DNA from: Eubacteriales bacterium
GTDB lineage: Bacteria > Bacillota > Clostridia > Saccharofermentanales > UBA5734
NCBI GenBank assembly: GCA_028684955.1
Contig: JAQUEY010000007.1
Location: forward strand, 1-42,051
Length of the DNA stretch: 42,051 nucleotides
Direction: 5' to 3'
Under the pieces are notes generated by a model. That model was given only the letters and a program-made list of their open reading frames with translations, was not told where the DNA came from and ran no database searches. Every line of letters begins with the position of its first letter. The stretch's first letter is position 1. This document shows positions 1-42,051 of this stretch, piece after piece. A program made the translations under genes and the position numbers.

Positions 1-428
1 CCTTTCAGACGAATTTCCAGATCCAGCTTCTGGGTGGCTGTTTCCTGCTGGTTGATGTCAATGGAATAACCCAGATGGATGGTTCCACCAGCTGCACCCA
101 GAGTTGCCTGGGCTTTGCTGGTAAAGATCCCGATGGCCAGGTTGCCGTAGGGTGTCTGCATAGTGGTGATGTGGCGGCTGCCCTGGACAAAGATCATTTC
201 CATTGCATGGCTGCCACTTCTCAGCAAAGTGACGGTGCCATCCGAGTCAACCCGGATGGTGGTGCGAGTCCCGTCAAGACCAGTCGCTTCGCTTTCGTCG
301 TATGCAACCTGCCAGCTGTCGTTTTTGAAAAAAAGCAGGCCTTCGGTGGTCAGACGGATGGTCTGGGGCTCTTCATCCGCACCCCATTGCTGGCCTTCAA
401 TGGTGATCATGGCATTGTTCTGGATCAT
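1..428 (-). CDS. DUF1934 (YwiB-type) protein, 3' end cut by window
   Basis: The reading frame is open from an ATG at 428 to the left edge, giving 142 complete codons. The N-terminus starts MIQNNAMITIEGQQWG and continues through LTTEGLLFFKNDSWQVAYDE and a stretch ending TPYGNLAIGIFTSK. This pattern of alternating strands, with a 'TPYG.l.igi.T' segment followed by a 'l.ysld' type strand, is what I know from the DUF1934/YwiB family of small calycin-like beta-barrel proteins of Firmicutes, whose function is not established. An AGGAAGG ribosome site lies just upstream, overlapping the murI stop region, and only 12 bases separate the murI stop from this start. It is therefore probably the third gene of a ddl-murI-DUF1934 operon. 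The C-terminus is outside the window. Confidence 0.8.
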   Translation of the reverse strand, partial: MIQNNAMITIEGQQWGADEEPQTIRLTTEGLLFFKNDSWQVAYDESEATGLDGTRTTIRVDSDGTVTLLRSGSHAMEMIFVQGSRHITTMQTPYGNLAIGIFTSKAQATLGAAGGTIHLGYSIDINQQETATQKLDLEIRLK

Positions 429-440
429 GGCGGGCCTTCC

Positions 441-1256
441 TCAGTAACGTTCGATATCGATGCAGCCAGCTGCATGAATGGGGCGATCCATGAAGACACT
501 GCCCAACTCCGTGAATTGCCGGGCATCGTCGCTGGTGTAGTAAGCATGACTGGCGGTTTCGGAGCCGGGGTTGAGCAGCATCTGGCTGGCCAGGACAGAC
601 TCGACCCGGGCAGCCACATTGCTGCCGGCATTGATCAGCTGGACTGTCGTACCCATGGTCCGTTCGATCACGGGCACAAGCAGCGGATAATGGGTGCAAC
701 CGAGGATCAGGGTGTCAACTCCTGCATTTTTGAGGGGCAAAAGGTATTCATCGGCCACGGCCTGGCTGACCGGGTGGTCCCACCAGCCCTCCTCAGCCAG
801 CCCGACAAACAAGGGGCAGGCCTGCTGGATGATCTGGGGGGTATCACTGGAAGCTGCTCGGACTGCCTGGTCATAGACCCCGCTGCTGACAGTTCCTTTG
901 GTGCCGATGATGCCGATTTTCTGGTTGAACGTTGCAGCAGCACCGGCCTGGGCACCCGGCGTGATCACTTCGATCACCGGAACCGGAGCGAAATTGCGCA
1001 CCGCATCAAAGGCATGCGAACTGGCCGTGTTACAGGCGATCACGATCATCTTGACCTTTTTTTCCAGCAAAAACCGCGCAATCTGCAAGGAATATTTGAT
1101 GATGGTGTCTTTGGATTTCGTGCCATAGGGTGTGCGCCCAGAATCACCGAAATAGATGGTGTTTTCAAAAGGCAACCGCTCATGGATGGCACGCAGGACA
1201 GTCAAGCCCCCCAAGCCAGAGTCAAAAACCCCAATCGGCAACTGGGCGGGATTCAT
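441..1256 (-). CDS. murI: Glutamate racemase
   Basis: Converts L-glutamate to D-glutamate for peptidoglycan stem peptides in the cytoplasm. The 271-residue product has the normal length. It carries the family signature IGVFDSGLGGLTV at residues 8-20 (Asp12, Ser13), the first catalytic cysteine in IACNTASS (Cys75) and the second in LGCTHYPLL (Cys187, His189), so the cofactor-independent two-cysteine mechanism looks intact. The ATG overlaps the ddl stop as ATGA, with an AGGCAGGAA site upstream inside ddl, which indicates translational coupling. Upstream ddl and downstream DUF1934 are on the same strand. D-Ala-D-Ala ligase and D-Glu supply being coupled makes functional sense, since both are wall-precursor steps. 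Confidence 0.97.
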   Translation of the reverse strand: MNPAQLPIGVFDSGLGGLTVLRAIHERLPFENTIYFGDSGRTPYGTKSKDTIIKYSLQIARFLLEKKVKMIVIACNTASSHAFDAVRNFAPVPVIEVITPGAQAGAAATFNQKIGIIGTKGTVSSGVYDQAVRAASSDTPQIIQQACPLFVGLAEEGWWDHPVSQAVADEYLLPLKNAGVDTLILGCTHYPLLVPVIERTMGTTVQLINAGSNVAARVESVLASQMLLNPGSETASHAYYTSDDARQFTELGSVFMDRPIHAAGCIDIERY

Positions 1257-2350
1257 ATTTGTTCCTGCCTCGAGCGGGCCTTTTTCTCAGCCACAGCATA
1301 CTGGCACAATTTCTTCACGAGGGTTTCCAGCGGAACTCCTGAAGCCGCAAAGGCCTTGGGGAAGATGCTGATCGGGGTAAACCCTGGCAAGGTGTTGATT
1401 TCATTGATCATCAGGCGGTTCGTATCACGCTCGAGGAAAAAATCCACGCGGGCCAAGCCCCTGCAACCAAGAGCTTTGTACGCTTTGATTGCCAGACGGC
1501 GGACTTTTGTTGCCAGCTCGGCTGGCAATTCGGCCGGGACCAGGACTTCTGCCCCATCAGCCTTGAAATATTTGGCTTCGTAATCGTAATATTCGACTGA
1601 TTCACTGGTGCGGACCTCGCCGATGATGGCTGTTTTGGGGGATTCGTTGCCCATCACAGCCACTTCGATCTCACGCGCCCGGACAAATTCCTCGACAATC
1701 ACCTGACTGTCGAACTGGCTGACGGCCTTTAAGGCTTCCACCAGACTGGCACTGTCGTCAGCCCGCCGGGTGCCTACTGAGGATCCGCCATTATTAGGCT
1801 TAAGAAAACAGGGGAATCCAATCTTGCTTTCCACACGGCTGGCAGCCTTGTGTGGATTGCGCTCGATCTCCGACCGAGTGACGGCCAGAGAGCGACACTG
1901 CGGAATGCGTGCCGATTTGAAAATAATTTTGGCATGGAGCTTGTCCATACCGGCAGCTGAAGCCAGGACACCACAGCCAACATAGGGGATGCCAGACAAT
2001 TCCAGCAAACCTTGCAAGGTGCCATCTTCGTTATTAATGCCATGGACAGCGGGAAAAATCACATCAGGCAGCTGGGCATGGAACTGGGTGACGAATTCAC
2101 GCGGCGAACGCACAGGGACTGGCAATTGTCCCGCAGTCTGTTCCCGGGCCAATTTTTCCCAGGAGCCATCGAGGATCGCTTCATCTGGGCCAGAGTAGGC
2201 AAGCCAGTCGCCATTCTGGGCAATACCCGTGCATTGGACCATGTAGCCGGCACGGCGCAGGCCGCCGATGATATTGAAAGCCGAGCGCAGCGAGATCACA
2301 TGCTCCGTCGACACACCACCAAATAAAACCAGGACTTTACGAATCGCCAT
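1253..2350 (-). CDS. ddl: D-alanine--D-alanine ligase
   Basis: ATP-dependent ligation of two D-alanines for the UDP-MurNAc pentapeptide. With the ATG at 2350 the protein is 365 residues and begins MAIRKVLVLFGGVSTEHVIS, matching the usual family N-terminus (Glu16 in the EH.IS motif). The ATP-grasp region has KPNNGGSSVGT, the omega-loop YYDYEAKY typical of D-Ala-D-Ala (rather than D-Ala-D-Lac) ligases, and the magnesium motif INEINTLPGFT. The frame is open upstream to a GTG at 2380, but the family N-terminus and a GTGAGG site 12 bases upstream favour 2350. The stop overlaps the murI start by four bases. A good sigma-A promoter lies at 2429-2457, giving a leader of about 70 bases. Confidence 0.96.
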   Translation of the reverse strand: MAIRKVLVLFGGVSTEHVISLRSAFNIIGGLRRAGYMVQCTGIAQNGDWLAYSGPDEAILDGSWEKLAREQTAGQLPVPVRSPREFVTQFHAQLPDVIFPAVHGINNEDGTLQGLLELSGIPYVGCGVLASAAGMDKLHAKIIFKSARIPQCRSLAVTRSEIERNPHKAASRVESKIGFPCFLKPNNGGSSVGTRRADDSASLVEALKAVSQFDSQVIVEEFVRAREIEVAVMGNESPKTAIIGEVRTSESVEYYDYEAKYFKADGAEVLVPAELPAELATKVRRLAIKAYKALGCRGLARVDFFLERDTNRLMINEINTLPGFTPISIFPKAFAASGVPLETLVKKLCQYAVAEKKARSRQEQI

Positions 2351-2428
2351 CTGTATGATATACCTCACGTTCACCGGCACATAGGCAGCCAGAACAGGCT
2401 ATCCAGCTACCGGGTCAATATCCGATTC

Positions 2429-2457
2429 AGTTTAGCCCAGAGACCGAAGGTGGTCAA
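2429..2457 (-). promoter_or_regulatory. Promoter of ddl-murI-DUF1934
   Basis: On the minus strand TTGACC (2452-2457) and TAAACT (2429-2434) are separated by exactly 17 bases. This is a strong sigma-A match and points toward ddl. Confidence 0.7.
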
Positions 2458-2471
2458 GAAGTGGCAGGGAT

Positions 2472-2556
2472 GTGGCAGGGGGACCATCCGGCTTGCTTGA
2501 GAATCCTCGCCGCTGGCGCGGCTGCGGAACTCGCCGCCGGATGGTCCCCCTGCCAC
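2472..2556. repeat. Perfect 21-bp inverted repeat with 43-bp centre
   Basis: Positions 2472-2492 and 2536-2556 are exact reverse complements (21 of 21 bases). The centre can form a further nested hairpin: GCCGC (2509-2513) with GCGGC (2518-2522), and GAG (2499-2501) with CTC (2530-2532). The first nine bases of the left arm (GTGGCAGGG) are also directly repeated at 2461-2469. The element sits upstream of both flanking promoters, between ddl and the 2801 gene, so neither promoter would transcribe it. It encodes no plausible protein. It resembles a REP or MITE-type palindromic unit, or a separately transcribed structured RNA. No second copy was seen in this window. Confidence 0.8.
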
Positions 2557-2737
2557 TGGAATAGCACGATTGGGGCTTGGTGGGTGGGACCGCTGACAAG
2601 CCTGACCCATTTGCCGGAAAATGTATCAGACTCGTCCATTTAGTCACCCAAGACTAGCCCCAGATCATGCAAGTGCACGCCCCTCCCCTGCAATTCTGCC
2701 CATATGCTCTTACTAGAAAAGGTTAAAGTCAGGAAAA
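2557..2737. other. Intergenic stretch with no recognised feature
   Basis: Together with the repeat and the two promoters this makes up the 450-base gap between the ddl start and the 2801 gene. I see no coding potential or clear hairpin here. A T-box-like string GGGTGGGACCGC at 2582-2593 lacks the rest of a T-box. Confidence 0.5.
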
Positions 2738-2766
2738 TGGATATACCTTTCATCCAGCGGTATAAT
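2738..2766 (+). promoter_or_regulatory. Promoter of the 2801 gene and RluA-type synthase
   Basis: A consensus TATAAT at 2761-2766 is preceded at 17 bases by TGGATA (2738-2743), which matches four of six -35 positions. The start codon is 35 bases downstream. Confidence 0.6.
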
Positions 2767-2800
2767 AGCGTCAAAATCGCACGAAAAGGATCCCAAGCCC

Positions 2801-3226
2801 ATGGCTCGTCGTTTATCCCCTGATTCCATTGACCCTTTCATCCTGGCTTATGCGGCCAGGCTCTGGACCATGTCCGGCCTTGTACTGGCGGTTGCTGGCC
2901 TGGCTGCTGTCTTTTCAACCGCCTTCATCGCCAGCTGGCGTGTGGCCTTGCTGCCACTGATCATTTTTCTGCCAGCAGTCGCAGCGGCTTTCTGGCAGCG
3001 CAGTCGAATTCTATCAGGCCGAGCTGTGCCGGAGTCGATTGCGACGCGCTATCACCGGACGGTGCCATGTGAACTGGTGCGGTTGTTGCTCTGGTTGAGC
3101 GCCATTCTGATTTTCCTGCTCTGGGGTCTGGCTGGTGGCTGGTCCCTGGCCTGGTTGGTGCTGGTCGCAGCCGGTCTGGTCGAATGGCTTTTAGACCGGA
3201 TCTTCAAGGGCAGGGGGTGCCCATGA
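2801..3226 (+). CDS. Small integral membrane protein, unknown function
   Basis: The 141-residue product has four hydrophobic segments at roughly residues 24-44 (SGLVLAVAGLAAVFSTAFI), 46-65, 92-110 and 112-130, with basic residues between the second and third (WQRSRILSGRAV). I recognise no family. The start ATG is preceded by AAAGGA about 11 bases upstream and by a good promoter. The stop codon overlaps the start of the pseudouridine synthase gene as ATGA, so the two are translationally coupled. That context alone does not reveal its job, and an rRNA-modification role for a four-helix membrane protein would be a guess. Confidence 0.75.
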   Translation: MARRLSPDSIDPFILAYAARLWTMSGLVLAVAGLAAVFSTAFIASWRVALLPLIIFLPAVAAAFWQRSRILSGRAVPESIATRYHRTVPCELVRLLLWLSAILIFLLWGLAGGWSLAWLVLVAAGLVEWLLDRIFKGRGCP

Positions 3227-4248
3227 TCCACTACCAGATTGTCATCGCCGAGCAAGTGGCAACCAAACGAGTCATCCCGGCTCTGACCGGCGTGGTGCCG
3301 GGCCTGAAATCGACGCAGGTCTACAAAGCGCTGCGTCGCAAAGATGTGCGGCTCAATGGACGCAGGATCCAGGCAGATCAGGCGGTTGCCACCGGAGATG
3401 TGATCGATTTGTATCTGCCTGACCAGTCTAACTCTGAACAAGCCAATCAAGAGGGTGAACGGGGCGGGTCCATCTCGCCAGCGCCATCAGACAACACACT
3501 CTCTTACCGGGTCGTGTATCAGGACGATGCCCTGCTTATATTACACAAAATGGCCGGGGTCGTTGTTCATGGCACTGCCAAAGCTCAGGAAGAAGATGAA
3601 GACACCCTGATCGATGCCGTCAGGTCTGATTTCAAGGATCCTGGTCTGGTCCTGTGTCATCGCCTCGACCGCAATACAGGTGGCTTGATCATCCTGGCCC
3701 GTAATAAGGATATCCAGAATACCGTCATGGAACTGATGCAGCTGGGCAAGATCACGAAGCGGTATCAATGCCTTGTCAGGGGCGAGCCCCAGGCTGGCCA
3801 GAAGATCCGGACGTCTGATGGGCTTGAGTTTTACCAGATTGAAGCCTATCTGGAAAAGCGGGCTCGCCAGAATGAGGTTTACATTCATGACGAAAAAAGG
3901 CCTGGGGATGTGCCCATCATCACCCGTTACCGGATTTTGCGCTGTTTTCCAGGATTTGGACCGGAAGGGGAATCGGTTTGTGAACTCGAGGTGGAACTAG
4001 TCACCGGCCGGACGCACCAGATCAGGGCCCACCTGGCACATCTCGGTCATCCCCTCCTGGGCGACGGAAAGTACGGGCGCAATGCCTATAACCGCTTTTT
4101 CAAAGGGCGCCAGGGGACTGTGAATCGCCAGCAGCTGTTTGCCTGCCAGCTGTCATTTGCACCAGACATCCGGGCAGAAAGCATCGGTCGTCTCGCTGGC
4201 AGGACTTTCCGGATCGAGCCTGACTATGACTTGGACTTGCCAGATTGA
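3223..4248 (+). CDS. RluA-family 23S rRNA pseudouridine synthase
   Basis: Isomerises uridine to pseudouridine in RNA, most likely 23S rRNA. I place the start at the ATG at 3223 (MIHYQIVIAE), which overlaps the upstream stop and has an AGGGGG site six bases before it; the frame also extends to an upstream ATG at 3184 that lacks support. The 341-residue protein has an N-terminal S4-like RNA-binding domain (about 30-65, with ALRRKDVRLNGRRI), then the RluA catalytic domain with HRLDRNTGG (Asp149 as the catalytic nucleophile) and GRTHQIRAHLAHLGHPLLGD. These motifs identify the RluA/RluC/RluD superfamily; which position it modifies cannot be told from the sequence. The S4 domain points to the RluC/RluD side rather than the short RluA form. 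Confidence 0.93.
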   Translation: MIHYQIVIAEQVATKRVIPALTGVVPGLKSTQVYKALRRKDVRLNGRRIQADQAVATGDVIDLYLPDQSNSEQANQEGERGGSISPAPSDNTLSYRVVYQDDALLILHKMAGVVVHGTAKAQEEDEDTLIDAVRSDFKDPGLVLCHRLDRNTGGLIILARNKDIQNTVMELMQLGKITKRYQCLVRGEPQAGQKIRTSDGLEFYQIEAYLEKRARQNEVYIHDEKRPGDVPIITRYRILRCFPGFGPEGESVCELEVELVTGRTHQIRAHLAHLGHPLLGDGKYGRNAYNRFFKGRQGTVNRQQLFACQLSFAPDIRAESIGRLAGRTFRIEPDYDLDLPD

Positions 4249-4266
4249 AAACGAGGTTCGTACAAG

Positions 4267-4302
4267 ACAGCCACCCTGGCCACAAAAGGCCAGGATGGCT
4301 GT
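4267..4302. terminator. Hairpin between converging genes
   Basis: A 15-pair stem with one mismatch (4267-4281 with 4288-4302) and a six-base loop lies between the stops of the RluA-type gene and proS. There is no clear T-run on either side, so it may act as a bidirectional, imperfect terminator or RNA-end stabiliser. Confidence 0.5.
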
Positions 4303-4329
4303 TCTGAACGGCTAACGATCGTACACGTC

Positions 4330-5766
4330 TTAGTAGGCTTTGCCCCAGATAACCAGCTTTTCGGCTGGTTTGCCGCAGCAGACACAGGTATCTCCGATGA
4401 CATCGTGTCCAAAAGGCAGGCAGCGCGAGGTGGCTGTGGTCTGTTCCTTGATTTTCAGCTCGCACTCGAGGTCGCCACACCACATGGCACGGACAAATCC
4501 CGGTTTTCCTGCGATCAGGCTGGTGAACATGTCCCAGTCGGTCGCATCGTAGATGCGTGAATTCAGGCTCTGCTCGGCTTTGGCGTAGAGACCATCATGG
4601 ACTGCATCAAGCAGCTGAGCCACCGTCTGGTCCAACTGATCGAGCGACACGACGATTTTCTCACCGTTGTCGCGCCGGACAGCGACGCACTGGTTGTTTT
4701 CCAAGTCACGCGGACCGATTTCGAGGCGCAGCGGTACGCCTTTCATTTCATATTCGGCAAATTTCCAGCCCGGCATCTTGTCGGATTCATCGAGTTTGAC
4801 CCGGAAGGTTTCGCCGAGATTGGCAGCAAGTTCGCGGGCTTTTTCGAGTACACCCGGTTTGTGGGCGGCGATTGGCACAATCACCACCTGGATCGGCGCG
4901 ATGCGCGGTGGCAGGACCAGGCCGTTGTCATCTCCGTGGACCATGATGATCGCCCCGATCGAGCGGGTCGACAAGCCCCAGGAGGTCTGGTGGACAAAAG
5001 ACAGTTTGTTGTTTTTGTCGGTGAACTGGATGCCGAAAGCCTGGGCGAAGCCATCGCCGAAGTAATGGCTGGTGGCTGACTGCAGGGCCTTGCCATCATG
5101 CATCATGGCTTCGACGGTATAGGTCGACACCGCTCCGGCAAATTTCTCCTTGTCCGTTTTCTGGCCGCGAACGACAGGGATCGCCAGGTAGTCACGATAG
5201 AAGGTTGCATAGGTTTCCAGCATGCGCAAGGTTTCTTCCTGGGCTTCCTCGGCAGTGGCATGGGCGGTATGGCCTTCCTGCCAGTAGAATTCTGTCGTGC
5301 GCAGGAACGGCCGGGTGGTCTTCTCCCAGCGGACAACCGAGACCCATTGATTGTACAGTTTGGGCAGGTCACGCCAGGATTGGATCACATTGGCATAATG
5401 GTCGCAAAACAAGGTTTCAGAAGTTGGCCGGACACAGAGTCGTTCGGTCAGTTTGTCGCTGCCGCCATGGGTCACCCAGGCGACTTCCGGGGCAAACCCC
5501 TCAACGTGATCCTTCTCCTTCTGCAGAAGGCTTTCCGGGATGAACATCGGCATGGCGACGTTTTCGTGGCCGGATTTCTTGAACATCCGGTCCAGGTTGT
5601 GCATGATGTTTTCCCAGATGGCGTAGCCGTACGGACGCAGGATCATGCAGCCTTTGACCGAGGAGTAGTCCGTCAGTTCGGCTTTGAGAACGACGTCCGT
5701 ATACCATTGGGCGAAATCCTGGTCCATCGCGGTGATGGCTTCTACTTGCTTGTCTTGCTTGGCCAT
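4330..5766 (-). CDS. proS: Prolyl-tRNA synthetase, archaeal/eukaryotic type
   Basis: Charges tRNA-Pro with proline. The 478-residue protein is the short ProS form found in archaea, eukaryotes and a subset of bacteria: it has no editing (INS) insertion between class II motifs 2 and 3 and carries an extra C-terminal zinc-binding domain ending in WGKAY, the conserved terminal tyrosine. Class II motifs are visible as [16 protein letters not shown] (motif 1 region), [23 protein letters not shown] (quoted in part; motif 2) and [18 protein letters not shown] (motif 3). Cysteines near the end (WCGDLEC, then CVCC at 461-464) fit the zinc site. AAAGGAG lies ten bases before the ATG. It follows ackA on the same strand after a 112-base gap with a hairpin, so it may be partly co-transcribed with pta-ackA. 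Confidence 0.97.
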
Positions 5767-5812
5767 GAGGCTCTTTCTCCTTTGGGGCTGTCAAATAAAT
5801 GTGGGATTGTCA

Positions 5813-5844
5813 GAGGCTGCCCCGAACCAGTCGGTGGCAGCCTC
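5813..5844. other. Hairpin between ackA and proS
   Basis: GAGGCTGCC (5813-5821) and GGCAGCCTC (5836-5844) form a perfect 9-bp stem with a 14-base loop. On the minus strand it follows the ackA stop by about 35 bases, but no T-run follows it. It may attenuate read-through from ackA into proS or stabilise the ackA mRNA end. Confidence 0.45.
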
Positions 5845-5878
5845 GGGTGTACAGAGGAAGGTCTTTCGCGGGCAAATC

Positions 5879-7084
5879 TCAGATCGAGAATCCGCAGATC
5901 CGGGCTGTTTCACGGGCGATGGCCAGCTCTTCATTGGTCGGGACAACCAGTACTTTGACCTTGGACTCATCTGTCGAGACAACAGCTTCGCGGCCACGGA
6001 CTGATGCATTGCGATAAGGATCGATCTCGCAGCCCATGTAGGTCAGGCCTTCGCAGGCACCCTGACGGATATCGGCAGTGTTCTCACCGATGCCGGCTGT
6101 GAAGACGACGGCATCGACGCCGCCCATGGCAGCTGCATACATGCCGATGTACTTGCGGCACTGGTACTTGAAAATATCGAGAGCCAGGCGAGCCCGCTTG
6201 TTGCCCTCACCAGCTGCTGCGTACAGGTCGCGGAAATCGCTGCTGACGCCAGAAATGCCGAGCACACCGGATTGCTTGTTCATCATGTTATCGACGCCCT
6301 TGGTGTCGAGTTTTTCTTTTTCCATCAGGAAGGTCACAATTGCCGGGTCAATGTCACCGCTGCGGGTACCCATGCAGATGCCGGACAGAGGGGTCAGGCC
6401 CATGGTGGTATCGACGCACTTGCCCTTCTCGATCGCGGCGATGGAAGAACCATTGCCCAAATGGCAGGTGATGATGTTGACGGATTCGTAAGGTTTGCCC
6501 ATCATCTCAGCGGCGCGGCGGGCAACATACCCGTGTGATGTACCATGGAAGCCGTATTTGCGGACGCCATGCTTTTCATACATTTCGTAGGGCAAGGCAT
6601 ACATGTAAGCCTTGGCTGGCATGGTCTGGTGGAAAGCCGTGTCGAACACAGCAACCTGGGGCACACCCGGCATGGCTTCTTCGCAGGCTTCGATGCCGGT
6701 CATGTTCGGTGGATTGTGCAGTGGGGCGAGATCAAAGCAGGAACGGATGGCCCGCTTGACCTCCGGGGTGATCAGGGCTGAGGATGCAAATTTCTCGCCA
6801 CCATGGACGACACGATGACCGACGGCGTCGATTTCGTCCATACCCTTGATGATGCCATGCTCCTCGGAGGTGAGGACAGACAAGACCGCCTGGACCGCAA
6901 CCTTATGGTTGGGCAGATCCATCGGCAGCGTAACGGTGTCGCAACCTTTGCTGTTGTGCTTGATCAGGGCATGATCGAGGCCGATCCGCTCGGCGCCGCC
7001 CTTGGCCAGGACGTCACCATTCTGGGCGTCGAGGAGCTGGTATTTGAGGGAAGAACTGCCGGCATTGATGACAAGTACGTTCAT
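5879..7084 (-). CDS. ackA: Acetate kinase
   Basis: Transfers phosphate from acetyl phosphate to ADP, giving acetate and ATP. The 401-residue length is typical. The protein starts [17 protein letters not shown], the conserved Asn/phosphate-binding N-terminus, and has [43 protein letters not shown] and [11 protein letters not shown], all hallmarks of the ASKHA-fold acetate kinases. The start lies only three bases after the pta stop, so pta and ackA form a two-gene operon read toward lower coordinates. Together they give substrate-level ATP from acetyl-CoA, the usual fermentative endpoint in anaerobic Clostridia. A hairpin without T-run follows the gene. Confidence 0.98.
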
Positions 7085-7087
7085 GGC

Positions 7088-8080
7088 TTAAGCCTCCTGG
7101 GCCTGGACGGCCGTGATGGCGACGACGCCGACGATGTCGTCAGCAGAGCAGCCGCGGGAAAGATCATTGACGGGGCGGGCGATACCCTGGGTAACCGGGC
7201 CGTAGGCCTCAGCCTTGGCCAGGCGCTGGACCAGCTTATAGCCGATGTTGCCAGCATTGAGGTCTGGGAAGATCAGGACATTGGCTTTGCCGGCGACCGG
7301 GCTCTGCGGGGCTTTGCTCTTGCCGACGGAAGGAACGATGGCGGCATCGAGCTGCAGTTCTCCGTCCAGGGCCAGGTCGGGTGCCTTTTCCTTGGCCAGG
7401 CGGGTGGCCTCAACGACCTTGTCGACCAGCGGATTCTTGGCTGAGCCGTAGGTGGAGTAAGACAGCATGGCCACAGTCGGTTCGATCCCAGTGAGGGTCT
7501 TGAAGGATTTGGCAGAGGACAGGGCGATTTCGGAGAGCTGGTCGGCGTCCGGATTTTCCATCAGGCCGGCATCCGAGAACAGGAACAGGCCGTCGGCTCC
7601 GAATTCACAGTCCGGTACATCCATGATGAAAAAAGAAGAGACCAGTTTGGTGCCGGGTGCAGTCTTGAGGATCTGCAGGGCCGGGCGCAGGGTATTGGCG
7701 GTGGAGTTGATCGCACCCGCGACCATGCCGTCGGCTTCCTGCATCTTGACCATCATGACACCGAAGAAGAGCGGATCAAGCATGGTCTGCTGTGCCTGTT
7801 CCGGCGTCACACCTTTGGACTTGCGCATCTCATAGAATGCCTCCGCATAGGCTGCATAATCTTTGCTGGCTGCCGGATCGATAATGGTGGCACCAGAAAT
7901 ATCCCATTGTGGCGCGACGGCCTTCACCTTCGCCGGATCACCGATCAGGACGATGTTGGCGATGCCTTTTTCCAATATCTTGGCGCAAGCTTCGATGGTC
8001 CGCGGGTCCGATGCCTCCGGCAATACAATGGTCTTTTTGTCGCTTCTGGCTTTGTCAAAGATCTTGTCAATGAAACCCAT
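7088..8080 (-). CDS. pta: Phosphate acetyltransferase
   Basis: Converts acetyl-CoA and phosphate to acetyl phosphate and CoA, feeding AckA. The 330-residue protein is the short, single-domain Pta form without the N-terminal DRTGG/regulatory region found in long proteobacterial enzymes. Recognisable segments are IVLPEASDPRTIEAC near residue 20, ADGMVAGAINSTANTLRPA near 116, MLSYSTYGSAKNPLVDKV near 200 and FPDLNAGNIGYKLVQRLA near 275. The GAGGAG site sits eight bases before the ATG. A consensus-like promoter (8178-8206) and a 6-bp dyad (8156-8171) lie upstream, so regulation at the DNA or leader level is plausible. Confidence 0.97.
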   Translation of the reverse strand: MGFIDKIFDKARSDKKTIVLPEASDPRTIEACAKILEKGIANIVLIGDPAKVKAVAPQWDISGATIIDPAASKDYAAYAEAFYEMRKSKGVTPEQAQQTMLDPLFFGVMMVKMQEADGMVAGAINSTANTLRPALQILKTAPGTKLVSSFFIMDVPDCEFGADGLFLFSDAGLMENPDADQLSEIALSSAKSFKTLTGIEPTVAMLSYSTYGSAKNPLVDKVVEATRLAKEKAPDLALDGELQLDAAIVPSVGKSKAPQSPVAGKANVLIFPDLNAGNIGYKLVQRLAKAEAYGPVTQGIARPVNDLSRGCSADDIVGVVAITAVQAQEA

Positions 8081-8155
8081 GGTAGATACTCCTCTTTTTT
8101 TTAACCGGCCAGGGCTGCAATCGGCCGGACTGTGTCGGCAACCAGATGGTCAGCT

Positions 8156-8171
8156 TGTTCTTTTTAGAACA
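8156..8171. promoter_or_regulatory. Dyad at the pta transcription start
   Basis: TGTTCT-TTTT-AGAACA is a perfect 6-bp inverted repeat whose upstream end falls at the start site predicted from the pta promoter. Size and placement suit a repressor operator, or a hairpin at the 5' end of the mRNA. Confidence 0.4.
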
Positions 8172-8177
8172 CACTAC

Positions 8178-8206
8178 AGTATAGCCGAAAGGCTGGAGAC
8201 TGCCAA
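8178..8206 (-). promoter_or_regulatory. Promoter of pta-ackA
   Basis: On the minus strand TTGGCA (8201-8206) and TATACT (8178-8183) are spaced by 17 bases. This would start transcription near 8171, about 90 bases before the pta ATG. The leader also contains a possible CCGGCC/GGCCGG stem (8105-8110 with 8123-8128). Confidence 0.7.
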
Positions 8207-8257
8207 CCGCAATTGGACTGGCCAAACAGAAAAATAACACAGTTTTGCGGGGATTTT

Positions 8258-9583
8258 TCAAGACATGGCCAACAGAGCCAGGAGATTATCCCGGGCAGTC
8301 ATTGTGACAAGACCTTCGCCATCCTGATAAAAAACAGCATCCAGGACCGAACTGGTCGGACTGGTGGCCCGGTGCCACTGGAGTCGTTCAACGGCTTTCC
8401 TGTACAGCTGCTCGTGATTGGCAATCCGGGCGATGCGGGCAGTCAGGGCCAGTCCGTCCAGGGATTCGAGCGACGTGCTGGCTTGCCCCTGGGCGATGTG
8501 GTAAGAGTCGTACAGGACATTGTCGTTGAGCAGGTGTTCGATGAGCCAGCTCAGGGTGCGTGGGTCGAGCTCGCCAATTTCAGCCAGATGCAGGGCACAA
8601 GTGAGTGAGTCCGCCAGATCGACCACGGGGGCTGTACTGACAAAACGAACATAGCCTTGCTGCTGGGTGGCATAGCCATAGGCATACAACGGCAGAGCAG
8701 CCCCGATCAGTCCGCCGCGGACCAGCGTGACAGCTTCCGTATACCGGATTTCCAGGCTTGGATCCAGATCTGCCAGGGCGCGCAAAGCCAACAGGTCCAG
8801 AGAAGCCAGCCGGATCACTGGATCACTGGCAAAACCAGTTTCAGGCGGTTCACTATCCGGCTGCGGGTGTGGAGTCGGAGTGGCAGCAGGATCCTGGGTC
8901 GGAGCTGAGGTAGGGATGGCTACAACCTGGTCCGGTTCCAGGTTTGTGCCGATCACCTGAGCCAGGCTTGAAGCCAGCGCTTTTTCCTGCAGGTCCAGTT
9001 CATCTTGAGGCCAGTTGGCATAGGCCAGCGCCAGCACACGGAAATAATGGAGCGAATCTGACCAGGAAACCTGCTCATCCGCAGCAGGCTCCAACTCAAC
9101 GGCCGATCCAAGATCGGTCAACGTCTCTGGCACACTCTCCGGGGTCAGCGTTCTTTTTGCATAAACCAGGCCGTCCGGACTGACAAAGCCGGATCTGAAT
9201 TGCTCATTCCAAAGGATAAATGGCCTCTGCTCCCCTTGTTCTGCCAACCAGGAGCCATACATCAGTTGATCTTGCGCAGTCAGTTCATTCGACCAGCGTG
9301 CAGGAATTCCGAATTCTTCCTGGGCTTGCTGGTACCATGAAACAAGGCCAGAACGGGTCATCAGGTTGGCTTTCAGGCGGTCTGAAAGGGTTTTGGCGTC
9401 CTCGGCATCAAGGAACGCAGCAAAGGGAGACGAGTCATGAGACCCGGGCACACCAAAAGGGCGCGCAGGGGGTGCCGCATAACGCAACCACAGCAGGACC
9501 ACCGCTGTTGCCAGCAGCAGGATCCCGGCAATGAGCAGCCATCTGGCCTTATGGGGGTGATTGTTTGCACCAATTGTTGCCAT
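8258..9583 (-). CDS. Membrane-anchored protein of unknown function, possibly (alpha/alpha)6 fold
   Basis: The 441-residue product begins with a short basic N-terminus and one hydrophobic segment (about 14-33, WLLIAGILLLATAVVLLWL), so it is a signal-anchored extracytoplasmic protein. The rest is helix-rich and broken by a Pro/Thr/Gln-rich linker around residues 222-250. Segments such as FVSPDGLVYAKR, VSWSDSLHYFRVLALAYANW and YDSYHIAQGQASTSLESLDG recall the repeated helix pairs of six-hairpin glycosidase-like (GH8-like) proteins. This is only a resemblance by eye, and I cannot point to a confident catalytic acid. The gene is divergent from tmcAL across 48 bases. The ATG is nine bases after a TGCTATGAT extended -10 and has no ribosome site, suggesting a leaderless mRNA. 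Confidence 0.7.
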   Translation of the reverse strand: MATIGANNHPHKARWLLIAGILLLATAVVLLWLRYAAPPARPFGVPGSHDSSPFAAFLDAEDAKTLSDRLKANLMTRSGLVSWYQQAQEEFGIPARWSNELTAQDQLMYGSWLAEQGEQRPFILWNEQFRSGFVSPDGLVYAKRTLTPESVPETLTDLGSAVELEPAADEQVSWSDSLHYFRVLALAYANWPQDELDLQEKALASSLAQVIGTNLEPDQVVAIPTSAPTQDPAATPTPHPQPDSEPPETGFASDPVIRLASLDLLALRALADLDPSLEIRYTEAVTLVRGGLIGAALPLYAYGYATQQQGYVRFVSTAPVVDLADSLTCALHLAEIGELDPRTLSWLIEHLLNDNVLYDSYHIAQGQASTSLESLDGLALTARIARIANHEQLYRKAVERLQWHRATSPTSSVLDAVFYQDGEGLVTMTARDNLLALLAMS

Positions 9584-9591
9584 ATGCCGCC

Positions 9592-9600
9592 ATCATAGCA
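9592..9600 (-). promoter_or_regulatory. Extended -10 for the 8258-9583 gene, leaderless-type spacing
   Basis: TGCTATGAT on the minus strand (TATGAT at 9592-9597). Only eight bases separate it from the start codon, so transcription should begin at or within about two bases of the ATG. No convincing -35 is present. Confidence 0.5.
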
Positions 9601-9615
9601 GAATCACCTTGCCGC

Positions 9616-9624
9616 TGCTATAAT
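9616..9624 (+). promoter_or_regulatory. Extended -10 for tmcAL, leaderless-type spacing
   Basis: TGCTATAAT with TATAAT at 9619-9624, seven bases before the tmcAL ATG. No Shine-Dalgarno sequence lies in between. The expected -35 position overlaps the -10 of the opposing promoter. Confidence 0.55.
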
Positions 9625-9631
9625 CGACCTC

Positions 9632-10903
9632 ATGAAAACTGCTGGAATCATTGTAGAATACAATCCCCTGCACAACGGCCACGCTTGGCAGCTGCAAAAG
9701 GTCAAAGAGACCTTTGGCAAAGACACTGCGATTGTTGTGGTCATGAGCGGCTCTTTCACACAACGGGGCGAGCCGGCTGTGCTCGACAAATGGACCCGGG
9801 CCCGAATGGCCCTGGCCTGCGGAGCGAGCCTTGTCCTGGAACTCCCATTGCCCTATGCCACTGCCAGCGCCGAACGCTTCGCTGCTGGAGGCGTGCAGGT
9901 CCTGGCTGCCACCGGCATCACAAAAACGCTGGTCTTTGGCAGCGAGCACGGTACGTTGCCTGACCTGGTCGACCTGGCCCGCCTGCTGGCCAGTGAAACA
10001 CCCGCGTTTAAATCAGCCCTGCAGGAATATCTCGATACCGGACTTTCCTTCGCGGCGGCACGTCAGCAGGCAGTGGCCCAGCTGCTCGGCGATGTGCACA
10101 AGGCAGCGCTGCTGAAAAGTTCCAACAACATCCTGGCCGTCGAATATTTGAAGGCCATCTTGCGCCTGCCCGCCCAAAAGCGCCTTGAGCCGGTCACTTT
10201 CCAGCGCCAGGGCCAGGGGTTTCTCGATCCTTCCCCGGTATCCCGGTTTGCCAGCGCCACCGCCATCCGGCAAGTCATCGCCCAATACAGGGACAATCCG
10301 GCAGCCTTGCTCCAGAATCTGGCCCACACCATGCCACCTGAGGCTCTGGGCATTCTTCTGGAAACAGTCGCTGACCAGAAAGGCCTGGTCTTATATGAAG
10401 ACCTGTCACTCCCCGTTCTGTCCTTGCTGCGGACCCGCAGCAAGGAGACCCTTCTCGTTTATCCGGGTATGGGGGAAGGCCTGGCCCAACGTCTGCATGA
10501 ATACGCCCGCCGTCCCGTACAGGAGACCTCCCCGTCTGCACGGATCGGCCACCTGGTTGAAGATGCCATGAGCCGGCGTCTGCCGAGAACCAGAGTCCAG
10601 CGCGCCCTGCTGCACCTGCTCCTGAACCTCAAAGCATCTGATCTGGAACAATTCGATGCAGCAGGAGGGCCTGCCTACATCCGGGTCCTGGGATTCGACA
10701 AGAATGGGCGCTACCTGTTGAAATTAATGCGCCAGAAAGCCAGTTTGCCAATCATCACCCGTGGTTCCGACTTCCATGAATACGCCAAAAACCCCAACCT
10801 CCAGCACCAGGCCCAGTTTGACTTGGCCGGCACCGACCTGTGGTCGATTCTGGCCGGATCGAATTCCGGAGCAGATTTTGACAGGCCTGTTGTCATTCGT
10901 TAA
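9632..10903 (+). CDS. tmcAL: tRNA(Met) cytidine acetate ligase (YlbM family)
   Basis: The family makes N4-acetylcytidine at the wobble position of elongator tRNA-Met, using acetate and ATP directly. The 423-residue protein begins MKTAGIIVEYNPLHNGHAWQL, the exact family N-terminus with the nucleotidyltransferase HxGH motif (His14-His17), followed by VVVMSGSFTQRGEPAVLDKW and an ELPLPYATASAERFA segment. The C-terminal part is the helical RNA-binding region. The start is fixed by the conserved N-terminus, although no ribosome site precedes it and a TATAAT lies seven bases upstream, consistent with leaderless translation. tyrS follows after 84 bases with no strong promoter, so the two are probably co-transcribed. 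pta-ackA, which makes acetate, lies 1.5 kb away. Confidence 0.93.
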   Translation: MKTAGIIVEYNPLHNGHAWQLQKVKETFGKDTAIVVVMSGSFTQRGEPAVLDKWTRARMALACGASLVLELPLPYATASAERFAAGGVQVLAATGITKTLVFGSEHGTLPDLVDLARLLASETPAFKSALQEYLDTGLSFAAARQQAVAQLLGDVHKAALLKSSNNILAVEYLKAILRLPAQKRLEPVTFQRQGQGFLDPSPVSRFASATAIRQVIAQYRDNPAALLQNLAHTMPPEALGILLETVADQKGLVLYEDLSLPVLSLLRTRSKETLLVYPGMGEGLAQRLHEYARRPVQETSPSARIGHLVEDAMSRRLPRTRVQRALLHLLLNLKASDLEQFDAAGGPAYIRVLGFDKNGRYLLKLMRQKASLPIITRGSDFHEYAKNPNLQHQAQFDLAGTDLWSILAGSNSGADFDRPVVIR

Positions 10904-10987
10904 AATCCACAAGGACCCGTATCCATCCTGACCCTCCATTCCCGACCCGAACAGGCAAGATTTGTTTTTAGAAAGAGAGTGTTCCCC

Positions 10988-12220
10988 ATGTCAAACCAGA
11001 ATGTCTATGATCTGCTCAAGGACCGTGGCTACCTGGCCCAGGTCACGCACGAAATGGAAGTCCGCGAATTGCTGGGTAAGCCGGGGGTCACATTCTATAT
11101 CGGCTTCGACCCGACTGCAGACAGCCTCCATGTCGGCCATTTTGTCCAGATGATGGTCATGGCCCACATGCAACAGGCCGGCCATCGCCCGATCGCCCTG
11201 ATCGGCGGCGGCACAGCTATGATTGGTGATCCATCCGGACGCTCAGACCTGCGCCAGATCATGACTGCTGAGACGATCCAGCACAACGGCGACCGTTTCA
11301 AAGAGCAAATGAAGATCCTGATCGATTTCACAGATGGCAAGGCTCTGATGATCAATAACGCCGACTGGCTTTTGAAGCTCAATTATGTCGATTTCTTGCG
11401 AGATATTGGTCCTCATTTTTCCGTCAACCGCATGCTGACGGCTGATTGCTACCGCAACCGCATGGAGCAGGGACTGACGTTCCTCGAATTCAACTACATG
11501 CTGATGCAGTCGTATGATTTCCTGGTCCTTCACCGCCAGCACCAGTGCCAGATGCAACTGGGCGGGGACGACCAATGGTCCAACATCCTCGGAGGTGTCG
11601 ACCTGATCCGCCGCAAAGACCAGAATGCGGCTTATGGCATGACCTTCCGCCTCTTGACCACCAGTGCCGGGACCAAAATGGGCAAAACAGCCAAAGGTGC
11701 CGTCTGGCTCGATCCAGACAAGACCAGCCCATACGAATTCTACCAGTATTGGCGCAACATTGATGATGCCGACGTCATCAATTGTCTCAAACTCCTGACA
11801 TTCCTGCCGTTGCCGGAAATCGGCGAGTATGCCAAGCTTCAGGATGCCGCCATCAACGAAGCCAAAAAGCGGCTGGCGCTGGAAGTGACCACCATTGTCC
11901 ATGGCGCCAATGCGGCAGCAGCAGCGCGAGCTCAGGCTGAAGATTTGTTCGAAAAAGGCGGCCGCTCAGAGCAGATGGCCAGCACGGATTTGGGTAAATC
12001 TGAACTGGCAGCTGGCATCCCCCTGCTCGATGCCTTGCTGGCTGCCAAACTGATCCCTTCCAAAGGCGAAGGTCGCCGTCTCATCTCCCAGGGCGGCATC
12101 ACCCTTAACGACGTTGTCATCACCGATTTCGCTCGCCTGCTGACACCCGCAGATTTCAGCACAGGTGAAGCCATCGTCCGCAAAGGCAAGAAAGCCTACC
12201 ACCGTTTCACCATCGCCTGA
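10988..12220 (+). CDS. tyrS: Tyrosyl-tRNA synthetase
   Basis: Charges tRNA-Tyr with tyrosine. The chosen ATG gives [20 protein letters not shown], the usual bacterial TyrS start; an in-frame GTG nine bases earlier is less likely. A GAAAGAGAG ribosome site is well placed. The 410-residue protein has the class I signature as HVGH (residues 48-51, in [12 protein letters not shown]), the tyrosine/ATP pocket segment [10 protein letters not shown] (191-200), and the KMSKS loop as KMGKT (230-234). A C-terminal S4 domain includes [16 protein letters not shown] and ends [10 protein letters not shown]. No T-box fits in the 84 bases upstream. A strong terminator follows at 12252-12283. Confidence 0.97.
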
Positions 12221-12251
12221 CGGTGCGTCAACCTTGAATCAGTCCTGCCAG

Positions 12252-12283
12252 AAGGGTCGAGGTCTCCGCCTTGGCCCTTTTTT
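12252..12283 (+). terminator. Rho-independent terminator of tyrS
   Basis: An 11-pair stem (12252-12262 with 12269-12279, two G-T pairs) with a six-base loop runs into six T residues (12278-12283). Confidence 0.85.
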
Positions 12284-12321
12284 GCGTCGGGGGAAATCGT
12301 CTTGTCCAATGCCCGGGCATG

Positions 12322-12355
12322 AAAAAAGGGCCGCTTCTTTGATGAAGCAACCCTT
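12322..12355 (-). terminator. Rho-independent terminator of rpsT
   Basis: Read on the minus strand, a 12-pair stem (12355-12344 with 12337-12326, two G-T pairs) and six-base loop are followed by a run of six T residues (12327-12322). Confidence 0.87.
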
Positions 12356-12384
12356 CCTGTCATAATCACGTGAGTGGTCCAGTC

Positions 12385-12648
12385 TTACTTGCCCAGATTG
12401 TTCAGGGCCTTGGCCAGACGGGATTTCCTGCGGGCTACTGTGTTCTTGTGCATGTAGCCTTTGGCCGCGGCTTTGTCGAGTGTGGCCTGGGTCGATTGGA
12501 TCATATCGGCAGCACCTTCCACAGAAGAGGCCACAGCGGCTTTGGTCTTCTTGACGGCTGTGCGAATCTCGCTTTTCTTGATCTTGTTGGCAGCGGTCTT
12601 TTTGGCGATCACCTTGACGCGCTTGATGGCTGACTTGATATTCGGCAT
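12385..12648 (-). CDS. rpsT: 30S ribosomal protein S20
   Basis: The 87-residue, lysine- and alanine-rich protein starts MPNIKSAIKRVKVIAKK and ends with HKNTVARRKSRLAKALNN, both typical of S20, which binds 16S rRNA as three long helices in the body of the small subunit. The GGGAGGTG ribosome site is eight bases before the ATG. It is a single-gene unit: a TTGCCA-17-TAGAAT promoter lies upstream and a strong terminator follows. The leader includes a short perfect stem (ACGCAA TGA TTGCGT on the plus strand, 12670-12684), which could play a part in control, since S20 is autoregulated in some bacteria; that is inference. It diverges from the RNase J gene. Confidence 0.97.
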   Translation of the reverse strand: MPNIKSAIKRVKVIAKKTAANKIKKSEIRTAVKKTKAAVASSVEGAADMIQSTQATLDKAAAKGYMHKNTVARRKSRLAKALNNLGK

Positions 12649-12704
12649 GTCTTTTCACCTCCCGGGAAGACGCAATGATTGCGTTTCGTTTTTTGCACTG
12701 ATGT

Positions 12705-12733
12705 ATTCTATCATGCGAATTTCACCTTGGCAA
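12705..12733 (-). promoter_or_regulatory. Promoter of rpsT
   Basis: On the minus strand TTGCCA (12728-12733) and TAGAAT (12705-12710) are 17 bases apart. The predicted leader is about 50 bases and contains the 12670-12684 palindrome. Confidence 0.72.
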
Positions 12734-12775
12734 GACTCTGCGCGTCAGAAAAGGATACCCAAGCCAGAAAAGCCG

Positions 12776-12784
12776 TGTTATGAT
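12776..12784 (+). promoter_or_regulatory. Extended -10 promoter of the RNase J gene
   Basis: TGTTATGAT with TATGAT at 12779-12784; the -35 position (TACCCA, 12756-12761) is poor. The predicted start near 12791 argues against use of the ATG at 12793 and for the ATG at 12829. Confidence 0.5.
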
Positions 12785-12828
12785 GAGAGCAGATGAAAAT
12801 CCATTTTCCAGGAGGAAACGTAATCGTT

Positions 12829-14844
12829 ATGCCCGAAAATTCCAGACCAAAACCCAGCCGGCCGGCACAAAGCGCCCCCGGATCTATTCAAGTTGAACCC
12901 CAGGCCAAACGGCCTGCCACAGCCCAGTCTTCGCGTCCGGCCAAGAAGAACGCCCAGCCGCAGGGGCAGCCGCTGCAGAAAAGCGCTGCAGCCAAGTCAG
13001 CAACTTCCGGGGCTCGTACCCACCAGCCACGTTCGCCAGGAAAACCGGCAGCTGGTCAACCGGCAGCTGGACAGGTTGCACGGCCCCAGCGTCCGGCTGG
13101 CAACATGGAGAAAGCTGCTCCACCTAAGAGCCGGCCAGGCACAGGCCATCAACCTGCAGGACACCAGAAGCCAGGTGCTCCACGCCTGAAAGTCATCCCG
13201 CTGGGCGGCATGCGCGAAATCGGCAAGAACATGACCGTCTACGAATATGGTGATGAAATGATCATTGTCGATTGCGGCATTGCCTTCCCTGCCGAAGACA
13301 TGCCCGGCATCGACGTGGTCATCCCGGATTTTTCCTATGTCATCAACAATCGCCAGAAATTGAAAGGCATCTTCATCACTCATGGTCACGAAGACCACAT
13401 TGGTGCCTTGCCCTATCTGCTCAAAGACATCCGAGTCCCTGTCTATGCGAATCACCTGACCATTGAGTTGATCAGCCGCAAGATCGAAGACCGTGGCACA
13501 GGGGTCAAAAACGCCCAGCTGATCAAAGTCAGTGACGGGGATGTGATTGGAGTCGGCAATTTCTCGGTCGAATTCATCCATGTCAACCACAGCATTGAGG
13601 ATGCCAATGCCTTGGCCATCCGGACCCCGGCCGGCATCATCTACCATTCCGGCGACTTCAAGATCGATCACACGCCGATCCATGGCGCTCCGATGGACCT
13701 GACCCGGATCGGCGCTATCGGCGATGAGGGTGTCCTTCTAATGGTCTGTGAAAGCACCAACATCGAGAAAAAAGGCTACACACCTTCCGAACGCAAGGTT
13801 GGCGATTCGCTGTCAGAACTGTTTGGCAAAGCAGCAGGCCGGATCTTTGTCACCACCTTCTCTTCCAATGTTTCGCGTGTCCAGCAGATCTTCACGGCAG
13901 CCGAGCAGTTTGACCGCAAGGTCGCCCTGATTGGCCGCAGCATGGTCAATGTCTTTGATGCTGCCAATTCACTGGGCTATATCGATATGAAGCCGGACAC
14001 CCTGATTGATGTCAACCAGATCGACCGCTACCCGGCCAACAAACTGGTCTTGATCACGACCGGCAGCCAGGGCGAACCGATGTCTGCCCTGACCCGAATG
14101 GCCTTTTCCGAGCATCGTTCGGTCGAAATCGTTCCAGGTGACACCGTGATCCTGTCTTCTTCCGCGATTCCGGGCAACGAAAAATCCGTCTACCGTGTCA
14201 TCAACGAGCTGTATCGTCGCGGAGCACACGTCATCTACGAATCGCTCTCCGAAATCCATGTCTCCGGCCACGCCTACCAGGAGGAGCTCAAGCTCCTGCA
14301 CAACCTGGTCCGCCCCCGCTACTTCATCCCTGCCCATGGTGAATACAGACACCTGTACCGCCATGCCGAGCTGGCAAACCAGCTGGGCAACCCCTGGGAT
14401 AGCATTTTTGTACTGGGCAATGGCGACATCTTTGAATTCGACACCGCCGAACAAAAAGCGTCGATCAGTGGTTTTGTCCAGGCAGAGGGCGTCCTGATCG
14501 ATGGCTCCAGTGCCGGCTTTATCGACAATCTGGTCCTGAAGGATCGCCGCCTGTTGTCGGACGATGGTGTCGTGGCGATTTTCATCGCTGTCGATGGCAA
14601 GACCAACAGCCTGTCCGGCCAGCCGGATATCCAGACCCGCGGGTTCATGTATGAAAGCGAAAGCGAGCGGGTCATCCTGGAGACCCAGAAAAAGATCGCC
14701 GCTTTCGCCCGCAAGGCTGACCAGGCCAGCAAACCGCTGTCCGCCATGCTGGCGAGCAACCAGCTCAAAGACCAGCTAAGGGATCTTCTTTTTGAGCGGA
14801 CACGCCGCCGTCCGGTGATTCTCCTGTCAGTTCTGACGATCTGA
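12829..14844 (+). CDS. rnj: Ribonuclease J with long disordered N-terminal extension
   Basis: A 5'-3' exo- and endoribonuclease for mRNA decay and rRNA maturation. From the ATG at 12829 (AGGAGG at 12810-12815) the protein has 671 residues, against about 555 for usual RNase J. The excess is residues 1 to about 118, a low-complexity Pro/Ala/Gln/Lys/Arg-rich segment including PAAGQPAAGQ. The conserved core begins LKVIPLGGMREIGKNM at about 120, followed by the metallo-beta-lactamase HGHEDH motif (His185, His187, Asp189, His190), then the beta-CASP region with ESTN, and HVSGHAYQEE and PAHGEYRH. A start at 12793 is also open but would sit almost on the predicted transcription start. The last 18 bases overlap the end of the opposing AraC gene. 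Confidence 0.95.
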   Translation: MPENSRPKPSRPAQSAPGSIQVEPQAKRPATAQSSRPAKKNAQPQGQPLQKSAAAKSATSGARTHQPRSPGKPAAGQPAAGQVARPQRPAGNMEKAAPPKSRPGTGHQPAGHQKPGAPRLKVIPLGGMREIGKNMTVYEYGDEMIIVDCGIAFPAEDMPGIDVVIPDFSYVINNRQKLKGIFITHGHEDHIGALPYLLKDIRVPVYANHLTIELISRKIEDRGTGVKNAQLIKVSDGDVIGVGNFSVEFIHVNHSIEDANALAIRTPAGIIYHSGDFKIDHTPIHGAPMDLTRIGAIGDEGVLLMVCESTNIEKKGYTPSERKVGDSLSELFGKAAGRIFVTTFSSNVSRVQQIFTAAEQFDRKVALIGRSMVNVFDAANSLGYIDMKPDTLIDVNQIDRYPANKLVLITTGSQGEPMSALTRMAFSEHRSVEIVPGDTVILSSSAIPGNEKSVYRVINELYRRGAHVIYESLSEIHVSGHAYQEELKLLHNLVRPRYFIPAHGEYRHLYRHAELANQLGNPWDSIFVLGNGDIFEFDTAEQKASISGFVQAEGVLIDGSSAGFIDNLVLKDRRLLSDDGVVAIFIAVDGKTNSLSGQPDIQTRGFMYESESERVILETQKKIAAFARKADQASKPLSAMLASNQLKDQLRDLLFERTRRRPVILLSVLTI

Positions 14845-16212
14845 TGACAGACGACCGCGTGACTCCCGGAACTTGCCGGGGGTCACGCCTGTCATCTTTT
14901 TAAACACCTTGGAAAAATAGCTCTGGCCGTCAAAGCCAGCCTGGTTAGCAATGTCGATCAAAGGCACGCTGTCATTAAGCAGCAGTTTCTTGGCCGCCTC
15001 CACCCGTACCTGGTTGACATAGATATTGAAATTGACTTTCATTTCATCCTTGAAAATTCGACTGAAATACGCCGGGCTGAGATAGACCAGTGCGGCGGTC
15101 TCTTCAAGCGTCACTTTGTGGGCATAGTGTTTCCGGACATAATCCACGGCGCGGTAGATTACATCGGCGTGCTTGACATGGGCCAGGCTGAAAACCTGTT
15201 CACTGAAGCGGTTCATGACGCCTGACAACCAGAAGGCGATCTCATCGATATTCCTGAAGGAATAGATTTTGCCCAGATAGGTGTAATTGAGACCGAAAAT
15301 CTGGGCCGTGTCCGCACCGCCGCGAATGGCAGCGCGCGAAAGGAGCACGACCAGTTCGACAACCCTGGCCCGCATCACTTCGATGCTGCCACTGCTGGAA
15401 AAAAAGATGTGGCCCAGGATCTCGTTCAGGATCTGCCTGGCTCCGTCTTTATCACCGGATTCAATCCGTTCCAGCAACTGCTCTTCTTTGGCCATCGGAT
15501 AATCGAGCAGCTCTGGTTCGACATAGGCATAGCTTTTCAAAAAGCTGATCTGTTCCCACAATTCAGCCTGCAAGTCGCCTGACTGGCGTTTTTCCTCGAG
15601 CCGGGCAAAGGTAGCGTCGGACAGGCCGGCTGCGGTCCAGTAGAGCAATTCACTCAGACTGTTGACTCGCTCTGTTGAGACCACAGGAATTTGCTTGATT
15701 TTCAGCCACAAGGTGTCTTTGGCTTGATCCGGCCAGTCGAGCTTTTCCGCCAGATCGTCAAACAGGAGATCCTCCGGATCCACCAGATGGACAGGTCCGC
15801 CGATCAGTGCGCCAACCACCTGGCCCTTCAGGATCACCGGGCTGGCCCAGTGGGTCAGCCCGATGGGACAGAAATAGACATACTGGCCGCCAAAACGCTC
15901 GGCCTGGTAGCAGCCGTACAGATGGGCATTGCTGCACAAAGAGACCGGACTTGAAGCCTCCTCGTCTGAAAGCTTCTGCTCGGGATGGGATCGTTGCCAA
16001 TCCGGACCCAAGCGGGTGGCCAGATCGCAAATCGCATTCTGGTCCGCAAACGGACTGGCTTCGTACAGGGTCTGACCTGCGGCATCGATCACCCGGCAGC
16101 CAATCTGGCAAGCCCGGCTGAAATGCTCTGCAGCCTTGATGGCTTGCTCCAGATCCATCTGGGGCAAGGCGTCCTTGTCAGGATTGTTCATATCAGAACT
16201 TGGGGAAACCAC
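14827..16212 (-). CDS. AraC-family regulator with N-terminal PocR sensor domain
   Basis: The 461-residue protein has an N-terminal PocR-type ligand-binding domain (about 20-190): QMDLEQAIKAAEHFSRACQI, LCSNAHLYGCYQ, YFCPIGLTHWASPV and VVGALIGGPV are characteristic, and the cysteines could hold a cofactor or metal. The C-terminal 100 residues form two helix-turn-helix units with LEETAALVYLSPAYFSRIFK and LIDIANQAGFDGQSYFSKVFKKMTGVTPGKFR, the AraC/XylS signature. I use the GTG at 16212 because GGAAGGAG lies seven bases upstream; ATG at 16191 is the alternative. It begins 18 bases after the rel stop, so it is probably read from the recJ-rel transcript. Its target genes and ligand are unknown. It converges on and overlaps the RNase J gene. 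Confidence 0.9.
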   Translation of the reverse strand: MVSPSSDMNNPDKDALPQMDLEQAIKAAEHFSRACQIGCRVIDAAGQTLYEASPFADQNAICDLATRLGPDWQRSHPEQKLSDEEASSPVSLCSNAHLYGCYQAERFGGQYVYFCPIGLTHWASPVILKGQVVGALIGGPVHLVDPEDLLFDDLAEKLDWPDQAKDTLWLKIKQIPVVSTERVNSLSELLYWTAAGLSDATFARLEEKRQSGDLQAELWEQISFLKSYAYVEPELLDYPMAKEEQLLERIESGDKDGARQILNEILGHIFFSSSGSIEVMRARVVELVVLLSRAAIRGGADTAQIFGLNYTYLGKIYSFRNIDEIAFWLSGVMNRFSEQVFSLAHVKHADVIYRAVDYVRKHYAHKVTLEETAALVYLSPAYFSRIFKDEMKVNFNIYVNQVRVEAAKKLLLNDSVPLIDIANQAGFDGQSYFSKVFKKMTGVTPGKFRESRGRLSSDRQN

Positions 16213-16230
16213 GGCGACACTCCTTCCGAG

Positions 16231-18537
16231 TCAACGACCACGATGGACTTCGATGATGTCCCGGATCGCCTTGATCCGGCCCATCACCCGGTCAAACTGG
16301 TTCTGGCTGGACACTTCGATGGTCATGACCAGCGTCGCTGTCACATCTTTCATCGCCGTCAGCTTGCCGGAAAGGATCGATACCTTTTCTTCCGCGATGG
16401 CATTGGAAACATCCGCCAGCAAATGGCGCCGGTCGCGTGCCACGATCTTGAGCTCAACCTGATAGGTGGAATTGCCGCCATCCTTGGCCCAGGCAACGTC
16501 GATCAGGCGGGAGGCTTTTTCGGCATTGGAAGCCGATCCGGAAGAATTTGCCATCAACTGGCGGATGTTGCTGCAATCCGTGCGATGGACAGCCACCCCC
16601 TTGCCCCGGGTGACAAAGCCGATGATCGGATCACCGGGGACCGGACTGCAGCAACGCGACAGTCGCACCAGGCAGTTGTCGATACCTTTGACCACAACCC
16701 CTTGGTCGTAGCGTGCTGTCTTGTGCTTGCCAGCCGGACGGGAAATCGTCTGGGTTCCTTCCTCATCCTCGAGTGGATTGGTCTGCGGACTGTACACCAC
16801 CTGTCCCGATGGACTGATCCGGTAGCCCAGGCGGGTCCGTTCATCATCCGGCAAGCTGCGGATGTATTCATCGCGCAGGCGCGGAACGATCTTGCCAGCC
16901 GACAGGCCGCCATATCCGATGGATGCGTACAAGTCATCGAGGGTGCTCAGGGTGTAGCGGCGATACAGGGTCTCGAGGAAATCGGCTTTCAAAAGCTGCG
17001 CTGTGGAAAACCCGGTTTTCTTGATTTCGCGTTCGACGATCTCTTTACCGCGCAGGACATTTTCCTCGCGCATTTCCTTTTTGAACCACTGGCTGATCTT
17101 ATTGCGAGCTGACGTGGATTTGACAATCTTGAGCCAGTCCCGGCTCGGTCCATGGACCTTTTCTGAAGTCAGGATCTCGACGATGTCACCGTTTTTCAGC
17201 TCGTAGGTCAGTGGAACGATCCGGCCATTGACTTTGGCCCCGTACATGCGGTTGCCAATACCGCTGTGAATGTTGTAGGCAAAATCGATCGGACAGGAGC
17301 CAGCTGGCAGGGAACGGACTTCCCCTTTGGGGGTAAAGACAAAGACCTCGTCGGCGACCAGGCCGCTCTTCAAAGTCTCCATAAACTCGCCCGCATCACG
17401 CATGTCCTTCTGCCATTCGAGCAGTTGGCGCAGCCAGGTCAGTTTACCTTCGAAATTATCCGAACTGCTGGCTGCTTTGGGCGCGCCTTCCTTGTAGCGC
17501 CAGTGGGCTGCAATGCCGTATTCTGCAGTGCGATGCATGGCCAATGTCCGGATCTGGACTTCGAAAGGGATCCCTTTGGGGCCGATCACCGTCGTGTGCA
17601 AAGACTGGTACATGTTCGGCTTGGGCATGGCAATGTAGTCTTTGAACCGGCCCGGCATGGGCTTGTACAACTCATGGACCAGTCCAAGGACCGCGTAGCA
17701 GTCTGCCACCGTGTTGACAATGATCCGGGTCGCAAACAGATCGTAAATCTGTTCAAGCTCCTTGTCCTGGGCTTTCATCTTGCGATAGATGCTGTAGAAA
17801 TGCTTGGGCCGGCCTTCGATGTCGGCCTCGATCCCCATCTCGCGAATCTTGTTCTGCAGCTGGACAACGACATCCTCGAGATATTGTTCGCGTTCGGACC
17901 GTTTTTGCGAGATCGCGCCGACCAGCTCATAGTAGGCATTGCGGTCAATGTAGCGCAGGCACAGGTCCTCCAGCTCCCATTTGATTTTGTAAATACCGAG
18001 CCGGTGCGCCAGCGGTGCATAGATATCGAGCGTTTCGCGAGCTTTTTCCAGCTGCTTTTCCGGTGTCATGTGTTTCATGGTCCGCATGTTGTGCAGGCGG
18101 TCCGCCAGCTTGATCAGAACGACACGGATGTCCTTGGCCATGGCCAGGAACATCTTGCGAAAATTTTCTGCCTGGATTTCTTCTTTGGATGAGTAGGGGA
18201 TCCGGCCGAGTTTGGTCACCCCATCGACGAGAGAAGCGACGTCATCGCCAAACCGCGTAGCCAGTTCATCATAGGAAATGCCAGTGTCTTCGATGGTGTC
18301 GTGCAGCAAGGCAGCGATCAAGGTGTCGGCGTCAACTTCCAGTTCGGTGAGGATTTCTGCGGTGGCCAGAGGATGGATGATGTAAGGCTCTCCAGTAACC
18401 CGGCGCTGCTGCTCATGGGCGGTCCGGGCAAATTCGTAAGCCTCGATGATCCGCTGACCATCGTGCTGGCCGGAATACTCCTCATACAGGCGGATGATCC
18501 GCTGCAAGATTTCATTACTGGTTTCGTGATGGCTCAT
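16231..18537 (-). CDS. rel: Bifunctional (p)ppGpp synthetase/hydrolase
   Basis: Makes and degrades the stringent-response alarmone. The 768-residue length and domain order are standard for the Rel/RSH long form: HD hydrolase (His55, His79-Asp80 and the IEDT motif at 82-85, so hydrolysis looks intact), synthetase (with GRFKDYIAMPKPNMYQSLHT and EVQIRT), TGS (about 405-465, FTPKGEVRSLPAGSCPIDFA), a zinc-finger region (CCSPVPGDPIIGFVTRGKG and HRTDC) and a C-terminal ACT domain (about 690-768). The start ATG overlaps the recJ stop as ATGA. An AraC/PocR regulator follows at 18 bases. In many Firmicutes apt lies between recJ and rel; it is absent here. Confidence 0.97.
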   Translation of the reverse strand: MSHHETSNEILQRIIRLYEEYSGQHDGQRIIEAYEFARTAHEQQRRVTGEPYIIHPLATAEILTELEVDADTLIAALLHDTIEDTGISYDELATRFGDDVASLVDGVTKLGRIPYSSKEEIQAENFRKMFLAMAKDIRVVLIKLADRLHNMRTMKHMTPEKQLEKARETLDIYAPLAHRLGIYKIKWELEDLCLRYIDRNAYYELVGAISQKRSEREQYLEDVVVQLQNKIREMGIEADIEGRPKHFYSIYRKMKAQDKELEQIYDLFATRIIVNTVADCYAVLGLVHELYKPMPGRFKDYIAMPKPNMYQSLHTTVIGPKGIPFEVQIRTLAMHRTAEYGIAAHWRYKEGAPKAASSSDNFEGKLTWLRQLLEWQKDMRDAGEFMETLKSGLVADEVFVFTPKGEVRSLPAGSCPIDFAYNIHSGIGNRMYGAKVNGRIVPLTYELKNGDIVEILTSEKVHGPSRDWLKIVKSTSARNKISQWFKKEMREENVLRGKEIVEREIKKTGFSTAQLLKADFLETLYRRYTLSTLDDLYASIGYGGLSAGKIVPRLRDEYIRSLPDDERTRLGYRISPSGQVVYSPQTNPLEDEEGTQTISRPAGKHKTARYDQGVVVKGIDNCLVRLSRCCSPVPGDPIIGFVTRGKGVAVHRTDCSNIRQLMANSSGSASNAEKASRLIDVAWAKDGGNSTYQVELKIVARDRRHLLADVSNAIAEEKVSILSGKLTAMKDVTATLVMTIEVSSQNQFDRVMGRIKAIRDIIEVHRGR

Positions 18538-20621
18538 CCAAGGCCTCCCTGGGCTTTCAAGTATTGGTAAGTCGGGGCATCCGACAAGCGGACTTTAGCC
18601 TGGTTCTGGGCAGCCGGTGACAGGGCAATCCGGACGCGGTCCCGGCCCAAATGCTGGATGGTCAGCAAACGACTCTCAGCGAACACCCGCAGGATCTGGG
18701 CCAGTTTGACCGCATTCAAGGGTCGATTGTAACTGCGGGCAATCCGACGGGCCAGCAAGGACAGGTCAGTCTGGACCGGATGATCCGCATAGGCTGTGCG
18801 CAGATACTGGAAAGCCATGACATAATCATCGCGATCCGGCAGTACTTGATCCAGTGACAGATGGCACATCCTGGCCAGACCCTGAAGATCAGGCTGGGCG
18901 GCAAAGAGGTCAGTCTGACCAGACCAGATGCGATCCACTGCGGACACCAAGCTGGGATGGATGTCCCTGATCTGCAGCTGGACCGTGCGACGGCCATTGA
19001 ATTCATTGAGTTCCAGGGCAAACAGCAGATCGACCTGGTCTTTGGCGGCAAACAAATCATCGGCAAGACTGAAGTTGAAGGCGATCCCGGTCAGCGGCCT
19101 GGCCTTTCCATCACTTGCGGAGATGCGGACATGCTTGCCATTGCCGACCAGACGCCATTCCAAAAGGGTCAGGTTGCGGCAGACCAGCAAGGGTTGGCGA
19201 TTGCTCTCGCCAAAAGGGGCCAGTTCCTGCAAGGCGAGGGCATTGGCCTCGGTCAAGTCATCCAGGGTAACCAGCGCGTCGGCCGTGATCTCGGGCCTGA
19301 ATGCCAGCGGATCAATCTGCTGGGCAGCATACGCATTGACAGCCCTGCAAAAATCGTCCAGAGAGGCCTGCGCCACTTCGATGCCGGCTGCTTTGCGATG
19401 GCCGCCGAATTTGACCGTATGGCTGGCGCCAGCCCGGATGGCCTCCAGGATGTCGAAATTGCCACAAGTGCGTGCAGAACCTTTAAACCGGCCGCCCTCG
19501 CCACCCAGGACAATAACCGGCCGATGGTACAAGTCAACCAGCCGTGAGCAGACGATCCCGACCACACCCGTATGCCATCCCTCGCGTGCCAGGATGATCA
19601 GATCGGAAGATGAAAAATCAAAAGAGGATTCGATTTGCGCGGTCGCTTCAGCCAGGATGGCAGCCTCGAGGGCCTGGCGCTGGCCGTTCTGATCTTGCAG
19701 CTCCAGCGCCAGTTCACGGGCCTTGGAGCGATCATCGGTCAAAAGCAGCTCCAGGGCTGGCATGGCAGCTCCGAGACGACCAGCGGCATTCAGGCGCGGG
19801 GCCAGTGTATATCCGATCGTACTGGCATCGATCACCCGGTCACTCTGGACGCAGACAGACAACAATTCCGTCAGGCCGATGTGCAGGTGGCGGTTCAAGG
19901 CCTGAAGCCCCTGGCGGACAAGGATCCGGTTTTCATCCAGTAAAGGCACCACATCTGCAACCGTACCCAGGGCTACCAGAGCGTATTCGGTCAAATCAGG
20001 CAGGGGCACGTGAAGCACTTGGCACAAGGCCTGGATCAGCTTGAATGTGACGCCAACACCGGATAGGCTTGTGGTCGGGTATGTGGAATCGTGGCGTTTG
20101 GGGTTGACGACCGCTCGAGCCTGCGGCAGGATATCCGGGCACTCGTGGTGATCGGTGATGACCACGGCCACTCCCGCTGCTTCCAGCTTTGCCACAGCAG
20201 CGACACTGGTCACGCCACAGTCAACGGTAATCAGCAGTCCCGCATCCAGGGCAAGGGTGCGTTCCACACTTGACTCACTGAGACCGTAGCCATCGACCAG
20301 CCGGTCCGGGATCAAGGGTTCACAGGCGATGCCGTTCTGGCGGAAAAACCGGACCAGCAGGGCGGTAGCCGTCAGGCCATCGACATCATAGTCACCGTGG
20401 ATAACAATTGTAAGACCACGCTCGATGGCAGACTCGATGACCCTGCAGGCAGCAGCCATGTCTGGCAGCAGAAAAGGGTCGTGGAGATCCTCGAGCTTGG
20501 GATGGAGGAATTGCTCGCGCAGCAGGCCCTCGCCCAGCTGACGGTTCTGGAGAATGCGTTCGGGCAAAGGTGCAGATCCCGGCTGTTCATCCAGGATCTT
20601 CCATTCTTTCTGGATCAGCAT
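18534..20621 (-). CDS. recJ: Single-stranded-DNA-specific 5'-3' exonuclease RecJ
   Basis: A DNA repair and recombination nuclease. The 695-residue protein has the DHH phosphoesterase motifs in order: HGDYDVDGLTATALL (about 75-89), VDCGVTS, DHHECPD, and the DHHA1 motif FGGHRKAAGIEV (about 410-421), followed by the OB-fold and a C-terminal region with a winged-helix-like end. An AAGGAGGG site precedes the ATG by seven bases. A TGTTATACT extended -10 lies just upstream, inside the T-tract of the yqeY terminator. The stop overlaps the rel start. The recJ-rel linkage is common in Firmicutes. Confidence 0.95.
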   Translation of the reverse strand: MLIQKEWKILDEQPGSAPLPERILQNRQLGEGLLREQFLHPKLEDLHDPFLLPDMAAACRVIESAIERGLTIVIHGDYDVDGLTATALLVRFFRQNGIACEPLIPDRLVDGYGLSESSVERTLALDAGLLITVDCGVTSVAAVAKLEAAGVAVVITDHHECPDILPQARAVVNPKRHDSTYPTTSLSGVGVTFKLIQALCQVLHVPLPDLTEYALVALGTVADVVPLLDENRILVRQGLQALNRHLHIGLTELLSVCVQSDRVIDASTIGYTLAPRLNAAGRLGAAMPALELLLTDDRSKARELALELQDQNGQRQALEAAILAEATAQIESSFDFSSSDLIILAREGWHTGVVGIVCSRLVDLYHRPVIVLGGEGGRFKGSARTCGNFDILEAIRAGASHTVKFGGHRKAAGIEVAQASLDDFCRAVNAYAAQQIDPLAFRPEITADALVTLDDLTEANALALQELAPFGESNRQPLLVCRNLTLLEWRLVGNGKHVRISASDGKARPLTGIAFNFSLADDLFAAKDQVDLLFALELNEFNGRRTVQLQIRDIHPSLVSAVDRIWSGQTDLFAAQPDLQGLARMCHLSLDQVLPDRDDYVMAFQYLRTAYADHPVQTDLSLLARRIARSYNRPLNAVKLAQILRVFAESRLLTIQHLGRDRVRIALSPAAQNQAKVRLSDAPTYQYLKAQGGLG

Positions 20622-20663
20622 GTCTTGGCCCTCCTTCCTCTCCTTTTTTAGCTGAGTAGTTCC

Positions 20664-20672
20664 AGTATAACA
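20664..20672 (-). promoter_or_regulatory. Extended -10 promoter of recJ-rel-araC
   Basis: TGTTATACT on the minus strand (TATACT at 20664-20669), with no good -35. It starts in the T-run of the preceding terminator, a compact arrangement. Confidence 0.42.
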
Positions 20673-20711
20673 AAAGAGACTCGATATCGCGTGATACCAA
20701 GTCCCCTTTTT
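20671..20711. terminator. Terminator after rpsU-yqeY
   Basis: A 13-pair stem with three G-T pairs (20676-20688 with 20693-20705) and a four-base loop. On the minus strand it is followed by TTTTGTT, so it ends the rpsU-yqeY transcript; a T-run also exists on the plus side (20707-20711). Confidence 0.75.
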
Positions 20712-20729
20712 AGTTCACGTGGCAGATTT

Positions 20730-21173
20730 TCAACCGAGCAGACGCTTGACAACGGTGTTGACCAATTTACCGTCTGCCTTGCCTTTGATATCTGGCATGA
20801 GCACTTTCATGACAGCACCCATGTCACGGGCAGAATGAGCATCAGCCTTGACAATGGCAGCCCGGACCAGCTCTTCAATCTCGGTTTCACCAAGCTGGGC
20901 TGGCAGGTATGCTTCGATCAGGGCCATCTCGGCTTTGTTTTTCTCGAGGATATCGGTACGGTCAGATCCGGCCAGTTCCTGGACCGTCTCCGAGCGCTTC
21001 TTGTGCTCTTTGGCCAAAATCTCAATCACACCCGATTCATCCAAAACAACCTGCTGGTCTTTTTCGACTTGCAGGACGGCAGCCCGGAGAATCTGCAGCA
21101 GATCTTTGCGCAGGGTATCCCTGGCTTTCATGGCTTCCTTGAGGTCTTCCAGCAATTTTTCCTTGATAGTCAT
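20730..21173 (-). CDS. yqeY: GatB/YqeY domain protein
   Basis: The 147-residue protein starts MTIKEKLLEDLKEAMKARD and contains YLPAQLGETEIEELV and MGAVMKVLMPDIKGKADGKLVNTVVKRLL, the family's two helical halves. The second half is homologous to the tRNA-binding tail domain of GatB. The family's function is not established; it is often linked to tRNA-related roles by this homology. It lies six bases after rpsU, the usual pairing in Firmicutes, and is followed by a terminator at 20671-20711. Confidence 0.93.
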   Translation of the reverse strand: MTIKEKLLEDLKEAMKARDTLRKDLLQILRAAVLQVEKDQQVVLDESGVIEILAKEHKKRSETVQELAGSDRTDILEKNKAEMALIEAYLPAQLGETEIEELVRAAIVKADAHSARDMGAVMKVLMPDIKGKADGKLVNTVVKRLLG

Positions 21174-21179
21174 AGGCGT

Positions 21180-21353
21180 TTAGCGTTTCCTTTTCCTGGC
21201 TGCTTCGGATTTCTTCTTGCGGCGGACACTCGGTTTCTCATAATATTCACGTTTGCGAACCTCGGCCAAAACGCCTGAGCGTGCGCAAGAACGCTTGAAA
21301 CGACGCAGTGCGCTGTCAAGGGTTTCGCTTTCTTTCACTCGAATTTCAGACAT
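21180..21353 (-). CDS. rpsU: 30S ribosomal protein S21
   Basis: The ATG at 21353 gives 57 residues, [20 protein letters not shown] with a strongly basic end ([14 protein letters not shown]), as expected for S21 near the 3' end of 16S rRNA. A GGGGGTG ribosome site is eight bases upstream. The frame continues upstream for 20 more codons, but these are leader. A good promoter lies at 21442-21471, and yqeY follows after six bases. Confidence 0.96.
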
Positions 21354-21441
21354 GTTGTATTCACCCCCCTCAACAGCGAATTCCTGTGGTCGTGGTGACG
21401 ACAGGCGCAACAAGCCCGATCGGACAAAATGCAGCAGTAGA

Positions 21442-21471
21442 ATTATAAGCGCTGGCCGGAACTTTCGTCAA
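21442..21471 (-). promoter_or_regulatory. Promoter of rpsU-yqeY
   Basis: TTGACG (21466-21471) and TATAAT (21442-21447) on the minus strand are 18 bases apart. The leader is about 80 bases. Confidence 0.72.
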
Positions 21472-21500
21472 TGAAGCGGGAGCCCGCCAGATGCCCGCGA

Positions 21501-21522
21501 AAGGTCCCTTTTTTGGGACTTT
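21501..21522. terminator. Weak hairpin after the HIT gene
   Basis: GTCCC (21504-21508) and GGGAC (21515-21519) form a five-pair stem with a T6 loop, extended by A-T pairs around a bulge. It is directly after the HIT stop on the minus strand. The stem is short and termination is uncertain. Confidence 0.35.
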
Positions 21523-21873
21523 TCAGACAATTTTGTCGCCCAGGACCTTGCCACCAAGCAGATGGAAATGGACATGCTCGATGGTCTGGCCAGCGTCTGG
21601 CCCACAGTTGTTGATCAGGCGGTACCCTTTTTGACGGATCCCAACCAGATCTGCAACCTTGGGGATGGCACGCAAGACCTGGCCCAGGATCTTCTCTCCA
21701 TCAGCATGGCCGGCAAGCGTGTCAATGTCCGCTACATGCTTTTTAGGCACAATCAGGACATGGACCGGAGCCTGGGGATGCAGGTCATGGAACGCGACAA
21801 CGGCCTCGTCTTCGTAGACCAGCTGGGTCGGTATTTCGCCATTGGCCAGTTTGCAGAAAATACAATCAGACAT
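21523..21873 (-). CDS. hinT: HIT-family (HINT-type) nucleotide-binding protein
   Basis: The 116-residue protein is a purine nucleotide phosphoramidase/hydrolase of the HINT branch. It begins MSDCIFCKLANGEIPTQLVY, has the PVHVLIVPKKHVADI strand and the catalytic histidine triad HVHFHLLGG near the end, preceded by NCGPDAGQTI. GGGAGG lies a few bases before the ATG. It follows alaS by 32 bases on the same strand and is probably co-transcribed with it. Its natural substrate in bacteria is not settled; aminoacyl-AMP hydrolysis has been reported for the family, which would fit the synthetase neighbour, but that is inference. Confidence 0.93.
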   Translation of the reverse strand: MSDCIFCKLANGEIPTQLVYEDEAVVAFHDLHPQAPVHVLIVPKKHVADIDTLAGHADGEKILGQVLRAIPKVADLVGIRQKGYRLINNCGPDAGQTIEHVHFHLLGGKVLGDKIV

Positions 21874-21905
21874 GTAGATCCTCCCTGGATTCCTCTGCCA
21901 GTCTC

Positions 21906-24569
21906 TCAGAATCCCAACTGCTTGTGCGCCATGTCTGCTGCCGCAGCCAGGGCTTTGTCGATGGCAAAGACATCTTTGCCCCCGGCCTGGGCCATGTCGG
22001 GTCTGCCTCCTCCACCACCGCCGGTGATTTTGGCTGCTTCTCGGACCAGATTGCCCGCATTGGCACCTGCCTTGACGGCTTCGGGGCTGGCCATGGCAAC
22101 GAGGGCAACTTTCCCCTCCTGGCTGCTGGCCAGAACAATGACAGCTGGAGCGATTTTATCGCGCAGACGATCGGCAGCCTGGCGCAGCTGGTCGGCATCG
22201 GGTGTGTCCAGCCGAGCCGTGAGAATCTTGAATGAACCAGCCTCTACCGCCTGGGCAGCGAGCGCATCGGCTGCGCCAGCAGTCTGGCGCGCCTGTTCGG
22301 CTTCGATCTGTTTTTCCAGTTCCCGTGTCCGGTTCAGCAGGACTTCGACCCGGTGGGGGACCTCGTTGGCAGGGGCCTTGACCATCTGGCCCATCTTGAC
22401 CAGCAGGTCATCTTGTTCACGGACCCAGGCCAGGGCAGCCTGCCCGGTGATGCCTTCGATCCGGCGCACACCTGCTGCGACCCCGCTTTCCGAGACCAGG
22501 CGGAAAAGACAGGCTTCGGAGGATTGCTTCAGGTGCGTGCCACCGCACAGCTCCTGGCTGAAATCGCCCACACGGACAACACGCACCTGGTCCCCGTACT
22601 TTTCATCAAACAAGGCCATGGCACCGGACTTGCGTGCCTCATCCAGTGACATCACTTCGGTCTGGACGGCAAAATTCTCCAGGATGATGCCATTGACGAT
22701 TTGCTCGACCTGAGCTTTTTCCGCTGCTGTCATGGGCTGGAAATGGGTGAAATCGAAGCGCAGACGGTCAGCCGAAACAGCTGATCCAGCCTGGGCGACA
22801 TGATCGCCGAGCACCTCGCGCAAAGCTTTGTGCAGGATATGTGTGGTGGTGTGGTTGCGTGCTGTCGAGAGACGGGCGGTTCGGTCCACTGTCAGGGTAA
22901 CCCGTTCATGGAGCGCGAGGCTGCCGGTTTCTACGATGGCGCTGTGCAGATAAATGCCCTCTGCTGTCTTGGTTGTGTCGAGAACGCGTGCGGTTCCGTT
23001 CGGGCCGGTCATCTGGCCGATGTCGCCGGTCTGGCCGCCGGAAGCACCGTAGAAAGGGGTGCGGTCTGTGATCAGGGTGATTTTCTGGTTTTCTACAGCC
23101 AGATCTGTAAGGCTGAGGGTTTCACCCGTCTCGTCAGCCATCAGGATGGCCTTGATCACACCCTCATCTGCCAGGGTGTCGTAGCCGGTGAACACAGTTG
23201 CCACCGTGCGATCCACGCCCTCTGGCAAACTGCCCTGGCCCCAGGCTGAACCGACCTTCTCCCGCAAGGCTTTGCGAGCCATGTCCTTTTGCCGGTTCAT
23301 TTCGGCGCGGAAACCGTCTTCATCAATTTCGAGACCTTGTTCCGCGGCAATTTCCCGGGTCAGGTCGAGCGGGAAACCGTAGGTATCGTGAAGCTTGAAA
23401 ACATCCTCACCCTGCAGCCGGACCTGGCCTTCGGCACGGGACTTGTCCATCATCTGCTCGAGAATGGCCGTGCCCTGGGCAATGGTCTCGGCAAAACGTT
23501 CCTCCTCCGTGCGGATGACCTTGGTGATGTAGTCCCGACGGATCTCGAGTTCTGGATAAGCGGATTTGGATTCACGCACGACGATGGAGCAGACGTCGTA
23601 CAGGAAAGGTTTGTCAACGCCGAGCAGGCGGCCGAAACGAGCCGCACGGCGCAACAGGCGGCGCAGGACATAGCCACGGCCTTCGTTGGACGGGATGATG
23701 CCATCAGAGATCATCATGGTCGTGCTGCGGATATGGTCGGTGATGACCCGGATCGCCACGTCCGTCTTTTCGTCCTGACCGTACTGGACATGGGTCTTGG
23801 CACAGACATAATCCAGGATGGCCCGGACGGTATCGACTTCAAACAAATTGCCAACGCCCTGCATGATGACAGCAAAACGCTCCAGCCCGGCACCGGTGTC
23901 GATGTTTTTCTTGGCCAGAGGGGTGTAGCTGCCGTCCTCTTCTTTGTTGAACTGGGTGAAGACCAGATTCCAGAACTCGACATAGCGGTCGCAGTCGCAG
24001 CCTACCTGGCAGGTCGGGCTGTCACAGCCATAGGCCTCGCCACGGTCGAAATAGATCTCCGAGCAAGGACCACAAGGACCAGTGCCGTGTTCCCAGAAGT
24101 TGTCAGCCTTGCCCAGGCGGAAAATCTTCGATTCTGGCAAACCGACATCCTGGTGCCAGATGTCATAAGCCTCGTCATCCTCGAGGTAGACGGTGACAAA
24201 CAGGCGCTCTTCGGGGATTTCCATCACCTGGGTGCAAAACTCCCAGGCCCAGGGGATAATTTCCTTTTTGAAATAGTCGCCGAACGAGAAATTGCCCAGC
24301 ATCTCGAAATAGGTACCGTGGCGGCTCGTCTTGCCGACGCGCTCGATATCGGGTGTACGGATGCATTTCTGGCACGTGGTGACCCGCGGTGCAGGCGGTG
24401 TTTCAGCCCCGGTGAAATAGGGTTTGAGCGGGGTCATGCCCGCATTGATCAGAAGGATCGACGGGTCATTTTTGGGCACCAGCGGGAAACTGGGCAGGCG
24501 CAGATGCTCTTTGGATTCAAAGAAAGCCAGGAATTTTTCCCGGATGACATTAAGACTCAATGGCTGCAT
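21906..24569 (-). CDS. alaS: Alanyl-tRNA synthetase
   Basis: Charges tRNA-Ala with alanine and edits mischarged serine and glycine. The 887-residue protein is full length. It begins MQPLSLNVIREKFLAFFESK, with the class II catalytic core (INAGMTPLKPYF, TPDIERVGKTSRHGTYFEML, FSFGDYFKKE), a cysteine-rich insertion (CDSPTCQVGCDCD), the editing domain with HTTTHILHKALR and the CGGTHL motif, and a C-terminal glycine-rich DHHA1 region (GGGGGRPDMAQAGG). AAGGAG precedes the ATG. The 200-base upstream gap has a good promoter but no T-box signature. hinT follows. Confidence 0.98.
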   Translation of the reverse strand: MQPLSLNVIREKFLAFFESKEHLRLPSFPLVPKNDPSILLINAGMTPLKPYFTGAETPPAPRVTTCQKCIRTPDIERVGKTSRHGTYFEMLGNFSFGDYFKKEIIPWAWEFCTQVMEIPEERLFVTVYLEDDEAYDIWHQDVGLPESKIFRLGKADNFWEHGTGPCGPCSEIYFDRGEAYGCDSPTCQVGCDCDRYVEFWNLVFTQFNKEEDGSYTPLAKKNIDTGAGLERFAVIMQGVGNLFEVDTVRAILDYVCAKTHVQYGQDEKTDVAIRVITDHIRSTTMMISDGIIPSNEGRGYVLRRLLRRAARFGRLLGVDKPFLYDVCSIVVRESKSAYPELEIRRDYITKVIRTEEERFAETIAQGTAILEQMMDKSRAEGQVRLQGEDVFKLHDTYGFPLDLTREIAAEQGLEIDEDGFRAEMNRQKDMARKALREKVGSAWGQGSLPEGVDRTVATVFTGYDTLADEGVIKAILMADETGETLSLTDLAVENQKITLITDRTPFYGASGGQTGDIGQMTGPNGTARVLDTTKTAEGIYLHSAIVETGSLALHERVTLTVDRTARLSTARNHTTTHILHKALREVLGDHVAQAGSAVSADRLRFDFTHFQPMTAAEKAQVEQIVNGIILENFAVQTEVMSLDEARKSGAMALFDEKYGDQVRVVRVGDFSQELCGGTHLKQSSEACLFRLVSESGVAAGVRRIEGITGQAALAWVREQDDLLVKMGQMVKAPANEVPHRVEVLLNRTRELEKQIEAEQARQTAGAADALAAQAVEAGSFKILTARLDTPDADQLRQAADRLRDKIAPAVIVLASSQEGKVALVAMASPEAVKAGANAGNLVREAAKITGGGGGGRPDMAQAGGKDVFAIDKALAAAADMAHKQLGF

Positions 24570-24631
24570 GATGGTTACTTCTCCTTGCCGGATTTTTTGC
24601 CTTCACTACCGGACAGTTCATTATCCGAAAT

Positions 24632-24660
24632 AGTTTACACGAATCCGCCAAAGGCGGCAA
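24632..24660 (-). promoter_or_regulatory. Promoter of alaS-hinT
   Basis: TTGCCG (24655-24660) and TAAACT (24632-24637) on the minus strand are 17 bases apart. The spacer and -35 contain the dyad CCGCC-AAA-GGCGG (24645-24657). Confidence 0.65.
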
Positions 24661-24698
24661 CAGGCCTTAAAAAATCTCGCCCACCTGGAATGGATCTG

Positions 24699-24707
24699 TG
24701 ATAAAAT
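24699..24707 (+). promoter_or_regulatory. Extended -10 promoter of the DUF1015-DUF2298 pair
   Basis: TGATAAAAT with TAAAAT at 24702-24707 and no clear -35. The start codon is 66 bases downstream. Confidence 0.45.
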
Positions 24708-24727
24708 CTGCCTTGGATCCAACCAAA

Positions 24728-24742
24728 CAGGCAACTTGCCTG
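24728..24742. repeat. 15-base palindrome in the DUF1015 leader
   Basis: CAGGCAA-C-TTGCCTG is a perfect inverted repeat with a single central base, 31 bases before the DUF1015 start codon. It may be an operator; the loop is too small for a full-length RNA stem. Confidence 0.4.
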
Positions 24743-24773
24743 ACTGCCGATTCTGCATAAGAGGTGCCCTGAA

Positions 24774-26078
24774 ATGACTCAGACAAATCCTGCCATGAGC
24801 GATCAACTGTACAACCTGACCCAATCCCTGGGCGTTGCCATTCCTGAACTGTATGTCCCCAAGGAAGGCATTGACCTGGCCCGTTGGGCTGTTGTGGCCT
24901 GCGACCAGTACACTTCCCAGCCGGACTACTGGCAGCAAGCAGAAACGTATGTCGGGGATGTCCCTTCCACCCTGCGTCTGGTTTTGCCGGAAATCTATCT
25001 GGAGCATCCCGGGGACAGTCCAGTCGCAAACCGCATCGCCCGGATCAACCAGACCATGGCAGACTATCTGGCCCAGGGCATCCTGGTCCCCCTGGCACCA
25101 GGCTGTATGCTCATCGATCGGGCGACCCGCCTGCATCCGAGTCGCAAAGGTCTCTTGATTGCCATCGATCTTGAGCGGTATGATTTCATGCCAGGCAACC
25201 GGGAACTGACTCGGGCCACGGAAGGAACTGTCCTGGACCGCATCCCGCCTCGCCAGGCCATCCGTAAAGATGCCCTTCTGGAATTGCCCCATGTCCAGTT
25301 GTTGATTGATGACCCGGGCAGGACTGTGATCGAACCTCTTTACACAGCCTTGGCCAGCCAAGCACCTCTGTATGCGACAGAGCTGGCACAAGATGGCGGC
25401 TTTGTCACTGGCTGGCATGTGCCTGCCGAGAGCGGTCTGCTGGCAGATGCCTGCATGGCTCTGAGCCAGTTGGCTTCACTCAAAGAATACGGCCTGCTTT
25501 TTGCGGTTGGCGACGGCAATCATTCCCTGGCCACCGCCAAAGCCCACTGGGACAGCATCAAGTCCGACGTTGCACCAGACCACCCCGCGCGCTATGCCTT
25601 GGCCGAAATCATCAACATCCATGACCAGGGGCTCGATTTTGAACCGATCCACCGGGCTGTATTCCAAGTCGATTTTGAACAGTTCCTGGACCACGCCGAA
25701 CGCTTCTTCAAGAAAAAACGCACCACCACGACCCATCCGGACCAGACCCTCTTTGTGCCGGTCCCGGTCTATGGTCCTGGCTTCAGGACGGATCTGTCGG
25801 TTCCACTGCTGCCAGGCGAGCTGATCGTCGGTGCGGTCCAGGCGATGCTGGATGACCTTTTGATCCGGCATCCTGACGTCCGCCTCGACTACATCCATGG
25901 CGAAGAAGTGGTGCAGGATCTGGCAGGCAAAGGTGCCGTCGGACTGCTGCTTCCTGCGCTGGACAAATCCGAATTTTTCGGCATCATCGCCCGGGATGGC
26001 ATCTTGCCGCGCAAAACCTTCTCCATGGGAGAGGCCTTCGAAAAGCGCTATTATTTTGAGAGCCGGCGGATCCGCTGA
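24774..26078 (+). CDS. DUF1015 family protein
   Basis: The 434-residue protein matches DUF1015 (COG4198): it has YVPKEGIDLARWAVVACDQYTS-type N-terminal sequence (quoted in part), a central segment with the conserved GDGNHSLATAKAHW near residue 246, ALAEIINIHDQGLDFEPIHR, and a C-terminal GILPRKTFSMGEAFEKRYY. In Clostridia such genes are often next to serC-serA, and the family shares sequence themes with SbnI/SerK-like serine kinases; the function is not settled. The start is supported by GAGGTG seven bases upstream. The DUF2298 membrane protein gene starts two bases after the stop, a link I do not know from other genomes. Here serC-serA lies 10 kb away. Confidence 0.88.
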   Translation: MTQTNPAMSDQLYNLTQSLGVAIPELYVPKEGIDLARWAVVACDQYTSQPDYWQQAETYVGDVPSTLRLVLPEIYLEHPGDSPVANRIARINQTMADYLAQGILVPLAPGCMLIDRATRLHPSRKGLLIAIDLERYDFMPGNRELTRATEGTVLDRIPPRQAIRKDALLELPHVQLLIDDPGRTVIEPLYTALASQAPLYATELAQDGGFVTGWHVPAESGLLADACMALSQLASLKEYGLLFAVGDGNHSLATAKAHWDSIKSDVAPDHPARYALAEIINIHDQGLDFEPIHRAVFQVDFEQFLDHAERFFKKKRTTTTHPDQTLFVPVPVYGPGFRTDLSVPLLPGELIVGAVQAMLDDLLIRHPDVRLDYIHGEEVVQDLAGKGAVGLLLPALDKSEFFGIIARDGILPRKTFSMGEAFEKRYYFESRRIR

Positions 26079-26080
26079 CC

Positions 26081-28519
26081 ATGTCCGGCGCACCGGGTAA
26101 CCGAACCGGTCCGTTGGATGCTGGTCGATTCAGCCGCTTTTTACGTGTCCTGATCGCCTGGGCCGGGGTATTGTTCCTGGTTCCAGGCGTTTCTTTTGGC
26201 GTGCTGGGCACGGATGCGGTCGCCTTTCTGCGCTGGTGGCTGGTTTTGCTGGCACTTGGGTTCATGGCCTGGCCACTGGCTCTGCGCTTCTTTGGTCATG
26301 CCGCACCGAGCCTTGCGTACCTGCCAGCCAAGGCAGCCGGGCTTTTCCTGATGGCCCTGGTCCATTGGCAAACAGGTTATCTCTTCAGTCTTGGCCTGAC
26401 CTCAGGGTCACTGGTGGTTTTGTTCCTGGTCCTTTTTGTCCTGATCTGGATTTCCAGTGCGAGGGTTCTTTTCCAGCCAGATTCGACGGTCAGACCAGAT
26501 CACCAGCTCCTTTGGGCCGCACTGGCCGAATTCTTTTTCAGCGGGTTGTTGCTGGCCGGCGCATACCTGCGATCATTCAAGCCAGCACTCGACAGTCTGG
26601 AAAAATTCATGAATGTCGCCTTCATCAACAGCATCCTGCGCAGCCCTGGTCTGCCGGCCCCAGATCCCTGGCTGGCAGGTGAAACGATCAATTACTACTA
26701 TTTTGGACAGTACACCTATGCCATGCTGACTCGCTTTTCAGGACTTGCGACACCGGTGGCCTACAACCTGGGCATGGCAACCCTGTGGGCTTTTGGCGCC
26801 AGTCTCAGTCTGGTCCTGGGTGCCAGCATGATCCGCCTGGCTCTGGATTCATCGCTTCAGCCGGGTACCGGGGTCACTCTGGCCAAAATCCAGCCAGGTT
26901 CGCGCCTTTCTCATCTGCTGGAAGCTGCCGGCGGACTTCTGGCCCTGTTCCTGGTCAATCTGGGCGGCAACAGCCATGCGTTTTTCTACAGTGAACACGG
27001 GCCAGGCAAACCGATCCTGGCCTGGCTTTCCGCCCGCGGTTTCTCGGTCGGAAAGCCAGGCCAGGCCTACTGGTTTCCCAATGCCACCCGTTTCATCGGC
27101 TACAATCCGGAAACAGCCGACAAAACGATCCATGAGTTCCCCATTTATTCCTATCTGGTGTCCGATTTGCATGCCCACGTCATCAACCTGACGGTCGTCC
27201 TGCTCTTTTTGCTCCTTCTGCTTAACGTATTTGCCCGGACCACGACCAAGCCAGCCAGCCATGAGATCCAGCCAGCGGCCGCTTTACCGTTTTCACTGCA
27301 AAGCATCAGCCAGGAATGGCACAGCGTCCTCATTCAGCCCGAAACCTGGGCGCTCGGCGGTTGCCTGGCCATTTTCATGATGCAAAACTACTGGGATTTC
27401 ATCATTTACCTGCCGGTATCAGGGGTTGTCCTGCTGGCAGGGCAGGCTTTGAACCGTTCATTTCAAGGAACCGTCACAACCCTGTTGACCTCGGTTCGCA
27501 AAACTGCCATCCAACTGCTCATGATCCTGGCTACAGCCTTTCTGCTGACGGTCCCTTTCCAGATTCATTTTGAACCCATGAGCAGTCAGATTGCCCTGAG
27601 CACAGCTCGTACCCCCCTCTGGCAAATCCTCATACTGTGGGGGCCGCATCTTCTGGCAGGCCTTGTCGGTAGTCTGGCGCTGGTTTTTAGCAAGAAAGCC
27701 CGCAAGTCGTTCCGGCCAGTCGACGGGCTGGCCATCGGATTGTGGATCTACGGGCTGGTGCTGGTCCTGGCCCCGGAAATTTTCTACGTCGTCGACATCT
27801 ATTCTGGCGATTACAAACGGGCCAACACCATGTTCAAGTTCACTTACCAGGCATTTGTCCTGCTTGGTCTGGGCTGGGGTTATTTTCTGGTGCGCCTGGT
27901 CTTTTTGCGTTCCTGGCAGCGGCTGGCGGTGATCTTGCTGTCACTTTTACTAATCCTGCCCGGGTGGTTCCCCGTACCGGCCATGCGGCAGTGGTATGGG
28001 GACCTGGCCAGCACCAGCCAGCAGGGGCTCGATGGCCTGGCACCGCTGGGCCAGAAGAATTCGCCCCAGGTAACTGGTGAGTCAGCCGGTGAACTGAGCG
28101 ATGACATCCTGGCGATCAACTGGCTGAACGCGACTGTCAAGGGGCAGCCCGTCATCCTGGAAGCTGCGGGACCCAGTTATACCGATACCGGACGAATCGC
28201 CACCTTCACCGGCTTGCCGACTGTGATCGGCTGGGAAACCCACGAATGGCTGTGGCGGACCAGCAAAAACCGATCCAATGCCTATGGCGAGCTCGTCAAG
28301 CCCCGCCAGGATGATGTTCGGCTGTTGTACACCACGACCGATCCGGCCAAGAGGCAGGAACTGATCAATCGTTACCAGGTTGCCTACATTGTGATTGGAG
28401 CCATTGAACGGACCACCTATGGTGATGAGTTGCAGGAAGATTTGTTGTCAGTCTGCGGCACAGTGGTTTTCGAATCAATGACCTTGGACATCTACCGGGT
28501 TGAATTGCGCGGTCCATGA
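26081..28519 (+). CDS. DUF2298 (Chlor_Arch_YYY) polytopic membrane protein
   Basis: The 812-residue protein has about a dozen or more hydrophobic segments from residue 20 to about 645, then an extracytoplasmic C-terminal domain. The family marks are ETINYYYFGQYTYAMLTRF with YNLGMATLWAF around residues 200-230 and EFPIYSYLVSDLHAHVINL around 350-370; the tail has EAAGPSYTDTGRIATFTGLP and IGWETHEWLWR. DUF2298 proteins are thought to be GT-C-fold membrane glycosyltransferase-like proteins and were first noted in Chloroflexi and archaea. The acceptor and donor are unknown. It is coupled to DUF1015 by a two-base gap and has only a weak GGCGGAT site. A hairpin begins right at its stop codon. Confidence 0.88.
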   Translation: MSGAPGNRTGPLDAGRFSRFLRVLIAWAGVLFLVPGVSFGVLGTDAVAFLRWWLVLLALGFMAWPLALRFFGHAAPSLAYLPAKAAGLFLMALVHWQTGYLFSLGLTSGSLVVLFLVLFVLIWISSARVLFQPDSTVRPDHQLLWAALAEFFFSGLLLAGAYLRSFKPALDSLEKFMNVAFINSILRSPGLPAPDPWLAGETINYYYFGQYTYAMLTRFSGLATPVAYNLGMATLWAFGASLSLVLGASMIRLALDSSLQPGTGVTLAKIQPGSRLSHLLEAAGGLLALFLVNLGGNSHAFFYSEHGPGKPILAWLSARGFSVGKPGQAYWFPNATRFIGYNPETADKTIHEFPIYSYLVSDLHAHVINLTVVLLFLLLLLNVFARTTTKPASHEIQPAAALPFSLQSISQEWHSVLIQPETWALGGCLAIFMMQNYWDFIIYLPVSGVVLLAGQALNRSFQGTVTTLLTSVRKTAIQLLMILATAFLLTVPFQIHFEPMSSQIALSTARTPLWQILILWGPHLLAGLVGSLALVFSKKARKSFRPVDGLAIGLWIYGLVLVLAPEIFYVVDIYSGDYKRANTMFKFTYQAFVLLGLGWGYFLVRLVFLRSWQRLAVILLSLLLILPGWFPVPAMRQWYGDLASTSQQGLDGLAPLGQKNSPQVTGESAGELSDDILAINWLNATVKGQPVILEAAGPSYTDTGRIATFTGLPTVIGWETHEWLWRTSKNRSNAYGELVKPRQDDVRLLYTTTDPAKRQELINRYQVAYIVIGAIERTTYGDELQEDLLSVCGTVVFESMTLDIYRVELRGP

Positions 28520-28546
28520 AAAAAGGGCTGCCAGATCTGGCAGCCC
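28519..28546 (-). terminator. Terminator of the LysM protein gene
   Basis: A perfect 22-base palindrome (28525-28546, 11-pair arms) is followed on the minus strand by six T residues (28524-28519), reaching the last base of the DUF2298 stop codon. On the plus strand there is no useful T-run. Confidence 0.85.
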
Positions 28547-28579
28547 CTTCAAACTCACTTAACCACAGGGGGCCAGCAG

Positions 28580-30001
28580 TCACTGGGGTGGGATCTTGAT
28601 TTTCTGGCCAAGCTGCAGATTGTCCGATGTGATGCCATTATAATCCTTGATCTTGTCAATAGTCGCTTGAGATCCATCGCCAAAATACTTGACAGCAATG
28701 GCATAGAAAGTGTCACCGGATGAGACGGTATGGATGGTTTCCTGGGCAGGCGCAGCGGTGGTCTCTGTCGGTTCGGGCGTCGTCTCAGTCGTTGTCTCCT
28801 CAGGCGCAGTCTCCTCAGGGGTCGTTTCCTCGGGCTCCGTTACAACGATCTCGTCTGTTTCCTCTGTTGCCTCCGTTTGGATGGTTGTCTCAGAAGGCAA
28901 CGTTGTTTCACCGTCTTTGCCGAAAATCATGTTGAAAATGGCAAATACGGCCCCAATGGTCACCGCTGTAATCACCATGTATAGAGCGAGGCGGCGAATC
29001 CGGCCATTTTCATCACGGGGACGTTCGAAATAGCCCTTGTCATAGGGAGTTTCTTCTTCATCGAGGCTGTCCGCACGTGCCGGAGCAGCAGAAACAGCCA
29101 TGGCTGCTTCTGGAATCTTGGCTGCAGCAGGTTTGGCTGTCTGGCTGAATTTTCCAGTTGCCTGGCCAAACAAGCCACTCTCTGGAGCCAGGCGAGTCGG
29201 AGTGGGGCGGACTGGCTTGTCTGACGAGCGAATAGACTCCACAAAGCAGGCGATGATCTGCATCGGAACGCCTGGAAGCTTGGCTGAAGCAGCAGTGATG
29301 ATCAGCCCGGCAGCATCGGCCTGGTCTTCGGCTTCATAAAGCAAGCGCAAAATCTCACGCTGACCCAAGGTGGTGATGACCTCCTTGTTGCATACAATCA
29401 CGCAGTCATCCGGCTGAAGCTGGGCAATGTTGGAGTAGCGGACAGTGCCAGCGACTCCTGCACAGTAGATATCCTGGCCCAGGACCGGCTTACCATGGTA
29501 GTCAACCGGGTCCAACGTGATATCGTCGTGTGTCAGGGGATACAGCGCATCGTTGCGGTACAGGTAGGCACAGCCATGGCCCATGGTGATGGCTGCCAAT
29601 TCGGCGTCTTTGACCATGATGCCGCTAAAATATGGCTGGCGGGCATTTTCTTGCTGCAACGAACCACGGCCGGCGATTTCGACCGCACATTCGGCAAGTT
29701 CATTGATCTCTGCATCGATGTTGCGGACATTCTGCTTGACATCATTGAGGATCCGCTCCAATGCCTTGTGGGCCCGGGTCGAAACCAGATCCTCCGGACC
29801 ATGTCCGGACTGGTGGGCAAATGCAGCGTAGAAAAAGCCGCGATCTTCCCGGTCCAGCGTTGTATCACACGCCCGGTGCTCTCGGCGTGAGGTCAGGCGG
29901 CCATCCAGGTAATAACCATCGAAAATGCCATTGCCGGGGAAATATCGGGCGGTAACAGTCGCTGCCAGACGAGTCAGCGCCGGATGGGGCGATTTAGCCA
30001 T
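28580..30001 (-). CDS. PP2C-like domain / transmembrane / LysM protein
   Basis: From the ATG at 30001 (AGGAGG ten bases upstream) the product has 473 residues; the frame is open further upstream but without support. Residues 1 to about 255 resemble a PP2C phosphatase: FFYAAFAHQSGHGPEDLVS, MGHGCAYLYRNDALYPLTHDD and LQPDDCVIVCNKEVIT line up with VADGMGGH, GDSRAYLYRDG and DDLLLLCSDGL. At these places the metal-binding aspartates are replaced, so it may be catalytically inactive. One transmembrane segment (about 335-360) is followed by a Glu/Thr/Pro-rich linker (365-420) and a C-terminal LysM domain (424-471, HTVSSGDTFYAIA and QLGQKIKIP). The topology is cytoplasmic N-terminus and wall-binding C-terminus. 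A terminator follows, and an extended -10 precedes it. Confidence 0.82.
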   Translation of the reverse strand: MAKSPHPALTRLAATVTARYFPGNGIFDGYYLDGRLTSRREHRACDTTLDREDRGFFYAAFAHQSGHGPEDLVSTRAHKALERILNDVKQNVRNIDAEINELAECAVEIAGRGSLQQENARQPYFSGIMVKDAELAAITMGHGCAYLYRNDALYPLTHDDITLDPVDYHGKPVLGQDIYCAGVAGTVRYSNIAQLQPDDCVIVCNKEVITTLGQREILRLLYEAEDQADAAGLIITAASAKLPGVPMQIIACFVESIRSSDKPVRPTPTRLAPESGLFGQATGKFSQTAKPAAAKIPEAAMAVSAAPARADSLDEEETPYDKGYFERPRDENGRIRRLALYMVITAVTIGAVFAIFNMIFGKDGETTLPSETTIQTEATEETDEIVVTEPEETTPEETAPEETTTETTPEPTETTAAPAQETIHTVSSGDTFYAIAVKYFGDGSQATIDKIKDYNGITSDNLQLGQKIKIPPQ

Positions 30002-30034
30002 ACGTTTCAGTCCTCCTGTTTGGTGCAGTTTTAC

Positions 30035-30043
30035 ATTATAGCA
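30035..30043 (-). promoter_or_regulatory. Extended -10 promoter of the PP2C-like/LysM gene
   Basis: TGCTATAAT on the minus strand (TATAAT at 30035-30040). No good -35 at 17 bases. The leader is about 27 bases. Confidence 0.6.
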
Positions 30044-30140
30044 CAGATCATCCGGCGCTATATTGCAGTCCGGTTGCAGTTGACAAAAGGGCACTTGCCC
30101 ATCGAGCTTCCAGGTCTGAAAAACACTTCACCAGCTGGTA

Positions 30141-31547
30141 TCAGCCGAGCCAGTGCCTGACTACGTTCACAAGCCGCTCTCCAGAGTGTTCTGCTGGCTC
30201 TTTCTGGGCATATGAAAGCAATCGTTCCAGAAAAACCCCCAGCTGAACACCTCTGAGCGGGAGTTGACGGGTCAAGTCGCGCCCTGTCACAGCCAGCTCA
30301 GACAAAGACACAGGCAATCCTGAACCTGGTCCCGTTTCTTCTTCCAACTGGATTTGCTGGCGCAAATTGACCAGTTCCGGGCCAAGCGATTTCAAGCCCG
30401 GTTGGATGAAGGCCAGCAAAGACCAGCCATCCACGGCACATTGCCGGGCGGTACGACTATCCAGTGCCAATGTTTTGGCCAGTACCCGGATGATAACCGC
30501 CAGGGTGAAAGCATCCAGTTCCCGGTCCCAGTCCAGATGCAGGCGTAAACCGGCTGCGTAAAGCATGGCATGGCCATGACGGGAAGCAGGGCGGGACATG
30601 CGACAGGTTTGCTGGAAAATCTCGCGCAGATCCTGAAGGGACCGGGGGGAAAGGATGCTTCTTAGCCTTGCAGTCCAAGCTGCAAATCCGGGTACAGGAA
30701 CAAGACCAAGGCCGGTGACTCGTTCGGTTCGACTGAACTGGCAAGCAAGGTAAAACAAAGGGACCGTCTGGTCGGCATGCCAGGCAGGCCTGATCCAGGC
30801 GGCCAACAACTGGACCAGGGCCAGATTGTCTGGTTGAAACCCGAACAGTCGCTGGGCCATGACGGGGAGCAAGCCACTGGGCTCGAAAGCCAGCAAGGCG
30901 TGGCCATGCGCGGCATTCATCATGCGCCCTAATTCATGGGTGATTCGTTCCACGCTGAGGATCAGGGCACGCTCTTTTTCCTTGTGGATCGCCCGGACCA
31001 GATCCGGGTCAGGGGACAAATCGTAGGTCAGGGTGAATCTGACGGCCCGCAGCATACGCAGCGCGTCTTCACGCAGCCGCGTTCCGGGATCACCGACGGT
31101 GCGCAGGCGATTTTCCATCAAGTCCGACCAGCCACCGAACGGATCCAGCAGACCTCGCCGGGGATGGTAGGCCATGCTGTTGATGGTGAAATCCCGCCTG
31201 CTCAAGTCCTTCTGGATGTCGGTTTCGAACAGGACCTTGTCTGGACGACGGCCATCGGAATAGTCGCTCTCGCTGCGATACGTGGTTATTTCAAGCGCAT
31301 GGTGCTCGACCAGAACAGTCACTGTCCCATGGGCCAGACCCGTGGCAAAGGCATGTGGAAAAACAGATAGAACCTGGTCAGGCAGGGCATTGCTCGACAG
31401 GTCAAAATCAAGGGGCGTACGTCCGATGGCCAGGTCACGGACACAGCCCCCGACCAGCCACACTTCAAATCCAGCCTGTTCCAGTCTCTCCAGAGCGATC
31501 AGCACAGGTGCCGGCAGGCGCAAAGCCCAGTCGAGTGGCGTCACCAT
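30141..31547 (-). CDS. cca: CCA-adding tRNA nucleotidyltransferase (class II)
   Basis: Adds or repairs the 3' CCA end of tRNAs. From the ATG at 31547 (GGGGGAG six bases upstream) it has 468 residues; a longer start at 31607 would lie on the predicted transcription start and is unlikely. The head domain shows VWLVGGCVRDLAIGRTPLDFDL (quoted over 20 in two parts: GGCVRD at 33-38; the LDFDL metal aspartates at 47 and 49), THE RRDFTINSMAY motif and DPFGG, followed by EDALRMLRAVRF. The C-terminal half is the helical body and tail, with an HD-like arrangement not evident. CCA and A-adding (poly(A)) forms cannot be told apart by eye; one complete CCA enzyme is the simplest reading. Confidence 0.93.
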   Translation of the reverse strand: MVTPLDWALRLPAPVLIALERLEQAGFEVWLVGGCVRDLAIGRTPLDFDLSSNALPDQVLSVFPHAFATGLAHGTVTVLVEHHALEITTYRSESDYSDGRRPDKVLFETDIQKDLSRRDFTINSMAYHPRRGLLDPFGGWSDLMENRLRTVGDPGTRLREDALRMLRAVRFTLTYDLSPDPDLVRAIHKEKERALILSVERITHELGRMMNAAHGHALLAFEPSGLLPVMAQRLFGFQPDNLALVQLLAAWIRPAWHADQTVPLFYLACQFSRTERVTGLGLVPVPGFAAWTARLRSILSPRSLQDLREIFQQTCRMSRPASRHGHAMLYAAGLRLHLDWDRELDAFTLAVIIRVLAKTLALDSRTARQCAVDGWSLLAFIQPGLKSLGPELVNLRQQIQLEEETGPGSGLPVSLSELAVTGRDLTRQLPLRGVQLGVFLERLLSYAQKEPAEHSGERLVNVVRHWLG

Positions 31548-31613
31548 GGCATCTCCCCCCTGCTTCGTTTGCATCTTGCGGTCTGACCGTGTATCATTGA
31601 GCAGCATATTCCT

Positions 31614-31641
31614 ATTTTAACGGTTCGCGCAACTTGCGCAA
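31614..31641 (-). promoter_or_regulatory. Promoter of cca with overlapping palindrome
   Basis: On the minus strand TTGCGC (31636-31641) and TAAAAT (31614-31619) are 16 bases apart. A perfect palindrome, GCGCAA-C-TTGCGC (31627-31639), overlaps the -35 and could be an operator. Confidence 0.55.
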
Positions 31642-31649
31642 AGTGAAAG

Positions 31650-33437
31650 ATGATGCAAAATATTCAATCCAGCCAGCCGGTCCGCCATCTGACGCACCGG
31701 CGTTTAACAGCCATATTCTTTTATCTAGCCATTCTCATCGGTGTCATGGTCAGCCTGCCCATCATGGTTGCTCCGCGCCAGGGGCTGGCCGACGCCAATC
31801 CCGAGCTGGTCACTCTGCAGCCTGCAGCCCAGGTTTCAGCCGGTATGGCCCACAGTGTCTTTCTCGATTACGACGGACTCGTCTATGCCTGGGGGGATAA
31901 CGCCTATGGCCAGACCGGTGCCGAAGGACAAGACCATGCCGCAAGCCCGGTCCAGGTCGAGTTGCCTGAGCCAGCCCGGTCAGTCAGTGCCGGGGCGTAT
32001 CACACCCTGATCCTGGGGCAGAGCGGCGCCGTTTACGCGCTTGGCCGCAATGCTTACGGCCAAGTTGGAGATGGCAGTGTGACCAATGTCTTTTCACCGG
32101 CTCGAGTGGCCGGGCTGCCCGTTATCAAAGCCATCTCTGCCGGAGCCTACCACTCCCTGGCATTGGGCGAGGATGGCAGTATCTGGGCCTGGGGCCACAA
32201 TACCCAAGGCCAGGTCGGGGATATCCCATCCGAGGAAGTCCTTGGCATCGACGGCTCCGTTCTGGCCTTGCGCAATCAAAAGCCCGTCCAGGTCGTTGAA
32301 GAAGGCGCCGTCATGATCCGTGCGGGTGGCAATTTTTCCCTCTATGTGGATGAAGAGGGGCAGCTGTTCGCCTGGGGCGATAATGCCCATGGGCAGCTGG
32401 GCAACGGAACGACCGAACCGAACCGCGTTCCCTCTCCAGTTGCCGGGATCAGCCAGGTTGTCGACATCGCGGCCGGTTCGAATCATGTCCTGGCTCTGAG
32501 CACGGCTTCAGGCTACCGCCAACTCTACGTCTGGGGGGATCATTCACTCGGACAGCTGGGTCTGGGCGGCCAAAAGGCTACCACCCAGAAACAACTCCAA
32601 CCGACCTTGCTCGACCTGACTGGCAATCTTGATCCAAGCGACGAACGTCTGCTGACGGTTGCAGCCGGAAATGCCCAGTCTGCAGCCATCCGGGACGTCT
32701 CAACATCCAGGTTCGGTTTGCCCGTGTTGCAAAATGAACTCTATCTATGGGGACTTAACGCCAGCCATCAGCTGGGGCTTTCCGACAATGCCAGTCGTTA
32801 TGTACCAGAACGGCTGCAAGGCTTTTTTGACGGTTACTGGGGAACACGTTTCCTGCCTTTTGAGAGCATCGCCTTGGGTTCCGAACATGTACTTGTCCTG
32901 AGCAGCAAGGGTTTGCTGGCCACCGCGGGCAACAACAACCGTGGTCAGCTGGGTCACAATGATGAGGCAACCCGGGTAGCGCTTGAACAAATGGACACAA
33001 ACGACTTGTTTTTGCCCCGCTGGAGTGAAGGTCAGTCCATCCGGCTCCGTACAAAAAAGGAAAACACTCTTGAGGTTCTCTGGCCCCAGGCGCAAGACAA
33101 CACAGCCGTGGCCGGTTACTTGGTCGAAATCACTTCTGCCGGTCAGGCACCCGTTCTCCAGGATGTCGGACTGGTCACCAAATGGACCGCAACCGGGATC
33201 GATCCTGATACACCTGTCCAGGTCAGTGTCATGGCCTATGATGCCAACAGCCAGTCAGCCAATCCAGCTGATCTGGCCTGCCTGACTGCTTATCAACTGC
33301 CAGAAAACACACAGGCAGAGTCATTTTTTCTGATCCGGGAAACTGTCAGAAAACCTGTTGAATCAGTGGTTCATCATTGGACACCTCATCCATCAGGCAA
33401 GCGCCAACCGCATGAAGTGCCCTGGTCTCTGGATTAA
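31650..33437 (+). CDS. Exported RCC1-repeat beta-propeller protein
   Basis: The 595-residue protein has a basic N-terminus and a hydrophobic segment (about 19-40, LTAIFFYLAILIGVMVSLPI), so it is secreted or anchored. Seven RCC1-type repeats follow, each with an (V/I)xAGxxHS-L-x-G-x-V/L-Y-A-W-G-x-N-x-x-GQ-x-G pattern: for example VSAGMAHSVFLDYDG, YAWGDNAYGQTG, WAWGHNTQGQVGD, FAWGDNAHGQLGNG, LYVWGDHSLGQLGLG, LYLWGLNASHQLGLS and GNNNRGQLGHN. Seven blades would close a complete propeller. Residues about 465-550 look like a fibronectin III-like domain (LRTKKENTLEVLWPQAQDNT, VSVMAYDAN), then a short basic tail. Partners and role are unknown. No clear ribosome site is seen before the ATG. It converges on DUF2207 with seven bases between the stops. 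Confidence 0.88.
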   Translation: MMQNIQSSQPVRHLTHRRLTAIFFYLAILIGVMVSLPIMVAPRQGLADANPELVTLQPAAQVSAGMAHSVFLDYDGLVYAWGDNAYGQTGAEGQDHAASPVQVELPEPARSVSAGAYHTLILGQSGAVYALGRNAYGQVGDGSVTNVFSPARVAGLPVIKAISAGAYHSLALGEDGSIWAWGHNTQGQVGDIPSEEVLGIDGSVLALRNQKPVQVVEEGAVMIRAGGNFSLYVDEEGQLFAWGDNAHGQLGNGTTEPNRVPSPVAGISQVVDIAAGSNHVLALSTASGYRQLYVWGDHSLGQLGLGGQKATTQKQLQPTLLDLTGNLDPSDERLLTVAAGNAQSAAIRDVSTSRFGLPVLQNELYLWGLNASHQLGLSDNASRYVPERLQGFFDGYWGTRFLPFESIALGSEHVLVLSSKGLLATAGNNNRGQLGHNDEATRVALEQMDTNDLFLPRWSEGQSIRLRTKKENTLEVLWPQAQDNTAVAGYLVEITSAGQAPVLQDVGLVTKWTATGIDPDTPVQVSVMAYDANSQSANPADLACLTAYQLPENTQAESFFLIRETVRKPVESVVHHWTPHPSGKRQPHEVPWSLD

Positions 33438-33444
33438 ACGCAAG

Positions 33445-35328
33445 TCAATCGTAAAAATGGATTCCAAGCGCAAGGTAGAGGCTGGCTGACAGCATAGACC
33501 CCATGGCATCAAGGTCGCGGGCGAAGTCAGCCAGATTTTGGGCATCTCCCGCGAGGCTTTTTGTCAGAGGAGCCATGAACTGGCTGATCAGGCCTCGTTT
33601 ACTGCCGTAGAGTGTTTTCAACTGGCGCAAGTAGATTCTGGCAACACCCAAGGCAACAGCCGGAGCCAGCAAGGCACAATCCAGCGCTGGATTATCCGGC
33701 TGACTCTTTTTTACGCGAGCGTAGTGCCTGAGGGTCTGTCTGAAAAACCCTGCCTTGGCAGCTTCGATATGGCCCAGGCGCGTCAAATGCTTGAGTCCGA
33801 AAGCAAAGGCACCAAATAGAAGCGCTGGCAGCAAGAGTATCAGCCCCGCCAGTGTACCGGTTACAGTGGCAATCATCACACTGGCCAGAGCATAGCCAGC
33901 AGCCAGGGTCAGCCCAATGACTTGGCCCAGATGCTTTTTGTGCAGGTCCAAAAGTCCAGCCTTGACCATGTCCTCCTGGATCAGATGAATGAATTGTTCA
34001 TAGTACGCAGAGAATTCGGTTGCTGTCTTGCTATCCAGCGCATAGCGCCGGATCTGGGCAGTTGAAAGGGTGTTTTCCTGGGTGATGCGTTCAAAAAACC
34101 ATTGCAGCAGGAATATTTCAAAGGCTGACATGCCTTGGTAATCCGGCAGGCCATGGGCCTTCAGAGTGAATACATGGCCATCCAGGCGCAATTTTCCGCG
34201 CAAGACCAGGTCCATCAGGGTCCCGAGTAAAATCTGTCCGGGGTGATGATGCCTGGACAAACGGGCCAGAATAGCCGGGGAATAGTCCGGTCCATGGAGC
34301 GGGTTTTTGTCTTCGCGGGCGTGACGCGGCAAACTGAGCAAGCCTTCCCGTTCAAAAACCAGAACCAGAAAGGTCAGGACAAAAAGAGCCACAAGCATCA
34401 GGATCCAGTTCAGACGGGCAAGGAAACCTTTGACAAAGGCTCGCTGGGTCATCCTGGCCTGCTCTGTTTCGATTTCTGCAATGGATGCAGAGGTGTCCTG
34501 GACCACACCTTGCGGCAACAACGCCGCACCATTGGCAAACCCTGCTACCGGCAGGATCAAGGCGGCTGTCATGCCCTGTCTGGCTGGAAGCTGCGGAGCG
34601 CTCATCTGGATGGTATCCTGGTCCACTTCAGCAGAGACAAATGGAACCGGACTGATCGCTGTGAACCAGAGCGAACCTGCTTCGGAGCCCGCGGGACAAT
34701 GGATCAGCAGGATAGGGTTGGCAACGGACTTGTTTGGAGCCAGGGTAAAAAATCCGCGGCGAAACAGGATTGCATCCGTCAGCTGGACCAGTGCGCCATC
34801 CAATTGATAGCGAACCACCACCTGGCGTGCTTCACCCACTTCGCCTATTGTCCGGATTTTCAGCCGTTTAAGGGCATCATCGCTGCTCAACTTGTAGGAC
34901 ATGGACTGCATCTGGGCCTGGCTGTCTGCCTCGGCGGGCATGACTTCCACCAGCTGATCCTCAGAGCCTGCATTCTCCGAACGCGTTGAAATGGCGACCG
35001 AAAGAAGTTCCAGTGTTCTCGCTTTGCCGGCATCGAGCACGAAGGCAAGTTCTTCGCAATCTTGCTCATACACGATATCCAGCTTCTCCTGGACCCTGAT
35101 CAGGCCATCCGGTGTGATCTCACAGTCGATCCGGTAGGATTGGATCTGGTAATCCGATAAAACACTGGCGGCAACCTCGATGGGTGCGGTCTGACCAGGC
35201 CCATGGACCGGCTGGGAGAATCCAGATGGGCCAAGAAGCATCAGGCCAAGCAACAGCAAAAACACCATGACCCGACCGATGCCGGGCCATGGTGCTAGTA
35301 TGCAAGAGAACCGTGGCAAATGGCGCAT
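33445..35328 (-). CDS. DUF2207 family membrane protein
   Basis: The 627-residue protein has an N-terminal signal or anchor (about 18-38, RVMVFLLLLGLMLLG), an extracytoplasmic beta-rich region with SYRIDCEITPDGLIRVQEKL and the RYQLDGALVQLTDAILFRR segment, a transmembrane helix near 310-330 (LNWILMLVALFVLTFLVLVF), and then cytoplasmic sequence with DYSPAILARLSRHHHPGQIL and LVLRGKLRL, followed by two further hydrophobic segments (about 475-520). This is the DUF2207 (YciQ-like) layout; no molecular function is established. AGGAGG lies ten bases before the ATG. TGGTATAAT (35379-35387) is its likely promoter. It lies between serA and the RCC1 gene. Confidence 0.82.
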   Translation of the reverse strand: MRHLPRFSCILAPWPGIGRVMVFLLLLGLMLLGPSGFSQPVHGPGQTAPIEVAASVLSDYQIQSYRIDCEITPDGLIRVQEKLDIVYEQDCEELAFVLDAGKARTLELLSVAISTRSENAGSEDQLVEVMPAEADSQAQMQSMSYKLSSDDALKRLKIRTIGEVGEARQVVVRYQLDGALVQLTDAILFRRGFFTLAPNKSVANPILLIHCPAGSEAGSLWFTAISPVPFVSAEVDQDTIQMSAPQLPARQGMTAALILPVAGFANGAALLPQGVVQDTSASIAEIETEQARMTQRAFVKGFLARLNWILMLVALFVLTFLVLVFEREGLLSLPRHAREDKNPLHGPDYSPAILARLSRHHHPGQILLGTLMDLVLRGKLRLDGHVFTLKAHGLPDYQGMSAFEIFLLQWFFERITQENTLSTAQIRRYALDSKTATEFSAYYEQFIHLIQEDMVKAGLLDLHKKHLGQVIGLTLAAGYALASVMIATVTGTLAGLILLLPALLFGAFAFGLKHLTRLGHIEAAKAGFFRQTLRHYARVKKSQPDNPALDCALLAPAVALGVARIYLRQLKTLYGSKRGLISQFMAPLTKSLAGDAQNLADFARDLDAMGSMLSASLYLALGIHFYD

Positions 35329-35378
35329 GTCGTTCTACTCCTCCTGCAGGTGTGATCAGAAATCAGGACTTCTGCCAC

Positions 35379-35387
35379 ATTATACCA
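35379..35387 (-). promoter_or_regulatory. Extended -10 promoter of the DUF2207 gene
   Basis: TGGTATAAT on the minus strand (TATAAT at 35379-35384), about 50 bases before the start codon. It begins just beyond the serA stop. No matching -35 was found. Confidence 0.6.
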
Positions 35388-35407
35388 CAGGAGACCAGAG
35401 CCACTTT

Positions 35408-36577
35408 CTAGCGGTTGTGGATCAGATTGACTCGGATGATACCGTCCACAGCAGAGAGTTTTTCAACAACACTGTCGGGGCAATGGCCATTGATTTCAAA
35501 AACCGCGTAGGCAAATTCTTTTTTGCTGCGGCTGGAGAGGTTTTCGATGTTGATCCCCTCACCGGACAAAGCTGTTGAGATCTGGGCCAGGATATTGGGT
35601 ACGTTTTTGTGGATGACACAAATGCTTTCGTCGCCACCCTTTGGGTTTTTAACATCAGGGAAATTGACACTGTTCTTGATGTTGCCGTTTTCCAGGTAAT
35701 CCATCAGTTCATCGACCGCCATGACGGCGCAATTGTCTTCACTCTCTGGTGTCGAGGCACCCAGGTGGGGGATCGCAATCACATTCTTCATGTTAAGGAT
35801 TTCGCTGGACGGGAAATCTGTCAGATACCGGGCGACTTTGCCGCTCTCCAGAGCCGGAGCCAGATCCGAATTGTTGACCAGATCTCCACGGGACAAATTG
35901 ATGATCCGCATACCATGCTTCATCTGCTCAATAGCCGCAGCATTGATAAAGCCCTTGGTTTCGGGGGTGGAGGGCATGTGCAACGAGATATAGTCGCAAT
36001 GCTCAAAAATGGCTTTGGGGTCAGCTGCACGCTTGACACCGCGATTGAGCATCCAGGCGTTGTCAACCGTGATGTAGGGGTCATAGCCATAGACATCCAT
36101 GCCCAGCTCGGTCGCGGTATTGGCTACCATGGCGCCAATGGCACCGAGGCCGAAGACACCCAGTTTCTTGCCATAGAGTTCCGGGCCAATGAACGCTTTC
36201 TTGCCACTTTCGACTTCCTTGGCTATATCGGTGCCTTCTGGCAAGGTCTGTACCCAGTTCACACCACCCACCAGGTCGCGTGATGACAGCAGAAGCGCGG
36301 CAATAGCCAGTTCCTTGACGGCATTGGCATTGGCACCCGGTGTGTTGAACACGACAATGCCTTTCTGTGAACACAACTCGACTGGGATATTGTTGACACC
36401 GGCTCCGGCACGGGCGATGGCTTTGAGGTTGGGGGACAATTCCATGTCCAGCATATTGGCCGAACGGACCAGGATCGCATCCGGATCATCCATGGTACTG
36501 GAGACTTCGTATTTGTTTTTGTCAAACTGGCGGGTGCCAACTGCTGCAATTTTGTTCAAAGTCTTGATTTTATACAT
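35408..36577 (-). CDS. serA: D-3-phosphoglycerate dehydrogenase (short, ACT-type)
   Basis: Oxidises 3-phosphoglycerate to 3-phosphohydroxypyruvate with NAD, the first step of serine synthesis. The ATG at 36577 gives 389 residues; the frame can be extended three codons to a TTG but the GGGAG site fits the ATG. Visible motifs: ARAGAGVNNIPVELCSQKGI, the Rossmann signature GVFGLGAIGAMVANTA (about 140), INLSRGDLVNN with the substrate arginine, and IPHLGASTPESEDN with the catalytic histidine. Residues from about 318 form an ACT domain (VIHKNVPNILAQISTALSGE), likely for feedback by serine. It overlaps the serC stop by eight bases. Confidence 0.96.
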   Translation of the reverse strand: MYKIKTLNKIAAVGTRQFDKNKYEVSSTMDDPDAILVRSANMLDMELSPNLKAIARAGAGVNNIPVELCSQKGIVVFNTPGANANAVKELAIAALLLSSRDLVGGVNWVQTLPEGTDIAKEVESGKKAFIGPELYGKKLGVFGLGAIGAMVANTATELGMDVYGYDPYITVDNAWMLNRGVKRAADPKAIFEHCDYISLHMPSTPETKGFINAAAIEQMKHGMRIINLSRGDLVNNSDLAPALESGKVARYLTDFPSSEILNMKNVIAIPHLGASTPESEDNCAVMAVDELMDYLENGNIKNSVNFPDVKNPKGGDESICVIHKNVPNILAQISTALSGEGINIENLSSRSKKEFAYAVFEINGHCPDSVVEKLSAVDGIIRVNLIHNR

Positions 36578-37652
36578 TCTGCTCAAACTCCCGCATGAAT
36601 TGGATCAGGGCGTCGACGCCTTCCTCAGGCATGGCATTGTAGATCGATGCCCGCATGCCGCCGACGCTGCGATGGCCCTTGATATTGACAAATCCGGCCT
36701 CCTCAGCCAACTTGCAGAACTTCTTGTCCAGCTGCGCATCACCTGTGACAAAGGGGACGTTCATGATCGAACGAGAGCCTTTTTCAACCGGAGCCGTGAA
36801 TACCTTGGAAGAATCTATGTAGTCATACAGCTTCTGGGCTTTGCGGTAGTTGATCTCAGCCATGGCCTCCAGGCCACCGATCTCGTCGCGCACCCATTCA
36901 AGGATGAGTTTGGCGACATAGATCGCGTAACAGGGCGGGGTGTTGTACATGCTGTCGTTGTCGGCTGCGACCTTGTAGCTGAGCATGGTCGGGGTCAGCG
37001 GGTTCTCATGGCCGATCATGTCTTCACGGACGATGACCAGGGTCAGGCCGGACGGACCCATGTTTTTCTGGGCACCCGCATAGGCCAGGGCAAAGCGGGA
37101 AATGTCAATCGGCTCGGACAAGATGCAGGAAGACAGGTCAGCCACCAATGGGACCGAGCCAGTGTCCGGGATCGCAGGGAATTTCGAACCAAAAATCGTA
37201 TTGTTGTAGCAGATGTGGACATAATCCGCATCCGGACGGACGTCTTCAGGTTTAAACGTCGGAATGTAGGTGTAATTCTTGTCGGCGCTGGAAGCGAGAA
37301 CTTTGACATCACCATAGCGCTTGGCTTCTTCGTAGGCTTTTTTTGAGAACATGCCGCTGACCACATAATCGGCTTTGCCGCTTTTGGTCATCAGATTCAA
37401 CGGGATGGCCGCAAACTGGGTGCTGGCACCGCCCTGGAGAAAAAGAACTTTATAATTATCCGGAACACCGAGCACGGAGCGGACGAGAGCTTCGGCATCG
37501 GCAATGATCTTCTCATACACCGCGGATCGATGGCTCATCTCCATGACGGACATGCCACTGCCCTGGTAATCTGTCATCTCTGCGGCAGCCTTGTGCAAGA
37601 CTGAGAGAGGCAGCATGGAAGGACCTGCTGAGAAATTGTATACCCTGCTCAT
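36570..37652 (-). CDS. serC: Phosphoserine aminotransferase
   Basis: Transaminates 3-phosphohydroxypyruvate with glutamate to phosphoserine; a PLP enzyme of fold type I. I use the ATG at 37652, giving MSRVYNFSAGPSMLP, the canonical SerC N-terminus, with AGGAG eight bases before it; an ATG two codons earlier and a farther GTG/ATG upstream are also open. The 360-residue length is typical. The PLP lysine is in FALAYAGAQKNMGPSGLTLV, and LFLQGGASTQF and HRSVGGMRASIYNAMPEEGV (substrate-binding tail) are present. serA follows with an eight-base overlap. No serB is visible in the window; the last step may be encoded elsewhere. Confidence 0.96.
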   Translation of the reverse strand: MSRVYNFSAGPSMLPLSVLHKAAAEMTDYQGSGMSVMEMSHRSAVYEKIIADAEALVRSVLGVPDNYKVLFLQGGASTQFAAIPLNLMTKSGKADYVVSGMFSKKAYEEAKRYGDVKVLASSADKNYTYIPTFKPEDVRPDADYVHICYNNTIFGSKFPAIPDTGSVPLVADLSSCILSEPIDISRFALAYAGAQKNMGPSGLTLVIVREDMIGHENPLTPTMLSYKVAADNDSMYNTPPCYAIYVAKLILEWVRDEIGGLEAMAEINYRKAQKLYDYIDSSKVFTAPVEKGSRSIMNVPFVTGDAQLDKKFCKLAEEAGFVNIKGHRSVGGMRASIYNAMPEEGVDALIQFMREFEQNV

Positions 37653-37692
37653 TGTCATCACTCCTGATTCTAAAAATTGAAATACGTTTGAC

Positions 37693-37701
37693 ATTTTAGC
37701 A
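37693..37701 (-). promoter_or_regulatory. Extended -10 promoter of serC-serA
   Basis: TGCTAAAAT on the minus strand (TAAAAT at 37693-37698), with a weak TTCCGG at 17 bases. The leader is about 35 bases. Confidence 0.5.
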
Positions 37702-37827
37702 GAATGTCGGCCGATCCGGAATCTTCATCCCGTAGCAGACGGTACGGCTTCATGTGCAAAGTCAGCATTCAAGCATCTTTTTACACATAAACAGCCTATT
37801 TTTTAAAATCTAAAACGCTTACGAAGC

Positions 37828-39009
37828 TTATCCGTCGATAAATGTCCGGATTTTCTCCTGGTTGGCAGCAAAATCGACTGCGATGACACTGGCGCCACTT
37901 TTGGTCGCATATTCCCATGTACCATCAAAGGGAACCCTGGCGTCGGCAAACGAGACATCACCCGCTGAGATGACTTCAGTCGCCAGACTCAAGAGCTGGT
38001 CAGCGGAAATGTTGGTCTTGACATTGCCGATCGCATACCCCACCAGGCCGGCCAGCGTCGCCGCATCGCCCTGGTTCTTGATCTGGCTGAAGATGGCCTT
38101 GATCGTCGCCCGCTGACGGGCAGTCCGGGTGAAATCTCCATTGCCAACCCGGCGATTGCGTGTATGTGACAACGTCTGGGCCCCCGTCAGGTGTTTGACC
38201 CCTTCGCCGTCCGGGATGCCACCAATTTCGGCATTGATGTAGTCGATCTCCGGCTGGGTCAGGTAGAGGTCGATGCCGCCGATCTGGTCGACCACGGCAA
38301 TGAAGTTTTCAAAGCGGATGGTGATGTAAGTTTCCAGCGCGACATCAAAATTGTTGCGTAGCGTTTCGGTCAGCAAAGGTTCTCCACCATAGTTAAACGC
38401 TGCGTTGATTTTGGTGGAACCATGTCCGGGAATGGCCACGTACATATCGCGCATGAAAGACAGCAGCTTGATCTGCTTCGTGTCACGGTCAAACGTCAGC
38501 ATGATCATCGAATCCGAACGGGCGCCATCCAGGCCGAGGCGGGCATCCGAACCAATCAGCAGGATGTTGACCTTGCCCGTCCCGGACAAAGTCACAGGCG
38601 TTGGCGCCTGAGTCGGCTTGGGAGTCGGTACGGGAGTGGGCGTGACGACTGGCTGGGCGGTTGTTTCAGCCGGTGCAGCCGTGGTTGTTTTTGTGTTGGG
38701 TGAGGCGGTTGTCGCTTCAGTCGTTGGTTCTGTTTCTGCGGTTGTTGTCTGAGTGGTAGCCGTTGTTGTCGTGGCCTTATTCAGCAGGGTATCTGCCGCT
38801 CCATCTGAAGGGGCACCCTGGTTGGATCCGGCCACAAGGCTGGCCTGGCCTGTTTCTGCGACCTGGCCAGCATTCGCGCCGCCCCAGTCTAGAAACACAA
38901 AGGCACTGGATGCGATCACCAGCAAAACAGCGGCCGTGATTGCCAGGATGCGATGTTTCCTGGAAAAGGTTCTTTTTTTGGTGCCGTGCTCGGGTCCGGT
39001 CTGTTGCAT
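37828..39009 (-). CDS. LytR-CpsA-Psr family wall glycopolymer transferase
   Basis: The 393-residue protein has a basic N-terminus, one transmembrane anchor (about 21-41, ILAITAAVLLVIASSAFVFL), a long Thr/Ala/Pro-rich extracytoplasmic linker (about 42-142) and an LCP domain. Family motifs are LLIGSDARLGLDGARSDSM, SFMRDMYVAIPGHGSTKINA (conserved Arg and Lys), FENFIAVVDQIGGIDLYL and HTRNRRVGNGDFTRTARQR. LCP enzymes move undecaprenyl-linked glycopolymers, such as teichoic acid or capsule, onto peptidoglycan. GGGAGG lies eight bases before the ATG. It diverges from the MATE gene across 129 bases that hold an 11-bp inverted repeat. No polymer-synthesis genes are nearby. Confidence 0.92.
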   Translation of the reverse strand: MQQTGPEHGTKKRTFSRKHRILAITAAVLLVIASSAFVFLDWGGANAGQVAETGQASLVAGSNQGAPSDGAADTLLNKATTTTATTQTTTAETEPTTEATTASPNTKTTTAAPAETTAQPVVTPTPVPTPKPTQAPTPVTLSGTGKVNILLIGSDARLGLDGARSDSMIMLTFDRDTKQIKLLSFMRDMYVAIPGHGSTKINAAFNYGGEPLLTETLRNNFDVALETYITIRFENFIAVVDQIGGIDLYLTQPEIDYINAEIGGIPDGEGVKHLTGAQTLSHTRNRRVGNGDFTRTARQRATIKAIFSQIKNQGDAATLAGLVGYAIGNVKTNISADQLLSLATEVISAGDVSFADARVPFDGTWEYATKSGASVIAVDFAANQEKIRTFIDG

Positions 39010-39065
39010 GAATGGATCCTCCCTGGATTTACCAGCAAATTCGGCAGTGAAACACCTGGCTGATC

Positions 39066-39094
39066 TTGGTTTTGCCTGTCATCCATTCTACAAT
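39066..39094 (+). promoter_or_regulatory. Promoter of the MATE transporter gene
   Basis: TTGGTT (39066-39071) and TACAAT (39089-39094) are 17 bases apart. A TAGAAT on the minus strand (39085-39090) overlaps it and may serve the LCP gene. Confidence 0.55.
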
Positions 39095-39117
39095 GAAATC
39101 AGCCCAGATGACAGGCA
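39073..39117. promoter_or_regulatory. 11-bp inverted repeat around divergent -10 elements
   Basis: TGCCTGTCATC (39073-39083) and GATGACAGGCA (39107-39117) are exact reverse complements, separated by 23 bases that contain the plus-strand TACAAT and minus-strand TAGAAT. The position suggests an operator shared by the LCP and MATE genes. Confidence 0.5.
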
Positions 39118-39138
39118 GATAGAAGAGAAGGAGCCATC

Positions 39139-40485
39139 ATGGCAGAACAAATCAGCTTGACCGAAGGATCGATTCGTCCACAGCTCCTACGGATTGCAGT
39201 TCCCATGAGCGTCGGTCTGTTTTTCAACACCCTGTTCAATGTCGTTGACACGTTTTACGCTGGCAGACTGGGCACCGCTTCACTGGCTGGCATGTCGGCT
39301 TCATTTTCAGTCTTTTTCATCCAAAATGCCCTTTTATCCGGACTTGCAACCGGCGTTTCAGCCCTGTTGGCCCAGGCCTTGGGACGAAAAGACGAAGTTG
39401 CCATCAGGAGACTGAAAAACACCGGCCTTGTCTTGCTCGTCAGCCTGAGTCTGGTCCTGACAGTCGCAGGTCTCATCGGCTCACCCTGGCTCCTGTACGT
39501 TCTGGGAGCACGAGGTCTTGCCCTGAGCGAAGGCTCGCGCTATGTGCGCACCATCTATGCCGGCAGCCTTTTCTGGGGCATCAATGCCATTCTCCATGCT
39601 ATCCTGAGTGCCCATGGCCAGACACGCCCCTACCGCAACTTCCTGATCATCGGCTTTTTTCTGAATTTAATCCTCGATCCCTTGTTTATCTTCGGCTGGT
39701 TGGGTTTACCCAGGATGGGCACCATGGGTGTCGCTCTGGCGACCGTTCTGGTCCAGGCATTGGGTACAATCTATCTGGGTCGACAAATCGCTGCAAACAA
39801 GGTCTTTCAAGCTAAGGACGTGGATCGTTCCCAAGTCAGACGGGTGGTTGCAGGCGAGATTCTGACGCAGGGTGTCCCTGCAGCTCTCAACATGCTGACG
39901 ATTGCGCTTGGCGTTTTTGTAATCAACTGGTTCATCTACCGGTTTGGCTCAGACGCTGCCACAGCCGGCTATGGGGTCGCTGTCCGAATCGAACAGCTGG
40001 CTTTGCTGCCTGCACTTGGACTCAATACGGCTACATTGGCCATGGTGGGTCAAAACGCCGGCGCAGGTAAATTCGACCGCGTCCGGGAGGTGTATCACAC
40101 GTCTCTCAAACTGGGTGCCCTGATCATGACCATCGGCATGGCCTTGCTATACCCGCTGGCGCCCTGGCTGGTCAGTTTATTCAACCAGGACCCAGATGTG
40201 ATTGCTGAAGGGACGTCCTATCTGCGGATCGAGTTCCTGGCCTTGAACGCCTATGTGATTCTCAATGTCTGCCTGTCCCTGCTCCAGGGACTGAAAAGAC
40301 CGCACTATGCTGTCTGGATCGGCCTGTACCGTCAAATCGTCATGCCCATCCTGCTCTTCAATCTGCTGGGCCGGGTTTTTGGACTTGGTCTGGATGGCAT
40401 CTGGTGGGGGATTGTCTTCACGACCTGGAGCGGAGCTATGGCAACGTTGCTGTTTGCTCGTCGAGAGCTGAAAAGACTTTTTTAA
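39139..40485 (+). CDS. MATE-family efflux transporter
   Basis: The 448-residue protein has 12 hydrophobic segments and the MATE pattern: LLRIAVPMSVGLFFNTLFNV, DTFYAGRLGTASLAGMSASF near the start, and the repeat in the second half, IEQLALLPALGLNTATLAMVGQNAGAGKFDRV. It exchanges organic cations or drugs for Na+ or H+ at the membrane; the substrate is not predictable. AAGGAG is five bases before the ATG. The final 50 bases overlap the end of the convergent GGDEF-EAL gene. No regulator gene is adjacent, although the promoter region carries a dyad. Confidence 0.93.
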   Translation: MAEQISLTEGSIRPQLLRIAVPMSVGLFFNTLFNVVDTFYAGRLGTASLAGMSASFSVFFIQNALLSGLATGVSALLAQALGRKDEVAIRRLKNTGLVLLVSLSLVLTVAGLIGSPWLLYVLGARGLALSEGSRYVRTIYAGSLFWGINAILHAILSAHGQTRPYRNFLIIGFFLNLILDPLFIFGWLGLPRMGTMGVALATVLVQALGTIYLGRQIAANKVFQAKDVDRSQVRRVVAGEILTQGVPAALNMLTIALGVFVINWFIYRFGSDAATAGYGVAVRIEQLALLPALGLNTATLAMVGQNAGAGKFDRVREVYHTSLKLGALIMTIGMALLYPLAPWLVSLFNQDPDVIAEGTSYLRIEFLALNAYVILNVCLSLLQGLKRPHYAVWIGLYRQIVMPILLFNLLGRVFGLGLDGIWWGIVFTTWSGAMATLLFARRELKRLF

Positions 40486-42051
40486 TTGAGGGGAAAAATG
40501 CCCTATCCGCTTCAATTGTATGTTTCAAAATGACATCTTCGACTATGAAGCCGAACAATTCGACAGCAGTTACCGAACCAGCCAGGTAATTTGTCCGCAG
40601 ACGCAATAAGTCGTCCAAAATTTTCCGGTGCATCCGTTGATGATCGATATATCCTGAGTAATCAACCTCAGCCAGCACTTGTTCTTCATAGGAAAAGTGC
40701 GTCTCGACTTCTTCGGCAATATGGTCGACCAAACGAATCAATTCTGTTTTTACAAGTAAGCCTTCGTTGACGAAATAGATCAGACGATTGGTCTTCAAGA
40801 CAAGGTTCCTGTGCTGGCGGTCGATTTCCGGCTCGCCACTTTGCCATTCACTGCGCCAGACCAGCTGGCTAGAGGGTATGATGACGATTCGATTGGGAGA
40901 GGAAAGGGTGACAACAGGTAATGGCATTTGTACGATTGTAAGGAGCTCAGGAACCGGAACAGGACGTCTGATCAGGAAGCCTTGGATAAAGTCACAACCA
41001 TGACGGCACAGCCAGTCGAATTGAGTCTGGGTTTCAACCCCTTCCACAACCACTTCGAGGCCTAGACCATGGATGATTGTGAAAAGAGAATCCAGGATCA
41101 TCCGTTCGCGATCGTTACTTTCCAGATGACGAATCAGTGACCGGTCGATTTTGATCACATCCAACGGCAATCCGTTCAAAGCCCCAAACGAAGCGTATCC
41201 GGTCCCGAAATCATCCAATGCCAGTTTGACGCCGTGTCGTTTCAGTTCACCAAAGAGTGCTGACACGTCCTCGACATCACTGACCAGAGCAGTTTCCGTA
41301 ATCTCAAGAATCAGAGCGGTTGGACTGACCTGATAGTGATCCAGTGTTTCCAGAATCAGACTGACCAGTTCACGACTGCGATATTCCAAGGTCACTGCAG
41401 ACAAATTGACACTGATGACCAGGTCATGCAGGCCAGAATTTCTCCATTCAGCTGACTGGCGGCAAGCCTCACGGATCACCCAGTCAGTCATCGGTATGAT
41501 CAGGCGGGTTTTCTCAGCCAGAGGAATGAATTCACCGGGCGAAATCTGGCCAAATTCTGGATGATTCCAGCGCAACAGGGCCTCGGCATGGTTGATTTTT
41601 TTTAAATGGACATCCAATATAGGTTGGTAATACAGTTCAAACTGGTTCTGGTCCAGAGCTTTGGATAATTCGGCTTCGAGAATATCTGCCCGGGTTTTTG
41701 CATGGGTCATGCTCTCACTAAAAAACGCTACAGAATTGCGAGCCCTTTTAGCCATGAATAAAGCGGCATCGGCATTGAGAATGGTCTGGTCGAGATCGAA
41801 TTCAGGATGAGCCTGGCAAATACCGATGCTGACAGTCACTTGGATGTTGTACTGATTGTATTTGAATTGCCCGGTCACGGCTGCTTGGATAGAGCGAGCC
41901 AGCTTATGGATCGAGTCCTTATCAGTATCACGGGTCAAAACAAGAAATTCGTCACCACTGTAGCGGAAAACTTGATTTTTGGATCCGGCACAGGAAAGGA
42001 TGATCTTGCTCAGATCAATGATGACCTGATCGCCCCCATGATGTCCAATCG
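40436..42051 (-). CDS. GGDEF-EAL-hemerythrin protein, 5' end cut by window
   Basis: The frame is open to the right edge, so 537 C-terminal residues are visible. They start inside a GGDEF domain: GHHGGDQVIIDLSK, then the active-site loop as FRYSGDEFLVL (SGDEF rather than GGDEF), ending VSIGIC and ADAALFMAKR. An EAL domain follows with HAEALLRW, DDFGTGYASFG, DVIKIDRSLI and EGVETQTQFDWL, all key metal and catalytic residues for c-di-GMP hydrolysis. The last 135 residues are a hemerythrin-like domain: WQSGEPEIDRQHRNLV, THFSYEEQVL, HQRMH and KHTIEADRAFF supply the expected di-iron histidines and carboxylates. So the protein likely senses oxygen or NO, or iron, and tunes c-di-GMP. It overlaps the MATE gene end by 50 bases. 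Confidence 0.9.
   Translation of the reverse strand, partial: IGHHGGDQVIIDLSKIILSCAGSKNQVFRYSGDEFLVLTRDTDKDSIHKLARSIQAAVTGQFKYNQYNIQVTVSIGICQAHPEFDLDQTILNADAALFMAKRARNSVAFFSESMTHAKTRADILEAELSKALDQNQFELYYQPILDVHLKKINHAEALLRWNHPEFGQISPGEFIPLAEKTRLIIPMTDWVIREACRQSAEWRNSGLHDLVISVNLSAVTLEYRSRELVSLILETLDHYQVSPTALILEITETALVSDVEDVSALFGELKRHGVKLALDDFGTGYASFGALNGLPLDVIKIDRSLIRHLESNDRERMILDSLFTIIHGLGLEVVVEGVETQTQFDWLCRHGCDFIQGFLIRRPVPVPELLTIVQMPLPVVTLSSPNRIVIIPSSQLVWRSEWQSGEPEIDRQHRNLVLKTNRLIYFVNEGLLVKTELIRLVDHIAEEVETHFSYEEQVLAEVDYSGYIDHQRMHRKILDDLLRLRTNYLAGSVTAVELFGFIVEDVILKHTIEADRAFFPSIKKVFSALDEQTATLP

Follow-up and report, generated by a model that had tools for sequence, protein, structure and literature searches.

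Genes on either side of the gap

The window (the whole stretch of DNA that was analysed, 42,051 nucleotides) carries two divergently oriented genes separated by an intergenic gap of 48 bases (9584-9631, read directly from the sequence). The plus-strand gene is tmcAL (9632-10903), a member of the tRNA-Met cytidine acetate ligase family whose product matches HIGH_NTase1 (PF05636) over the whole protein with an E-value of 2.5e-116; against the NCBIfam equivalog PRK13670 it scores 325.9, below the cut-off of 360, and is not named at that level. The minus-strand gene (8258-9583) encodes a protein of 441 amino acids with a single N-terminal membrane segment (identified by eye) and a putative, remote GH8-like domain. 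A profile built from five sequences matched the GH8 structure 3ren_A with an E-value of 2.8e-24, the match being confined to profile positions 245-432 in the C-terminal half. A Pfam search of this protein returned no family at the cut-off and its AlphaFold single-sequence model, with a mean pLDDT of 42, was set aside. The next gene behind it on the minus strand is pta (phosphate acetyltransferase, 7088-8080), which has its own Shine-Dalgarno (SD) core, AGGAG, followed by ackA (acetate kinase, 5879-7084), also with an SD core of its own. An Rfam scan of the window gave no match, and RNA folding of the gap and of both 5' ends gave nothing beyond what was obtained with shuffled sequences.

Two extended -10 boxes and no usable Shine-Dalgarno site

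The first-pass annotation of this DNA had placed an extended -10 box immediately before each of the two genes, and direct reading of the gap confirmed both. On the plus strand TGCTATAAT (9616-9624), the putative tmcAL promoter, ends 7 nt before the ATG at 9632, the intervening bases being CGACCTC; on the minus strand TGCTATGAT (9600-9592), the putative promoter of the divergent gene, ends 8 nt before the ATG at 9583, with GGCGGCAT in between. Both boxes have the features of extended -10 sigma-A promoters, namely TGN directly before TATAAT and a weak -35. Assuming a 17-bp spacer, the -35 positions of the plus (9596-9601) and minus (9615-9620) promoters both read TAGCAG on their own strands, a poor sequence with two of six matches to TTGACA, and each overlaps the opposite extended -10, as had been proposed. 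The first T of the hexamer lies 13 nt before the ATG of tmcAL and 14 nt before that of the divergent gene, which matches the -10-like signal found about 10 bp upstream of leaderless (TA-led) genes. A single symmetrical -10 shared by both directions was considered and rejected, since the two hexamers are distinct and stand 21 bp apart.

A usable SD site is absent from both genes. Within the 20 nt upstream of the start codon the best core is 3 nt for tmcAL and 4 nt (TGAT) for the divergent gene, the latter being spurious as it is part of the gene's own -10. By comparison, the same scan found a core of at least 4 nt in 17 of 25 other genes of the window, called with a simple gene caller made for this analysis, so that the earlier statement that most genes here have an SD site and these two do not was upheld. 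In a sample of 235 genes from the same genome, such cores preceded 170 genes versus 76 when the scanned windows were shifted into genes. A search of the genome's own assembly for a 16S gene from which to read the anti-SD sequence found none.

Two extended -10s facing each other in one 48-bp gap are unlikely to have arisen by chance. Across 290 kb of the same genome, read on both strands and in any frame, an extended -10 stood 5-9 nt before 6 of 10,427 ATGs, two of which are the pair described here; this sample is non-random, in that it includes the window and contigs picked for carrying TGCTATGAT. That motif occurs 15 times in the genome, versus twice for the reversed control.

Start codon assignment

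The closeness of box and start codon depends on where translation begins, and start calls made from sequence can err. In both open reading frames the ATG is the first of any ATG, GTG or TTG past the in-frame stop. The tmcAL ATG is aligned in all 20 loci of the family (see below), and the earlier proposal that its position is set by the conserved N-terminus MKTAGIIVEYNPLHNGH was borne out: the spacing between the initiator Met and the EYNP motif is unchanged in tmcAL relatives outside the family, which have clear SD sites, and this fixes the tmcAL start. For the divergent gene, the ATG at 9583 is the only plausible start ahead of the membrane segment. We thus consider it extremely improbable that the starts are misplaced, with translation in fact beginning deeper in the reading frames after a conventional leader. 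The base at position -1 was not used as evidence; it is a pyrimidine in 20/20 tmcAL loci but also in 142 of 202 ATG-started genes of the own-genome sample.

The tmcAL arrangement is a trait of one family

The family set comprised 23 genomes and yielded 20 tmcAL loci, L009 having the same tmcAL region as L011 and not being counted again. With the criterion of TG plus at least five of the six bases of TATAAT, an extended -10 was found 5-9 nt before the tmcAL ATG in 15 of these 20 loci, and in 17 when the TG was not required; L014, with TGCTTTAAT 7 nt before the ATG, is a near miss and would make an eighteenth. The two remaining loci, L017 and L020, belong to one genus and have no comparable box. 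SD cores of at least 4 nt were present in 5/20 loci, always overlapping the -10 or upstream of it. Outside the family the picture was reversed, with the arrangement seen in 0/33 tmcAL upstream regions from other families of the order (30/33 showing an SD core no shorter than 4 nt) and 0/70 from the phylum (66/70 with such a core); these regions are samples and not censuses, coming from the genomes in which a strict DNA pattern for the N-terminus matched exactly (40 of 188 and 71 of 398, respectively). The first-pass annotation had held that longer leaders with ribosome sites in relatives would count against leaderless transcription. For tmcAL such leaders were absent within the family save in the one genus, in favour of the leaderless reading, and present outside it.

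Within the genus of the window the distance from box to ATG is 6, 7, 9 and 9 nt for tmcAL and 6, 8, 8 and 8 nt for the divergent gene; by sequence comparison, small insertions and deletions appear to keep the start codon near the -10 box.

This conservation bears on the idea that the usual tmcAL promoter lies further upstream and yields an ordinary, SD-free leader, the near -10 being secondary or fortuitous. A candidate exists in TTGCCA-16-CAGAAT, a weak plus-strand two-hexamer match (9/12 to consensus) that ends at 9604 and would leave some 21 nt of leader. What is conserved across genera, however, is the near extended -10, which is also not expected by chance given its rarity before ATGs in the 290-kb genome sample, whereas the spacing of the upstream candidate is already broken in L013, of the same genus, where the spacer is 14 bp; nor does the implied leader contain an SD site. 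We judge this explanation unlikely, and favour transcription of tmcAL from the box next to its start codon.

In a TmcAL tree the exceptional genus (L017, L020) falls inside the family, adjoining the genus of the window, with supports (83/71 and 82/78) that are below the usual thresholds. No single branch of the tree separates the family from the other sequences (two changes), and L029 and some of the outgroup rows are long branches. One gain of the leaderless arrangement at the base of the family and one loss is the simplest reading of the distribution, although it is not forced by the tree.

In L020 the region upstream of tmcAL contains an SD-like AAAGGAAG and a short open reading frame whose stop overlaps the tmcAL ATG; L017 is less clear. 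The L020 arrangement suggests translational coupling of the short frame to tmcAL, in the genus that appears to have no leaderless promoter for this gene.

The divergent gene and its leader

An orthologue of the divergent gene lies opposite tmcAL in 19/20 family loci by phmmer, L024 being an unmatched fragment at a contig end, and an extended -10 (at least 4/6) is present on its strand in 19/20 loci. This box stands 6-8 nt from the start in 6/20 loci, which belong to genera g1 and g5. Elsewhere the distance is 22-95 nt, and some of those loci have a clear SD site (e.g. GGAGG in L023). By its -10 distance the gene is thus predicted to be leaderless in two genera, and the relatives outside these, with their longer leaders, speak against leaderless transcription there. 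The earlier suggestion of leaderless mRNAs in both directions consequently holds, by comparison, for both genes in the genus of the window and for tmcAL in most of the family, but not for the divergent gene outside two genera.

Competition or joint regulation

In the genus of the window the polymerase footprints at the two promoters must overlap, and it had been proposed that the promoters should compete. As a conserved design this was not supported. Among the 17 family loci with both boxes, the distance between the -10 hexamers, measured by hand, was 13, 21 (five loci), 23 (two), 35, 36, 40 (two), 44, 52, 62, 81 and 132 bp. Promoters competing at a fixed distance were rejected as a conserved feature on these figures and, because the distance varies, any competition would be incidental to compaction. 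Work published in 2026 on five bidirectional promoters of E. coli reports that basal transcription is too low for polymerases to compete (PMC12825309).

A related possibility is that the divergent -10s are primarily one pseudo-symmetrical regulatory unit, acting through mutually exclusive polymerase binding or as the operator for a regulator, with leaderlessness a by-product of compaction. Both -10s and their flanks do form an imperfect inverted repeat, with CTGCTATNAT on both strands; the divergent extended -10 is retained in 19 of the 20 loci, and in the genus of the window each -35 position overlaps the opposite -10. The repeat is nonetheless accounted for by two facing copies of one promoter consensus, the spacing of 13-132 bp is hard to reconcile with a single unit, and tmcAL keeps its predicted leaderless start where the promoters are far apart (L018, L019). 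There is, in our view, only a small chance that such a unit is the primary function; two independent promoters remain the preferred reading.

A small predicted leaderless class in the family and order

Stretches of three family genomes were sampled with the gene caller (235, 326 and 267 genes, n = 828). Genes with an extended -10 at 6-8 nt from the start numbered 3, 5 and 1 respectively (9/828), against 0/828 at 9-16 nt, pointing to a small but real class of predicted leaderless genes in these three genomes. Because one genome from another family of the order had an extended -10 at 5-7 nt in 5 of 299 genes (and at 10 nt in one more), leaderless genes seem to be a small class in the order and not peculiar to the family. 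Exact-motif counts alone indicate a weak general enrichment, since in the 23 family genomes TGCTATAAT stood 5-8 nt before an ATG 73 times versus 54 times at 14-17 nt; tmcAL itself supplies 9 of the 19 extra occurrences.

Several further genes had a similar layout. In the window, TAAAAT lies 6 nt upstream of the ATG of a poly(A) polymerase/CCA-adding enzyme-type gene (30141-31607, minus strand), which lacks a good SD site and may also be leaderless; this gene borders a second short divergent gap, with starts at 31607 (minus) and 31653 (plus), the opposite gene encoding an RCC1-repeat protein. Three genera of the family (L068, L073, L075, L076 and L081, grouped by eye) share a gene for a membrane protein with an N-terminus like MSAKTSVKYYRPPNK, and its ATG follows TGCTATAAT at 6-7 nt, which makes it a second conserved leaderless candidate; a Pfam search with the L076 protein gave no match. 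Other candidates seen repeatedly, all named by eye, were a PgsA-like gene in two genomes of the window's genus (L074 and L095), a P-loop NTPase-like gene in two g2 genomes (L058/L059), and an S4/pseudouridine-synthase-like gene in g2 and g5 (L066 and L117). In L107 (~17230-17281) TGCTATAAT stands 6 nt upstream of the ATG of a nucleoside-phosphorylase-like gene, again identified by eye, and TGGTATAAT faces it at a distance of about 24 bp in the same back-to-back layout. In L077 (1489-1518) two copies of TGCTATAAT face each other across a CATATG palindrome, and both ATGs open frames of only 7-8 codons.

Discussion

From their upstream sequences, tmcAL and the divergent gene are probably read from promoters near their start codons, giving messages almost without a leader. 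More fully, we think it very likely that the gap contains two sigma-A extended -10 promoters, that both mRNAs are leaderless or nearly so, that tmcAL became leaderless as a derived trait of the family, and that the leader of the divergent gene approaches zero in two genera only. The two promoters would be independent and back to back, with start points at the ATGs or within about 0-3 nt of them. Leaderless mRNAs are translated through recognition of a 5'-terminal AUG, and both messages would begin translation in this way, with no SD site. On the same reading, an ancestral tmcAL with the usual leader and SD site would have lost its leader in this Clostridia-type family; most descendants would have kept the promoter at its 5-9 nt distance from the ATG, and a leader would probably have been regained in one genus. 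The divergent gene, which nearly always has its own extended -10, would have had its leader reduced to near zero in the two genera alone.

The earlier view that leaderless mRNAs are uncommon in Firmicutes needs a qualifier. In streptococci they make up 8.6-9% of mapped mRNAs, and 81% of the leaderless transcripts of S. pyogenes are also leaderless in S. agalactiae, in a paper that also discusses 5'-terminal AUG recognition (PMC6431027); in C. difficile there are 15 potential leaderless genes, and extended -10 boxes precede 245 transcription start sites (PMC7438776). The streptococcal case resembles the present one in phylum, in the extended -10 consensus and in the persistence of the leaderless state between species, and differs in scale, the streptococcal share comparing with about 1% of sampled genes, predicted from sequence, in a Clostridia-type family; the main text of that paper makes no mention of ylbM or a nucleotidyltransferase (PMC6431027). 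For the paired layout the closest parallel is prpD and Rv1129c of M. tuberculosis, neighbouring divergent genes whose transcription start sites both map to their start codons (PMC3898074); those start sites are mapped and ours predicted, and that pair is a regulator and its target in an Actinobacterium with very many leaderless genes. The bidirectional promoters with a symmetrical -10 described in PMC12825309 likewise drive divergent transcription from overlapping promoter DNA, but there one -10 serves both directions, whereas here each direction has a box of its own, with 21 bp between the two and a spacing that varies among relatives.

Neither leaderless mRNAs nor divergent leaderless pairs are new in themselves; the new element is the lineage-specific switch of tmcAL. 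No description of a family-wide, gene-specific leaderless switch of tmcAL was found in the literature searched, no paper linking TmcAL with leaderless mRNAs was found among the matches listed, and a search for lineage-specific leaderless versus SD-led orthologues in Clostridia found no paper.

It is tempting to suppose that leaderless tmcAL has been selected for in the family, an SD-free message tying the tRNA-Met acetylation enzyme to conditions that favour 70S/leaderless initiation, in genomes where about 1% of genes would be leaderless and with one genus reverting. We regard this as rather doubtful and offer it tentatively.

At the sequence level, the comparison supports a small leaderless class in genomes of the Clostridia type, beyond the Lactobacillales and Mycoplasma in which the Firmicutes cases of a 2011 survey were concentrated (PMC3160421), the 15 C. 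difficile cases having been noted later (PMC7438776). It also amounts to a natural experiment, in which one housekeeping orthologue is SD-led across the phylum sample, appears leaderless in most of one family and shows an apparent reversal in one genus. Such a case makes it possible to study what leads one gene to switch its way of starting translation, and by what route, in a lineage with few leaderless messages, and also to learn if leader length drifts or is selected.
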